Below, piece after piece: positions 1 to 52,006 of a stretch of DNA of 52,006 nt (its first letter is position 1; each line of letters opens with the position of its first letter). Position numbers and translations under genes: made by a program. The stretch spans positions 1 to 52,006 of the forward strand of contig JAFTSU010000020.1 of NCBI GenBank assembly GCA_017467105.1, read 5' to 3'. This DNA is from Clostridia bacterium. Lineage in GTDB: Bacteria; Bacillota; Clostridia; Oscillospirales; CAG-272. Under the pieces are notes generated by a model. The model was not told the DNA's origin. It saw only the letters and a list, made by a program, of their open reading frames with translations, and made no database searches.

Positions 1-392
1 GCGGTCTCAAGGGCGTACGTCTGTACCTCCAGATAGCGGTTGCTGATGTCACTAAAGTCAGATGCACTGATGTGATAACAGTTGCTCTCCTCCTCTGCGT
101 CTACGTATACGTCGAAAGTCACGCTCTGCAAAACGCAGGAAGCCGAAAGCATACATATGTCACCCGGCGAGAGGCGGTAGAGGGTGATCTCCTTGCCGTC
201 CTCGGAAAGCATATAGAGACGAAGCCTGCCCGAGCGCACGATAAAAAGCCCCGTGCATCCCATATTGTCGTGAACGGGTTGGGAGCGATCGAAGTGCTTT
301 TCTGCCGTGTTTTCGCACAGTAGCTGCTTGTCCGCCTCGGCAAGCACACTCCAGAACGGAAAATATGTTTCGTAGAATTTTTCAAGTGGCAT
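1..392 (-). CDS. Crp/Fnr family transcriptional regulator, 5' part only (runs off window start)
   Basis: About 130 residues can be read, beginning MPLEKFYETYFPFW and running off the left edge without a stop. Residues 45-80 match the cyclic-nucleotide-binding fold of Crp/Fnr regulators: a GLFIVRSGRLRLY strand pair, then EDGKEITLYRLSPGD, the usual 'effector loop plus LxxGD' pattern. The DNA-binding helix-turn-helix lies outside the window. The start is set by AAAGGAG eight bases before ATG, and a near-consensus promoter lies just upstream at 424-452. Proteins of this family bind a small effector or sense redox state and then bind promoter DNA. Cys26, Cys46, Cys80 and Cys86 are present, but no clear Fe-S motif can be claimed. 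The family is clear, the target is unknown. Confidence 0.8.
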   Translation of the reverse strand, partial: MPLEKFYETYFPFWSVLAEADKQLLCENTAEKHFDRSQPVHDNMGCTGLFIVRSGRLRLYMLSEDGKEITLYRLSPGDICMLSASCVLQSVTFDVYVDAEEESNCYHISASDFSDISNRYLEVQTYALET

Positions 393-423
393 GGCTTAGA
401 CTCCTTTCAAATGATTTTTTTGT

Positions 424-452
424 ATTATACCATATTTTTATACAATTTTCAA
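424..452 (-). promoter_or_regulatory. Promoter of the Crp/Fnr gene
   Basis: On the minus strand TTGAAA (452-447) and TATAAT (429-424) are separated by 17 bp, with an extended -10 TG one base upstream. It points into the Crp/Fnr gene 30 bp away. Confidence 0.75.
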
Positions 453-464
453 TCGTTTAACAGC

Positions 465-492
465 AAAAAGAGCCGACCATCATAGCCGACTC
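465..492 (-). terminator. Rho-independent terminator, minus-strand polarity
   Basis: The minus strand reads GAGTCGGC, a 7-nt loop, GTCGGCTC, then TTTTT. All eight pairs form if two G-U wobbles are allowed. On the plus strand those would be A-C mismatches, so the element works only for minus-strand transcripts, such as the degraded ORF at 511-789. Confidence 0.6.
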
Positions 493-510
493 TTAATTTG
501 CAAGCGTTCA

Positions 511-789
511 TTACATCATCACCGTCTCCTCGGCAATTCTGCAAAGCTCGGCATCGATTTCGGTGTGATCGGAGAGGGCTTGTTTTACAAGTCTGCCGTC
601 CTCGGCTTTGATATTGTACGTATTATTTTCCCTTTTTGTCTTGCATTCTTCCGGCTTATGTGATACAATTTTCTTGTAACATTGTTTTTGCGAAAAGAGC
701 TCAGGAAATTTTACTTCCAAGATAACGCGACAACGGTTGAGCTCTCGAATCAATTGGGGATAATTTGCGTTAATACGTTTTTGCAACAA
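511..789 (-). pseudogene. Unidentified minus-strand ORF, probably a 5'-truncated gene remnant
   Basis: The reading frame codes for up to 92 residues ending AELCRIAEETVMM. The only start candidates are TTG codons and there is no ribosome binding site before them. The frame continues a few codons further upstream, into the next gene, without an ATG before it meets TAA. A terminator with minus-strand polarity sits 18 bases after its stop, as expected at the end of a real gene. The simplest reading is the 3' end of a gene whose front was lost when the neighbouring plus-strand gene arrived. The family is not recognised. A chance ORF is possible. Confidence 0.3.
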
Positions 790-800
790 AGGAAAAACAT

Positions 801-2219
801 ATGAATAACATATTCTGCTCGGAATTTAAGCGGAAATTTTCAATTTCGCTATACAAGAATTTAAAAATCAAGATGGGCGAGATGTCGTTTTTCAAGGACT
901 TTGTAAACGACACGAGAGGAGATCCTTACCCGATCATAGAAAAAAGCAACGACTTGATAGAGCGTATTGAGCGAAATCGCTACACGGTAAAGAAGGGACT
1001 CGCGGAAAGACTGTTTTGTCAATTTTTCCATTACGGAAGCTATGAGCTTAACTGCTACTCCGATGGTGAAGCAGGCTTTTGCTTCAAGCTCCCTGATGCC
1101 GAAGCCCGGATCACTGTCAATGGCGGTCAGGTGAAATATTGCAGTGCAAGTACAAATAAGAGGATCGCCCTTCCCTGCTTTGTTTGCTCCGAATTTACTA
1201 TGATTGTAACGTGCAGACCGGGCGCCTTTGACGTTTACTTCAAGAACAACTCACAGGCTGAATACTTATGTACATTCCGCGATGAAGCGTTCAAGGACTC
1301 CAATCTTTATTCCGCCTTTTCAAACGGATACGTTCATCTGATCGCTGCTGACGGAGTAACTGTAAGCGCTGTATCGTCATACGTGGATAACGGTATCTCT
1401 CTCGCGGATATCAGACCTATAAAATATGAAAACGGTGAGGCAATATTTGAGGGAGGACGGGTGTACTTCTCTGCCTCGGTGCGTATGCAGGAGGGCAGCT
1501 TCCAGGGTGTATTCTCCTGGATACCCGGAACGGCGGTGATAGATATGACGGGCGTGCTCTTCTACGATTCCGGTGACGGTAGGTGGAGAGGATATCTCGC
1601 CCCCGTAATACTCTTTAACCGTATTGAGAAAAAATGGTACGTGTGGGTAAGCTCCTTTGAGCACGAGCACGTGCTTGCCTACGGCTCATTTGACGGTGAC
1701 CCGAGATTTGGGGTGAACGTGGTGGACGTCAGAATTATGGATAAGGCGACTGACACCTCCGATATAACTGCCTTTCTGGGATTTGTTGGTGACGAGGATC
1801 CCGATCTTATCTACGATGCTGAAAGCAAAAGATGGCTGATGGCTGTTTGCAGGTTAGACCCGAAAACGAACAATTACGTTTACGTATTCTTTGAATCGGC
1901 TGAGCCGTTCAGCTCGTATAAGTACATTGGACGCGGAAAGAAAGGCGCTGAGACGGGAGGCTCGTTTGTAAGAGTTCGCGGAGAGCTTTATTTCGTTTGC
2001 GGAAACGACTTTGACGCCAAGTCCGAATACCGTGTTTACTCAAAGGACGGAATGCAGCTTGCGCGCTTCAACTATCCTGACGGTGGCTTTCGCGGTTGGG
2101 GAACGGTTGTTCCAATAAGACTCGGAAGCCGTACCCGTTATTTCTGGCTGACCTTCGACAGACATAACGGAAGCGAATACAGGTGGAGCTACGGCAATCT
2201 GTACTGCTTTGAATTATAA
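801..2219 (+). CDS. Beta-propeller glycosidase-like protein (GH43/GH32/GH117 clan type)
   Basis: The 472-residue protein has no signal peptide. Residues 190-470 have the rhythm of a five-bladed beta-propeller glycosidase: repeated strands ending in aromatic residues (KKWYVWVSSFEHEHVLAY, RYFWLTFDRHNG) and a GDEDPDLIYD segment at residues 329-338. That segment resembles the 'E-DP-ly' blade motif of GH43/GH32-type enzymes, where the Asp is catalytic. The N-terminal 190 residues look like a beta-sandwich. The start has AAAGGA eight bases upstream; an alternative ATG at 876 lacks one. The next gene, 39 bp on, is a DMT transporter, so they may share a transcript. A cytoplasmic glycoside hydrolase is the best guess; exact family and substrate are unknown. 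Confidence 0.55.
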   Translation: MNNIFCSEFKRKFSISLYKNLKIKMGEMSFFKDFVNDTRGDPYPIIEKSNDLIERIERNRYTVKKGLAERLFCQFFHYGSYELNCYSDGEAGFCFKLPDAEARITVNGGQVKYCSASTNKRIALPCFVCSEFTMIVTCRPGAFDVYFKNNSQAEYLCTFRDEAFKDSNLYSAFSNGYVHLIAADGVTVSAVSSYVDNGISLADIRPIKYENGEAIFEGGRVYFSASVRMQEGSFQGVFSWIPGTAVIDMTGVLFYDSGDGRWRGYLAPVILFNRIEKKWYVWVSSFEHEHVLAYGSFDGDPRFGVNVVDVRIMDKATDTSDITAFLGFVGDEDPDLIYDAESKRWLMAVCRLDPKTNNYVYVFFESAEPFSSYKYIGRGKKGAETGGSFVRVRGELYFVCGNDFDAKSEYRVYSKDGMQLARFNYPDGGFRGWGTVVPIRLGSRTRYFWLTFDRHNGSEYRWSYGNLYCFEL

Positions 2220-2258
2220 TTTAAGCCTCTAATCAAAGGCAAGAAATGAGCATACAAA

Positions 2259-3125
2259 ATGAAAAAAGCGTATATCTATGCGGGAATATCAATTCTCTTC
2301 TGGTCATCGCTGGCTACCGTATCAAAGCTGCTCCTCGGAGAGCTTAACAGCTATCAGGTGCTCACCTACAGCGCGGCGTTTGCCGCTTTGGCTCTACTTA
2401 TCGTAGGCGCTGTGACCGGCAAGCTGAAGCTGCTCAGAGCCTACGGGATAAAGGACTACGTGATCACTCTGCTGATAGGTCTGCCGGGAACGTTTCTATA
2501 TTACGTTTTTCTGTATATGGGAACGGAGAGAATGGCCGCCTCGCAGGCCTTTATCATCAATTATCTGTGGCCTATTATGAGCGTTGTGTTCGCCTGTATT
2601 ATTCTTAAGGAGAGACTGACGTGGCGCAAATGCGCAGCCTTTGCACTCTCTATTCTCGGTGTTGTAACGGTTGCGGGGCGCGAGCTTATACAGTTTGACG
2701 GAGAAACTCTGTCGGGTGTTTTGCTGTGCGTTCTGGCGGCAGTGTCTTACGGCGCTTTCACGGCTCTTAACAACAAGTGGAGCTACGATTACGTTATATC
2801 GATGATGCTGTCATTTGCCCTGTCCGCAATTCTATCGCTGATAATAAATCTGAGCATGGGCGGCTCGCTTGCGGTTAGTATTCTGCATCTTCTCGGCTTC
2901 GGCTGGAACGGTGTGTTCGTTATGGCGCTTGCCACGGTTACCTGGGCGCTCGCGCTGAAGGAGGGCGGCACGGCAAAAATATCGAGCCTTGCTTATATCA
3001 CTCCCTTTCTCTCGCTTATCTGGACTTATCTGGTGCTGAGAGAGCCTATCAGTCCTCTGTCGATCGTGGGACTTATGCTTATAGTGCTGGGAATTTTTAT
3101 GCAGCTGAAGGAAAAGAAAAAATAA
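2259..3125 (+). CDS. EamA/DMT family transporter
   Basis: The protein has 288 residues and about ten hydrophobic helices arranged as two EamA halves, the typical size and layout of drug/metabolite transporters such as RhaT- and YdcZ-like proteins. The N-terminal IYAGISILFWSSLATVSK is typical of the first helix. The second half contains TYLVLREPISPLSIVG, the classic 'E..s....iG..lI..Gi' end of an EamA domain, followed by a short Lys-rich cytoplasmic tail. It lies 39 bp after the propeller protein and is closed by a strong terminator, so it may move a product or metabolite of that enzyme. The substrate cannot be read from sequence. Confidence 0.85.
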   Translation: MKKAYIYAGISILFWSSLATVSKLLLGELNSYQVLTYSAAFAALALLIVGAVTGKLKLLRAYGIKDYVITLLIGLPGTFLYYVFLYMGTERMAASQAFIINYLWPIMSVVFACIILKERLTWRKCAAFALSILGVVTVAGRELIQFDGETLSGVLLCVLAAVSYGAFTALNNKWSYDYVISMMLSFALSAILSLIINLSMGGSLAVSILHLLGFGWNGVFVMALATVTWALALKEGGTAKISSLAYITPFLSLIWTYLVLREPISPLSIVGLMLIVLGIFMQLKEKKK

Positions 3126-3179
3126 AAACAGATTATTACTCTCAGACGAGCGTATAACCAAAAAGCTTAACGGAATAAA

Positions 3180-3217
3180 AAACGGACGAGGAGTTTACAG
3201 CTCTTCGTCCGTTTTCT
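3180..3217 (+). terminator. Terminator after the EamA gene
   Basis: A perfect 10-bp stem AAACGGACGA (3180-3189) / TCGTCCGTTT (3205-3214), extended by a short inner stem, is followed by a T-rich stretch. Because the stem starts with A's it can also terminate transcripts from the opposite strand, i.e. the AraC gene. Confidence 0.85.
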
Positions 3218-3316
3218 ATCGTAGGTAACGTACTTTATTAAATTCTAAAAACCGCCCTTAAGAATACACTCTATGCTGTTCCTCTTTTTTCTGTTTATAG
3301 AAAAGCTGTGAAGAGA

Positions 3317-4111
3317 TCAACGGTGGGTGGCGCGATATCCCGTAGGAGAAATACCTGTACCGGTGGAAAAGAACTTGGAAAAATCCAGCACGCTTTTAAA
3401 GCCCACGGAATCGGCAATCTCGGATACGGAAAGCTCGGTCATGGCAAGAAGTCTTTTCGCCTCATTAAGCTTGCTCTCCATAATATACCTCTTTGGAGAC
3501 ATTCCTGCGTATTGCTTGAAAATTCTATATAGATACGGCTGGGTAATGCCGATCGCGGAGCATAGCTCCCGAACAGTTAGCGGCATATGAAGATTGGACT
3601 TTACGTAATTCTCTGAGAACCTAAAATATACAGACGTCATACCGCTATCCGAGATACCCTCTCCCGAGGTGCTCAGGTTGAATATTCGCAAAAATAATTC
3701 CGCAAGCTCTGAGGATGAGCATACACCCGTGTCTGTACGTCGAACGCGCTCTGCGATCTCGTCTATCACGTATTGATCGTGGAAAGTAAAAACGCCTGTA
3801 TCCGAGTTCGCCCTATACCGTGTAAAATAATCTGCCATTTTCCCGTCCTCAGATATTATCCACAGGAACGACCAGGGGTCAGATGAATCCGGATAATATT
3901 CCTCTAGGCAGCCGGGTGTAATAAGAAAGCCCTGTCCCGCCTCTACTCTTGCGCCGTTAAAATATCCCTTACCCGAAAGAACGTAGTGAATAATATACTG
4001 CCCTCTGACTGACGGACCGAAGCGGGTTACAAGCGGATCGTCCGAATAACCTATAGAGCTGAGTGTGGGAATTTCCATTGAGTCTGCGGCAATTAATTGA
4101 TATTTTCTCAT
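3317..4111 (-). CDS. AraC family transcriptional regulator
   Basis: The protein has 264 residues. The first 120 form a cupin-like sensor domain (RGQYIIHYVLSGKGYF, EAGQGFLITPG). The last 100 hold the double helix-turn-helix of the AraC/XylS family: first HTH LTVRELCSAIGITQPYLYRIFKQ, second LSVSEIADSVGFKSVLDFSKFF, ending in the usual G-isPt-YR. The start has GGAGGAG four bases before ATG. The gene is divergent from the glycyl radical enzyme operon (97 bp gap) and is its obvious candidate regulator. Two GTTATGATTT direct repeats 21 bp apart in the gap look like half-sites for it. The effector is unknown, probably the enzyme's substrate or a sugar. Confidence 0.88.
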   Translation of the reverse strand: MRKYQLIAADSMEIPTLSSIGYSDDPLVTRFGPSVRGQYIIHYVLSGKGYFNGARVEAGQGFLITPGCLEEYYPDSSDPWSFLWIISEDGKMADYFTRYRANSDTGVFTFHDQYVIDEIAERVRRTDTGVCSSSELAELFLRIFNLSTSGEGISDSGMTSVYFRFSENYVKSNLHMPLTVRELCSAIGITQPYLYRIFKQYAGMSPKRYIMESKLNEAKRLLAMTELSVSEIADSVGFKSVLDFSKFFSTGTGISPTGYRATHR

Positions 4112-4125
4112 AGCACTCCTCCGTT

Positions 4126-4156
4126 GTTATGATTTTACCATATCGTGTTATGATTT
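4126..4156. promoter_or_regulatory. Pair of 10-bp direct repeats, putative AraC-type operator
   Basis: GTTATGATTT occurs at 4126-4135 and again at 4147-4156, start-to-start 21 bp (two helical turns), the spacing typical of AraC-family half-sites. The first overlaps the araC -10 and the second abuts its -35, so the regulator could repress itself while activating the divergent operon. Confidence 0.5.
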
Positions 4157-4161
4157 GTCAA
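4132..4161 (-). promoter_or_regulatory. Promoter of the AraC regulator gene
   Basis: On the minus strand TTGACA (4161-4156) and TAAAAT (4137-4132) are 18 bp apart, with an extended -10 TG. The divergent operon has only a poor -35 in the same gap (a TAAAAT near 4184), as expected for an activator-dependent promoter. Confidence 0.7.
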
Positions 4162-4208
4162 TACGCTTTTTCCGTAATATGCTGTAAAATAGTATTAGAG
4201 GTGACGGT

Positions 4209-6194
4209 ATGATAATCAATGAGCTTTTATCTATTGGAGAATATGCCGCGGCAGGCTTATACGAGGAGACGGACAGAGATTTATTCTACAGAAAGTCGTT
4301 AGCTCTCAGAAGATACTATGAAAAATGCGAGCTTGCAGAATACAGAGGAGAGTATCTTTATCCATCCGGTGTGACGGAGCAGAAAATGCGCGTTGCTCCA
4401 AGCTATCTTACCGGACTAAGCTTTAACGCTCTTAGTCGGGATATGCTTACGTCCGACTCGTTCGAAAGGCTCTCGCGGGAATTTTGCGCTTACCGATCCT
4501 CCGTTCCCGAGGAGCATACCGTGGCGGGAAATATGTACACCCACTCTATCCCTCACTACGAAAGAATACTGAGGGAGGGTTTATCCTCATATACCGATAG
4601 AATAAAGCAAATCGAAGATACGGATATGCGCGAGGGACTCTTGCACGTTGTCAAAGGAATTGAATGCCATCTGTCACGCTGTATCGACTATCTTGAATCA
4701 GTCCACGCTGACAGGCGGCTGATCGACGCTCTCAGGACTGTGCCGATGAATCCTGCCAAAAGCGCATACGAGGCGATAGTAGGATGGAACTACATAATGT
4801 ATCTTGACGGTTGCGATAACATTGGGTGTCTGGATACGGGACTTATGCCTTATTATAATGGCGAGAACCTTGTACCCTATTTAGAAAATCTATACGATAA
4901 TCTTGACAAAAACAACGGATACTCTATGTCGTTGGGTTCTCTATGTCCCTCTCTGACATTACAGTGTCTCAGAGCGGCGAAGGGCAGACGCAGACCGATG
5001 ATCGAGCTTTTTGTGGATGAAAGCACACCGGAGGAGATATGGCGCGAGGCTATCTCGACTGTGAAAAGCGGAGGGGGACAGCCTGCCTTCTATAACGGTG
5101 ATGCGCTGCTTGGCGGTCTGAAAAGACGATTCCCCACCATCAGAAGCGAGGATCTCAAAAGATTCTGCGGCGGCGGATGCACTGAGTCTATGCTTGCGGG
5201 ACTTTCTAACGTCGGCTCCCTTGACGCAGGTATAAATCTGCTGCTCATACTGGAAAAAACAATATACGCGGAGCTTGCCCGGTCCGAAAGCTTTGAAAGC
5301 TTTTATGAGAAATATACGGGCGAAGTCCAAAAGACTGTAGAAAAGGTAAAGGGTGAGATCAATCGCTCGAGAGCTAAAAGGGCGAAATACAATCCTCTGC
5401 CCATGCGCACTCTGCTGATAGACGACTGCATAGAAAGGGGCGTAGAGTATAACGGAGGCGGAGCGAGATACGGCTGGAGTATAATAAGCTTTGCGGGTCT
5501 TATAAACGTGATCGACTCGCTCTTGGCGATAAAGACGCTCGTCTTTGACGAGAGAAAATATACGGGCACAGAGCTTACCGAGCTGCTGCGTGATGGAAAC
5601 GAAGCATTACTCTCTGAGGTAATAAGGCTGGAAAAATGTCACGGAAAGGATATAGATGAGGTCAACGAATTTGCTCATTGCCTAAGTAAAAGGATATTCT
5701 CTATGACCGAGGGTGGAGAGCTTATCTTTGGCGAAGGATTTCTCTCTGCGTCTATTCAGTTCTCCTCCCAGGCATACGCGGGCAGGAATATCGGCTCAAC
5801 GCCTGACGGACGGACCGCAGGCTCGCCGCTGTGCGACTCCTTAGCCGCGATATTCGGAAAGGATAAATACGGTCCTACGGCACTCTTGAACAGCGTTACG
5901 GCGCTTGATCTGAGCGGTGCTCTCGGCGTACCTGTGGTTAATCTCAATATTTCCAATAATTTTTCAGACGAAATACTTAAGGCGCTGATACTCGGATATA
6001 TGAAGAAGGGCGGAATTCAGCTGCAGATCACTTATGCGTCCAGAGAGGAGCTGGAGGATGCCTACCTGCATCCGGAAAGACACGGTAATCTGATAGTGCG
6101 CGTAGGCGGATACTCGGAGTACTTCAACAGACTGCCCGATGAGCTGAAGCGTATGATAATAAACCGAACGGTACAGGAGGGTGGGCATCAATGA
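4209..6194 (+). CDS. Glycyl radical enzyme of the pyruvate formate-lyase/diol dehydratase superfamily, short form
   Basis: The C-terminal signature RVGGYSEYF (R631-F639) is the glycyl radical loop, with Gly634 as the radical site. The catalytic Cys region reads FCGGGCTES, giving Cys324 followed by Thr and Glu326: the C-x-E arrangement of the eliminase/dehydratase branch (glycerol dehydratase, CutC, propanediol dehydratase), not the Cys-Cys of pyruvate formate-lyase. The extra Cys320 four residues earlier is unusual. At 661 residues it is about 100-200 shorter than most family members. The start has AGAGGTGA before ATG. The stop overlaps the activase start by four bases, so the two are translationally coupled. 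Substrate unknown. Oxygen-sensitive chemistry implies an anaerobe. Confidence 0.85.
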   Translation: MIINELLSIGEYAAAGLYEETDRDLFYRKSLALRRYYEKCELAEYRGEYLYPSGVTEQKMRVAPSYLTGLSFNALSRDMLTSDSFERLSREFCAYRSSVPEEHTVAGNMYTHSIPHYERILREGLSSYTDRIKQIEDTDMREGLLHVVKGIECHLSRCIDYLESVHADRRLIDALRTVPMNPAKSAYEAIVGWNYIMYLDGCDNIGCLDTGLMPYYNGENLVPYLENLYDNLDKNNGYSMSLGSLCPSLTLQCLRAAKGRRRPMIELFVDESTPEEIWREAISTVKSGGGQPAFYNGDALLGGLKRRFPTIRSEDLKRFCGGGCTESMLAGLSNVGSLDAGINLLLILEKTIYAELARSESFESFYEKYTGEVQKTVEKVKGEINRSRAKRAKYNPLPMRTLLIDDCIERGVEYNGGGARYGWSIISFAGLINVIDSLLAIKTLVFDERKYTGTELTELLRDGNEALLSEVIRLEKCHGKDIDEVNEFAHCLSKRIFSMTEGGELIFGEGFLSASIQFSSQAYAGRNIGSTPDGRTAGSPLCDSLAAIFGKDKYGPTALLNSVTALDLSGALGVPVVNLNISNNFSDEILKALILGYMKKGGIQLQITYASREELEDAYLHPERHGNLIVRVGGYSEYFNRLPDELKRMIINRTVQEGGHQ

Positions 6195-7057
6195 ACGGCA
6201 GAATACTGAATATTCAACGCTTCTGTACCGAGGACGGACCGGGAATCAGAACGACGGTGTTTATGAAGGGCTGCCCTCTTAGGTGTATATGGTGCCATAA
6301 TCCCGAGTCGCAGAAAGTCTGTGCTGAGATATCCTTCAACAAAAGCAAATGCGTTGAGTGCGGAAAATGCGCCGCCGTATGTGAGAATGGTTGCCGTGCG
6401 AATAAGAAGCATGCCCTCTACCAAAGAAAGCTCTGCGCGGGCTGCGGTAAATGCGCTGAAATATGCGAGAGCGGAGCGCTAGAGAAGCACGGTGAGATCA
6501 GGTCAGCTGATGAAATTTGCAGAGTCATCCTGAAGGATCGGGTATATTACGAAGCATCGGGGGGCGGCGTAACTCTCTCCGGTGGAGAGCCGCTCTACCA
6601 ATGGGAGCTTGCTGAGGAGATATTGAGAAGGTGCTCGGACGAGGGAATACACACCGCCATCGAGACGTGCGGATACGGAAGCGAGAAGGTATTCCGCCAA
6701 GTAATAAAACACTGCGATCTTGTGCTTTTCGACATCAAGGAAACTGACGCCGCACTGCATAAACGCTACACGGGGGTGGACTTAAAGCCTATACTCCGCA
6801 ATTTATCCATATTGAACAGCGAGGAGATCCCCTTTTTTATAAGAGCGCCAATAATTCCCTCTTTGAACGACCGTATCGAGCATTTCACGGCTCTGCGGAA
6901 GCTAAGAGAATCTATGAAGAGCTGCCTCGGAATACAAGTCATGCCATACCATAATATCGGCAGGCACAAGTACGATCTGCTTGGGCGTGATTATGCGTGT
7001 GAGGACATTCCGGAGCCGGACGCCGCTCTTACGGAGTATTGGAAATCTCTTATTTAA
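6191..7057 (+). CDS. Glycyl radical enzyme activating protein (radical SAM)
   Basis: The 288-residue protein begins with the family start NIQRFCTEDGPGIRTTVF and the radical-SAM cluster motif C28-x3-C32-x2-C35 (GCPLRCIWCHNPES), which cleaves S-adenosylmethionine. A ferredoxin-like insert follows with two 4Fe-4S motifs, C54-C57-C60-C64 and C82-C85-C88-C92, as in the activases of the dehydratase-type enzymes. VTLSGGEPLYQ (126-136) is the SAM-binding GGE motif. Its ATG overlaps the TGA of the glycyl radical enzyme (ATGA), so it is made together with its partner, on which it installs the glycyl radical. A terminator closes the operon. Confidence 0.93.
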   Translation: MNGRILNIQRFCTEDGPGIRTTVFMKGCPLRCIWCHNPESQKVCAEISFNKSKCVECGKCAAVCENGCRANKKHALYQRKLCAGCGKCAEICESGALEKHGEIRSADEICRVILKDRVYYEASGGGVTLSGGEPLYQWELAEEILRRCSDEGIHTAIETCGYGSEKVFRQVIKHCDLVLFDIKETDAALHKRYTGVDLKPILRNLSILNSEEIPFFIRAPIIPSLNDRIEHFTALRKLRESMKSCLGIQVMPYHNIGRHKYDLLGRDYACEDIPEPDAALTEYWKSLI

Positions 7058-7110
7058 ATAAAAAGCATTCCGCTAGTAATATACAAAATTTCAAAATCAA
7101 ACGTACAAAT

Positions 7111-7146
7111 AAACGGAGCATAGGAGCCTTCCTTCGCTCCGTTTTT
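7111..7146 (+). terminator. Terminator of the glycyl radical enzyme operon
   Basis: The stem AAACGGAGC (7111-7119) / GCTCCGTTT (7136-7144) with following T's lies 54 bp after the activase stop. Confidence 0.75.
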
Positions 7147-7164
7147 AAATTATTATTTTAGGGA

Positions 7165-7193
7165 TTGAAAAGAGACAGAAAGTGTGCTATAAT
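7165..7193 (+). promoter_or_regulatory. Promoter of the alpha/beta hydrolase gene
   Basis: TTGAAA (7165-7170), 17 bp, TATAAT (7188-7193) with extended -10 TG. It lies 32 bp before the ATG at 7225. Confidence 0.8.
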
Positions 7194-7224
7194 CAAATAA
7201 AAAACGAGAAACGAGGTATTAGCA

Positions 7225-7947
7225 ATGACCGCATCTGTTTGGAACGGATTTCGCAGAATAGATTTTAGGTTTGAGGAAAGAGAAGCCATACTTATTCTGC
7301 CGGACTGTCCGAATAAGGAGAAAAACTGGTTATTTAAAACGGAATATTTCGGCGCGTTCCCTGCCTTTGAGATAGAGATGCTAAGGAGAGGCTGGCACGT
7401 AGCGTTCATAAAGAACCGCAACAGATGGTGTCTTACAGAGGACTTGGATCTTAAGGCGAGATTTGCGGATCATCTGCACCGTGAATACGGTCTATATCAA
7501 AAATGCGTGCCGGTCGGAATGAGCTGCGGCGGACTCTTCGCCTGCAAGCTGGCGGCGAGATATCCCTCTCTGGTGTCCGCTATGTACCTTGACGCTCCGG
7601 TCTTGCATATACCCTCGGTGGTTATAGGTGATGGGGATCTTCAGAGGAGTCTCCTAGACGAGTTCACCCGCGCTACAGGAATGAGCAAGGATGAGCTGCT
7701 TCAGTATAAAGAGAATCCGCTGGATCAGATGGACGTGCTCGTGGACAATAAGATACCCGTTATGCTGATTTACGGCGATGCTGACGAGGTAGTGCCATTC
7801 AGCGAAAACGGCGCGAAATTAATTAAATATTACAGCGAGAGAGGCGGTGACGTTACGGCTATCGGCAAGGAAGGGTGCTTGCATCATCCTCACGGTCTCG
7901 AGGATAATACGCCCATCATTGAATTTGTACAGTCCCACAAGGTGTAG
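7225..7947 (+). CDS. Alpha/beta hydrolase, probable esterase
   Basis: The 240-residue cytoplasmic protein has the nucleophile elbow G-M-S-C-G with Ser100, a second conserved turn YGDADEVVPF (Asp185 or Asp187 as the acid) and a C-terminal GCLHHPHG (His220/221/223 as the base), in the right order for a serine hydrolase. No lid domain is obvious. It has its own promoter and lies 79 bp before a second, unrelated alpha/beta hydrolase, so the two may act on the same class of esters. In this glycan-oriented neighbourhood a sugar acetyl- or acyl-esterase is a fair guess, but substrate specificity cannot be read. Confidence 0.75.
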   Translation: MTASVWNGFRRIDFRFEEREAILILPDCPNKEKNWLFKTEYFGAFPAFEIEMLRRGWHVAFIKNRNRWCLTEDLDLKARFADHLHREYGLYQKCVPVGMSCGGLFACKLAARYPSLVSAMYLDAPVLHIPSVVIGDGDLQRSLLDEFTRATGMSKDELLQYKENPLDQMDVLVDNKIPVMLIYGDADEVVPFSENGAKLIKYYSERGGDVTAIGKEGCLHHPHGLEDNTPIIEFVQSHKV

Positions 7948-8026
7948 ACAAGGTACAGTTTGAGCTTGTTATTATCAAAGGTCCCATATAACGATAAATA
8001 AACTATTAAAATCATAGGAGAAGAAA

Positions 8027-9028
8027 ATGAAAACAGCATTTGAAAACAGCAAGGAGCTTATACAGAAGGTAACTCCTGCTATGTCCTATAACGGAGGAGA
8101 ATTAAAGGAGTGGCAGAGGAACGCAAGAAAAAAGCTTGCAGAGCTTCTCGGAATGGATAAATTCCTAAAGGTATCGGCTGACACCGAGATAGAATATACG
8201 AAGAAGATAGACGGCGCTACCGAAATACGCTTCACCTTCAGAAGCGAGGAGGGGTATCGTGTGCCCTGTCATATGTGGCTTCCCGACGGAGTGGAAAAGC
8301 CACCCGTTATGATATGTCTGCAGGGACACTCTACCGGTATGCACATCTCCCTCGGCAGACCCAAATATGAGGGGGATGCTGAGACTATAAGCGGCGGTGA
8401 CAGAGATTTTTCTGTGAGAGCTATCAAAGAGGGGTTTGCCGCTATTGCTGTGGAGCAGAGAAACTTCGGTGAATGCGGAGGAAACGAAAATGGGCCTCAA
8501 TGCATGGAGTCAAGCATGACTGCTCTGTTGATGGGTAGAACCACCATAGGTGAGAGGGTGTGGGATATCTCCAGACTTATCGACGTGCTTGAGACGGAAT
8601 TTGGCGACAAGGTCGATACCTCTGCCATATGCTGTATGGGTAACTCGGGCGGCGGTACCGCCACCGCTTACGTTGCGGTGCTGGAGGAAAGAGTTGTATT
8701 GGCAATGCCATCCTGCGCTATGTGTACCTATAAGGACTCTATAGGCGCGATGCGCCACTGCACCTGCAACTACGTACCGCATATAGCCGAGTACTTTGAT
8801 ATGGATGATCTTATGGCTATGGCGTGTCCTAAATATTTCATTCAGGTGTCGGGTATAGAGGACAAAATATTCCCTATCGGCGCAGCAGAAAGCGTTTTCA
8901 ACAAGGGCAAGGCGGCGTATGCCTCCTGCGGTATGGGCGACCGTTGCACTTTGGTCAAGGGTAACGGCGGTCACCGCTTCTACGCTGATGACAGCTGGCC
9001 TATCGTACATAAATACCTCGGAATATAA
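8027..9028 (+). CDS. Alpha/beta hydrolase of the acetyl xylan esterase-like (Abhydrolase_7) type
   Basis: The protein has 333 residues. An N-terminal helical stretch (WQRNARKKLAELLG) is followed by a beta strand region ending VPCHMWLPDG, then the fold core with PPVMICLQGH (oxyanion region), the nucleophile elbow CMGNSGGGTA (Ser207), EDKIFP (Asp279) and GNGGHRFY (His316). The conserved MRHCTCNYVPHI segment before the acid is characteristic of the Abhydrolase_7 group, often annotated as sugar-ester hydrolases. AGGAGA precedes the ATG. There is no signal peptide, so it acts inside the cell. A strong hairpin follows the stop. Confidence 0.8.
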   Translation: MKTAFENSKELIQKVTPAMSYNGGELKEWQRNARKKLAELLGMDKFLKVSADTEIEYTKKIDGATEIRFTFRSEEGYRVPCHMWLPDGVEKPPVMICLQGHSTGMHISLGRPKYEGDAETISGGDRDFSVRAIKEGFAAIAVEQRNFGECGGNENGPQCMESSMTALLMGRTTIGERVWDISRLIDVLETEFGDKVDTSAICCMGNSGGGTATAYVAVLEERVVLAMPSCAMCTYKDSIGAMRHCTCNYVPHIAEYFDMDDLMAMACPKYFIQVSGIEDKIFPIGAAESVFNKGKAAYASCGMGDRCTLVKGNGGHRFYADDSWPIVHKYLGI

Positions 9029-9038
9029 TAAATTTCAA

Positions 9039-9067
9039 AGGCGGCGATGCTCTTTTGCTCGCCGCCT
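9039..9067 (+). terminator. Hairpin after the esterase gene
   Basis: A 9-bp stem AGGCGGCGA / TCGCCGCCT with an 11-nt loop begins 11 bp after the stop codon. No T-run follows, so termination may be partial. Confidence 0.55.
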
Positions 9068-9071
9068 AAAT

Positions 9072-9233
9072 ATGAGGAATACCGAGGAAATATTGATGAA
9101 TGCTGCCTATCGCGACAGGTGGGATAATATAGGAGAGATACTCGGTGTTTCAAAATTTCCGCATGAGATACTTGAGCTGCTTGAGTCCGTAGGACTTCAG
9201 CTCGTTGATTTCAAAAACGAATATACGGAGTAA
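9072..9233 (+). CDS. Small orphan ORF of 53 residues, possible gene remnant
   Basis: It encodes MRNTEEILMNAAYRDRW..., a charged, helix-prone peptide with no signal or membrane segment. The ATG lies five bases after a stable hairpin and has no ribosome binding site, so expression is doubtful. It could be the 3' end of a lost dehydrogenase-like gene or chance coding. The family is not recognised. Confidence 0.25.
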   Translation: MRNTEEILMNAAYRDRWDNIGEILGVSKFPHEILELLESVGLQLVDFKNEYTE

Positions 9234-9319
9234 AGGATACGTGACGGTATAGAGTGCGTGACATATCTTAAGGGCAGGTATACTGCGCTGCGGATATGCA
9301 GAAATGCGATGTAAACTGC

Positions 9320-9464
9320 CTAAGTTTATTTCTTAAAAATTCGGTTATCAGCAGTTTTGTTATAGTAATTTGGCTTTTAGCAGTTTTATTATGGCAATTT
9401 GGCTTTTGGCAGTTCCGTTACGGAAATTCGGGTTTTAGAGGTTCCGTTATAAAAAATTCATTCT
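9320..9464. repeat. Degenerate 29-bp tandem repeats (four clear units and one weaker)
   Basis: Units start at 9349, 9378, 9407 and 9436, with a weaker one at 9320, all exactly 29 bp long. The shared pattern is tagcagtt-cgttayggmaat followed by tyggsttt. Unit 3 contains a perfect palindrome TTCCG-TTA-CGGAA. The block ends 24 bp before the start codon of the next gene, in its promoter/leader region, so it may be a multi-site operator or a slippage-prone leader. Confidence 0.7.
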
Positions 9465-9487
9465 CAAAAAACAGGAGAGCGTATAAG

Positions 9488-10816
9488 ATGAAGTCATCAT
9501 TATTCGGTTACAGACCTGAGGAAAAGCAGAATCCTTATATCGGTTTCGTATCCTTTCAGCATTTCAGTGGTGAGAAGCTGTACTCGGATATAACCGTGCT
9601 GCCCGAAAATCGAAGGACCGAGACAGAGAGAGTGGAATGCTTCCCTGTTTCACCTGATGCGGAGGAGCTGGGCAGAGATCAAGGCTGGTATCCGGACAAC
9701 ACGGTAGCTTATATACGGATTTTATGGAAAGAATTCGAGCCAAAGCGCGAAGAGTACGATTACGCTTTTATCGAGAGAATTTTAGATGAAGCGAAGCGTC
9801 ACGGACAGACGGTGCTATTTCGTCTGATGGCGCATAGCACAAGAGCCTCAGACGACGTGCCCGAATGGCTTAAGGAGCTGATTCCCTGCCCTGAACGTCC
9901 TCCCATGAAAAGAATAAAGGATTCACCGACAGATCCCTTGTTTATGGAGCTTTTTCTGAAGGCTGTACGTAAGATAGGTGAGAGATTTGACTCCAACCCG
10001 TATCTTGATGGGGTGGATATTTCTCTGCCGGGCGCGTGGGGCGAGGGCTATAAGCTTGATCTGTATAGCGACGATCTTCTTAACACTATTATGGATACCT
10101 ATCTTGAGGCGTTTCCAACGACGCAGCTCTACACGCAGATCTCACGGCCAAACCTTATAGATTACGCGAGCGGACGCGCTGACGTCGGTTGGAGAGGCGA
10201 CGGTCTGGGAAACCCCTATCATACGGAGGAATACTATCCGCCGAGGATAGAGCGCCTCGCTGATAATTGGAAAAAGGCTCCCGTATCCTTTGAATCGTAT
10301 TGGTGGATGGGAGAGTGGCAAAGACAGGGTTGGGAGATCGATACCATTATTGAAAAAACTTTGGATTGGCATATCAGCACCTTTAATCCGAAGTCTATGC
10401 CTATTCCCTATTCCTGGAGAGAAAAATGCGAGAAGTGGATACGCAGAATGGGCTATCACTTCACCATAAAAAGCGCGCAATACCCCGAAAGTGTAAAGTG
10501 CGGAGAGCGATTCACGGTAAAGCTGGAGATAGAGAATTGCGGCTCTGCGCCATGCTACAAGCCGCTACGTCTGGTGCTTCGGGCGAGAGGGAGCGAGTTA
10601 ATTGAATTTGAGCAGGACGTAGACACTCGCAAGCTTCTGCCGGGCACGCACTCTCTCACGCTTAGCGGTGAGCTATCCTGCGATCTGCCGTCAGACTTAT
10701 ACGACCTGGAGATAGCTTTGATCTCTCCGCACGGCGACACGATCTATTTAGCAACCGACGCGCCATATAATGACGGAGGATATCTGATAGGCAACATCTC
10801 TGTTGTCAAGTTATAA
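9488..10816 (+). CDS. TIM-barrel glycosidase-like protein with C-terminal DUF4832-type domain
   Basis: With the start at 9488 (AGGAGAG eight bases upstream) the protein has 442 residues. The frame is open further back to 9296, but that stretch is the tandem repeat and would add an odd hydrophobic leader. Residues 70-330 resemble a GH42/GH5-like (beta/alpha)8 barrel: VAYIRILWKEFEPKREEYDY, VLFRLMAHSTRASDDVPEW, DGVDISLPGAWGEG, PVSFESYWWMGEW. The last 105 residues form an immunoglobulin-like module (VKCGERFTVKLEIENCGSAP, DLYDLEIALISP), as in DUF4832 proteins. No signal peptide. A glycoside hydrolase activity is likely but unproven; the Glu of GAWGEG and FESYWW are candidate catalytic residues. 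Confidence 0.65.
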   Translation: MKSSLFGYRPEEKQNPYIGFVSFQHFSGEKLYSDITVLPENRRTETERVECFPVSPDAEELGRDQGWYPDNTVAYIRILWKEFEPKREEYDYAFIERILDEAKRHGQTVLFRLMAHSTRASDDVPEWLKELIPCPERPPMKRIKDSPTDPLFMELFLKAVRKIGERFDSNPYLDGVDISLPGAWGEGYKLDLYSDDLLNTIMDTYLEAFPTTQLYTQISRPNLIDYASGRADVGWRGDGLGNPYHTEEYYPPRIERLADNWKKAPVSFESYWWMGEWQRQGWEIDTIIEKTLDWHISTFNPKSMPIPYSWREKCEKWIRRMGYHFTIKSAQYPESVKCGERFTVKLEIENCGSAPCYKPLRLVLRARGSELIEFEQDVDTRKLLPGTHSLTLSGELSCDLPSDLYDLEIALISPHGDTIYLATDAPYNDGGYLIGNISVVKL

Positions 10817-10849
10817 TTTAATCTTGCAAACGCACGCGAGGAAAGCAAA

Positions 10850-12025
10850 ATGAACTTTGAACCATTACAGATCTTTATGGATAAGCTTACAAGGTGGCGA
10901 ATACCCGGCAACTCGATAATCGTATCCATAGACGGCAAAGAAGTCTTTAAATATCAATCCGGCTACGAAAATCTGGAGCGCGGGATAAGAATGAACGAAG
11001 GAAAGCTCTTCAACATTTTTTCCTGTTCCAAGCCCATAACCGTCATAGCCGCCATGCAGTTATACGAGAGAGGATTATTTTCTCTGGACGATCCTCTCTG
11101 TGAGTATCTGCCGGAATATGAAGATATGTACGTTTCAGACGGTAATGGGGGCGTAAAACGGGCAAAGAATCCTATAACTCTCCGTCATCTGTTTACTATG
11201 ACGGCAGGATTTAACTACGATCTGAGCGCGAGCGCCTTTGATGTGGCGAGAAGGCTTACGGACGGAAAAATGAACACGAGAACGGTTATTCGCTGTCTTG
11301 CAAAAGAGCCTCTGTCATTTGAGCCGGGAGAGAGATGGCAATACAGTCTGTGTCATGACGTGCTGGCGGTTGCCGTAGAGGAAATAAGCGGCAAAAAATT
11401 CCGCGATTACGTACGTGAAAACATATTCGAGCCTCTCGAAATGAACGACTCTTACTATCACTATAACGGTTCTGAAGAGAACATTGCGGAGCTTTACCGA
11501 TACGATGAGGGTGGCGAGGACGATCCTGTAAAGCAGCAGGCATCGGGCTTCAGCCGCGACGGCGGTCAAATAGTGAACGTGGGTAAAAGCGTCAGATATA
11601 TTCTCGGCAGTGAGTATGACAGCGGCGGAGCCGGTATTACCACGTCCTTAGAGGATTACTCAAAATTCGCCATTGCTATGTCGCTCGGCGGACGTGGGAA
11701 AAACGGCGAGAAAATAATCTCGGAAAACACGATAGATCTGATACGGACAAATCAGCTGTCTGCGTCGCAGCTCACGGACTTCAATTGGCCGCAGCTCTCC
11801 GGTTACGGCTACGGACTTGGCGTGAGGACTATGATAGACCCGAACGCAGCGTATGGTTTAGGAAATATCGGTGAGTTCGGTTGGGGAGGAGCGGCAGGCG
11901 CTACTCTGCTCGTCGACCCGGAAATCAAGCTTTCTGTCGCGTACGCGCATCATATGTTAAATCAGCAGGAAAGCTATTATCAGCCGAGGCTTCGCGACGC
12001 GGTATATCGGAGCATCAGAGGATAG
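10850..12025 (+). CDS. Serine hydrolase of the beta-lactamase/esterase family
   Basis: The 391-residue protein carries the class C beta-lactamase/D-peptidase fold signatures: the S-x-x-K motif at Ser58-Lys61 (FSCSKPIT) and the tyrosine motif as YSLCHDVLAVAVEEISGK, where the usual Asn of Y-x-N is replaced by Leu. A Gly-rich GWGGAAGATLLVDPE near the C-terminus replaces the KTG box. Such proteins (PF00144) include esterases and peptidases. The absence of a signal peptide argues against cell-wall work and for a cytoplasmic esterase. GAGGAAAG precedes the ATG. It is 33 bp after the DUF4832-type gene and 54 bp before the HAD gene, so the three probably form one operon. Confidence 0.8.
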   Translation: MNFEPLQIFMDKLTRWRIPGNSIIVSIDGKEVFKYQSGYENLERGIRMNEGKLFNIFSCSKPITVIAAMQLYERGLFSLDDPLCEYLPEYEDMYVSDGNGGVKRAKNPITLRHLFTMTAGFNYDLSASAFDVARRLTDGKMNTRTVIRCLAKEPLSFEPGERWQYSLCHDVLAVAVEEISGKKFRDYVRENIFEPLEMNDSYYHYNGSEENIAELYRYDEGGEDDPVKQQASGFSRDGGQIVNVGKSVRYILGSEYDSGGAGITTSLEDYSKFAIAMSLGGRGKNGEKIISENTIDLIRTNQLSASQLTDFNWPQLSGYGYGLGVRTMIDPNAAYGLGNIGEFGWGGAAGATLLVDPEIKLSVAYAHHMLNQQESYYQPRLRDAVYRSIRG

Positions 12026-12079
12026 GTGCGGATAACGAGCACACCATAACAGACAAAAAATCAAGGAATAGGTAAAACG

Positions 12080-12748
12080 ATGAAGATAAACGGCGTAATA
12101 TTTGATATGGACGGCACACTTGTGGACTCCCTCTCGTTCTGGGAGCATTTATGGTTTGAAATAGGTACGAGATATCTTAGCAATCCGAGCTTTTTGCCGG
12201 AAAAAGATGACGACAAGCGTGTGCGCACAATGATATACAAGGACGCTATGCGCTTCATAATGGAGAAGTACAGAATAGTAGAGGACGAAGAAAGGTTTGA
12301 AATTTTTTCGGTCAATCTCATAACCGATTTCTACAAAAGTATAGCAAAAGCAAAACCCGGCGCTGTCGAGCTGCTTGAGTATCTTAAAAAGCAGGGGATA
12401 AAAATATGCCTTGCCTCCGCCACGGCAAGACGGGAAATCGGAACGTCCCTTGAGGCAACGGGTCTTTTAAAATATTTTGATCATATACTGTCCTGCGCGG
12501 ATCTTGGCGTAGGCAAGGAGAAGCCTGACGTATATCTTGAGGCGCTTGCGCAGATGGGGCTTCCGGCAGATAACGTATGGGTGGTTGAGGACTCATACGT
12601 AGCTCTGGAAAGCGCAAAGAGCGCAGGCTTAAAGACCGTTGGGGTGTACGATAAATACAGCTACAACCAAGACAGACTTCGCGCGTCGGCTGACGTGTAT
12701 CTAGGCGAAGGACATACTCTGGCAGAGCTGACCAAAATATTTGAATAA
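12080..12748 (+). CDS. HAD-IA family phosphatase, beta-phosphoglucomutase-like
   Basis: The 222-residue protein starts with motif I FDMDGTLVDS (nucleophile Asp9, acid/base Asp11). Motif II is in ICLASATARREI, the Lys motif in GVGKEKPDVYLEA, and motif III reads VWVVEDSYVALESAKSAGLKTVGVYD. A helical cap sits between motifs I and II, as in subfamily IA phosphatases and beta-phosphoglucomutase. Typical substrates are sugar phosphates, which fits the surrounding glycan genes. Last gene of the operon; a terminator begins six bases after its stop. Confidence 0.85.
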   Translation: MKINGVIFDMDGTLVDSLSFWEHLWFEIGTRYLSNPSFLPEKDDDKRVRTMIYKDAMRFIMEKYRIVEDEERFEIFSVNLITDFYKSIAKAKPGAVELLEYLKKQGIKICLASATARREIGTSLEATGLLKYFDHILSCADLGVGKEKPDVYLEALAQMGLPADNVWVVEDSYVALESAKSAGLKTVGVYDKYSYNQDRLRASADVYLGEGHTLAELTKIFE

Positions 12749-12753
12749 AATAG

Positions 12754-12810
12754 AGCGAGGACGAAAAGCCCGGGGATATTCCCCTGACTTAGTCCTCGCT
12801 GTTTTATTTT
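12754..12810 (+). terminator. Terminator, probably bidirectional
   Basis: The outer stem AGCGAGGAC (12754-12762) / GTCCTCGCT (12792-12800) encloses an inner CGGGGA/TCCCCTG-like stem and is followed by GTTTTATTTT. On the minus strand a T-rich run also follows, so it can end the converging lipoprotein gene. Confidence 0.85.
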
Positions 12811-12848
12811 GTTAACCGTTTCTTTTAGAGTCGTATGACGGCTGCCTC

Positions 12849-13250
12849 TTACCTTACCGTTATTCTGGCTGCAACGATCTGGGGCGGCATGCTGAGCATC
12901 ACCTGTCCGCTGTACAGTATCTCAACGGTATCACCCACGTTAAGAGAATCGCGGGAAATCTCTCTTCCGTCTATACCGAAATACACAGTTTCATCCGGTG
13001 TAATAACCCAATGAACGCCAAAGGTGTATTCACTCTCAAGTACCGTGACCTCAAGCTTATCGTCTATCTTATCAATTCTGGCAAGCATAGAGACGGAGCT
13101 GCCTATCTCATCCGATCTGCCCTGTGAAGAGCCTGAGTTTCCCACGCCGCCGTTACCCTCCGGAGAGCCGTCACCACCCTGCCCTATATGGCAGGAAAAA
13201 AGAGTCAGCGCCGATAAAAGCAATATAATATTTATCATAAATCTTCTCAT
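12849..13250 (-). CDS. Small lipoprotein with a beta-barrel-like (DUF3221/OB-type) domain
   Basis: The 133-residue protein has a lipoprotein signal (MRRFMINIILLLSALTLFSC, lipid Cys20), a Gly/Ser-rich spacer and a compact all-beta domain of about 85 residues (VSMLARIDKIDDKLEVTVLE, then SLNVGDTVEILYSG and QIVAARITVR). The layout resembles small secreted Firmicute DUF3221-type proteins, but the assignment is tentative. After the lipid Cys it shares the IGQGG spacer with the divergent nucleotidase lipoprotein, so the leader segments probably have a common origin. Anchored on the outer face of the membrane; function unknown. Confidence 0.6.
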   Translation of the reverse strand: MRRFMINIILLLSALTLFSCHIGQGGDGSPEGNGGVGNSGSSQGRSDEIGSSVSMLARIDKIDDKLEVTVLESEYTFGVHWVITPDETVYFGIDGREISRDSLNVGDTVEILYSGQVMLSMPPQIVAARITVR

Positions 13251-13289
13251 TTTAGCCTCAATATCAGTATTCGCAAGTATTACTGCTTT

Positions 13290-13318
13290 ATTCTAGCATT
13301 TTACTCATCTGTTGTCAA
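13290..13318 (-). promoter_or_regulatory. Promoter of the small lipoprotein gene
   Basis: Minus strand: TTGACA (13318-13313), 17 bp, TAGAAT (13295-13290) with extended -10 TG. Confidence 0.75.
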
Positions 13319-13376
13319 TATATTCCTTAAGTTATATTACGGTTTTACTATATTTGGGTATTTTTCCCGTGCGGGA

Positions 13377-13405
13377 TTGAAAAACCGTTCACCGTATGTT
13401 ATAAT
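13377..13405 (+). promoter_or_regulatory. Promoter of the nucleotidase lipoprotein gene
   Basis: TTGAAA (13377-13382), 17 bp, TATAAT (13400-13405) with extended -10 TG. The -35 overlaps the first possible start of the ORF, confirming that translation begins downstream at 13437. Confidence 0.85.
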
Positions 13406-13436
13406 GAATTTAAAACTCAGAAAAAGTGAGAAAATT

Positions 13437-14987
13437 ATGAAAAATAAAATTATATCTCTGTTATTGCTGCTTATTACCGTCCTGACGGTAAGCTCTTGTA
13501 CAATTAATCTCAACATCGGTCAGGGTGGTGGCGGAGAGCAAAATGGAGGCGAAGCGGATTGCCTTCACGCCGACGTAAACGATGACGGCGAGTGCGATAA
13601 ATGCTTCGATTCCCTGCTTGTCGTAATAGATTTCTATGCGATAAACGATCTGCACGGCAAGCTCCTTGATACCGACAGCCAGCCGGGTGTAGACGAGCTT
13701 ACCACCTATCTGAAGAAAAGAGGCGATATTGACGAGCATACCGTGCTGATCTCCTCGGGAGATATGTGGCAAGGCAGCTCGGAGTCTAATCTGACTCGCG
13801 GCAAGATCGTTACGGAATGGATGAACGAATTGGACTTCGTATCTATGACGATAGGAAACCACGAGTTCGATTGGGGCGAGGAGTATATAGAGGAAAATCT
13901 TAAGGCGGCTGAATTTCCCTTCCTGGCGATCAATATCTATGAGAGGGAAACGAATACTCCGGTGGATTACTGCGCGCCCTCCGTTATGATCGAGCGCGGT
14001 GGCATACAGATAGGAATAATCGGCGCTATCGGTGACTGCTACTCGTCGATCTCTCCGGACAAGGTTGAGGACGTTTACTTCAAGACCGGTGACGAGCTGA
14101 CCGAGCTGATAAAGGATGAGGCTACGAGGCTTAGAGATGGCGGCGCGGATCTGATAATCTATTCTCTGCACGACGGATACGGCAGCTCCGGCTCAAGCGG
14201 AGGAATGATATCGAGCAATAGAATCTCCTCCTATTACGACCCTTCCCTGTCTCAAGGGTATATTGATCTTGTTTTTGAGGGACACACGCATCAAAGATAC
14301 GTTTTCCATGATACCTACGACGTTTATCACCTGCAAAACGGAGGCGAAAACAAGGGTATTTCTCACGCTGAGATAGCCATAAACCAGATAACAGGTACAC
14401 TCGTCGTAACTGAGGCAAGCTTTATCTCCACAAGTAATTACACGGGACTTGAGGATGATCCGATAGTAAACGACCTTAAGGATAAGTACGGTGATGATAT
14501 CGCGAAGGGGGATGAGGTCCTCGGTTTTAATCCAAGCTACAAGGACGACTACTACGTCTGTGGAAAGGTGGCGGAGCTGTACGCTGATTTTGGCGTTAGG
14601 ACCTGGGGAGATGAATACGATATCGTGCTTGGCGGCGGATACCTTTCGCTGAGAAGTCCCTATTCTCTCGGTGAAGGAGAGATCAGATACTCCGACCTTC
14701 AGATGATACTGCCCTTTGATAACAAGCTTGCTCTCTGCTCTGTTAAGGGTGAGGATCTATTACGCAAATTCATCAATACAAGTAATTCAAATTATCATAT
14801 CTATTATACAGAATACGGCGCAAGTATTAAGGAAAAAATTGACACGGATGCCACCTATTACATAATAGTGGATATGTATACCGCGCTTTACGCGCCAAAC
14901 AAGCTCACGCTGATCGAGGAATATCCGGAGGAGATATACGCGAGAGATCTGCTTGGTGAATATATAAAAACGGTTGGACTAAAATAA
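13437..14987 (+). CDS. Lipoprotein 5'-nucleotidase / UDP-sugar hydrolase family metallophosphatase
   Basis: From the ATG at 13437 the protein has 516 residues. It starts with a lipoprotein signal (lipid Cys21 in TVSSC), then a Gly-rich spacer and a cysteine-rich linker, H44-A-D-V-N-D-D-G-E-C-D-K-C. The metallophosphatase domain has all family motifs: INDLHGK (metal D71, H73), ISSGDMWQGS, IGNHEFDWG, LHDG and FEGHTHQ. The C-terminal part matches the UshA substrate domain. Such enzymes hydrolyse extracellular nucleotides and UDP-sugars to salvage phosphate and nucleosides. Membrane-anchored, outward facing. A long perfect hairpin ends the transcript. Confidence 0.9.
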   Translation: MKNKIISLLLLLITVLTVSSCTINLNIGQGGGGEQNGGEADCLHADVNDDGECDKCFDSLLVVIDFYAINDLHGKLLDTDSQPGVDELTTYLKKRGDIDEHTVLISSGDMWQGSSESNLTRGKIVTEWMNELDFVSMTIGNHEFDWGEEYIEENLKAAEFPFLAINIYERETNTPVDYCAPSVMIERGGIQIGIIGAIGDCYSSISPDKVEDVYFKTGDELTELIKDEATRLRDGGADLIIYSLHDGYGSSGSSGGMISSNRISSYYDPSLSQGYIDLVFEGHTHQRYVFHDTYDVYHLQNGGENKGISHAEIAINQITGTLVVTEASFISTSNYTGLEDDPIVNDLKDKYGDDIAKGDEVLGFNPSYKDDYYVCGKVAELYADFGVRTWGDEYDIVLGGGYLSLRSPYSLGEGEIRYSDLQMILPFDNKLALCSVKGEDLLRKFINTSNSNYHIYYTEYGASIKEKIDTDATYYIIVDMYTALYAPNKLTLIEEYPEEIYARDLLGEYIKTVGLK

Positions 14988-15007
14988 TAAAACTCGGATA
15001 GATAAAG

Positions 15008-15050
15008 AAAGAGATAACAAATCGGCACAAATCGATTTGTTATCTCTTTT
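15008..15050. terminator. Bidirectional terminator between converging genes
   Basis: A perfect 17-bp stem (15008-15024 with 15033-15049), loop of 8, rich in A on one arm and T on the other. It separates the nucleotidase (plus) from the serS operon (minus). Confidence 0.9.
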
Positions 15051-15066
15051 ACAATAAAGGTTAATA

Positions 15067-15729
15067 TTATTTGCTGACCGAGGCGGATAGATGCTTCGCT
15101 ATCCTCTCAATATTGACGCTGTCCCTTTCTGCACCAAGCGTAAAATCACGGTAAACAGCATTTACTGCTTCTGCGGTATTACGAACAGAGCCGGTATTGG
15201 CTATGAAGGCATGGAAACGAGGCGCGGTGTCGGGAATTGTCAAGTAGTCGCTCTCGTTCTGGGAAATACGGCTCTCATACTTTTTCTGACCTTCGGGGGT
15301 GGGATTATCTCCGAGGAAGCGAAGGCGAAGGCGTTCGCGGATAACTTCGAGGTCATCGTAAACGTAGACTCCGCAGGGGCTTAAGTCTCCTGCATTTCTG
15401 ACAAGAGAGCCTACGCCGTTGATGTCAAGAACGAGAAGAGGTATCTTCCCTTCCGAGATAATACGCTCAACCTCTGCTCTTGGCGTGCCGTAGAAATTAC
15501 CTGCGTACTCGGTATGCTCAAGCACACCGCCGTTAGCTATAAGCTCACGGAACTCCGATATAGTTATATAAATATACTCCGCGTCAAAGGAGTCACCCCG
15601 TCTCTGTCTGGTGGTGACACTGCGGACAAACTCGAATCTTGGGTCTATCTTTATCAGCTCATACGCCACCGTGGTCTTGCCGACTGCGGATGGACCTGCG
15701 ATGATAAGAAGGCAATTTTCTCTTTTCAT
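15067..15729 (-). CDS. Guanylate kinase-like P-loop protein
   Basis: The protein has 220 residues with a Walker A motif GPSAVGKTT (12-20). It continues with the GMP-binding region of guanylate kinases: FVRSVTTRQRRGDSFDAEYIYI matches the 'vSvTTRpPRpgEvdG.dY.Fvs' block, and GVLEHTEYAGNFYGTP matches 'f.E.a.y.gn.YGTp'. The usual length is about 200 residues; the extra tail is charged and unremarkable. It phosphorylates GMP to GDP if it is a true Gmk. The slightly diverged GMP site means it could be a paralogue rather than the housekeeping enzyme. It lies 93 bp after serS and ends at a bidirectional terminator, so it is the last gene of the T-box transcript. Confidence 0.8.
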   Translation of the reverse strand: MKRENCLLIIAGPSAVGKTTVAYELIKIDPRFEFVRSVTTRQRRGDSFDAEYIYITISEFRELIANGGVLEHTEYAGNFYGTPRAEVERIISEGKIPLLVLDINGVGSLVRNAGDLSPCGVYVYDDLEVIRERLRLRFLGDNPTPEGQKKYESRISQNESDYLTIPDTAPRFHAFIANTGSVRNTAEAVNAVYRDFTLGAERDSVNIERIAKHLSASVSK

Positions 15730-15822
15730 TCCATTCTCCTATGAGTAATTGATTACGGGCAATTAAAACTGAAATGCGTTTCTCCGCCCGAAAACTCTAC
15801 ACGGGGTGGGGTCAAATGATAA

Positions 15823-17112
15823 TCAGCTCTTAGGAACAAGCTTTTCTACACCACCCATATAGGAGCGGAGAGCTACGGGAATATTCACGCTGCCGTCGCT
15901 GTTAAGATTATTCTCAAGGAATGCAATGAGCATTCTGGGAGGAGCGACAACGGTATTATTAAGAGTATGAGCAAGATATGGCTTGCCGTCATCTCCCTTA
16001 ATACGAATCTTGAGTCTGCGAGCCTGAGCGTCGCCCAGGTTGGAGCAGGAGCCAACCTCAAAATACTTCTGCTGACGGGGAGACCAAGCCTCAACGTCTA
16101 CGGACTTCACCTTCAGATCCGCAAGATCACCGGAGCAGCACTCAAGGGTTCTGACGGGAATATCAAGGGTGCGGAACATATCTACGGTATTCTTCCAAAG
16201 CTTATCAAACCAGACTACAGAATCCTCAGGCTTGCAGACTACGATCATCTCCTGCTTCTCGAACTGGTGAATTCTGTACACGCCTCTCTCCTCTATGCCG
16301 TGTGCGCCCTTCTCCTTACGGAAGCAGGGGGAATATGAGGTAAGCGCGTAAGGAAGCTCTGCCTCGGGGATTATCTGATCGATGAACTTACCGATCATAG
16401 AATGCTCTGAGGTACCGATAAGGTAAAGGTCCTCGCCCTCGATCTTATACATCATAGCGTCCATCTCGGCAAAGGACATAACGCCGGTAACAACGCCTGC
16501 GCGGATCATATAGGGTGGAATGCAATAGGTGAAGCCTCTCTCGATCATAAAATCGCGGGCGTATGAAAGAACTGCGGAATGAAGTCTGGCGATATCGCCC
16601 ATCAAATAATAGAAGCCGTTGCCTGCTACTCTGCGAGCGGCGTCAAGATCTATGCCGGCAAACTTCTCCATAATGTCGGTGTGATAAGGAATATCGTAGT
16701 CGGGAGTTACGGGATCGCCGAATCTCTCTACCTCTACGTTTTCTGAGTCGTCCTTACCTACGGGAACGCTTGGATCTATAATATTGGGTATAACCATCAT
16801 AATGTTGGTTACTCGCTCGTTAAGCTCTGCTTCCTTTGCCTCGCATGCCGCAAGCTCTGCCGCTTGCTCCGCTACAAGCTTTTTCGCTTCCTCTGCCTCT
16901 GCGAACTTCTTCTGTCCCATGAGCGCGCCTATGGACTTGGATATCTTGTTTCTGTTCGCTCTCAGGTCGTCTGCTCTCTTCTTATTCTGGCGAAGCTCCT
17001 CGTCAAGAGCTATGACCTCGTCTACAAGGGGAAGCTTGGAATCCTGGAACTTTTTGCGGATGTTCTCCTTAACAGCCTCAGGGTTTTCTCTTAAAAATCT
17101 GATGTCGATCAT
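15823..17112 (-). CDS. serS: Seryl-tRNA synthetase
   Basis: The protein has 429 residues, the normal length. The N-terminus MIDIRFLRENPEAVKENI leads into the long antiparallel coiled coil (about residues 30-100) that clasps tRNA-Ser. The class II core follows with motif 2 (FRKEKGAHGIEERGVYRIHQFEK, split over about 260-285) and motif 3 (VAPPRMLIAFLENN). It charges tRNA-Ser with serine in the cytoplasm. AAGAGGAT stands before the ATG. It is second in a minus-strand operon led by a T-box, with 104 bp and no clear terminator between it and the glycosidase-like gene upstream. That implies serS expression depends on read-through from the T-box promoter; a weak internal promoter cannot be excluded. 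Confidence 0.96.
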   Translation of the reverse strand: MIDIRFLRENPEAVKENIRKKFQDSKLPLVDEVIALDEELRQNKKRADDLRANRNKISKSIGALMGQKKFAEAEEAKKLVAEQAAELAACEAKEAELNERVTNIMMVIPNIIDPSVPVGKDDSENVEVERFGDPVTPDYDIPYHTDIMEKFAGIDLDAARRVAGNGFYYLMGDIARLHSAVLSYARDFMIERGFTYCIPPYMIRAGVVTGVMSFAEMDAMMYKIEGEDLYLIGTSEHSMIGKFIDQIIPEAELPYALTSYSPCFRKEKGAHGIEERGVYRIHQFEKQEMIVVCKPEDSVVWFDKLWKNTVDMFRTLDIPVRTLECCSGDLADLKVKSVDVEAWSPRQQKYFEVGSCSNLGDAQARRLKIRIKGDDGKPYLAHTLNNTVVAPPRMLIAFLENNLNSDGSVNIPVALRSYMGGVEKLVPKS

Positions 17113-17216
17113 TTCTTTATCCTCTTTCTTATATTCTCTGTATTTATTATTTCAGGGATATTTGATCTGTATTTAAATCGGTTTAGTAATATCCGATATA
17201 TCAGCGACAAAATGCT

Positions 17217-18434
17217 CTATTTGATATTTGCTTTTAGCCAATCAACCATTTCAACAGAGAGCAAATTCCAGCTCTGGAATCCCTTGTTGTGCACTCCCGC
17301 GCCCGTGTCGGGATCATAATACTCGTGCATCTCACCGCATGCCTCTATATCTCTGCCAAGCATTAGTACGGTTTTCTCTGCGATATCATATGCAAGATCC
17401 TTGTATCCGTACGCCAAGGCTCCCTTGAATATCATATAATTTGCTATGACCCAAATCGGACCGAGCCAGCACGACGGATTGTTTGATTTCTTTACGGAGT
17501 ACATTTTCTCAAGCTTGCCAAGAGAGCGTATACCGTTGTTTGAATAAAACGTTCTCTTATCCATACAGCGCTCGATCATTCTCTTCGCCTGCTCTTCGGT
17601 TGCTATGCCCGCCCACATCGGCATAAAGCCCGTCCAAACGTCAATACGTTGTATCAGGGTTGACCAATGCCTCGGTGCGCCCGAATGAAGCCGCTGAGTA
17701 GGATCTATCGGTACGAGATTTACGTCTACGTTATAGAACATACCGTCCCTCTCGTCATATGACAATTCATTTATTACCTCCTTCAGTGCATTGGCCTTGC
17801 CGAGATATTTGACTGCGATCTCCGAAAGAGAAAGCATTGAGGCAATATTTGACAAGCTGATCAATTCCCGATACATTAGGCAATTCAAATAAATTGATGC
17901 CGAGCTGCCGTCAGGACGATAAAATACACAAGGATCGTTATCTACACCTATAGCAAAATCATCCAGCCAAACGTAAAGTCCCGATTCGTGAAGACAATTT
18001 TTCTCATACCAATCTACGAAAATACAAAGCTTATCAAAATTGCTTTCAAGCCACGATGCACTACCGATTTTTTCTGATATGAAAAGCGCGTGCTGTGCAA
18101 GAGTGGGCTTGTGTATATTTTTAGTGCCCGGATATATTTCAAACGACGTGCGCTCAGAAGTAATCCATATCGGCATTTTACCGTCATCCGACATGTGATC
18201 AAGGAAATTCAGAACACACCCTTTCTCGTAATCGATCTGATCATCGGATGAAAGAAATGGAGATATGGCAATATCTGTCAGCCAAGAATCCCAATCCCAG
18301 AGCTCGTCAGAGTATACGGAACCCGGAACTATAAACTTATATTTTAATATTCCTGACGGATTACGCATACATTTTACGTATTCACGGAGAACGTAGTCCT
18401 TTATAATATCCCCGTACTTCTCAAGTTCCAACAT
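17217..18434 (-). CDS. GH63/GH37-like (alpha/alpha)6-barrel glycosidase
   Basis: The start at 18434 is set by TTGGAGG nine bases upstream. The frame is open further back to 18512, but that stretch is the T-box terminator. The 405-residue protein has the six-hairpin toroid motifs of trehalase/mannosylglycerate hydrolase-type enzymes: LWDWDSW (46-51, substrate Asp), AIGVDNDP (Asp165/Asp167, catalytic acid region), GPIWVIANY and MHEYYDPDTG (Glu371, catalytic base), followed by FQSWN. No signal peptide, so it acts on an internal alpha-glucoside or alpha-mannoside such as an osmolyte or imported oligosaccharide. It is the first gene under a T-box leader, an unexpected place for a glycosidase. Confidence 0.8.
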   Translation of the reverse strand: MLELEKYGDIIKDYVLREYVKCMRNPSGILKYKFIVPGSVYSDELWDWDSWLTDIAISPFLSSDDQIDYEKGCVLNFLDHMSDDGKMPIWITSERTSFEIYPGTKNIHKPTLAQHALFISEKIGSASWLESNFDKLCIFVDWYEKNCLHESGLYVWLDDFAIGVDNDPCVFYRPDGSSASIYLNCLMYRELISLSNIASMLSLSEIAVKYLGKANALKEVINELSYDERDGMFYNVDVNLVPIDPTQRLHSGAPRHWSTLIQRIDVWTGFMPMWAGIATEEQAKRMIERCMDKRTFYSNNGIRSLGKLEKMYSVKKSNNPSCWLGPIWVIANYMIFKGALAYGYKDLAYDIAEKTVLMLGRDIEACGEMHEYYDPDTGAGVHNKGFQSWNLLSVEMVDWLKANIK

Positions 18435-18447
18435 AAACAATCCTCCA

Positions 18448-18687
18448 AAAAACAAAAATTGGAGTCCTCGTCCATCAAAAAATGGGACGAAAAGCTCCGT
18501 GTTGCCACCCAAATTGCGCGCAAAAAGCGCACCGCTCTATATCCGATAAGGGCGGACTGCCCCCGACTCGTCGCCGGATACTCAGGAAGCGGAAAGCCGC
18601 GCGTCCCGCCCGCTCGCACCAACCGCGGACTCTCTTATGGGACTGTAGCGGAATTTTCTCCCGTCAACGTACTCCTTATACAAGCTT
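18448..18687 (-). promoter_or_regulatory. T-box leader (tRNA-sensing riboswitch) with intrinsic terminator
   Basis: Reading the minus strand from 18687: AGGAGTACGT (stem I base), AGAGAG and GGTTGGTGCGAG (stem I apical elements), TTTCCGCTTCCTGAGTA (specifier-loop region), the T-box core GGGTGGCAACACGG (18510-18497), then a terminator GGAG-CTTT-TCGTCC (18498-18485) / GGACGA-GGA-CTCC (18473-18461) followed by AATTTTTGTTTTTT. The T-box core overlaps the terminator's 5' arm, so the antiterminator and terminator are mutually exclusive. Aligned to known leaders, the specifier codon is plausibly TCC (Ser, 18593-18591), matching serS in the operon; the one-base-shifted reading CCG would be Pro. Uncharged tRNA should switch the operon on. 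Confidence 0.85.
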
Positions 18688-18716
18688 ATTATATACCAAA
18701 ATTCCGATAAATGCAA
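18688..18716 (-). promoter_or_regulatory. Promoter of the T-box operon
   Basis: Minus strand: TTGCAT (18716-18711), 17 bp, TATAAT (18693-18688), placing transcription start at about 18681 just before stem I. Confidence 0.8.
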
Positions 18717-18763
18717 GAGTTTTTTTAAAACTACTCATTTTTTCTTTTTTATTCACGCCCGTA

Positions 18764-18792
18764 TTGATTTTTTCAAAGCAATTTGATATAAT
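18764..18792 (+). promoter_or_regulatory. Promoter of the cupin gene
   Basis: TTGATT (18764-18769), 17 bp, TATAAT (18787-18792). Confidence 0.8.
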
Positions 18793-18816
18793 GAAATAAA
18801 AAAAGGAGGACGGACT

Positions 18817-19140
18817 ATGTTCGTTAAGAATGAAGACGTAAAGCTCACCGAGCTTGGCGGCGGAGTATCCAGAAAGATACTCGCTTATGACGATAATATG
18901 ATGAGCGTGGAGGTAAGATTTGAGAAGGGGGCTGTCGGCTCTATGCACACCCATCCCCACACCCAAATCTCTTACGTATTGGAGGGCAAATTTGAGGCTA
19001 CGATAAGCGGTGAAACCACCGTTATTTCAAAGGGTGATACGTACATCACTCCGCCCGATGCTCCCCACGGTGTTGTATGTCTTGAAAAGGGCGCACTCTT
19101 AGATATCTTCACTCCTATGAGAGCGGATTTTCTGAAATAA
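18817..19140 (+). CDS. Small cupin protein, KdgF-like
   Basis: The 107-residue single-domain cupin has metal ligands in MHTHPHTQISYVLEGKFE (His44, His46 and Gln50 or His48) and PDAPHGV (His84), the two classic cupin motifs. Size and motif spelling match KdgF-type proteins, which open unsaturated uronates to linear sugars after pectin or alginate lyase action. That would fit the lyase gene next door. Very strong ribosome binding site AAAAAGGAGG and its own promoter, so it is probably well expressed alone. Other small cupins look alike, so the KdgF role is inference from context. Confidence 0.72.
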   Translation: MFVKNEDVKLTELGGGVSRKILAYDDNMMSVEVRFEKGAVGSMHTHPHTQISYVLEGKFEATISGETTVISKGDTYITPPDAPHGVVCLEKGALLDIFTPMRADFLK

Positions 19141-19250
19141 GGCTGATTTAAAGCACACCGTCAATAACCGGGGATATAAGCGATCATCAGAGGTCTATAA
19201 TCCTTTGGTGCCCTGTGACGTATACAGTCAACATGCAATGTCCAAAAATC

Positions 19251-19286
19251 AAAAAGCGCGGATGAAATTTATCATCCGCGCTTTTT
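19251..19286. terminator. Strong bidirectional terminator
   Basis: A perfect 15-bp stem, AAAAAGCGCGGATGA (19251-19265) with its complement at 19272-19286, loop of 6. It separates the cupin gene from the converging lyase gene. The preceding 110 bp show no gene. Confidence 0.92.
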
Positions 19287-19342
19287 GCGTAAATCAGCAA
19301 GTATATGATATGTGTAGGACAAACCACTGTAGTGAAAGAGGC

Positions 19343-21346
19343 TTACAGCTTTACTGTTTTTAAAACTGTTTTTCCGCTCTTCTCTACTACCTTTACGGTG
19401 AGTATATCGGAATTTAAAGTTGCTTCTGCTGAAAGGATATTACTCTCTCCCTTATACGCCTCGATAACGTTTACGAAAAGAGGAGAGGCTTCATAGGTGC
19501 GAAGCATATGATAAGAAAGCAGTCGGGAAGCAGGATTTGCGGGACCCTTCGCGTATACCGTATCGGCACCCGAAGATAGCGTGCGGACAGAGAGGCTGAA
19601 GTCGTCGCACTGATACTCCGTAGCAAAGCTATCGCCGTCTGAGATTACAGCGTCTCTAAGATAGGCTTGCGCGCCTTTTTTTGACACGGGGTCGGGCTTT
19701 TCGTCATTTTTGACATTATTTCTGACACCGTCTATATGAAGCACCCACTCCTTGCGAAGAGTGTTGTCGGAGTGAAGCTTAAATATATCAACGAAATAGC
19801 TTCCCTGCCACAGAATGATACGGCGCATACGAACGCCGCGGTACGCTTCGTCGCTCCATTGCTTGATGGTAAAGGAGTCGAGCATCTTATAATCCTCGGG
19901 CGGCAGAGTTTGTGCATCGAGATACGCCGATCCGTCCTCCCCAGTCACATACTCGTTTACTACCGTGTCAGAGGGCGCCATATTTTCGCCGTCTATAACA
20001 ACAGTATTATGAGAGGCGGTGTTCTTGAAATAGCCGTAATGGAGTGGCGATCCGTAACCGCTGGCAGTACCGAAATCTCCACACGCCTCCGTACCAAACG
20101 GGTAATATGAGATAGCGAGGCGGTCATAATGGTCATGCTCGCCGCCGTAGGGCGTAGCCTTGAAGAGCAGTCCGTGCCCACCGTCCGAGTGAACTACCGC
20201 AAGCCCTGAGCCCACGGTTGTAGAATAGCTCTTCACGGGAAGCGGCGGTATATCAGAAGGAAGCTTATCCACTCCGTACATAAGGGCGTATACAGATTCC
20301 TCTCTTACGTGAGTGTCAGTATAGCAAATGTCTAAAAGCTGAAGCGCCTCGTCGGTACCGAAAGCAGAATATGCAAGCTCGTATATCAGATCCTGCTCTG
20401 TAAGAGGGAGATTGCTGTCGTTGAGCTTTGGAGCCTTTCCGCTTCCTAAGTGAAGATTTGCCGGATAGGTTATAGCCTTATACAGTATGGAGCGATAGTG
20501 AGGATCCTTAAGCAAGCTGAACTCCGTGTTTTTCGCCATCATCTCAAACCTCATCATCCACTGAAGCGAGTAGTAATGATAGCCGAGAGCGCCCTCAAAC
20601 CAGAAGCCGTCAGCAAGGTAGGAGTGATCAAGCTGATACTTCATACAGTACTTACCGTCAAGGGCGTATCTTATAATCTCCTCGTCACCGATAGCAAGAC
20701 CTATGGCGCCGATAGATGAGCAGACTACCACCTCGTGATTATGAAGCTGAGGAGTAAGGTTGTCTATCTGATGACGCGCCGCCGGTCTAAACAAATCGCC
20801 TTCAATATGCGATCTCTCATGCTCTGTAAAATATTCCTTAGAAAGAGAGTATGCCATTGCCAGATCATAAAGCGGGTGTGCGTCGCTTATTACCTGAGAA
20901 GCAAACCTTCCTGGCTTGTTGTAAGGGATACCGCCGTGGACCTCGTAGTTTTTATAATTATCCGCGTATCCGAGTAACACTCTGCGAACAACGTCAAGGT
21001 GCTCTGCCTTGCCCGTAGCAAGATATAAAAGAGAAAGAAGATACGCGGAGGAGCAATTCAGACCGAGTATCCATTCCCACCAAGCACCGAGATATGGCTC
21101 TCCGCTGACCGTATGGGCACAGTTAGGGCATGTAAAGCTTTCGTTATTATCGTAATCGTAGATTAATCTGACACCGCATAAGGGACATACGAAATAATGA
21201 GACCAGGTTGCCAGACCGCTCTTTTGTATGTATAGCTTACGTCTGACATTTGCTGTACGCGATTCTATCTCGCGGAGCATATGGGGATTATCGGTAAGCC
21301 TATCCTTTATCCGCTTTTTATCCTGATTTGTAAAAATATTCATCAC
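19343..21346 (-). CDS. Heparinase II/III-type polysaccharide lyase
   Basis: The protein has 667 residues. A zinc knuckle C54-x2-C57 ... C73-x2-C76 precedes an (alpha/alpha) toroid (about 85-360) with the lyase motifs LHNHEVV (Asn203, His204) and EGALGYHYYS. A beta-sandwich follows with GGEHDHYDRL (His404, His406) and NTASHNTVVIDG. This is the heparinase II/III-like plan (PL12/15/17 and relatives), cleaving uronate-containing chains by beta-elimination to unsaturated sugars. No signal peptide, so an exolytic oligosaccharide lyase in the cytoplasm is likely. Start is GTG at 21346 or ATG at 21343, both behind GGGAGG. It converges on the cupin and diverges from the GH106-like array. Confidence 0.82.
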   Translation of the reverse strand: MMNIFTNQDKKRIKDRLTDNPHMLREIESRTANVRRKLYIQKSGLATWSHYFVCPLCGVRLIYDYDNNESFTCPNCAHTVSGEPYLGAWWEWILGLNCSSAYLLSLLYLATGKAEHLDVVRRVLLGYADNYKNYEVHGGIPYNKPGRFASQVISDAHPLYDLAMAYSLSKEYFTEHERSHIEGDLFRPAARHQIDNLTPQLHNHEVVVCSSIGAIGLAIGDEEIIRYALDGKYCMKYQLDHSYLADGFWFEGALGYHYYSLQWMMRFEMMAKNTEFSLLKDPHYRSILYKAITYPANLHLGSGKAPKLNDSNLPLTEQDLIYELAYSAFGTDEALQLLDICYTDTHVREESVYALMYGVDKLPSDIPPLPVKSYSTTVGSGLAVVHSDGGHGLLFKATPYGGEHDHYDRLAISYYPFGTEACGDFGTASGYGSPLHYGYFKNTASHNTVVIDGENMAPSDTVVNEYVTGEDGSAYLDAQTLPPEDYKMLDSFTIKQWSDEAYRGVRMRRIILWQGSYFVDIFKLHSDNTLRKEWVLHIDGVRNNVKNDEKPDPVSKKGAQAYLRDAVISDGDSFATEYQCDDFSLSVRTLSSGADTVYAKGPANPASRLLSYHMLRTYEASPLFVNVIEAYKGESNILSAEATLNSDILTVKVVEKSGKTVLKTVKL

Positions 21347-21399
21347 GGTTATCCTCCCTAAATGAAAGATTTGAAAACAGACCTTCAGAGTTCGAATAA

Positions 21400-21429
21400 A
21401 CTATAGCATACTCGTTGCGCGATTGTCAA
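21400..21429 (-). promoter_or_regulatory. Promoter of the lyase gene
   Basis: Minus strand: TTGACA (21429-21424), 18 bp, TATAGT (21405-21400), extended -10 TG. Confidence 0.8.
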
Positions 21430-21478
21430 GGTTTTTACCATTTTGCCGAAAAATCTTCTTTTTCTCGTAAATTAAAAG

Positions 21479-21526
21479 ATCCGCCGTGTGCAGCGGATAG
21501 GCATAATATTTTGACCGGTTACGGTC
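21479..21526. promoter_or_regulatory. Two inverted repeats between divergent lyase and GH106-like promoters
   Basis: ATCCGC (21479-21484) / GCGGAT (21493-21498) and GACCG-GTTA-CGGTC (21513-21526) lie between the two divergent promoters and are candidate operators for a shared regulator. Confidence 0.4.
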
Positions 21527-21550
21527 GGAATATTGAGGTAATTTTTACCG

Positions 21551-21571
21551 ACAAAATTTATTTACTTTTAA
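21551..21571 (+). promoter_or_regulatory. Putative shared operator, copy A
   Basis: ACAAAATTTATTTACTTTT followed by AA matches 19 of 21 bases of the sequence at 33190-33210, which precedes the AraC/GH127 promoter. It ends 14 bp before the -35 of the GH106-like array. Confidence 0.5.
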
Positions 21572-21585
21572 ATCTTTGAAAACAG

Positions 21586-21614
21586 TTGACTTTTATTTAA
21601 CAATCATATAAAAT
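21586..21614 (+). promoter_or_regulatory. Promoter of the GH106-like array
   Basis: TTGACT (21586-21591), 17 bp, TAAAAT (21609-21614). Confidence 0.75.
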
Positions 21615-21649
21615 AAAGGCAAGAACAAAACCTTGGAGGGAAAATGAAT

Positions 21650-24040
21650 ATGAATATTTTACCTGGACAAAAATTTGATATAGAAAAGCTTAAAGATCCG
21701 GGCAACGAATATACCGTTACGTATATGTGGTTCTGGAACGTCCCTGTCACAAAAGAAAAGGTGGACGCAGAGCTTTCGGAATACGTAAAAGCGGGAATTC
21801 GCTCTATATACATTGTCCCTATGCCCAAGGATTTCAGTCCCGAGAACCTTAGAACTTATATGGATCCAGAGTATCTTTCTGCGGAATTCTTTGATCTTGT
21901 CGAATACACTCTACGTAAATGCGCGGAGCTTGGGATCAAGCCGTGGATATACGACGAGGGCGGCTGGCCCTCCGGCGGTGCGTGCTACAATACTGTGAGA
22001 CAAAATCCAAAGGCGAAGCTTAAGCTTATAAAAACGCGTGAGGTAAGCCTTCTCGCAGATAAAAGATTCTGCCCTGGTGAAAATTTCGTCGCGCTATTCA
22101 ACAAAAAGCACAGACTTCCGGACGATTATATAGCATCACGTGACGTAACGCTGACTGAATATTACGTATCCGAGGAGATACAGCGCGGATGCCGCGTGGA
22201 CTACACGAACGCCACCGTCACCGATACCTTTATCTCAAATACGTACGAGAAATATAAGGAGAGAGTCGGAGATCTTTTCGGTCATACTATTCCCATATTC
22301 TTTACCGATGAGCCGGGTCTTTTGCGCGCCTCTGTAGCGGATAACGAATTCGAGCTGTTTTTGCAGGAATACGGCTACGACCTGCGCGACTTTGCTTACG
22401 TGCTGACGGACAATGGCGAATATGCTGTGACCGATGAGGAAAAGAAAGCCAGAATAGACCATCACAGGCTGCTCGGTAAGCTGTTCCGCGAGAACACCTT
22501 CAGAAAGCTTCACGATTGGTGCGAGAAAAACGGTACGTACTACGCGGGACATCTGGATATAGATAACCGCCCGTTCGGAGGAATGGTCAAGGGCGTATAC
22601 AGCATGGTAGACGCGCTCCGTCAGTTCCACATCCCCGGAGTTGACGTAATATGGGAGCAGATTAGGTATCCTCACGGTGGACGGTCACCGCTTGACGACG
22701 AGACGTTGGGTATGGGATTTTTCCCAAGACTTGCCTCCGGCGCGGCAAGACAAACGGGACGAAACGTTTCGGTTACGGAGTCGCTTGGAATATACGGCGA
22801 CGGTCTAACCCACGACACCATACGCTACGTGATGAACTACCAATACGTAAGAGGAATAAACGCGATGAATTTCGCGCCTATCTCCTTTGGAAATTCAAGG
22901 CTTTCCTCCCTTATGACAAGGCCTAATTTCAGACCCGAGAAGCCGGGCTTCTACCATCTTCGCGAGATCAACGAGTACGCAGAGAAAATGTCCTACCTTA
23001 CAAGACTTGGATATGCCGAGGGAGATACAGCACTGTATATGCCCTGCGCGGACTACTGTGCGTGCCCCGATGATCTTGATGCAGCAAACGCTTCGTTTAA
23101 GGCTTTGGGAACCTTGCTCGAAGAAAAGAATATCGCCTTTGACATCATAGATGACGATGGCATAAGACTTGCCGAGATAACCGATCGTGGACTCAAGCTC
23201 GGCGACGCGGTGTACAGTCATATTGCGGTGCCTGAAAACAGGCATATGCCAAGCGACGTCAGAGAAAAGATCTCTCCGTATCTGAGTTACGGCGACCCCG
23301 TGTATAATTTCAAAAACGATAAACTTCGGGTAATGACGAGAAGGCTCGACACGGGTAGGCTGTATTTCATCTTCAACGAGGGTGAGCCTACTGTAACGGA
23401 AAAGCTTATTCTCCGGGGAGATAGAAAATACCTGATAGATACTAGAAGCGGAGAGCTGTACGATATTTCGGATGATACTACCGTGACGCTGGTTTGCGGC
23501 GATATAGCCGTAATACTCGCGACAGACGAGAAATATCCGACGGTAAGCCGTGAGATAGAGTACACCGCGGAGACTTCAGCACTGAAGCCGTTTGCCCATA
23601 GAAGATTCGTGCTCGACTATACGGGTATATCCAACGAATATGGGGACGGAAGCGTGGCTGCTGACGGTGATTTCTCCGGCGAGATAAGCTACCGATGCAG
23701 CTATACTCTGCCCTCTGCGCCAAAGGAAAACGAGAGATACAGAATGAGGCTTGAGGGATTCTCTGCCTCCGCATCCGTAAAAATCGGAGACGTCGTAATT
23801 CCGTTTGGACTAACACCTATGGAGGCTATCCTGTCGGGCGAGCATCTCTCGGAAAACGGCGAGATGGAGGTATGCGTGGCGAACACCGCGCTGAACGAGA
23901 TACACGCAAAAAAGTACGTAATAGAGAGTATGCCGGAGGCGGAGCGAGGAACGCATTATATGCCCAAGCTCAGCGAATTCGAAGCTCGCGTACCTGAATT
24001 TAAGGTCGGACGAGTGTACATTGATAAGTTTTTTGACTAA
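21650..24040 (+). CDS. GH106-like glycosidase, paralogue 1
   Basis: An upstream in-frame ATG exists at 21644, but the other three paralogues begin MNI..., and GGAGGG is ten bases before the ATG at 21650, so that start is chosen (796 residues). The family pattern is the GH106/alpha-L-rhamnosidase-like TIM barrel: VTYMWFWNVPVTKEKVD at the N-terminus (compare the 'W.WmNG.vTkegI' start), PWIYDEGGWPSGG (98-110, Asp102/Glu103), FFTDEPGL (Asp220/Glu221), VIWEQIRYP (Glu337) and VTESLGIYGDG (Glu378). A beta-sandwich tail (about 590-796) follows. No signal peptide, so cytoplasmic. The activity is inferred by family; at the last Glu motif this copy differs from its siblings (TESLG versus TETFS, TETYS or TETLS). 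Confidence 0.75.
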   Translation: MNILPGQKFDIEKLKDPGNEYTVTYMWFWNVPVTKEKVDAELSEYVKAGIRSIYIVPMPKDFSPENLRTYMDPEYLSAEFFDLVEYTLRKCAELGIKPWIYDEGGWPSGGACYNTVRQNPKAKLKLIKTREVSLLADKRFCPGENFVALFNKKHRLPDDYIASRDVTLTEYYVSEEIQRGCRVDYTNATVTDTFISNTYEKYKERVGDLFGHTIPIFFTDEPGLLRASVADNEFELFLQEYGYDLRDFAYVLTDNGEYAVTDEEKKARIDHHRLLGKLFRENTFRKLHDWCEKNGTYYAGHLDIDNRPFGGMVKGVYSMVDALRQFHIPGVDVIWEQIRYPHGGRSPLDDETLGMGFFPRLASGAARQTGRNVSVTESLGIYGDGLTHDTIRYVMNYQYVRGINAMNFAPISFGNSRLSSLMTRPNFRPEKPGFYHLREINEYAEKMSYLTRLGYAEGDTALYMPCADYCACPDDLDAANASFKALGTLLEEKNIAFDIIDDDGIRLAEITDRGLKLGDAVYSHIAVPENRHMPSDVREKISPYLSYGDPVYNFKNDKLRVMTRRLDTGRLYFIFNEGEPTVTEKLILRGDRKYLIDTRSGELYDISDDTTVTLVCGDIAVILATDEKYPTVSREIEYTAETSALKPFAHRRFVLDYTGISNEYGDGSVAADGDFSGEISYRCSYTLPSAPKENERYRMRLEGFSASASVKIGDVVIPFGLTPMEAILSGEHLSENGEMEVCVANTALNEIHAKKYVIESMPEAERGTHYMPKLSEFEARVPEFKVGRVYIDKFFD

Positions 24041-24074
24041 TTAGAGGGCACATTTGATGCTTTAGGAGATTATT

Positions 24075-26465
24075 ATGAATATCAAATCAGGGGCAGGACT
24101 TGATCTTGCGCTTTTAAAAAATCCACCACTCGATTGTGAGGTCACTTACTGTTGGATATGGAATGAGTCCATCACAAAAGAAGGCATAGACGAGAGGCTG
24201 GAAGGCTTTCTTAAAGCGGGAATAAAATCTCTTTACATACTTCCCTTGCCAAAGGATTTCAGACCAGATACACTCAGAACATTTCTCTCTCCGGAATATC
24301 TTACAGCAAATTTCTGGGAAATAATGGAATACGCCCTCCGCAAATGTGTAGCACTTGGCATGAAGCCATGGATATATGACGAGGGCGGTTGGCCGTCCGG
24401 AGCTGCCGGCGGACGAACAGCACTTCAAAATCCCAACGGCTCAAAACTCAACACTCTGTTAAAAAGAGAAATCACCCTGAAAAAGGGCGAGAGGTATGAT
24501 CCGTGTGAGGAATTCATCGCTTTGTTTGACGGCAAAAACAGATTACCCGAAAATTACGTAGCACAAGAGACAGTTAATCTGTTTGAATACTACTTCGGAC
24601 ATCAGGGACCAAACCACTACTTCATAGATTTTACGGATCCCACGGTAACGGAAACTTTTATATCCAACACCTATGAAGGCTACAAAAGCGCGGTAGGAGA
24701 TCTGTTTGGTAACGTTATCCCCCTCTTCTTTACCGACGAGCCGGGACTTTCAACCGGCAAGCACACTTTTCCTAAACAGATTTTCAAGGACTTTATTACA
24801 ACTTATGGATATGATCTTCGTGATTATCTGTACGTAATTTCCGACGGAGATCTTCCACTATCCGAAAACGAAAATCAGATAAGGATCGATTACTACAGCT
24901 ATATCAGCGATAAATTTTACGAAAATTATTTTGTAAGGCTGTCAGAGTGGTGCGAGAACAACGGAATAGCATACAGCGGTCATCTTATGGCAGACAACTA
25001 TCCTGATGCTTGCCTTAACGGTTATTCAAGCATTCTTGATACACTGAGGCTTATGCATATTCCGGGAATTGACGTCATATGGGAGCAGATAAGGTGGCCA
25101 TATGGCGAAAGAGCACCTGTGGACGAGGAAGAAACGGCAAGAATGCCATTTTTCCCCAGACTCGCTCCAAGCGCGGCAAGACAGATGGGAAGAAATCTGG
25201 CACTTACGGAAACCCTCTCAATATACGGTGACGGAATCTCACCCGATGAGATAAGATACGTTACCAACTATCAGGCGGTGAGAGGTATCAACGTCTTCAA
25301 CTTCCTCAATCTGCCATACGGCAAGACACGTTGCTCTGCACTTATGATGCGCCCCGCATTCTGTCCTGAAAAGCCAGGCTTCTTAGGCCTTAAGCAGATC
25401 AACGGATACTATGCAAGGCTGGCGTATCTTCTGAGGCTTGGATATGCAGACGGTGACACTGCTCTCTATCATCCGATAAAAGACTATATGGCGTGCAAAT
25501 CAGTTTCTGACGCCGCTGTGGAATCATTCCGTTTGGCAGGTGTTACTCTCGAGGAAAAGAATATAGCCTTTGACATAATCGACGACAAGGGCATTCTCTC
25601 TGCTGAAGATACCGCTGACGGACTTAAGCTCGGAGATGCTGTCTACCGACATATCGTCGTTCCTGAAAACAAATATATGCCGGATGAGGTAAAGACAAAA
25701 ATTGCTGCCTATCTCACTGATGGCGAGCCAACCTACGTTTTTACAAACAAGAAGCTCAGAGTTTTGACGCGTTCCCTTGATAACGGAAGGCTTTGGTTCG
25801 TTTTCAACGAAGGCGAGCCGACTGTTACAGAGAAGCTGAACATCGCGGATGGGCAGAGGGTTTACAGGCTGGATCTTCATGAAGGTAATATCTACTCCGA
25901 TGAAGAATGTGTCGTTACGCTCGACTGCGGTGATATGGCAGTCTATCTTGTTACAGACACTGTGTACAAGACAGATCCAAATACGGTAGAGTACTCTGCC
26001 GAGGCAACCGACTTCAAGGCTGTGTCATACAAGAGGCTGGTGATAGACTATGACGGACTTGGTAATGAGTACGGTGAGGGAGAACCTGTCATTGATGCAG
26101 ATTTTTCCGGCGAGATCACTTACAGAGGCAATTATACTCTTCCCAAAGAGCCCGCGGCCTCGGACACGTTCCGTATTACTCTCGAGGACTTTGGCGTCAC
26201 GGCGGTGGTAGGCTTGAATGGTAAGAACTATTCGCTTGCTATAACTCCTATGTCATTCACCGTTTCCGGCTCGGAATTGAAGAAACGCGGAGAATTTACA
26301 GTTACGGTTGCAAATACTGCGGCAAACGAGATTCTCGCCAAGAATGACGTAATAAATATGCACCCGAAGGCAGAGGTCGGCGTATACACTAAAAGGATGC
26401 ACTCCTTTGAGGCAAGACGTCATCCTTTGAAGTTAGGTCATATCGTAATAGAAAAGCTCGTATGA
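24075..26465 (+). CDS. GH106-like glycosidase, paralogue 2
   Basis: The 796-residue protein lies 34 bp after paralogue 1, with AGGAGA before ATG. Same domain plan: VTYCWIWNESITKEGID, PWIYDEGGWPSGAAGG, FFTDEPGLSTG, VIWEQIRWPYGE and LTETLSIYGDG, then the beta-sandwich end. Through the middle (FIDFTDPTV, MADNYPDA) it is closest to paralogue 3, not to its upstream neighbour. It probably shares the promoter and substrate class of paralogue 1 (rhamnose or a related deoxy- or uronic-acid linkage), with altered fine specificity. Confidence 0.75.
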   Translation: MNIKSGAGLDLALLKNPPLDCEVTYCWIWNESITKEGIDERLEGFLKAGIKSLYILPLPKDFRPDTLRTFLSPEYLTANFWEIMEYALRKCVALGMKPWIYDEGGWPSGAAGGRTALQNPNGSKLNTLLKREITLKKGERYDPCEEFIALFDGKNRLPENYVAQETVNLFEYYFGHQGPNHYFIDFTDPTVTETFISNTYEGYKSAVGDLFGNVIPLFFTDEPGLSTGKHTFPKQIFKDFITTYGYDLRDYLYVISDGDLPLSENENQIRIDYYSYISDKFYENYFVRLSEWCENNGIAYSGHLMADNYPDACLNGYSSILDTLRLMHIPGIDVIWEQIRWPYGERAPVDEEETARMPFFPRLAPSAARQMGRNLALTETLSIYGDGISPDEIRYVTNYQAVRGINVFNFLNLPYGKTRCSALMMRPAFCPEKPGFLGLKQINGYYARLAYLLRLGYADGDTALYHPIKDYMACKSVSDAAVESFRLAGVTLEEKNIAFDIIDDKGILSAEDTADGLKLGDAVYRHIVVPENKYMPDEVKTKIAAYLTDGEPTYVFTNKKLRVLTRSLDNGRLWFVFNEGEPTVTEKLNIADGQRVYRLDLHEGNIYSDEECVVTLDCGDMAVYLVTDTVYKTDPNTVEYSAEATDFKAVSYKRLVIDYDGLGNEYGEGEPVIDADFSGEITYRGNYTLPKEPAASDTFRITLEDFGVTAVVGLNGKNYSLAITPMSFTVSGSELKKRGEFTVTVANTAANEILAKNDVINMHPKAEVGVYTKRMHSFEARRHPLKLGHIVIEKLV

Positions 26466-26510
26466 CACGGCAATCAAAATAAACAAAAAAGACAATTAAG
26501 GAGAAAACGT

Positions 26511-28898
26511 ATGAATATCAATGCAGGTGCAAAATTTGATCAAAGGCTTTTGAAAAATCCGCCGCTTGAGTGCGAGGTTACGTACAGCTGGAACTGGAAC
26601 GAGCCTATCACAAAAGAAGGAATTGACGAGAGGCTGGAGGGCTTTCTCAAGGCGGGAATAAAGTCGCTTTACATACTTCCCTTTCCCAAGGATTTCAGAC
26701 CTGATACCTTGAGAACTTATTTGGCTCCGGAGTATCTTTCCAAAGAATTCTTCGAGCTTGTAAGCTATGCGCTTCATAAGTGCAAGAAGCTGGGCATCAA
26801 GCCCTGGATATACGATGAGGGCGGATGGCCCTCGGGCGCTGCGGGACTCAAGACCGTAAGAGAGTATCCGGCTTCGATAGCAAAGCTTCTGACAAAGAAC
26901 GAAATTCAGCTAAAGGCGGGTGAAAGGTACACCCCGTGTGAAAATTTCATAGCACTCTTCGACGGTAAAACACGTCTTTCCGATAACTTTACGGCAGATA
27001 AGGATATGACGGTTACCGAGTATTATGCGCAGCCCGAGAAGCCTACCTGCTTCTTCCTTGACTTTACCGATCCCAAGGCGACGGACACCTTTTTAAACAA
27101 CACTCACGAGAAATACCGCGAGGCGGTCGGAGATCTTTTCGGTCACACTATACCGCTTATCTTCACCGACGAGCCCGGACTTCGATATAACAATATTCCT
27201 AAGGGCTGCTTCGAGCTCTTCAAGGAAAAATACGGATATGATCTGAAGGACTACGTTTACGTTATTCCGAACTGGGGCGAGATGACGGAAACCGATGATG
27301 AGATCAAGGCAAGACAGGACTTCTTAAAAATGCAGGGCGAGCTGTTCGTCGAAAACACCTTCGATAAAATATCCAAGTGGTGCGATGACAACGGAATATA
27401 CTACTCCGGTCATATGATGGCGGATAACTATCCCCACGCATACAGATGCGGCTATTACAGCATCCTCGACGTAATGAAGAGACTGCACGTTCCGGGTATA
27501 GACGTTATCTGGGAGCAGATAAGATACCCTTACGGAGAGAGAGTTCCGTATGATGCGGATGAGACCTGGAAGATGCCCTTCTTCCCAAGACTTGCGCAAA
27601 GCGCGGCAAGACAGATGGGAAGAAACCTCGCGCTGACGGAAACGTATTCCATATACGGTGACGGCGTATCTCCCGACGAGATGAGATACGTATCAAACTA
27701 CCAGGCAGTAAGAGGAATCAACGTATTCAACTTCCTAAATCTCTCATACGGCAAGACAAGATGCTCCGCACTTATGATGCGTCCATCCTTCTGTCCCGAG
27801 AAGCCCGGCTTCCTTAATTTGAAGCACATTAACGAGTATTATGCGAGACTGTCCTATCTAACAAGACTTGGATACGTCGAGGGTGACACCGCGCTTTACC
27901 ATCCAATAAACGACTACATCACCACTCCCGCTATAATGGATGAGGCGATCGAGAGCTACAGAGCGCTTGGCGTGGAGCTTGAGGATAAGAATATTGCTTT
28001 TGATATCATAGACGACTATGCTATAAGAGAGGCGAAGATAGAGGACGGAGGTCTGAAGCTCGGCGACGCTATATACAGACATATTGCAGTTCCTTCTAAC
28101 AGATATATGCCCGAGGACGTGCGTGAGAAGATCGCGCCATATCTCACCGAGGGTACTCCTACCTACACGTTTAAGAACGAAAAGGTGCGTGTTTTGACGA
28201 GAAAGCTCGACACGGGTAGGCTCTGGTTCATATTCAACGAGGGCGAGCCTACTGTTAGAGAGGAGCTTGATATTGCAAACGAACACAGAGTTTACCGCAT
28301 CGATCTAAATAGCGGCGATATGTATGAGGATAACGCTCCTATGCTGGATCTTGCCTGCGGAGATATAGCCGTGTACTACGTAACCGATGAGGCATACGAA
28401 ACTGCCAGAGACGCTGTGGATTACTCCGTGAGCGTAGACGGTCTTGAAGCTGTTTCCTACAAGAAGTTTATAATTGAATACGACGGTCTTGCTAACGAAT
28501 ACGGCGAGGGTATGCCGGACACGGACGGAGTATTCTCCGGTGAGATCACCCTTCGCGGCTCATACGAGCTGAAGGAAAAGCCAAAGGCAGCTGACAGATA
28601 CAGAATCATCCTGAACGACTTCTCTGTTACCGCTTCTGTTAAGATCGGTAAGTTTGAGGCGACCCTTGGTATGTCACCTATGGCGGTAACCGTTCCAGGC
28701 AAATACTTAAAGAAGAGCGGTACTATCGAGGTAACGGTTGCTAACACAGCCGCTGACGAGATCGTGGCAAAAAGAGACGTTATCTATATGCATCCTCTGG
28801 CTGAGGTTGGAGATATGTATCAGCAAAAGATGAAGGAATTCGAGGAAAAGGCTGCAAAGCTTAAGATAGGCACCGTTACTATTGAAAAGCTGTCGTAA
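26511..28898 (+). CDS. GH106-like glycosidase, paralogue 3
   Basis: The 795-residue protein lies 45 bp after paralogue 2, with AAGGAGA before ATG. Motifs are VTYSWNWNEPITKEGID, PWIYDEGGWPSGAAG, IFTDEPGLRYN, VIWEQIRYPYGE and LTETYSIYGDG. The central region (FLDFTDPKA, MADNYPHA) pairs with paralogue 2. A segment around residues 530-570 (YMPEDVREKIAPYLTEG) is nearly identical, down to the DNA, to paralogue 4. Last gene of the three-gene operon; a strong terminator follows. No signal peptide. Confidence 0.75.
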   Translation: MNINAGAKFDQRLLKNPPLECEVTYSWNWNEPITKEGIDERLEGFLKAGIKSLYILPFPKDFRPDTLRTYLAPEYLSKEFFELVSYALHKCKKLGIKPWIYDEGGWPSGAAGLKTVREYPASIAKLLTKNEIQLKAGERYTPCENFIALFDGKTRLSDNFTADKDMTVTEYYAQPEKPTCFFLDFTDPKATDTFLNNTHEKYREAVGDLFGHTIPLIFTDEPGLRYNNIPKGCFELFKEKYGYDLKDYVYVIPNWGEMTETDDEIKARQDFLKMQGELFVENTFDKISKWCDDNGIYYSGHMMADNYPHAYRCGYYSILDVMKRLHVPGIDVIWEQIRYPYGERVPYDADETWKMPFFPRLAQSAARQMGRNLALTETYSIYGDGVSPDEMRYVSNYQAVRGINVFNFLNLSYGKTRCSALMMRPSFCPEKPGFLNLKHINEYYARLSYLTRLGYVEGDTALYHPINDYITTPAIMDEAIESYRALGVELEDKNIAFDIIDDYAIREAKIEDGGLKLGDAIYRHIAVPSNRYMPEDVREKIAPYLTEGTPTYTFKNEKVRVLTRKLDTGRLWFIFNEGEPTVREELDIANEHRVYRIDLNSGDMYEDNAPMLDLACGDIAVYYVTDEAYETARDAVDYSVSVDGLEAVSYKKFIIEYDGLANEYGEGMPDTDGVFSGEITLRGSYELKEKPKAADRYRIILNDFSVTASVKIGKFEATLGMSPMAVTVPGKYLKKSGTIEVTVANTAADEIVAKRDVIYMHPLAEVGDMYQQKMKEFEEKAAKLKIGTVTIEKLS

Positions 28899-28924
28899 TT
28901 TTCTGATTTTCAAAACAGTCTTAT

Positions 28925-28953
28925 GGGCGGAGAGATTTTCTCTCCGCCCTTTT
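28925..28953 (+). terminator. Terminator after GH106-like paralogue 3
   Basis: An 11-bp perfect stem GGGCGGAGAGA / TCTCTCCGCCC with a 3-nt loop and TTTT. Confidence 0.92.
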
Positions 28954-29054
28954 GGTCAGTCGGTAGGTGATCACAAGATAGATTTGATTGGAAGCTTAGT
29001 TATTATCTTGCGGTTATATTAGCTTGAGTGCTCCGATTTAAAGCTATAACGCAG

Positions 29055-29076
29055 TTATTTCTAATTAACGAAATAA
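29055..29076. promoter_or_regulatory. Inverted repeat upstream of paralogue 4 promoter
   Basis: TTATTTC (29055-29061) and GAAATAA (29070-29076) are perfect complements around an 8-bp AT-rich centre, 14 bp before the -35. This is a candidate operator. Confidence 0.4.
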
Positions 29077-29090
29077 ATTTCCAAAAGCTC

Positions 29091-29119
29091 TTGAAAACGA
29101 GCGTCGGCTATGCTAAACT
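29091..29119 (+). promoter_or_regulatory. Promoter of GH106-like paralogue 4
   Basis: TTGAAA (29091-29096), 17 bp, TAAACT (29114-29119), extended -10 TG. Confidence 0.75.
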
Positions 29120-29148
29120 AATAAAAAAACCTGATGAGAGGAAAGAAC

Positions 29149-31536
29149 ATGAATATCAAACCCGGTGCTGCCTTTTCAATTGAGAAAATGAAAAAACCGC
29201 CCGTAGAATGTGACGTCACATATGCTTGGTTATGGAATGAGCCTATCACGAAAGAAGGTATAGACGAGAGGCTTAAGGACTTTGTCACCGCGGGGATAAA
29301 ATCACTATATATTTTGCCTATGCCGAAGGATTTCGGATCCGAAACGCTTAGGACCTTTATGGATCCGGAATATCTGACTGATGAATTCTGGGAGCTTATA
29401 CGCTATGCTCTGAGCAAATGTGTAGAGCTTGGCATAAAGCCCTGGATATACGACGAGGGCGGATGGCCATCCGGCGGCGCGTGCGCAAATACGCTGAGGC
29501 AGAATTCAAAGGCAAAGCTGAAGTTTCTCCGCAAGGAAGAGGTAAAGCTTATCGCGGATAAGAGATACTACCCCACATCTGACGGCTTCGTGGCGTTATA
29601 CAAGGGCAAGAAAAGGGTTCCCGACGATTATATCACATCTATTGACTGTACTCTGACCGCCTACTACGTTGAGGAAAGGGTGCTTCGTAACTGTCGTGTG
29701 GATTACACCAACGCGTCGGTTACCGATACCTTTATAAACAATACCTACGAGGCATACAAAAGGAACGTGGGAGAGATGTTCGGCGATACGATACCCCTAT
29801 TCTTTACCGACGAGCCCGGTCTTATGCGTGACTCTATCGCAGATAATGAATTTGATCTGTTTATTAAGGAATACGGCTACGATCTGCGCGACTATCTCTA
29901 CGTTATTGAGAATAACGGATCATACGCAGTAACCGAGAAGGACAAGCAGGCGAGAATAGATCACTTAAGGATGCTTGGAAAGCTGTTCCGTGAGAATACG
30001 TTTAATAAGCTCCACGATTGGTGCGAGAAAAACGGCGTATATTATTCGGGGCATCTTGATATAGACAACCGCCCCTACGGAGGAACGGTAAAGGGATATT
30101 TCAGCCTTATTGACGCGCTGAGACAATTCCACATCCCAGGCATAGACGTGATCTGGGAGCAGATTAGATACCCATACGGTGACAGAGCACCTGTGGATGA
30201 TGAAACGCTTGGAATGGCGTTCTTCCCAAGGCTTGCGTCATCTGCCGCGAGACAGGAAAAGAGAAATCTTGCCTTGACTGAGACCTTCTCTATCTACGGC
30301 GATGCACTTACTCCCGACGAAATGAGATACATTGCAAACTTCCAGGCTATACGCGGTATAAACGTATTCAATTTTCTGACTCTTCCCTATGGAAAAAAGA
30401 GATGCTCCGCTCTGATGATGCGTCCCGCGTTCTGCCCTGAGAAGCCCGGCTTCTTTAACCTTAAGCACGTAAACGAGTACTACGCCAGACTGTCATATCT
30501 TACCCGCCTCGGCTACGCGGAGGGTGACACGGCGCTGTATCTGCCCTGCTATGACTTTGCGGCCTCTCCCGATGATCTGGATGACGCGAGCTACCTCTTC
30601 AAGAAGCTTGGCACCTCGCTGGAGGAGAGAAATATTGCATTCGATATAATTGACGAGCAGGGCATACGGGATGCCGTACAGGAGAAAGACGGCTTGAGGC
30701 TAGGCGACGCACTTTACAGACATATCGCGGTTCCCCAAAGCAGATATATGCCGGAGGACGTGCGTGAGAAGATCGCGCCATATCTCACCGAGGGTGAGCC
30801 AACCTACACGTTTACAAACAAAAAACTGCGGGTTATGACGAGAAAACTCGACACGGGTCGGCTCTGGTTCATATTTAACGAGGGTGAAGCTGTGACGAAG
30901 GAGAAAATGGATATAGATGGAAAACACATTTACTCTATTGATCTGTCAAGCGGCAGAATAAAACGGCTTTCGGTGCCCGAAGTGGAGCTTTTGGCCGGTG
31001 AGATCGCCGTGCTGCTCGCAACCGACGAGGTGTATGAATGCGACTCTGACGAGCTAGATTATTCTATAGAGCTTGGCGGATTTAAAGCTGAATTCTACGA
31101 GAGATTTACTGTAGATTATACCGGTATACGCAAGGACACTCACGTGGGCGAGGTTGCTATTGACGACGGCTTCTCCGGAACGGTTCACTTCAGCGCCGAG
31201 TATGAGCTTAATAGTACTCCAAGCGAGAAGGACACTTACCGAATAAGGCTTGAGGATACCTCTGTCAGCGCTACCGTAATGCTTGACGGCGAATACCTAT
31301 GCGACGTAGGCATGTCACCTATGTTAGCTTATCTGCCACTCGGAGCGTTGAAAAAGAGCGGCAAGATCACAGTTGCGGTGTCAAACACGGCGGCCAATGA
31401 GATCATAGAAAAGAAAAGCGTGTATACGTCTCTGCCCGAGGCAGAGGTAGGCGCTTATATCCCAAGACTTACAAAATTTGAGATCAGACGACCTATGCTG
31501 AAGCTTGGTAAGGTATTCCTCGAAAAATTGAAATAA
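29149..31536 (+). CDS. GH106-like glycosidase, paralogue 4 (mosaic)
   Basis: An ATG at 29134 is in frame, but GAGAGGAAAG lies between it and the ATG at 29149, which also matches the MNI start of its siblings (795 residues). Motifs are VTYAWLWNEPITKEGID, PWIYDEGGWPSGGA, FFTDEPGLMRD, VIWEQIRYPYGD and LTETFSIYGDA. Its N-terminal 60 and residues 340-430 resemble paralogues 2 and 3. Its middle (KAKLKFLRKEEVKLIADKR, CRVDYTNASVTDTFI, DNRPYGG) resembles paralogue 1. Transcribed from its own promoter, so it can be expressed independently of the first three. Confidence 0.75.
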   Translation: MNIKPGAAFSIEKMKKPPVECDVTYAWLWNEPITKEGIDERLKDFVTAGIKSLYILPMPKDFGSETLRTFMDPEYLTDEFWELIRYALSKCVELGIKPWIYDEGGWPSGGACANTLRQNSKAKLKFLRKEEVKLIADKRYYPTSDGFVALYKGKKRVPDDYITSIDCTLTAYYVEERVLRNCRVDYTNASVTDTFINNTYEAYKRNVGEMFGDTIPLFFTDEPGLMRDSIADNEFDLFIKEYGYDLRDYLYVIENNGSYAVTEKDKQARIDHLRMLGKLFRENTFNKLHDWCEKNGVYYSGHLDIDNRPYGGTVKGYFSLIDALRQFHIPGIDVIWEQIRYPYGDRAPVDDETLGMAFFPRLASSAARQEKRNLALTETFSIYGDALTPDEMRYIANFQAIRGINVFNFLTLPYGKKRCSALMMRPAFCPEKPGFFNLKHVNEYYARLSYLTRLGYAEGDTALYLPCYDFAASPDDLDDASYLFKKLGTSLEERNIAFDIIDEQGIRDAVQEKDGLRLGDALYRHIAVPQSRYMPEDVREKIAPYLTEGEPTYTFTNKKLRVMTRKLDTGRLWFIFNEGEAVTKEKMDIDGKHIYSIDLSSGRIKRLSVPEVELLAGEIAVLLATDEVYECDSDELDYSIELGGFKAEFYERFTVDYTGIRKDTHVGEVAIDDGFSGTVHFSAEYELNSTPSEKDTYRIRLEDTSVSATVMLDGEYLCDVGMSPMLAYLPLGALKKSGKITVAVSNTAANEIIEKKSVYTSLPEAEVGAYIPRLTKFEIRRPMLKLGKVFLEKLK

Positions 31537-31544
31537 ATATATAG

Positions 31545-31582
31545 GGAGCGTAGTGTTTCAATTCACTTCGCTCCTTTTTTTT
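31545..31582 (+). terminator. Terminator after GH106-like paralogue 4
   Basis: GGAGCG-T-AGTG pairs with CACT-T-CGCTCC around an 8-nt loop, then eight T's. Confidence 0.92.
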
Positions 31583-31639
31583 GCATAATCCTCCGCCCTA
31601 TCGCATAGATTTGTGTGAATACAGTTTCCGGAGGGAGTT

Positions 31640-33097
31640 ATGAAGGACAGCACTATATACGAGGACATAGCAAAGAGAACGGGCGGTGATATCTACATTG
31701 GAGTAGTTGGACCTGTCAGGACTGGAAAGTCCACCTTTATTCATAGATTTATGGATACAGTGGTAGTTCCAAACATTGAAAACGAATATGACAGACAGAG
31801 AGCCGAGGATGAAACGCCCCAAAGCGCATCGGGTAAAACTATAATGACTACAGAGCCGAAATTCGTACCTGACGAGGCCGTGCATATCAAGGTTGGGGAA
31901 GGCACGGAGCTGCGTGTGAAGATGATAGACTGTGTAGGCTACCTTGTTGACGGCGCTCTTGGCGCTATGGAGGACGGAGTGGGACGTATGGTGGTAACAC
32001 CCTGGTCGGAGGAGGCTATTCCCTTTGAGGAGGCTGCAGAGCTGGGTACGTCAAAGGTCATCAGCGAGCATTCTACCATCGCAATGATGGTAACAACCGA
32101 CGGCACGATAACTGATATACCGAGGGAGAGCTACGTTGAGGCTGAGGAGCGTGTAGTCCGTGAGCTTAGAGAGCGTGGCAAGCCCTTTGCTATAATTCTT
32201 AATTCCGCTGAGCCCGAGAGCGAGGGCGCACATGCGCTCGCACGGGAAATAGAGGAAAAATACGGCGCGCCGGTTGCCCTTGTTTGCTGTCCGGAGCTTA
32301 ACGCGGATGACATACGCGAGATACTTGCTCTGGTGCTTGGTGAATTTCCCGTCAAAGAAATGAGCTTTGATATTCCGGAGTGGTGCGAGGTGCTTATGGA
32401 GGATCATCCTCTGCGTTCGGGGTTGATCGAGGAAATACGAAATTTCGCGGAAAACGTGACACGGATAGGGGATATTGAACGTACGATGGCAAATTTCAAC
32501 CTTGAGCGAGTCAAGGTTGACGCCGGGGACGGTACTGCCGTTTTCCGCATTCCCGTTGACAGATCCGAGTACTATAAATATGCTGAACAGACCTGCGGGT
32601 GCGAGGTAAAGGGCGATAAGGATATCCTGCGTATCATAGCGGACTACGCGGATATTAAGGGAAAGTACGACAGAGTAAAGGCGGCGCTATCCGACGTTGA
32701 AGAAAAGGGCTACGGAATAGTTATGCCCGACTGCGCGAGCATGCGGCTTGAGGAGCCGAGACTGGAAAAGAGCGCCGGAGGGTACGGAGTCAGAATATCC
32801 GCCAGCGCAGATTCGATCCATATGATCAAGGCAGGAATAAAGGCAGATCTATGCCCCGTGATAGGAAGCGAGGAGCAATCTGCCGAGGTGGTAAAATTCC
32901 TGTCCTCAGAGTATGAATCCAATCCAAGCGCCGTATGGGAGTATAATATGTTTGGCAAATCCCTATACGATATGGTGCGCGACGGCATGGATGCAAAGCT
33001 TGCAAATATGCCCGATGAATCGAGAGAAAAGCTTGGTGAGACCCTGGGGAAAATTATAAACGAGGGCTCAAGCGGTCTGATCTGTATTTTGCTTTGA
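31640..33097 (+). CDS. spoIVA: Stage IV sporulation protein A
   Basis: The 485-residue protein (B. subtilis SpoIVA has 492) has the family N-terminus IYEDIAKRTGGDIYIGVVGPVRTGKSTF with Walker A G24-T32, then MIDCVGYLVDGALG (switch/Walker B region). The long middle domain precedes the characteristic C-terminus SAVWEYNMFGKSL ... EGSSGLICILL. SpoIVA hydrolyses ATP to polymerise into the basement layer of the spore coat on the forespore surface. Its presence marks a spore former. It stands alone between terminators with no sporulation neighbours. The 103 bp before the start holds the preceding terminator; a sigma-E type promoter was not clearly seen. Confidence 0.96.
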   Translation: MKDSTIYEDIAKRTGGDIYIGVVGPVRTGKSTFIHRFMDTVVVPNIENEYDRQRAEDETPQSASGKTIMTTEPKFVPDEAVHIKVGEGTELRVKMIDCVGYLVDGALGAMEDGVGRMVVTPWSEEAIPFEEAAELGTSKVISEHSTIAMMVTTDGTITDIPRESYVEAEERVVRELRERGKPFAIILNSAEPESEGAHALAREIEEKYGAPVALVCCPELNADDIREILALVLGEFPVKEMSFDIPEWCEVLMEDHPLRSGLIEEIRNFAENVTRIGDIERTMANFNLERVKVDAGDGTAVFRIPVDRSEYYKYAEQTCGCEVKGDKDILRIIADYADIKGKYDRVKAALSDVEEKGYGIVMPDCASMRLEEPRLEKSAGGYGVRISASADSIHMIKAGIKADLCPVIGSEEQSAEVVKFLSSEYESNPSAVWEYNMFGKSLYDMVRDGMDAKLANMPDESREKLGETLGKIINEGSSGLICILL

Positions 33098-33114
33098 GCA
33101 GATTAATATGTAAA

Positions 33115-33150
33115 AGAGCCGACGCATTTTTACGTCGGCTCTCGTTTTTT
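33115..33150 (+). terminator. Terminator after spoIVA
   Basis: A 10-bp stem AGAGCCGACG / CGTCGGCTCT, loop of 8, followed by CG and six T's. Confidence 0.92.
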
Positions 33151-33187
33151 ATAATTGCCTTGATCCTGCTTTTTTTGACTATTATAA

Positions 33188-33220
33188 CAACAAAATTGAT
33201 TTACTTTTGATATTTTGTTG
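33188..33220. promoter_or_regulatory. Inverted repeat and shared operator motif (copy B) at the AraC/GH127 promoter
   Basis: CAACAAAAT (33188-33196) and ATTTTGTTG (33212-33220) are perfect 9-bp complements and run into the -35 box. The enclosed stretch ACAAAATTGATTTACTTTT plus GA (33190-33210) matches copy A upstream of the GH106-like array at 19 of 21 bases. Confidence 0.55.
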
Positions 33221-33246
33221 ACAGTTTTGTTGCTATGTGATAAAAT
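33218..33246 (+). promoter_or_regulatory. Promoter of the AraC-GH127 operon
   Basis: TTGACA (33218-33223), 17 bp, TAAAAT (33241-33246), extended -10 TG. Confidence 0.85.
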
Positions 33247-33271
33247 CTAAAAAAAGGAGGAGAGGTCATCT

Positions 33272-34198
33272 ATGCGTTTCACTGATTTTTCCGTGCTTCC
33301 TATGTGCGTCTTGAAGGATGAATTCAAGGACGGACAAAGGTTTGGAGCGGTCAGCTTTAACGACGTTTTCAAGCCGAGTCCGAAGCTGCTGCCGCGAATG
33401 CTCGGCGGAGAATTCGTCTTCACTAAATATCATTTTCACGACGGTGTGGAGATCATTCTCATCGAGGACGGTGAGGCTACCGCGGTAATCGGTAATAAGG
33501 CGTACAAGGTACGCAAGGGAGACCTCGTTATAAGCAATCCTTACGAGGCGCACGGACTGTATCTCGACTCATCACGCGCACGTTTTCAGAGGAGCTGTAT
33601 AATATTCAATCCGAGAGATATATTTCCGTTATCAAAGACAGAGACGGTCTTTGACGGTCTGCGGCAGCTGAGATTTCAGAACTGTATTCGCGGCGGTGGA
33701 CGGGGCGGAGCGCTCTCTGAGTGCATAAGGAAAATGGTAAGGATCGCAAAGAGGAGAAGCGAGTCGGCAACCGTGGAGGAAATTTCCACTCTTATGGAAT
33801 TCTACTCTCTGGCGATCAAGGAGGGTGCAGTCCGAGACTCAGTGGGTGAAAACCCGTACAGACGCGATTTCGTCACCAAGATAGCCGATTACGTGAACGA
33901 AAATCTCTTGGAGCATATCACGGCAAGCACGGCGGCGGAATACTGCAAATACTCTCCGGAGCATTTTTGCAGGTTGTTTAAGGCTTGCTTCGGTACAACG
34001 TTTATCGATTACGTCAATTCCTGCCGTCTGAAGCTGGCGAAGGACAAAATCGACAGAGGCGAGATCTGCAAGGTAGCGGAGCTGGCGCAGGCATCCGGAT
34101 ATTCAAACCCCAATTACTTTGCATCTCTCTTTAAAAGAAGCGTTGGCATTACACCGTCAAAATACATAGAGAAAGTGAGAAATAAAAATGAGGTATGA
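33272..34198 (+). CDS. AraC family transcriptional regulator with cupin sensor
   Basis: The 308-residue protein has an N-terminal cupin (FHDGVEIILIEDGEATAV, KGDLVISNPYEAHGL) that would bind a sugar, and a C-terminal double HTH of the AraC family: ITASTAAEYCKYSPEHFCRL, then VAELAQASGYSNPNYFASLFKR and GITPSKYI. AAAAAAGGAGGAG precedes the ATG. The stop overlaps the start of the GH127-like gene by 11 bases, so regulator and enzyme are translationally coupled. The inverted repeat over its own -35 suggests autoregulation. The matching motif at the GH106-like array makes that array a candidate second target. Confidence 0.88.
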   Translation: MRFTDFSVLPMCVLKDEFKDGQRFGAVSFNDVFKPSPKLLPRMLGGEFVFTKYHFHDGVEIILIEDGEATAVIGNKAYKVRKGDLVISNPYEAHGLYLDSSRARFQRSCIIFNPRDIFPLSKTETVFDGLRQLRFQNCIRGGGRGGALSECIRKMVRIAKRRSESATVEEISTLMEFYSLAIKEGAVRDSVGENPYRRDFVTKIADYVNENLLEHITASTAAEYCKYSPEHFCRLFKACFGTTFIDYVNSCRLKLAKDKIDRGEICKVAELAQASGYSNPNYFASLFKRSVGITPSKYIEKVRNKNEV

Positions 34199-35891
34199 GC
34201 AGTACGATCTGGTCAGCGATGCAAAAAGAGCGCTGTCATACATTGATAATATGACGGACAAGGCTTTAGGAAGACTTCCCTATTGGCTTGTTCTTCCGCA
34301 CAAGAAGCCAGCCGAGGCGGAGCATTGCAAGGTGGACGACGCGGAGCTCGTTGGCTCCTGGTTTGAGGCTGTGGACAGTCTTGAGCATATCTTAGGAAAA
34401 AGTGAAGCTACGAGAGAGCTGTACGAGGCGCTTCGCGCTCACGTTATGGATTCCTGGGGTGAGCACGGACTGAGATTCCACAAAAAGCACCCTTGGACAC
34501 ACACTATACACTCATCATTTCACGAGATGGGATACATCCTCCCTGCCCTTAACAGACTTGTAAAGAACGACCCCACGGACAAAGAGGCAGAGGAGCGAGC
34601 TTCCGGTCTTGTACGCGGTATGCGCTCCTTGGTATATGAAAGAAAGGTCAGAAGCTTCTGGTCGGGAGACACGAACGAAACCGAGCCGCTTTACGAATTT
34701 CCAAACGATATCTACGTAAAGGGAAAGGGCTTTGATTTCTCTCATCACACCGGCAGGGGCGAGCAACCCATAAGAAACGGAGTTGTGATGTATGCGCTGG
34801 TGGACAGATACGCACTTACAGGCGACGCGGTAGCGCTGGAGCTGGCGATAGGTCTTGCAAATTTCTTGCTTGGCCCCTCAAGATATTTCAACTACAAATT
34901 TGAGTTCTTCGGTCACGTTCACTCATCAGTATGGATAGCTGCGGGACTTGTATATCTTGGCAGAATAACGGGTACGGAGAGATATATAAACGCAGGAGAA
35001 AAAATATACGGATACGTTCGCTCCATGTCCTCAAATTACGGCTGGATACCCGAGTTTGCTCAGTGGAGAGCGCCAGAGCTTGAGCATTGTGAGACCTGCT
35101 GTATCAAGGATATGATACTCTGCTGTGACGAGCTTATCAAATGCGGAAAGAGCAACTATTGGGAAGATATCTATCTCTTCTCAAGAAATCAGCTTACGGA
35201 AAACCAGATTAAATACACAGGCTACGTAGTGTCTGACGATACCCTGCCCGATACACCGAACAAGACCTTCCGTGAGCTTGGCCGGCGACTGATCGGCGGA
35301 TATACCGGTGGCGCTGAGCCTAACTCTATTTCTCTGACACGCTTCCGCGCTATTGCGGGCTGCTGTGTGGGTACTGCGCCTATCGCCCTGGAGCTTATAT
35401 GGAACAGAACCGTTACAGAGAGAGACGGCGTGCTTACGGTTAATATCCACACCGACAAGGATGATGAAAAGTACACGCTTACACACTCTATTCCAAACGC
35501 CCCGATAGTTACATTAACCCCGAAAATCGATACACGGGTAGGCTTTAGGCTCTATAGCTTCATAAAAAATCCAAGACTCACGGTTAACGGGAAGGTCGCA
35601 CCCTCACACATTGAGGACGGTATTATTTACACTGATTCTGCCGTTTGTAAAGATGAGGCTGTTTCCCTACTCTTTGATATGGAGACCGAGGAGAAAAAGG
35701 AGTTCTTCGCCGGTAAGGAGTATACTGAAATATGGCGCGGCGGCGATATGATAGACATTCTGCCCCGCGGCGAGCATGTCAGACTTTACCAGAGAGATAA
35801 CGATAAGGAAAAGTACTATCCCTTGCCTGATGAGGTTGAGTTTACCGGCGCGTCCGACAGAGGCCCCACGCAACAATCGCCCGATAAGTGA
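34188..35891 (+). CDS. GH127-like beta-L-arabinofuranosidase
   Basis: The 567-residue protein has an (alpha/alpha)6 barrel (about 1-420) plus a beta-sandwich end. The zinc-thiolate site of GH127 enzymes is recognisable: ELEHCETCC with Glu302 and Cys304, and IAGCCVGT with Cys392 and Cys393. This matches the Glu-x-Cys plus Cys-Cys set of characterised members, where a zinc-bound Cys is the nucleophile. EFAQW (Glu289) lies about where the acid/base Glu is expected. No signal peptide. It would release terminal arabinofuranose from imported plant oligosaccharides. It starts inside the 3' end of the AraC gene. Related families such as GH146 are possible. Confidence 0.78.
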   Translation: MRYEQYDLVSDAKRALSYIDNMTDKALGRLPYWLVLPHKKPAEAEHCKVDDAELVGSWFEAVDSLEHILGKSEATRELYEALRAHVMDSWGEHGLRFHKKHPWTHTIHSSFHEMGYILPALNRLVKNDPTDKEAEERASGLVRGMRSLVYERKVRSFWSGDTNETEPLYEFPNDIYVKGKGFDFSHHTGRGEQPIRNGVVMYALVDRYALTGDAVALELAIGLANFLLGPSRYFNYKFEFFGHVHSSVWIAAGLVYLGRITGTERYINAGEKIYGYVRSMSSNYGWIPEFAQWRAPELEHCETCCIKDMILCCDELIKCGKSNYWEDIYLFSRNQLTENQIKYTGYVVSDDTLPDTPNKTFRELGRRLIGGYTGGAEPNSISLTRFRAIAGCCVGTAPIALELIWNRTVTERDGVLTVNIHTDKDDEKYTLTHSIPNAPIVTLTPKIDTRVGFRLYSFIKNPRLTVNGKVAPSHIEDGIIYTDSAVCKDEAVSLLFDMETEEKKEFFAGKEYTEIWRGGDMIDILPRGEHVRLYQRDNDKEKYYPLPDEVEFTGASDRGPTQQSPDK

Positions 35892-35892
35892 T

Positions 35893-35912
35893 AAAGGAAA
35901 ACTGCCTTTTTT
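35893..35912 (+). terminator. Weak terminator-like hairpin after the GH127 gene
   Basis: AAAGG and CCTTT flank AAAACTG, followed by T's, immediately after the stop. The stem is only five pairs, so the larger hairpin element at 35983-36082 may be the true end. Confidence 0.35.
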
Positions 35913-35982
35913 AACACTCATTCACCATAATGACGGGAGCGTGTAAAGCGTTTCCGTTCCGGAGTGGCATTTTTAACCAACT

Positions 35983-36082
35983 AAAAAGCACTGCTAATAT
36001 GTGATAATCCACTTAAAACGAACGCTTGATATTCCTTCAAGCCTACCTTCAAGGTGGTTTTCATCATATTTCGCAGTGCTTT
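35983..36082. repeat. 100-bp element with inverted-repeat ends and internal hairpins
   Basis: AAAGCACTGC (35985-35994) and GCAGTGCTTT (36073-36082) are perfect complements, and the pairing extends inward imperfectly. Inside are GCTTGA/TCAAGC and ACCTT-C-AAGGT. On the minus strand the element ends in GCAGTGCTTTTTAG, fitting the terminator of the minus-strand operon that stops at 36120. It could also be a small non-autonomous mobile element. Confidence 0.5.
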
Positions 36083-36119
36083 AAATTTATCTGTCGTCTT
36101 ACGGAACTGTATTTTCAAA

Positions 36120-36674
36120 TCAGGAATATTCCTCGTGGATATACACCTCTGAATACTCCCGCTCGTCGTCACTGAAGAAAAAATACAGATATCCGTCAAG
36201 GTGATCAAGAAATCCCATTTCGCTGTCCAAGGGATCAAATTGCATAAAAAGCTTAGGCGGCGCGTCTTCGTAGTTCCAATCGCTTGGGATACCAAGAAGA
36301 CGAGTGCAGACTTTGCTGTCGTCCACCTCGCAGAACTCCATCAGATACGCATCGTTGAATCCTTCGTATCCCTCGACCTCAAGGTTGAAATCGTCAATGG
36401 CAAGCTCGGGCTCACCGTCAAAGCGACGCACATCTGCCTCTAAATTATAGTCTCCGCCGTCAGTATGTAAAAAGATATAGAGATAGCCTGTATGCGAAAG
36501 TCGGTTTTCCCTGTCGAGATGGGCGATATCCGCAAGGTTTATCTGACAAAGGAATATCTCATCCTCGTAGAAGTCGCCTTCCCACGCAAGTGGAACTGTA
36601 GGAGTGCCAAAAAACTTTGACGCACCGAGATCGTAGTCCGCAGGTGCTTTTTTTACTTTGATCCCTATCGCCAT
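36120..36674 (-). CDS. DUF1963 (YwqG-like) family protein
   Basis: With ATG at 36674 the protein has 184 residues; a GTG at 36719 would overlap the upstream gene. The DUF1963 pattern is clear: SKFFGTPTVPLAWEG ... IFLCQINLADIA ... RLSHTGYLYIFLHTD near the front, and KLFMQFDPLDSEM ... DGYLYFFFSDD at the end. Family proteins are cytoplasmic, of unknown biochemical function, and often found beside polymorphic-toxin immunity genes. Last gene of a minus-strand run of four, with acidic composition and no signal or membrane segment. Confidence 0.72.
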   Translation of the reverse strand: MAIGIKVKKAPADYDLGASKFFGTPTVPLAWEGDFYEDEIFLCQINLADIAHLDRENRLSHTGYLYIFLHTDGGDYNLEADVRRFDGEPELAIDDFNLEVEGYEGFNDAYLMEFCEVDDSKVCTRLLGIPSDWNYEDAPPKLFMQFDPLDSEMGFLDHLDGYLYFFFSDDEREYSEVYIHEEYS

Positions 36675-36702
36675 ACCTATTTGGCACTCCTTTTCCTTAT
36701 TC

Positions 36703-37062
36703 TTATTCGCCCATCTCACCTTTTTTCTCGATCATCAAAATCACGTGATCGCTGCGCGACCATGCGTACTCATTGCAGCCGCCCCGTTCACTCCTCCCGC
36801 GCAGACATACGCGAGGATTTTCAAGAGAAATGACGTCCTCGATGCCCCCCTGTGCCTCTTCATCAAAGAAGGTGAATTTGATCTCGTTTTCTGTCAATTC
36901 ATCAATTTTGATTCTCTCGCCGCGGCTTGTACTGTCCGATCCGTCCTTAATTTCATAAACCTCGTTCCAATAGTGGTCATACCAGCTGCCGTATTTATAT
37001 TCGTTTGTTTCGCGCTCAAGGCGTAGAATATATTCCGACCATTTTTTGTTTATATTACTCAT
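36703..37062 (-). CDS. Hypothetical protein, 119 residues
   Basis: Begins MSNINKKWSEYILRLERETN. Acidic, with about equal alpha and beta propensity; no signal peptide, membrane segment or recognised domain. It lies 27 bp after the 121-residue gene and just before the DUF1963 gene, all on the minus strand, so it is probably co-transcribed. Its size and charge would suit an immunity-type or accessory protein, but nothing in the sequence shows this. Confidence 0.55.
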   Translation of the reverse strand: MSNINKKWSEYILRLERETNEYKYGSWYDHYWNEVYEIKDGSDSTSRGERIKIDELTENEIKFTFFDEEAQGGIEDVISLENPRVCLRGRSERGGCNEYAWSRSDHVILMIEKKGEMGE

Positions 37063-37089
37063 TTTCCACCTCTGCTGACTTATATGGTG

Positions 37090-37455
37090 TTATGATATGG
37101 AATAATGGACTTTATCTTCTCTCTCGGATTCGGTTTTTTCAGTAACGACCGTTGCGCTGAATGCATAATGCGAATTATAGCAGCCCTTAAGATAGGACCA
37201 TTTTTGATAGGAATATTCTCCTCTGCATTCCTCGCCCACTCTGACCACGCGCTCATATTCCACAGGTACTATCTCCGATTCCTTATTATTGGGGTCTTTC
37301 TTTTCATTTGAATAGGAATGAACCGTAAACGTGCCGTCGCCGTTGTCCTTACAGCTTATTTCAAAGCTATATCCCACAACGTGCTTTTTTCCATCAACGG
37401 AAACATACTGCAAAGCGTAATCCGGAAAATTGAATTTTACCATTAAATAATGCAT
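37090..37455 (-). CDS. Hypothetical protein, 121 residues
   Basis: ATG at 37455 has GGAG seven bases upstream; a second Met is four codons on. The protein is mostly beta (GYSFEISCKDNGDGTFTVHSY, SHYAFSATVV) with a highly charged C-terminus, no signal peptide and no recognised family. It starts 11 bp after the large lipoprotein's stop, so it is in the same operon and may be a cytoplasmic partner of unknown role. Confidence 0.55.
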   Translation of the reverse strand: MHYLMVKFNFPDYALQYVSVDGKKHVVGYSFEISCKDNGDGTFTVHSYSNEKKDPNNKESEIVPVEYERVVRVGEECRGEYSYQKWSYLKGCYNSHYAFSATVVTEKTESEREDKVHYSIS

Positions 37456-37466
37456 ACCGCCACTCC

Positions 37467-40148
37467 TTATTTTGCGAGGGTTGAGTCGAAGATACCGTAG
37501 GAAGGCGAATTTCTGTTGTGATCAAGCCAGAAGGCAAGGCGCTCGCAGTTTGCAACGTCTACGGTTATCTCCATAGTTGACATATCAGATGTCAATTTGT
37601 ATTCGCCAACCACCTTATCGTCCGCGATCACGTATAAAGTGTCATATGGCTGTTGTCTGTGGTCAACGTAATTCTGACCATCAACTACACCGATATTAAA
37701 GGTCACTGTTTTATATTGCCCTTGCAGGTTAAAGCAGGCGAAGGATGCCTGGCTGATCTCTGACGAGGTTGCGAGAGCAAGGAGTGCAAGTCCACCGCCC
37801 ACAAATCCGGCAATACCGAAAATACCGGAGCCGATAAGTCCGCCGGAATCCAAGGACAAATATACACAGCTGGAAAGCACGAAGCCGCGCGTATGATTAA
37901 CTCCGTCTACTGTGAAATAGCTCTTATTATCCGTGCCGTCGTAAATGCCGTTAAAGTGTCTGACCGCATCGTGACCGTTGCCCTCCGCGCTCATATACTC
38001 ATAGGGTAGGAAACGCTCCATAAGATCAACACCGTCGGGAAAAGGTGCCTGCTCGGGCTTGTAGAAATCAAGCTCACCGATCTCGTGAGTATGTACGCCA
38101 ATATCAGCCACCATATAGGTTCCGCGCGTCAGCCCGGCAAATCCAAGCAGACTGAACTGAAGCACGTCAACGCCCTCTACGTTTAACTCGCAGCTGATCG
38201 GGAAAGCGGTGGCGGTCAGATTATAACGCTTAAGCTCAACCCCGTCGCCGTATACGACGAGAACGTCATCCTTCACGTGACTCTTATCCACGCGCCCAAC
38301 GGTAAATGTAAGATACTTGAACTGTCCGCCAAGCTTGAAATTTGCTTCAGCGGGTACGGCGGAATCCAAGGGAGAGCCGAAAAAGCTGTAAATGGATTCC
38401 ATAGCAATGCCTTCGTTATAGAAGATATCGCCCATATAATGACCTCTATATTTGGTTGAACCATCATATACGCGCGTTGCCTTTGTGGAGAACGGCTCGC
38501 ATATCTCACCTATCAGCTTATACGAGCCGGGCTCTACCGTCTCAGGCTCTTCGATCACGGGCGCGCCGAGAGTCATATTATAAAAACCGTAATCCGCCTG
38601 ATACAGACCGCCGTAATCAGTACCCGCGCATACCTCAATACAAAGAATATGACCTCCCGTCACGTCAAGAGAATAGCTCTCCGTCGGATTATCATATTCA
38701 AGCTCAACGTCAAGTATCTTAACACCGTCAAGGTAAATATTAAGCCATCCACCGCCCGAATACGTGGAGTTTTCAACAACACCGACGGAGAAATTGAACT
38801 GCTTGTATTTTCCGCCAAGATTGTAATAAGACGGAGCGCTGACCATCCAGGCGTTATACATAACAAGTCCCTTATTATAGTTATTGCCGGCAACAGTAAA
38901 GCTGTCATTTCCCTTTCCGTCGTACACTCCGGTGCTGTCAGTCTTATGGAACAGAGACGCTCCCACGAAAAAGTCAACCGTTCCGTCAACCGTCTTTACT
39001 GAATCGTCAATAACCCGAGGTGACACGGAAATAACAGGATCCGCCAGCACTACAGAGCAAAGCTCCCAATTATCTCTCACCCGTATTACCATTTTTCTTG
39101 CGCCGGATATATCGATCCTATAGGTTTCAGGCTTCGCAAAAGCGTATTGACGCTCCTCGAATACCTGCTGACCGTCAAGCAGAATCTCAAACGCTACGTA
39201 CTGGTTAGGCTCTGTAACGGGAAGTATTCTTCCGTCCATCATACCCACGGTAAAGCTGAACTCGCTGTAGGTCTTACCGTCAAGGTAATAAACCACGTCC
39301 TTCTTCTTACCTGCACCGGTTGTATTTCCGTTATCAAGAGGAATACAGTCGTCATAGGTTTCGCCTGCGATGGTAAATGGATCGTTTCTGCGATACTGTG
39401 AGTAAATCATATCGCTCTCCCAGTGAGGCGCCATAATATCATTCAGATAATAGCCGCCTCCTTGCGCGTTTACAGACACGGAAGGAGAATCGGACGTGCC
39501 AAACCAATCTACCATTCTGCCGATCGCATTATTCTTGCTGTGAGGTGCGTCCTCGGCAAAAAATCCATCTGAAAGTATGCTTATTGCGATGATATAGTTG
39601 TCAACGTTTCTGAAATATATGGCTGACCTTCCTGCCATAACGCCATCATTGGTGACAGTATAGCTCCATCCGTTATATTGCTTTCCGGCAATATCGCAAG
39701 AGATCTCCCCTGCGGTGATCATATAGTCGGGTCTGTTACTAAAGCGTCCGCTGCCGGTACTCCAATTACTGAAATTCCACTGTCCGTTAGATAAATATCT
39801 ACCGTCAAGCTTTTCTATAACAATCTCAATCGCGTCTGCCGTAACGCTGTTGACCGCACGGCATTCAAGGGAAAAATCGCTATCTTTCTTCTCTTCATCC
39901 GTTCTGTCAGAGAAGAAGAGATAAGGGTTATCGGAAAGATCAGCCTTATTCTCGAAGCACCAATGTGCAGGCAAGCTAAGCGAGATATCAAAGTATTCGT
40001 TGGAATATGATTTTCCATTCGTCACTCCGGTAACTGATCCGGGCGATTCCTCGCCGCCGCCACCCGATCCTGATCCGCAGGATGCCAAGATTGAAAACAG
40101 CATAGTTACCACGAGAAGTAATGCCAAAAGCTTGTACGACCTTTTCAT
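37467..40148 (-). CDS. Large lipoprotein with four NPCBM-like carbohydrate-binding repeats
   Basis: The 893-residue protein has a lipoprotein signal (lipid Cys24 in ILASC) and a Gly-rich spacer. An N-terminal domain (about 45-235: EYFDISLSLPAHWCFEN, AGEISCDIAGKQYNGWSYTV) precedes four repeats (about 240-385, 395-540, 555-705, 720-893). Each repeat has the NPCBM signature: FTVAGNNYNKGLVMYNAW, YYNLGGKYKQFNFSVGVVE, LNIYLDGVKILDVEL, and a closing hydrophobic strand before a proline. NPCBM modules bind galactose-type sugars. The last repeat carries a 30-residue Gly/Leu-rich hydrophobic insert near 766-795, able to span a membrane. Surface anchored; likely a glycan- or cell-surface-binding protein. 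Confidence 0.72.
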   Translation of the reverse strand: MKRSYKLLALLLVVTMLFSILASCGSGSGGGGEESPGSVTGVTNGKSYSNEYFDISLSLPAHWCFENKADLSDNPYLFFSDRTDEEKKDSDFSLECRAVNSVTADAIEIVIEKLDGRYLSNGQWNFSNWSTGSGRFSNRPDYMITAGEISCDIAGKQYNGWSYTVTNDGVMAGRSAIYFRNVDNYIIAISILSDGFFAEDAPHSKNNAIGRMVDWFGTSDSPSVSVNAQGGGYYLNDIMAPHWESDMIYSQYRRNDPFTIAGETYDDCIPLDNGNTTGAGKKKDVVYYLDGKTYSEFSFTVGMMDGRILPVTEPNQYVAFEILLDGQQVFEERQYAFAKPETYRIDISGARKMVIRVRDNWELCSVVLADPVISVSPRVIDDSVKTVDGTVDFFVGASLFHKTDSTGVYDGKGNDSFTVAGNNYNKGLVMYNAWMVSAPSYYNLGGKYKQFNFSVGVVENSTYSGGGWLNIYLDGVKILDVELEYDNPTESYSLDVTGGHILCIEVCAGTDYGGLYQADYGFYNMTLGAPVIEEPETVEPGSYKLIGEICEPFSTKATRVYDGSTKYRGHYMGDIFYNEGIAMESIYSFFGSPLDSAVPAEANFKLGGQFKYLTFTVGRVDKSHVKDDVLVVYGDGVELKRYNLTATAFPISCELNVEGVDVLQFSLLGFAGLTRGTYMVADIGVHTHEIGELDFYKPEQAPFPDGVDLMERFLPYEYMSAEGNGHDAVRHFNGIYDGTDNKSYFTVDGVNHTRGFVLSSCVYLSLDSGGLIGSGIFGIAGFVGGGLALLALATSSEISQASFACFNLQGQYKTVTFNIGVVDGQNYVDHRQQPYDTLYVIADDKVVGEYKLTSDMSTMEITVDVANCERLAFWLDHNRNSPSYGIFDSTLAK

Positions 40149-40223
40149 TTCGGTATTCTCCTTTTTGTTGATATTGCGTTCGTTCGGTTATGCGTGAGTA
40201 TTAAGTACATTTTGTACAAATTA

Positions 40224-40252
40224 AGTTTATCACAAATATTTATGTTTGTCAA
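40224..40252 (-). promoter_or_regulatory. Promoter of the large lipoprotein operon
   Basis: Minus strand: TTGACA (40252-40247), 17 bp, TAAACT (40229-40224), extended -10 TG. A TTTGTACAAA palindrome at 40211-40220 follows the start site and may be an operator. Confidence 0.75.
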
Positions 40253-40302
40253 TAATGCTAACGATTTAGCATAAAGCAAATTTAATTTCTTCAAGGCTAT
40301 AT

Positions 40303-40350
40303 CAAAAAAAACAAATGTCGGGTCAGGTGCTTATTTCGAGCATCCGACCC
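40303..40350 (-). terminator. Terminator of the DUF4838 gene
   Basis: Minus strand: GGGTCGGATGCT (40350-40339) pairs with AGCACCTGACCC (40331-40320) with two mismatches around a 7-nt loop, followed by a T-rich run after a short gap. Confidence 0.7.
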
Positions 40351-40362
40351 GGTTTAAATTGT

Positions 40363-42228
40363 TTATTCAAAGATATACCACTTACCAGGGATGAAGCCTT
40401 TCGTATCGGTGTTTAACACCGGGAAGGCGACGGCGTAGCCCGTTTTACTGTGGTAGAGGCTGTCAAAGCTTACAGCCATATAGGCAAGCTCGCCTGTGGG
40501 ATCATCGTACGGAAGCACTAACGAATATGCAGGGCGGGCACCCGTATCGGACGTCTCAAGATCTGAATAGCGGAATACCATTCGCATAAGGCGGATATTG
40601 TTACGTGAGAGGGTGGATTTTGCAGCTGTAAGCGCCTTTTCGTAAAGGTTATAGACGTATGATTTATCCACCTTCTCCATAAGGGCTCTGCCTGCGGCGC
40701 TGATGTTCGCCTCACCGTCGTTCAAGGTCTCAACATACCTGACTATCTCCGAAACGAAGGGCGCGCCCTCGCCGAAGAGCAGACCAATTCTCGATAGGTT
40801 ATCCTCGAGAGAAAGGCTTGTATCATAGGCGGTTCTGCCGAATGAGCAGACGTTTACTAAGTGGTTCCAGATGTGGAAGCACTCAAGCTGGGTACCCGTG
40901 CCTAGAATATTCTTCTCCTCAAAATACTGCCATATACTCTGCAGCTCGTCTGCCATAGGAATGAGTCGCTGGCGAGCGCCGAATACACCCATATAATAGT
41001 CGTAGAAGCCTACGCTCGCTCCATGAGACTGCCACTCAAGAAGTGTATCGGTGAAATGAGTGTTTATAAGGCATGAGCCGTCGGGCTTTCCGCAGCTGCG
41101 AAGTCCGGAATCTGCCCAGGTGGACATCTCATAAAAGACGTTCTCCGGTATTTCTGTCCCTTCAGGATAAGTCCAGAGATTAGTATAAAGCAGAACGTCA
41201 AGCTTGATTTTTTTGTGTTTAGTGCCTACCCGTGTCGCAATTTTGTTTAAAAAATAGGTGTAATTCTGCATTTTAGTATAGGGCGAGCACATCGGGCAGG
41301 TGCACTGCTCTGCCCTGCCGTCCTTTGGCCAGAGAGCGATGCAGTCAACGTAAGGGTTATCCTCTATCCAGCTTGATAAGTTATCACTTACCTGATTGAT
41401 GCACTCCTCATTCCTTGAGCAAAGCACCCACTGTCCTGCGGGATCCTCCGCATATCTTGGCTTAAAGCGAGTGCCGTCCGAGTTTAATCTGTAATACTCC
41501 GGATGTGTCTCAAGATAATGCTCGGGATAGAGCTCGTTTCCGAAAAAGGGTAGCCAATAATCTATAGCGTCGTGATGTCCTACGGTTAAGCGTATACCGC
41601 GACGCAGAAGCTCGGGTATAAGTCCCATTTTCTTATAGCCATCGTATATTTTGCACCAGGTAAGAATACGGTTATAACGGTTCTTGACAAGCCAATCGAA
41701 GAACGGAATATTAAGCTCGTGCTCCGAATCCCCCGCCTTATCTCCGTACTCAACAATAGCGGTGCGGTAAGGTCGGCTTGCGGATGGCTTTACGTATCTG
41801 TCATCCTTCAGCTCTATGGAGTCATAGGTTGGTACCAGCTCACCTGCTTCAACGGTGGGACTGCTGTACGCAGTGAGAGAGCAGCCGAGATAGCGCTCCA
41901 AAAACTCATAGACCGCATATACCGTACCGCGCTCCATATCGTCAAAGCCCTCGCTGCCTGCGATAACAATATCTCTTCCCCTTATATCTATCAGCATACC
42001 CTCCTCACCGGTAAGAAGAGAGGAAAACTCCTCGGGCGGTATGGGGCAGCTTGGGTTACGTAACGGTCCGCCGATGATAATTCTGACATCGCACGATGCA
42101 CTCTCGACCAGCCGTACGTTAAGCGATCTTTTCAGATACTTCTCCAGCTCTTCTGCGGCAAAAAGCTCGCGAGGCGTGGGAGATGGCGGGGTTATTATTT
42201 GTATTTTTGCGCCGCTTCTAATTGTCAT
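40363..42228 (-). CDS. DUF4838 family protein, GH-like (alpha-glucuronidase/hexosaminidase-type N-domain plus TIM barrel)
   Basis: The 621-residue protein has AAAGGAG before ATG. Residues 1-150 match the alpha/beta N-domain shared by GH20/GH67-type enzymes and DUF4838: PRELFAAEELEKYLKRSL, VRIIIGGP, MERGTVYAVYEFLERYLGC. The barrel follows with VGHHDAIDYWLP, GQWVLCSRNEECINQVSDN, CIALWPKDGRAEQCTCPMC (about 295-313), LYTNLWTYPE and a YYMGVFG segment. The CxCxxC-type cluster after the barrel strand is a hallmark of DUF4838. No signal peptide. Glycoside hydrolase activity is suspected for the family but not established. Confidence 0.75.
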   Translation of the reverse strand: MTIRSGAKIQIITPPSPTPRELFAAEELEKYLKRSLNVRLVESASCDVRIIIGGPLRNPSCPIPPEEFSSLLTGEEGMLIDIRGRDIVIAGSEGFDDMERGTVYAVYEFLERYLGCSLTAYSSPTVEAGELVPTYDSIELKDDRYVKPSASRPYRTAIVEYGDKAGDSEHELNIPFFDWLVKNRYNRILTWCKIYDGYKKMGLIPELLRRGIRLTVGHHDAIDYWLPFFGNELYPEHYLETHPEYYRLNSDGTRFKPRYAEDPAGQWVLCSRNEECINQVSDNLSSWIEDNPYVDCIALWPKDGRAEQCTCPMCSPYTKMQNYTYFLNKIATRVGTKHKKIKLDVLLYTNLWTYPEGTEIPENVFYEMSTWADSGLRSCGKPDGSCLINTHFTDTLLEWQSHGASVGFYDYYMGVFGARQRLIPMADELQSIWQYFEEKNILGTGTQLECFHIWNHLVNVCSFGRTAYDTSLSLEDNLSRIGLLFGEGAPFVSEIVRYVETLNDGEANISAAGRALMEKVDKSYVYNLYEKALTAAKSTLSRNNIRLMRMVFRYSDLETSDTGARPAYSLVLPYDDPTGELAYMAVSFDSLYHSKTGYAVAFPVLNTDTKGFIPGKWYIFE

Positions 42229-42312
42229 TTTCTTGCTCCTTTCAGGTGCATTCGGAAATATACTTATTGCTTTGGGCTTAGCAGTTCACGGTTAATATGA
42301 TTTTCGTGTGAT

Positions 42313-42726
42313 TCAAGCTTGCAAAAAGCTGTCAGCTCTTGATAAAATGGTCTTTGCTCCCTTGAACTTAAGTGCGCTGAGGGCTGACTCATAGTTTAAT
42401 AGCTCTATGCTACGTATTTCGGACGGTTGCGGTGTAGGAGCTTCACCGGAAAAGCTTGCCAGAAAATAAACTACCCGTTTTTTTCTCTTTTCTCCCTTAA
42501 AATCAAAGGTGTATCCGTCCTCCATTCTGAATCCTTCTATGAGAGACACGTGAAGCCCCGTTTCCTCAAGCACCTCTCTGAGAGCTGCCTGAGTTTCGCT
42601 TTCTCCTCTCTCAATATGTCCCTTTGGGAAGCCTTTCACACCGTTTATTGATTCTATTATTACGTATTTTATACCGTCGCTTGTGCGCGTAAAAACAACC
42701 GCGCCTGCTGATCTTTCGGTTATCAT
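42313..42726 (-). CDS. Nudix hydrolase, Ap4A hydrolase-like
   Basis: The 137-residue protein contains the complete Nudix box at residues 36-58 (G-x5-E-x7-REVLEETGL, with the metal-binding REVLEE). The preceding GVKGFPKGHIERGE is the form seen in bacterial diadenosine-polyphosphate hydrolases. It cleaves a nucleoside diphosphate linkage, possibly in signalling or damaged nucleotides. It lies 98 bp after a lipoprotein gene and 84 bp before the DUF4838 gene on the same strand. The substrate call is a family-level inference. Confidence 0.85.
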   Translation of the reverse strand: MITERSAGAVVFTRTSDGIKYVIIESINGVKGFPKGHIERGESETQAALREVLEETGLHVSLIEGFRMEDGYTFDFKGEKRKKRVVYFLASFSGEAPTPQPSEIRSIELLNYESALSALKFKGAKTILSRADSFLQA

Positions 42727-42824
42727 TTTTATCCTCTTGAGTGTTCGTGATTGCTGTGAGCTTTATTTGTTGCTCCGGTCTGAGCGGTGTTATGAAGTCT
42801 TGTTATTCTATGATTATTTTGCTT

Positions 42825-43241
42825 TTATTCAATAAGCTCGTTAAATGGCTTTAGTACCCCGGAATTATAGTAGCTGTATTCAATCTTTCCGTAAGTTCCT
42901 GTTTTGAGCCATCGGCTTTCTCCGCTTACAGTAGCATACAACCATACTGCCAAATTGTATTTATCCGTTTTTTCAGCTTCCCTTGCCTGTTCCTCTGTGA
43001 AGCAGGTTATGAAGTAGATATAATCGCTGTCGGGAGCTTCAGTTAAGCTTGCTTTTATATAGCAGAGCTGTGAGCTTTCAGCTTCAGCCTTATGCTCTCC
43101 GTGTGCCACGAAATAGCCTGCATCCTCGTATGCCTTTATTATGTCCTCGCAAGATATTTCTTTTGGCTCGGCACTATTGCCGCAAGCCGTAAACGAGAAG
43201 CAGAGCGAGAGTAACAAAAGTATTGATATTATCTTTTTCAT
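42825..43241 (-). CDS. Small lipoprotein of unknown function
   Basis: The 138-residue protein has a signal peptide ending in the lipobox SFTAC (Cys20) and a short mixed alpha/beta domain (EDIIKAYEDAGYFV, YIYFITCFTEEQAREAEKTD). Its start is two bases after the stop of the larger lipoprotein gene, so the two are translationally linked and probably act at the same place on the cell surface. The domain is not recognised. Confidence 0.68.
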   Translation of the reverse strand: MKKIISILLLLSLCFSFTACGNSAEPKEISCEDIIKAYEDAGYFVAHGEHKAEAESSQLCYIKASLTEAPDSDYIYFITCFTEEQAREAEKTDKYNLAVWLYATVSGESRWLKTGTYGKIEYSYYNSGVLKPFNELIE

Positions 43242-43243
43242 AG

Positions 43244-44758
43244 TTAATCGGTGGAGGTTGCCGAGTATTCAGCAATCAATTCGTCAAGATTTCCGATGAG
43301 CTGATAGTACACACTTCTATTATCACCAATATAAAAATATTCTCCCCTAATGAAATATACTCTTTCACCATGTATTTCAAAGTAGTGAGTGGGAAGCTTA
43401 TCATTAAGGTAAACATCATCTGTAAGCTCTGTAAATTCAAACTCGGAAAATGGGATTTCACAAACGGGAGTTTCATCAATAAGATAAATTTGGTAAGGAT
43501 TATACTGTCTCTCGAAGCCGTAACGAGTTACAAAATTCGTTCCGTCACGGAACAAGGGAAGGCGCACAAGCTCAAAATAGTTGCCGTTTCCGTCGTGATA
43601 AAAATCACCGTTTATAAAGTACAACTGTTTAGTTTCTCCGTTATTCAAAATGAACTGAACAATAAAATAGCCGCCGTCCGCAATCTGAGTTCTTTCCTCT
43701 GAAACAGGCCTTGAATCGAGCCAATAATATTCCTCAAAAATGTTAGCAATTACCGCTTTATCTTGTGAGATCGAAATATGCGTTTTCGAAACGGGTGGCA
43801 AGGGACCGCCACCGCCCGAGATCATCTTGATTTCTGCAATATCCTCGGCGGTTATTTCACAAAGCCACTGCGCTCCCGCCTGATTGCGAATAAAGTGATT
43901 GCCCTCTGCTACCATTTGATAAGAGCAGATATCACACAATCCGTCGCCGTCACCGTCCAAATGAAGCTCCGCAATATCATTGGATTCACAACCGCAGGTG
44001 TATTCATAGAAATGGACCATCTCGTTCTTGAACCACTTGCCCGTATGCTCGTGCTCCGGCATAACGTATCCGCAAGCATCACAGATATAGTCACCATTTT
44101 CATCATAATGCGGTACAGCTCCGTGGTCGTGGGGGCATCCGCACGTATAGTTTTCAAAATGTCCCGATTCGCCGGCGGAAACATAGGTAATAGTATGCTC
44201 GTGTTCTTCCTCTTTCAGAACATAGAAGCCACTAAGGGGAGCTTCCGAGCCACGGCGGAGCGAAATCTGTGTGTTATAAGTGAATTTCTTATTTCCGTAT
44301 TCAAGTGTATTTGTACTCACATCGTAAATTACGAGTATGATAAATTCCACGTCACCGTTTTCATCGGTGCTACCGTCTGAAAATACGAAAACATAATCGC
44401 CTTCTAAAACCCGAAAACTATCAAGCTCGGTGGCGGGCTCAAAATAATAGGTTGTGAAAACACCTGCCAAAGTGTTTTTCTGCTCTCCGCGTGTGCCGAG
44501 ATATTTATACTCCTCGGAACACAAATAATCATATACCGACTTTACGTAAGCCTTAAATTCGCTATCGGTAAGATAGACGTAAATATCTTCGTCGCCCGAA
44601 TTTACATAATCCTTTTCGACGGTAGGCAAATCACCTACGAGACAGTTAGTTAATTTTTCTTCCGAAAACCATTCGTTTTCTTCGTGTGCGCTACCGCACG
44701 ATGCAAGACAGCATAAGCATAAAACTGCCGTCAAGCATAAAGCTAATAACTTTTTCAT
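43244..44758 (-). CDS. Lipoprotein with duplicated cysteine-rich D-x-D-G-x-C-D-x-C linker
   Basis: The 504-residue protein has a lipoprotein signal (Cys21 in CLASC). An N-terminal domain (about 25-180) is followed by two copies of an H-y-D-x-x-G-D-x-x-C-D-x-C unit: HYDENGDYICDACGY and HLDGDGDGLCDICSY, each preceded by a YTCGC segment and joined by PEHEHTG. A second domain (about 300-500) is rich in aromatic strands (GYFIVQFILNNGETKQLYFI). The Cys/His/Asp units could bind zinc or calcium, or act as a structural spacer. A single copy occurs in the nucleotidase lipoprotein at 13.5 kb. Function unknown; surface anchored. Confidence 0.68.
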   Translation of the reverse strand: MKKLLALCLTAVLCLCCLASCGSAHEENEWFSEEKLTNCLVGDLPTVEKDYVNSGDEDIYVYLTDSEFKAYVKSVYDYLCSEEYKYLGTRGEQKNTLAGVFTTYYFEPATELDSFRVLEGDYVFVFSDGSTDENGDVEFIILVIYDVSTNTLEYGNKKFTYNTQISLRRGSEAPLSGFYVLKEEEHEHTITYVSAGESGHFENYTCGCPHDHGAVPHYDENGDYICDACGYVMPEHEHTGKWFKNEMVHFYEYTCGCESNDIAELHLDGDGDGLCDICSYQMVAEGNHFIRNQAGAQWLCEITAEDIAEIKMISGGGGPLPPVSKTHISISQDKAVIANIFEEYYWLDSRPVSEERTQIADGGYFIVQFILNNGETKQLYFINGDFYHDGNGNYFELVRLPLFRDGTNFVTRYGFERQYNPYQIYLIDETPVCEIPFSEFEFTELTDDVYLNDKLPTHYFEIHGERVYFIRGEYFYIGDNRSVYYQLIGNLDELIAEYSATSTD

Positions 44759-44774
44759 TCGCTATACCTTTTTG

Positions 44775-45620
44775 TTACAAAATAACTTTTTCAATCTTTT
44801 CAATATTGTTTTTTACAATTTCGGCATAATAATCCACGGTTTCTATCGGAGAAGATGATTTTATCTCCTCAACGTTAATCCCAAGAAAATCGTTTATATT
44901 TTTTCGATTATCACTCTCAAAGCTATTATCTGAAATAACAACTTCAAAAGCGAAAGGAGAGAAAGGAGTGTTGAAGCTGTAAACTTCAATCTGTGCCGTT
45001 CCCTTAACGAAAATAAATTCTTCTTCACCACCTCGATTATAATATTTACACTCATATCCTCGCTCTATAAGAAATGTGAATCTATCTTCTATGTACTTTT
45101 TTGAGTCCTTTTTAAAAGTATTTCGTTTTCTGAATAAACACATTTTGTTTTTTGTTATTATTGCAGATACAGCACACGTAACAGACAATATGCTCATAAC
45201 GATAATAAGCCCTATGCCGTTTTTCTTATGTGAATCGTTATACTCGTCCAAAGAGATAATCATTTTATCTGCTTTTATTTCGGCTACTTGAATTCTACCG
45301 CCATCTTCGTAAACATAGCAATAAATTTTGTCGCCTGCTTTGAGGGCATCAAAATAATCATATTTGTGCGGTGTCAATAATTCACCTACGCATAAAGTTT
45401 TGTCTTGCCCCTCGACGGTAATATAGAACTTATCACCACCTTCCGGGTTATAATCAATTTTATAACTGACAAATGTATATTCTCTGTACTCCAATTCATC
45501 GTACGTGGTTTTGCTTCTGTTAAAATCGGTAATTCCGTAAATAATTCCGATTATAAAAGCAAAAGAACAAATGATTAGAAATACAAACAGTATTTTGTTA
45601 GTTTCAATGCTTTTTTTCAT
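44775..45620 (-). CDS. Membrane protein, two transmembrane helices
   Basis: The 281-residue protein has helix 1 at about 9-30 (ILFVFLIICSFAFIIGIIYG) and helix 2 at about 135-155 (GIGLIIVMSILSVTCAVSAI). A 100-residue beta-rich domain between them is probably extracytoplasmic (YNPEGGDKFYITVEGQ, GDKIYCYVYEDGG). The cytoplasmic C-terminal domain of 120 residues (RFTFLIERGYECKYYNRGG) resembles the small DUF-type fold of the next protein. ATGA overlap with the upstream gene shows coupling. Function unknown. Confidence 0.65.
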   Translation of the reverse strand: MKKSIETNKILFVFLIICSFAFIIGIIYGITDFNRSKTTYDELEYREYTFVSYKIDYNPEGGDKFYITVEGQDKTLCVGELLTPHKYDYFDALKAGDKIYCYVYEDGGRIQVAEIKADKMIISLDEYNDSHKKNGIGLIIVMSILSVTCAVSAIITKNKMCLFRKRNTFKKDSKKYIEDRFTFLIERGYECKYYNRGGEEEFIFVKGTAQIEVYSFNTPFSPFAFEVVISDNSFESDNRKNINDFLGINVEEIKSSSPIETVDYYAEIVKNNIEKIEKVIL

Positions 45621-46126
45621 CTACTCATTTTCTCCCACCATTTATAAATGCGTGGCATTTTGCGGTTGATCTCGTCACAGATACGTTGATATATTCCTTC
45701 ATCATATTTCTGTACGTGAATATCAAAACGCTTGGGTTTATAGGTTTCCATCTTCTTTTCGCTGACACCCTCATATATGATGCCGCCGAAAATCTGAATG
45801 ATATAAACGTCGGTGTAATAGAAAATCTCTCCGAAACGGCTTTTCAGCTCATACCTCTTTCCGCAATCATCGGCTGTAAGCTCGTCAAGCTCACCTGTGA
45901 AGAAATGATAGTCTATGTTTTGCTCCCATTTCTCTCTGTCTGGGTACGCAACCGATGCTTCCACGTGAAAAGCGTTGCCGTACTTATCCTTAGGAAAAGA
46001 TATGAGTTCGATTCTATCGGGGAAAACTCTCCTGTAATGAGGAAATTTTCCCTCAAAACCGTCTGCTTTGAGCTTTGCGATAACTTCACGCTCAAGAGCT
46101 GCGTTCATTTTCTGAGCTTGTGTCAT
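45617..46126 (-). CDS. DUF4304-like protein
   Basis: The 169-residue protein has no signal. The opening EREVIAKLKADGFEGKFPHYRRVFPDRIELISF has the 'l...L...GF.....tf.r......v..iqf' character of DUF4304 proteins, and the rest is basic and aromatic. The stop overlaps the membrane protein start (ATGA). It follows a 30-residue leader ORF and an attenuator-like hairpin on the same transcript. DUF4304 proteins are often small accessory or immunity-type proteins; no function can be assigned here. Confidence 0.55.
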   Translation of the reverse strand: MTQAQKMNAALEREVIAKLKADGFEGKFPHYRRVFPDRIELISFPKDKYGNAFHVEASVAYPDREKWEQNIDYHFFTGELDELTADDCGKRYELKSRFGEIFYYTDVYIIQIFGGIIYEGVSEKKMETYKPKRFDIHVQKYDEGIYQRICDEINRKMPRIYKWWEKMSR

Positions 46127-46148
46127 AATAATAACCTCAAAATAGAAA

Positions 46149-46191
46149 AGCCATTCAACAAAAAGGCACAGTACACCTATGTTAAATGGCT
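46149..46191 (-). terminator. Hairpin with T-run between leader ORF and DUF4304-like gene (attenuator-like)
   Basis: Minus strand: AGCCATTTAACA (46191-46180) pairs with TGTTGAATGGCT (46160-46149), 12 pairs including one wobble that exists only on this strand, then TTTTCTATTTT. It begins at the leader ORF's stop codon, so translation could influence its folding. Confidence 0.65.
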
Positions 46192-46283
46192 CAATGGTTT
46201 TTTATAAAAGTGACATCGGTAAGGGGCGAGCCGAACAATACGCGAAAGAGTCTATCAAAAAGACTTTGTCGCTCTTTTGACAT
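46191..46283 (-). CDS. 30-residue leader ORF
   Basis: It encodes MSKERQSLFDRLFRVLF then GSPLTDVTFIKNH and stops at 46191. It has a good ribosome binding site (AAAGGGG, seven bases before ATG) and lies directly behind a near-consensus promoter (46316-46344). The peptide could form an amphipathic helix (SLFDRLFRVLF). Its stop codon touches the terminator-like hairpin before the DUF4304-like gene, the geometry of a leader peptide or of a small independent protein. Confidence 0.5.
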   Translation of the reverse strand: MSKERQSLFDRLFRVLFGSPLTDVTFIKNH

Positions 46284-46315
46284 ACTGTAACCCCTTTCGA
46301 TAATTTTCTAGTTTA

Positions 46316-46344
46316 AGTATAGCATATTTTTATATAAAATTCAA
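46316..46344 (-). promoter_or_regulatory. Promoter of the leader ORF and following minus-strand genes
   Basis: Minus strand: TTGAAT (46344-46339), 17 bp, TATACT (46321-46316), extended -10 TG. Confidence 0.8.
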
Positions 46345-46470
46345 TAGTTTACGGTTTGGAACTTGTTTTTCTGCGAAAAAATCAAGTAATTAATAAAAGC
46401 TGATAAAGCAGCCGTTTTATTCATGTAACCGTAGGACTTTAAAAACGAAAAAGTTTCGTTAAAGGCGTAC

Positions 46471-46499
46471 TTGTTTTTCATACTTCTTTATGTTATAAT
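46471..46499 (+). promoter_or_regulatory. Promoter of the GH9-like gene
   Basis: TTGTTT (46471-46476), 17 bp, TATAAT (46494-46499), extended -10 TG. Confidence 0.8.
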
Positions 46500-46549
46500 T
46501 AGCGCAAAGCAAGGCGTGGAACAAACTTTAATAATTGGAGGCAATGATG

Positions 46550-48253
46550 ATGAATAAATCGGAATCAAAAAATGCTATACGCGTGAATATGCGAGGCTTT
46601 CTTCCAAACAGTCCAAAGAGATTCGTTCTTTGTGAAAATTTATCCGGCTCTGATGAATTTACAGTAACTCTTATACACGGTGAATTCGTAGAGCATACTG
46701 TGGTTTACAAAGGTACTATGCTTACTGAATATGATGAATTTGGCTCAAGCTTTCAGGTTGGAGATTTTTCTGATATTACGGACGATGGAGATTACTACAT
46801 AACTGCCGGAGGAGTAACCAGCCGGCAATTCGTTATATATAAAAATGCATATGACATCTGTCAGCGTATGATGTTGGAATATTACACCTATCAAAGATGC
46901 GGACACGCTCTCGGATGGAACGGAAAATGTCACACGGATGACGGATATATTGCCGAAACCGGCGAGCACGTTGACCTATCCGGAGGATATCATCAATCCT
47001 GCGATCTAAGAAAATCTCCGGGCGGAGTTTCTATCGGAGTATTGAATATGCTGAGATTTGCCCTTGATGATAGATCGGAATGGGGCGAGATACTCGTAAA
47101 CGACGAGGTCAAGTGGGCTTGCGATTATTTTGTAAAGCTGATACAGGATAACGGTGTAATGTACAATACAATGAATGACCCTTTCGGTTGGTCCGGAAGA
47201 ATATTCTACAAATCTGCTGCCCCATCCTCAAGCCAGTGGAACACAACGTCGATCCTGGCGCTTGGTTATTCTTATTTTAAGGAAAAGGACAGCGGTAGAG
47301 CCGAAAGCTATCTGAAGGCGGCAATACGCTCCTATGAATATCTGACCTCCGAGATGCGTACTGCCGAAAAGTATCGTCATCCCGGAAAAGCACAGCGAGG
47401 CTTTGACCCGGATTTCTTCTACGATCTGTGCCAAAAGGATTCTACGGCAGACAGGCTATATAGAATAATGACGGACTGTGATCTATACGAAGCGACGGGA
47501 AATGAGAATTACAAGGAAGATATCAAAAGAGTGCTTCCCTCGGTGCTTGAAAAATTCCTTTCCGGAAATCTGGCTTTCCTTGCCGAAGAGACGTTTCATC
47601 GCGGTGGTACTGTCAGCGGAGCTTGTAATTATTGCTGGTCACCTGCTTATCCTTTTGCTCTGATTAAAGCTTACGAGGTTGTCGGGGATGTTTTCGGACT
47701 GAAGGAGAAAATTCGCGCGGCATCTGACGCAATAGTAGAAAGCGCGCGACTCAGTATATGGGGGGACGCAAAATTCTTCAGATCGGAAGAGGACCTGAAC
47801 AAAAAGGCAGATATGCCAAAGCCCAATCAACCGGATCCTACATTAAAGGAAAAATATAAGGATAAGCTCGTTTGTGTAGGCAAGGAAAACGGTCAGAATT
47901 TCTACCTGATAAGAACAGGTATACTTTCACCAATCTGCACTGTACTTGGTGCCTTTCTTGCAGCTGCATCAAAAATTTTATCTGAGAGAAAATATTTGAT
48001 TTATGCGCAAAGGGCACTTGACGCTATGCTTGGTGTAAATCCGGATGATTCGAGCCACGTGCGCGGAATCGGATATAACCACGTTATGCACAAGGCCTAC
48101 GGTCAGTTCTTCCCTTCCACACCGTTTATACCCGGCGCGGTTCAGGTTTCGTATAGCGGTACCAAGCTAAACAATATGTTCGCCGAATACGATATGCCCC
48201 AGGTAGGTAATATGATGAGACTGATTTGTGAGGTTTGTAAGGCTAGCAACTAA
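46550..48253 (+). CDS. GH9-like glycoside hydrolase with N-terminal CelD_N Ig domain
   Basis: Three ATGs lie in a row behind TTGGAGG. The one at 46550 has the best spacing (8 bases), giving 567 residues; a TTG at 46535 is part of the binding site itself. Residues 10-95 form the Ig-like domain of GH9 enzymes (IRVNMRGFLPNSPKRFVL ... DDGDYYITAGGVTSRQFVI). The (alpha/alpha)6 barrel follows. The catalytic base region DLSGGYHQSCD corresponds to the canonical DxSGGWxDAGD but keeps only the last Asp (Asp152); Gln149 replaces the first. The end has MLGVNPDDSSHVRGIGYNHV and AEYDMPQVGNM. No signal peptide, so an intracellular oligosaccharide-degrading enzyme is likely. Confidence 0.8.
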   Translation: MNKSESKNAIRVNMRGFLPNSPKRFVLCENLSGSDEFTVTLIHGEFVEHTVVYKGTMLTEYDEFGSSFQVGDFSDITDDGDYYITAGGVTSRQFVIYKNAYDICQRMMLEYYTYQRCGHALGWNGKCHTDDGYIAETGEHVDLSGGYHQSCDLRKSPGGVSIGVLNMLRFALDDRSEWGEILVNDEVKWACDYFVKLIQDNGVMYNTMNDPFGWSGRIFYKSAAPSSSQWNTTSILALGYSYFKEKDSGRAESYLKAAIRSYEYLTSEMRTAEKYRHPGKAQRGFDPDFFYDLCQKDSTADRLYRIMTDCDLYEATGNENYKEDIKRVLPSVLEKFLSGNLAFLAEETFHRGGTVSGACNYCWSPAYPFALIKAYEVVGDVFGLKEKIRAASDAIVESARLSIWGDAKFFRSEEDLNKKADMPKPNQPDPTLKEKYKDKLVCVGKENGQNFYLIRTGILSPICTVLGAFLAAASKILSERKYLIYAQRALDAMLGVNPDDSSHVRGIGYNHVMHKAYGQFFPSTPFIPGAVQVSYSGTKLNNMFAEYDMPQVGNMMRLICEVCKASN

Positions 48254-48429
48254 AGCGTAAAAGCCAAGTATCAAACCAAAAACGCAAAAAGGATAATCAG
48301 ATGACTTTAGTTTAAAGTGAAAGAGTTTTGAGATGTCTTCGGTTGTACAAATAAAAAAATTTGGCGAAAGCGAATAACGCACCTTTGTATGTTTTTTTAT
48401 TTGTATATCTATTTATCTTTGTATGCGCG

Positions 48430-48455
48430 GGCGGGTTCGACTCTTGGGCATCTAC
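48430..48455 (+). other. tRNA/tmRNA 3'-end-like sequence, isolated
   Basis: GGCGGGTTCGACTCTTGG followed by GCATCTACCA has the T-loop TTCGACT and a terminal ACCA, like the end of a tRNA or tmRNA. No matching acceptor or anticodon arms lie upstream and the T-stem does not pair, so it is not a gene. Such fragments mark att sites or decayed tRNA. Confidence 0.35.
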
Positions 48456-48490
48456 CAAACAAAAAAGGCACGTAGGTGCCTTTTTGTTTG
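48456..48490. terminator. Terminator downstream of the GH9-like gene
   Basis: CAAACAAAAA and GGCAC pair with GTGCC and TTTTTGTTTG around GTAG. A- and T-rich arms make it bidirectional. The 200 bp between the GH9 stop and this hairpin shows no gene. Confidence 0.85.
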
Positions 48491-48571
48491 CGAGTAACCT
48501 ATGAAAAGGATACAAAATCCTAATGGGTTCATTTGGCAAAATGGGTTCAACTATAACGAATGGGTGCATTT

Positions 48572-48907
48572 TCACATCATTATCTCTGTATCGAAGAATT
48601 TTTCTTGAAAAGCAACCGAATTCGTGATTTCTTCCTTTGTGAAAGACTTGCCTTCAGGAGCTACAACCCATTTATCCTCGATGTCATTAAGTCGATGGAT
48701 AACGGCAATAACCTTTCCAACAAATTCCGTAACAGGTTCATTTACGCCTAAAATATAGGCGTCTTGTTCTTCACCGTCAGGAGCAAAAAAATCGGGAATG
48801 TAACCATAGTTAACACTATATATCAAATCATTGTGATTCGGATGAGCAGAGCCAAGCGGTCTATCAACTATGACTTTTACAATATTTCCTATCATAAGTT
48901 CTTCCAT
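48572..48907 (-). CDS. Small inorganic pyrophosphatase-like protein
   Basis: The 111-residue protein reads GNIVKVIVDRPLGSAHPNHNDLIYSVNYGYI then an acidic segment DGEEQDAYILGVNEPV and VIAVIHRLNDIEDKWVVAPEG. This follows the order of family I pyrophosphatases (YPvNYGyiP, then D-x-x-D metal loop 'DGDPLDvlvl', then 'D.kii'). It is much shorter than the 170-residue housekeeping enzyme, and the DxxxD metal loop is altered to DGEEQDA. It may have a different small-molecule substrate. The start has no strong SD; it begins three bases after the broken four-helix gene. Confidence 0.65.
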   Translation of the reverse strand: MEELMIGNIVKVIVDRPLGSAHPNHNDLIYSVNYGYIPDFFAPDGEEQDAYILGVNEPVTEFVGKVIAVIHRLNDIEDKWVVAPEGKSFTKEEITNSVAFQEKFFDTEIMM

Positions 48908-48910
48908 AAA

Positions 48911-49258
48911 TCATCTTTGTTCTTTTAATGTTTTACAGCTTGATATTAACATTCATCTGATTCTACCGCACAGATTGCGATGGTTTTTGTATGTTTCTTC
49001 ATCAATGCCACTTGTATTAAACAGTAGCTGTAACCAACCTTCAGTTTCGCTGCATTCTTTGAGGGCTATTTCAAATTTTGAAAGCATGTCTGCTTTGCTT
49101 TGACCGTAGTTTGCCTCATTGATATTGGCATAAACACTGCTTGAACTTTTTCAAATTTGAAAAAGTGTATTTGACGGTGCCTTAATACTTTGACACATCA
49201 ATTCAATATCGGTCGCAAGCTGTTCGGAATATATCAATAAATAGTTCTTTGATATAAT
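48911..49258 (-). pseudogene. Four-helix-bundle protein (23S rRNA IVP / Avd-like), broken by two in-frame TGA codons
   Basis: Reading the minus strand from about 49258 gives ISKNYLLIYSEQLATDIE ... SNTLFQI, stop, KSSSSVYANINEANYGQSKA, DMLSKFEIALKECSETEGWL, then NLCGRIR, stop, MLISSCKTLKEQR. The S-x-YANINEA...DMLSKFEIALKEC...EGWL core is diagnostic of the four-helix-bundle family of 23S rRNA intervening-sequence proteins and the Avd protein of diversity-generating retroelements. Two TGA codons interrupt conserved helices. TGA ends many intact genes here, so recoding is unlikely. There is no ATG or GTG at the front. A consensus promoter still points into it and its -35 overlaps the first hairpin of the adjacent array. 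Confidence 0.72.
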
Positions 49259-49275
49259 ATCACCTTTTTGAGTGT

Positions 49276-49304
49276 ATTATACCACATTTTAAAATTGAAA
49301 TCAA
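49276..49304 (-). promoter_or_regulatory. Promoter pointing into the broken four-helix gene
   Basis: Minus strand: TTGATT (49304-49299), 17 bp, TATAAT (49281-49276), extended -10 TG. Confidence 0.75.
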
Positions 49305-49577
49305 GGCGTTAGCCTTGTATATCATCCGTCCTAAAACGAGTATATCTCGCTTTTGGACGAGTATATCATCAATGCAAAGCATTGTATATCATCAAACCGC
49401 AGGGAGATCCAGCCCCAAAGGGGCTGATGAGATACAAGGGCGGTTCGCCGCCCTTGATGATATACGAATGTATGTCTCGCCGCAGGCGAGTTATACATTC
49501 AATGATATGCCAAGCCGAAGGCTTGTCGCCTGCGGCTTGGATAAAAAAATCCGCATTCTTGCGAATGCGGATTTTTT
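49302..49577. repeat. Array of eight hairpins joined by GTATATCATC / GATGATATAC linkers
   Basis: Stems: CAAGGC/GCCTTG (49302-49317), a 14-bp arm pair at 49327-49340/49346-49359, AATGC/GCATT (49371-49383), AGCCCC/GGGGCT (49411-49425), CAAGGGCGG/CCGCCCTTG (49435-49456), nested GAATGTAT/ATACATTC with CTCGCC/GGCGAG (49466-49500), CCAAGCCG/CGGCTTGG (49510-49540), and a 15-bp AAAAAATCCGCATTC stem (49544-49577). Left-half linkers read GTATATCATC (three times). Right-half linkers read its complement (GATGAGATAC, GATGATATAC, and AATGATATG C-ending), so the whole array is itself roughly palindromic. No gene lies here. Confidence 0.85.
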
Positions 49578-49660
49578 GCGAAAGAACGACCCAAAGGTGC
49601 GTAAAGCAAGGTAAGAACGACTAAAAGTACACCTTAAACTGCTCGATAAATTGGAATTTG
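49576..49660 (-). repeat. 85-bp dispersed repeat, copy 1
   Basis: Ungapped match of 76 of 85 bases to 51746-51830. On the minus strand it lies between the zinc-ribbon gene's stop and a terminator-type hairpin (49544-49577). Each copy holds an internal pair of AGTCGYTCTT-like words. Confidence 0.85.
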
Positions 49661-49681
49661 ACTCTCTCACAATTTGAAATC

Positions 49682-49831
49682 TTATTTCTTTATTACTTTC
49701 TTACACCAAGTGCGTTTATTGCATTTTGGGCACTTTAAATAACGGGTAAATCCCATGTGCATTGCATTCATTGCTTCTTTATAAGTAGGCACTATTTCGT
49801 GCCCACAGTTTTTACACTTGTAAGCACCCAC
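49682..49831 (-). CDS. Small zinc-ribbon protein
   Basis: The ORF is open back to 49879, but a strong promoter (-10 at 49875-49870) places the transcript start after that ATG, so the GTG at 49831 is preferred (49 residues). YKCKNCGHE and LKCPKCNKRTWCKK give Cys6, Cys9, Cys34, Cys37, a C-x2-C ... C-x2-C zinc ribbon, with an extra Cys43. The basic tail could contact nucleic acid. Tiny zinc ribbons like this are common and of unknown role in Clostridia. The ribosome binding site is weak. Confidence 0.65.
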   Translation of the reverse strand: MGAYKCKNCGHEIVPTYKEAMNAMHMGFTRYLKCPKCNKRTWCKKVIKK

Positions 49832-49869
49832 ACTGACTTCAAGCTTTAACGCATAGAAAGTTATTATAA

Positions 49870-49898
49870 AGTATAGCACAAACCTTTAGTATTTGCAA
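49870..49898 (-). promoter_or_regulatory. Promoter of the zinc-ribbon gene
   Basis: Minus strand: TTGCAA (49898-49893), 17 bp, TATACT (49875-49870), extended -10 TG. Confidence 0.75.
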
Positions 49899-49960
49899 TA
49901 GAATTGGATCAATTTTCGATATTTTTTTACATCCCCGGAGCATTACCGTGTCACGCCTCG

Positions 49961-50012
49961 CCAAAAATAAAAAAACAAGGTGCTGTCTCAAATCGGAGTT
50001 TGAGACAGCACC
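49961..50012 (-). terminator. Terminator of the Gfo/Idh/MocA gene
   Basis: A perfect 14-bp stem GGTGCTGTCTCAAA / TTTGAGACAGCACC (49979-50012) with a 6-nt loop, followed on the minus strand by a T-rich run. Confidence 0.92.
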
Positions 50013-50065
50013 GCTCAAGTGGTCATGAGCTCTTCCGGGATGCATCACCACAAGAAATCTTAGAT

Positions 50066-51085
50066 TTATACGTATTCGGGTTTTTCTGCCTTTCCGCTTG
50101 CCGAGGCTCTGACACACGCATCGCACACCGCAACCGTGTTCGCGCCCTCCTCTGCGGGAACGGGAGAGGAAAGTCCGTTTACAATAGCGTTATAGAAGAG
50201 CTTGACCTCCTCTTCTGCATTGTGATCCTTCAGCTCAACGGGGTAGAGATCCGGCTCCCAGTATGGGCGTCCCTCTGCATTTACCTTGGGCTGGAAGAGC
50301 TGTATCTCGGGTGATCTGTTATCACAGATGATAGTGCCCTTTGTTCCGTAAATGACCGTGCGCATGGTGTAGTTTCTCTTGCATCCGATAGAGCAGAATA
50401 CCTTACCGAGTGCACCGGATGGGAACTTCATGATAGCGATCGTGCAGTCGTCAACAGGCCAGTTATCCAGCACCATGTGGTTGGAATATGCAGAAACCTC
50501 TGTGGGATCACCAGCGATCCATCGTATAAGATCCACCGCGTGGCATCCGCCGCCTGTAATACCGTGTCTGAGCTTGACGGGATCAAGTCGCCATGGTGAG
50601 TTGATGTGTGAGTAATCGTGAGCGTACTCGGACTCAATAAAGAATATATCGCCGATCTCGCCCGCGTCAACAAGCTCCTTTGCTTTGACAAAGCCGGGTG
50701 TCATTCGGCAAACCTGTCCGACCATGAATATACCCTTTGATTTGTGCGAGGCTTCAACGATCGCACGGCAGTCCTCCATCGTCAGGGCAAGGGGCTTCTC
50801 ACACAAAACGTGATATCCTGCCTCAAGCGCCGCAACAGCCTGCTCGCGGTGAATCTGATCCGGCGTGCAGATGATCACAGCCTCGAATCCGCCTGCCTTC
50901 AGCATCTCGTAGTAGTCAAGATAGTAGGGAACACCGCGCTCCTCGGATCTTTTCTTCGCCTTCGCCTCGTCGATGTCGCAAACGCATACGAGCTCAGCAC
51001 CGTCTATTGCCGCAATTCCATCGCTGTGCCTGTTCGCCATGTTACAGCATCCGACAACGGCAAAGCGAATCTTACTGTTTTCCAT
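50066..51085 (-). CDS. Gfo/Idh/MocA family NAD(P)-dependent oxidoreductase
   Basis: Start at 51085 (AAGGAGAAAGAA before ATG); the longer ORF back to 51169 overlaps the promoter. The 339-residue protein has a Rossmann start (IRFAVVGCCNMANRH, with GCC replacing the usual GxG pattern partly), the DIDEAKAKK nucleotide region, ICTPDQIHREQA and the family hallmark CEKPLAL (Glu96-Lys97-Pro98). GGGCHAVDLIRW carries the catalytic His of the C-terminal alpha/beta domain. Family members oxidise or reduce sugars, inositols or sugar derivatives; the substrate is unknown. It sits alone between a promoter and a strong terminator. Confidence 0.9.
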   Translation of the reverse strand: MENSKIRFAVVGCCNMANRHSDGIAAIDGAELVCVCDIDEAKAKKRSEERGVPYYLDYYEMLKAGGFEAVIICTPDQIHREQAVAALEAGYHVLCEKPLALTMEDCRAIVEASHKSKGIFMVGQVCRMTPGFVKAKELVDAGEIGDIFFIESEYAHDYSHINSPWRLDPVKLRHGITGGGCHAVDLIRWIAGDPTEVSAYSNHMVLDNWPVDDCTIAIMKFPSGALGKVFCSIGCKRNYTMRTVIYGTKGTIICDNRSPEIQLFQPKVNAEGRPYWEPDLYPVELKDHNAEEEVKLFYNAIVNGLSSPVPAEEGANTVAVCDACVRASASGKAEKPEYV

Positions 51086-51140
51086 TTCTTTCTCCTTAAT
51101 ATAACCCGCGACAGGCTGCCGCAGGGCGTGATTTAAAAAC

Positions 51141-51169
51141 ATTATATCACCGCAAAACGGTAAAGTCAA
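51141..51169 (-). promoter_or_regulatory. Promoter of the Gfo/Idh/MocA gene
   Basis: Minus strand: TTGACT (51169-51164), 17 bp, TATAAT (51146-51141), extended -10 TG. Confidence 0.85.
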
Positions 51170-51220
51170 GGTGCATTTATAATTTTACACCGAATGTTTT
51201 CACGCGCCTCGCCGCCTTGA

Positions 51221-51580
51221 TCAGCCGTTTTTTCTGACGTAGTGAATAACGCAATCTCCCACGTCGGTGAATTCCTCTATCTCATATTCAAGCCTGCCGC
51301 TCTTGTATATTTCAGTGTACAGCAGGGGCAGATCCTCTGTCCTGCCCATCGCAATCTCCCAGCCACCGTCCGGCAGATAAATTCTGACGTTGCATCCGTC
51401 TATCTCGCCGTTCTTCAGACCTATCGCGTATTCGATCGTGTCACCGTGCCAGCCGTAGCCAAGCCCGCGGAGATTTTCAAGCCCGTAGATCTCTGCCATC
51501 TCGTCCCAAAAGACACCGATGGTCTCATACTGTTCTTCGTTTTTCAGCGAAAACGTCCTTTTAATTCCCGTAAATACCAT
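51221..51580 (-). CDS. GyrI-like small-molecule-binding domain protein
   Basis: The 119-residue protein (ATG at 51580; a TTG at 51592 would also work) matches the stand-alone GyrI/AraC-effector-binding fold: FTGIKRTFSLKNEEQYETIGVFWDEMAEIYG, LGYGWHGDTIEYAIGL, WEIAMGRTEDLPLLYTEIYKSG and the closing DVGDCVIHYVRKNG. Such domains bind cationic or hydrophobic small molecules, and some hydrolyse cyclopropanone-type toxins. Conserved Trp and Glu positions are present. No neighbour clarifies its role. Confidence 0.68.
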   Translation of the reverse strand: MVFTGIKRTFSLKNEEQYETIGVFWDEMAEIYGLENLRGLGYGWHGDTIEYAIGLKNGEIDGCNVRIYLPDGGWEIAMGRTEDLPLLYTEIYKSGRLEYEIEEFTDVGDCVIHYVRKNG

Positions 51581-51670
51581 TTTACCGCCCAATTCTCCGA
51601 GATAAACGCTCGGTATAATTTAAAAAGCTTGAAGGTTAAAAAAATTAACCACAGCCCGACACAAATGGAT

Positions 51671-51697
51671 GAAGAGTTCAAATCTCTTCACCTGCCT
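51671..51697 (+). other. tRNA 3'-end-like T-arm sequence, isolated
   Basis: GAAGAG-TTCAAAT-CTCTTC forms a T-arm with a 7-base T-loop of the TTCRANY type and is followed by ACCTGCC, but no tRNA body precedes it. It may be an integration scar or decayed tRNA. Confidence 0.3.
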
Positions 51698-51745
51698 TTG
51701 ATAAAAGAAAACCGCAACCCCTTTGTATCAAAATTGCGTTTTTTG

Positions 51746-51830
51746 TTGCGAAAGAACGACTAAAAGGTGCGTAAAGTGTGGTAAGAGCGACTAAAAGTAC
51801 ACCTTAAACCGCTCGATAAATTGTGATTTG
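51746..51830 (-). repeat. 85-bp dispersed repeat, copy 2
   Basis: It matches copy 1 (49576-49660) at 76 of 85 positions without gaps. On the minus strand it directly follows the stop of the GNAT gene and leads into a CGCAA/TTGCG hairpin (51711-51740), the same arrangement as copy 1. Confidence 0.85.
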
Positions 51831-52006
51831 TCACTCTTTTTTATAAACAAAATTCAGTAGTTCAGCTTCTTTTGATACGAATGCAAATCCAGCCTTCTCG
51901 AACAATCTTAAAGATCCAATATTTTCTTCATCAATGGAAATTTCAATGCTTTTATAACCGAGTTCAAAAATATCATCTTGAATATCTTTGACAATACTTG
52001 TACCTA
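51831..52006 (-). CDS. GNAT family N-acetyltransferase, 3' end only
   Basis: The last 57 residues are visible, reading GTSIVKDIQDDIFELGYKSI, EISIDEENIGSLRLFEKAGF, then AFVSKEAELLNFVYKKE. The 'v...N.gsi.lfek.GF' segment is motif B of the GNAT fold, which closes the acetyl-CoA site. The gene continues beyond the window's right edge, so the substrate side is not visible. The acceptor is unknown. Confidence 0.75.
   Translation of the reverse strand, partial: GTSIVKDIQDDIFELGYKSIEISIDEENIGSLRLFEKAGFAFVSKEAELLNFVYKKE

Follow-up and report, generated by a model that had tools for sequence, protein, structure and literature searches.

Hairpin arrays behind tRNA genes as the probable left ends of small mobile elements that often carry a four-helix IVP gene

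In the window, that is, the whole stretch of 52,006 nucleotides that we analysed from a Clostridia bacterium, one decayed unit lies on the minus strand with CGCA at both of its junctions (Table 1). Its hairpin array and a second ORF remain, and its four-helix IVP gene is dead. The IVP family is recognised by PF05635 over the cut-off, by TIGR02436 and by a match to PDB 2rld (E 2.5e-15), and the dead gene shares 96% identity with an intact paralogue that lies on contig C23 of the same genome. Judging from its profile matches, the 111-aa second ORF is a probable cargo gene, weakly pyrophosphatase-like. The first hexamer of the promoter-like site of the IVP gene falls in the end of the last hairpin of the array; since a scan of the window found 7 such sites against 4.7 in shuffles, we call this promoter from its position and its recurrence in relatives. 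An earlier note on this DNA had held that the four-helix protein died here and that its promoter overlaps the adjoining hairpin. Both points were borne out, the former by two in-frame TGA codons in the PF05635 gene and the latter by the TTGATT that starts in the last hairpin and belongs to a recurrent site. The extent given to the feature in that note was too small, as the unit, judged by eye from its ends, spans about 49577 to 48489 (minus strand). There is no complete tRNA gene anywhere in the window. Beyond the unit's right end, a terminator hairpin is followed by an inverted tRNA 3′ half (48433-48489), as if copied back, and by eye the same appearance is seen behind tRNA-Cys at loci L307, L310, L314, L316, L317 and L319. 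Elsewhere on the minus strand of the window, a second right-end-like repeat pair (51797, 51766) with a terminator stands at 51745-51840 with no array behind it. A lipoprotein-like gene at 43244-44758 (minus strand) is akin to the gene behind the intact IVP gene of locus L038, with 88 of the first 180 residues equal in an ungapped comparison, and it is probably cargo shared between units, as far as this resemblance can tell.

Table 1. Features of the decayed unit and its borders in the window
Feature	Position	Strand	Remarks
Whole element unit, decayed	48489..49577	-	Order: terminator, array, dead IVP gene, second ORF, right end; ends set by eye from marks in relatives
Preceding unit's right end	49578..49660	-	Two direct repeats about 30 bp apart (49627, 49597), CGCA end
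Terminator hairpin opening the unit	49544..49577	-	15-bp perfect arms, T-run then ATCC
Outer hairpin	49510..49540	-	5′ arm pairs with pivot
Left-hand linker 1	49501..49509	-	Variant CATATCATT
Left-hand linker 2	49456..49465	-	GTATATCATC
Left-hand linker 3	49426..49434	-	Variant TATCTCATC
Pivot	49394..49403	-	Reverse complement of outer hairpin 5′ arm, 9/10 match in window copy
Right-hand linker 1	49384..49393	-	GATGATATAC on the minus strand
Right-hand linker 2	49361..49370	-	
Right-hand linker 3	49317..49326	-	
Promoter-like site of IVP gene	49304-49276	-	TTGATT-17-TATAAT, sigma-70-like
Dead four-helix IVP/S23 gene	48917..49255	-	PF05635 61.6 bits, two in-frame TGA
Second ORF, 111 aa	48572..48907	-	PF00719 17.9 bits, below cut-off 23.5; NCBIfam weak
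Right end	48489..48565	-	Three ACCCATT repeats (48565, 48546, 48528), terminal CTCGCA
Terminator hairpin beyond right end	48460..48489		Taken as native
tRNA 3′-half-like fragment with CCA end	48433..48457	+	Faces the unit from the opposite side; by eye

The array comprises eight hairpins at 49300-49577, as had been claimed, one of them being the A-run/T-run terminator hairpin that opens the unit. It folds strongly on both strands: the folding energies are -138.2 and -140.2 kcal/mol, where shuffles average -77.3 and -75.2 (z -13.3 and -13.1 against dinucleotide shuffles), and 0 of 200 shuffles were as low. The linker GTATATCATC has four copies in the 52-kb window, every one inside the array, where 0.14 would be expected; it is exact on the plus strand at 49317, 49361 and 49384 and on the minus strand at 49456, and the remaining two left-hand linkers (minus strand) are variants. 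The linker direction flips at the unpaired stretch that we term the pivot. The mirror symmetry described earlier is therefore real with respect to this flip and imperfect in its left half, where two linkers deviate. Rfam covariance models matched nothing up to E 1 across 46000-52006 of the window, which rules out a known RNA family as the identity of the array.

Our draft of the same genome is 1.68 Mb long and 57% complete. It holds 48 copies of the linker, mostly in about 10 clusters, against 7 of the reversed pattern, and the isolated matches that we read were chance-like, bar a few decayed arrays. Of its five PF05635 matches, three adjoin arrays of the type seen in the window, a fourth (on C9) adjoins an array with another linker (TATGTAATC / GATAACATAC) behind tRNA-Cys, and the fifth is a weak fragment below the cut-off. 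Arrays in this draft lie behind tRNA-Trp, tRNA-Leu and tRNA-Gln genes, and one follows a 52-bp tRNA-Leu 3′ fragment.

IVP homologues are found in 255 of the 395 genomes of the same bacterial family. To examine their surroundings free of any array profile, genome contigs were scanned with the four-helix protein alone, and the best 80 of 369 relatives were kept; nine of these 80 were dropped for short upstream sequence, and 64 loci with at least 400 bp upstream were counted. Among these best relatives, an array (at least three linkers, one mismatch allowed) lay within 500 bp upstream of the IVP start at 63 of the 64 loci, against 2 of 1135 control bins within the same loci. At the sole exception, L086, the array stands directly behind tRNA-Tyr at 4481-4706, about 1.3 kb upstream of the gene. 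The expectation that arrays would be found beside intact four-helix genes elsewhere was thus upheld. The linker alone, with its 10 bases, is too short to serve as a marker, being present in 145 of 146 family genomes. In a more distant set of 40 loci from the same family (46-68% identity), nearly all showed by eye an upstream hairpin array built on some other constant linker, L243 having an array remnant only. A joint threshold asked for at least seven hairpins within 400 nt and also for a 6-mer recurring on both strands. It was passed by 62 of 64 type 1 loci, by 28 of the 40 distant ones and by 9 of 221 random windows; the repeated-linker count alone discriminates poorly (39/40 distant loci, 108/221 random windows, 13/29 loci from the phylum). 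None of the 29 IVP loci from other families of the phylum passed the joint threshold, none having at least seven hairpins, so that a general link between IVP and array beyond the bacterial family was rejected. By eye, those phylum loci have short tandem repeats near the gene in place of hairpin arrays, and their PF05635 genes sit in 23S rRNA, by tmRNA- or RNase P RNA-like sequence, or right after stop codons (L285, L294, L297, L289, L296, L304, L291, L277, L283). Phage origin was also rejected: in viral contigs the protein gave one distant partial match, and only L333, L337 and L339 among 15 matches to the DNA pattern had right-hand linkers. PADLOC gave no match for the three proteins submitted to it.

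The linkers at the distant loci, like the linker types and right ends in general, were initially read by eye. They include TATGGAATC or TATGTAATC, AATGATG, CTCGATATG, AATGAAAT, GTGATATT and GTGAAAT, as well as the type 1 motif in reversed order; a further locus, L313, has ATGAAGC. When linker type was mapped on a tree of 69 proteins, it changed 13 times, against a mean of 39.2 in shuffles (0/200 as low). Types 4, 5 and 7 each make up one clade; the two linkers of type 2 separate into sister clades, except that L252 ties between them. The tree holds 69 of 113 proteins, type 1 being thinned to about one third and identical rows dropped, and its bootstrap had not settled; the number of changes is inflated by three type 1 rows (L139, L141, L159), which have tandem arrays and were wrongly called T6. 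Joint inheritance in cis alone could also produce this tracking of linker and protein and is the main alternative to recognition. The IVP genes are under purifying selection, with a median dN/dS of 0.044 (312 of 400 sampled pairs, 54 genes), a rough figure because dS averages 1.5, close to saturation, and 88 pairs could not be used; for the same reason, dS between IVP copies gives no sign of recent spread. Among 33 first ORFs found after arrays (50 units, 700 nt downstream), seven form one cluster, the IVP, and 26 are singletons, so that the IVP is the only recurring gene. The suggestion that the array is the partner of the four-helix protein therefore holds in part. Arrays do adjoin intact genes and their linker type follows the protein subfamily; most arrays, however, have no four-helix gene next to them, and IVPs of other families are arrayless (0/29). 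Because the IVP makes up only 7 of the 33 first ORFs, we regard the array as the end of a tRNA-associated element and not as the private partner of one gene. Promoter-like sites were present behind the array in 55 of the 69 copies of type 1 and in none of the 20 of type 2; since nothing of the kind separates array and IVP gene in type 2, the array may be transcribed there.

The fold of the array is conserved beyond its hairpins. We collected 111 arrays by their linkers, not by the pivot, and aligned 61 type 1 arrays after removing other sizes and near-copies. In these 61 the linkers are nearly invariant and the stems differ between arrays, just as the earlier note had proposed from the single array in the window. 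What the alignment bears out is this difference between stems, their exchange as cassettes being a conjecture of that note. Every one of the 111 arrays repeats the ten bases that follow TTTATCC further downstream as a reverse complement with at least 8/10 matches, 75 of them exactly; between arrays with unlike outer hairpins, a 10/10 match never occurred and a 9/10 match occurred in 25 of 1110 comparisons. The resulting long-range stem between outer arm and pivot pairs in 95.7% of the 608 cells of the alignment and shows 89 double changes; its covariation is 0.441 against 0.146 in shuffles, and slid versions of it pair at 33-51%. RNAalifold picks this stem unprompted, with compensatory change in 26 of 46 pairs. 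The competing outer hairpin is also conserved (87.6%, a figure hurt by an alignment shift in one sequence class). Outside type 1, an inverted repeat of at least 9 nt whose arms lie 45-190 nt apart occurs in 38 of 40 upstream regions, compared with 67 of 68 in type 1 and 42 of 230 controls; in some of the non-type-1 regions, the longest inverted pair joins linker to linker rather than involving the pivot.

The arrays are placed at tRNA gene ends. A complete tRNA gene lies within 550 bp upstream of the IVP gene at 51 of 64 loci and is of 15 isotypes (63 relatives and one own locus, each with at least 450 bp upstream), and at 22 of the 40 distant loci a tRNA lies on the same strand no more than 900 nt away. 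An array-first pattern, TTTATCCN{13,14}GGYATATCATC, matched in 98 of 395 genomes and 36 of 71 genera, with 0 matches for its reversed control. Its distribution is patchy, many genomes being without a match although congeners have one. Where 130 nt upstream were available in other genomes, 23 of 44 array-first units stand directly behind a complete tRNA gene (nine isotypes). The remaining 21 have no complete tRNA gene directly before them, and by eye many of them come after either a tRNA 3′ fragment with a CCA end or the NCA with which a previous unit closes; the 40 regions read were picked by us from the listed places, away from contig starts, and not at random. A terminator-like hairpin comes just before the array in 110 of 111 cases, and the triplet before it is CCA in 88 of 110, ACA in 8 and GCA in 4. 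Since an identical terminator is found behind different tRNAs, it seems to travel with the element. Units in tandem occur at one tRNA, and tRNA 3′ fragments flank some units (52 bp at L038, 19 bp at L135 and L140, 18 bp at L151).

From these loci, a common plan of the unit emerges. It opens with a terminator hairpin and a fishbone-like array, which consists of an outer hairpin, left hairpins on one linker, the pivot, and right hairpins on the reverse-complement linker; often an IVP gene and/or an unrelated gene follows, and then a right end. The unit has the native terminator on one side and, on the other, the tRNA's encoded CCA or the NCA of a preceding unit, and it carries a terminator of its own. 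In type 1, the best-read type and the one for which the right end is described, two direct repeats 31 bp apart lead to an NCA end (GGCA or CGCA) wherever the downstream sequence could be aligned; the right ends of types 2 and 8 could not be placed. An empty site is seen in genome G536 (L307), of the same genus, where the CCA of tRNA-Cys is directly followed by the terminator. In G522 (L306), the same tRNA-Cys is occupied: its CCA is followed by a 301-bp type 1 element and then by the same terminator with few changes. This copy has no IVP gene, its longest stop-free stretch being at most 72 codons. At L151, a 176-bp block that begins with a terminator stands directly behind tRNA-Leu and recurs with two mismatches behind the right end of an IVP-bearing unit, so that it flanks that unit on both sides (5562-5737; 6775-6950). 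The block contains the terminator, a hairpin-rich stretch and an 18-bp tRNA-Leu 3′ end, and may itself be a small tRNA-end element of another kind. Both an occupied and an empty version of a site, by which a mobile element is recognised, were found at L306 and L307 and also at L151.

Based on these findings, we consider it probable that the array forms the left end of a family of small mobile elements in gut Clostridia, which we call tRNA-tail elements, with the IVP as their putative recognition factor. The elements are mobile or formerly mobile, having a folded left end, a precise placement at CCA, IVP-less derivatives and the IVP as signature gene. That the IVP reads the array is suggested by its recurrence, by the covariation of linker and protein and by the selection on it, and the IVP-less copies, having the same array, presumably moved in trans. 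Our proposal for the process is more tentative: quite possibly, an IVP that has no recombinase or reverse transcriptase of its own, together with a folded self-complementary end, can place DNA at the CCA end of nearly any tRNA gene, also acting in trans on copies that lack it. In such a scheme, four-helix subunits arranged as a ring would bind to the folded single strand, whether DNA or RNA, at its subfamily-specific linkers, with the variable stems as spacers. The pivot would compete for the arm of the outer hairpin and thereby switch or hold the end for joining at the CCA terminus, and a host enzyme would cut and join. Dependence on a reverse transcriptase, as in diversity-generating retroelements (DGRs) or otherwise, was ruled out by a search that found this enzyme in one of eight array-rich genomes and in none of our own draft. 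Dependence on RAYT or IS200 was likewise ruled out, the Y1 transposase (PF01797) being matched in 3 of 9 array-rich genomes and not in the other six, nor in our own draft.

The phage-integrase family (PF00589) is distributed differently: it is found in 8 of 9 genomes and in all eight good ones, our 57% complete draft having none. Of these three enzyme families, none is tied to the elements. The presence of PF00589 in every good genome suits an arrangement in which a tyrosine recombinase acts in trans, integron-like or as host Xer, on the array as a folded site with the IVP as the commonest passenger. Unrelated small genes behind the same array, units in tandem at one tRNA and tRNA 3′ fragments flanking some units, as at integrase sites, would all be natural there. 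Nevertheless, we hold it to be unlikely, because isotypes with different 3′ sequences are all used, unlike at a usual integrase site, genome G010 has eight left ends and a single PF00589 match, and the linker type follows the IVP, which alone recurs.

The array might instead act as RNA, a leader or small RNA that controls tRNA read-through or the downstream gene and is passed on by vertical descent. One arm with two alternative partners, both conserved, is indeed switch-like, and the missing promoter-like sites between array and IVP gene in type 2 point the same way. Occupied and empty sites, patchy presence, copies with other genes or none, and the promoter-like site behind the array in most type 1 copies speak against it, and as a full account we find it improbable; a function as RNA and the mobile-element reading are compatible. 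Least plausible by far is a passive build-up, in which fold-back copying, without any dedicated machinery, would enlarge palindromes and spread them near terminators. Inverted tRNA 3′ halves after several terminators, and gene ends followed by their own inverted copy at rlmD-like genes (both by eye), look like products of such copying. It would hardly yield a single architecture with constant linkers and pivot in 111 arrays, nor precise placement and selection on the IVP.

Comparison of tRNA-tail elements with known systems places them nearest to intervening sequence (IVS) elements and REP/RAYT pairs, each of which has a defining feature that fails here. An rRNA IVS has complementary ends that form one stem cut by RNase III. 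S23/IVP proteins are, to our knowledge, ORFs of such sequences with function there unknown. PMC4990558 describes the Coxiella 23S rRNA IVS, which encodes a PF05635 protein and has heptamer repeats upstream of the ORF, as a selfish element and its IVP as expendable. The tRNA-tail elements likewise encode a PF05635 four-helix protein with repeats upstream of the ORF. Unlike the IVS, type 1 units stand behind CCA/NCA ends and not in a 23S helix, they have a multi-hairpin array with a pivot, copies exist with no IVP or with other genes, and the IVP is conserved by selection. At the loci read around arrays, no array turned up within a 23S rRNA gene. With REP/REPIN-RAYT (TnpAREP) systems, as portrayed in PMC8266576, they share diverse palindromes, non-autonomous copies and sites that co-evolve with the protein; here, too, the palindrome signature covaries with the protein (13 changes against 39.2). 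They differ in having a four-helix IVP and not an HUH enzyme, the first gene being IVP or a singleton, and in having ends of 6 or 7 hairpins on constant linkers with tRNA as target. The ends of IS200/IS605 elements are folded single strands with a guide, an internal segment that is the complement of a different stretch of that end. A folded end with an internal complement is shared by the tRNA-tail elements, which differ in the lack of Y1 in most array-rich genomes, in the longer complement and in the target. Integron gene cassettes are small unrelated genes with a folded site, in tandem, and so are tRNA-tail units, except that these lie behind many tRNA genes and that the IVP recurs. Avd is a helper of retroelements (DGRs). 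It resembles PF05635 proteins according to PMC10053308; in contrast to DGRs with Avd, seven of eight array-rich genomes and our own draft have no reverse transcriptase. Islands that integrate at tRNA genes bring their own integrase, and the sole recurring gene here, as regards the first genes, which were the ones examined, is the IVP. Among open-licence PMC papers we found no description of such elements, which is not proof of novelty.

If our reading is true, the S23/IVP family gains a role as the structure-reading factor of a selfish element, and since the linkers change with the protein, recognition becomes directly testable in vitro. The element would exploit the encoded CCA, the one feature common to tRNA genes, and its own terminator should spare the host. 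If IVP and a host enzyme suffice, this would be a route of transposition with no known recombinase; if they do not, there is a defined junction at which to look for the missing enzyme.

Type 4 elements occupy a different site, the 3′ end of the RlmD gene, which was confirmed at L265 (NCBIfam rumA 221 bits, cut-off 183.55) and seen by eye at eight further loci. L269 is located behind groEL, and the gene preceding L258 and L274 is taken to be GGGtGRT, a name for which NCBIfam gave no match. At L256, L257, L259, L262-L265, L267 and L272, the end of the RlmD-like gene is followed by its own inverted copy, which opens the type 4 array, and gene end and element arm vary in concert.
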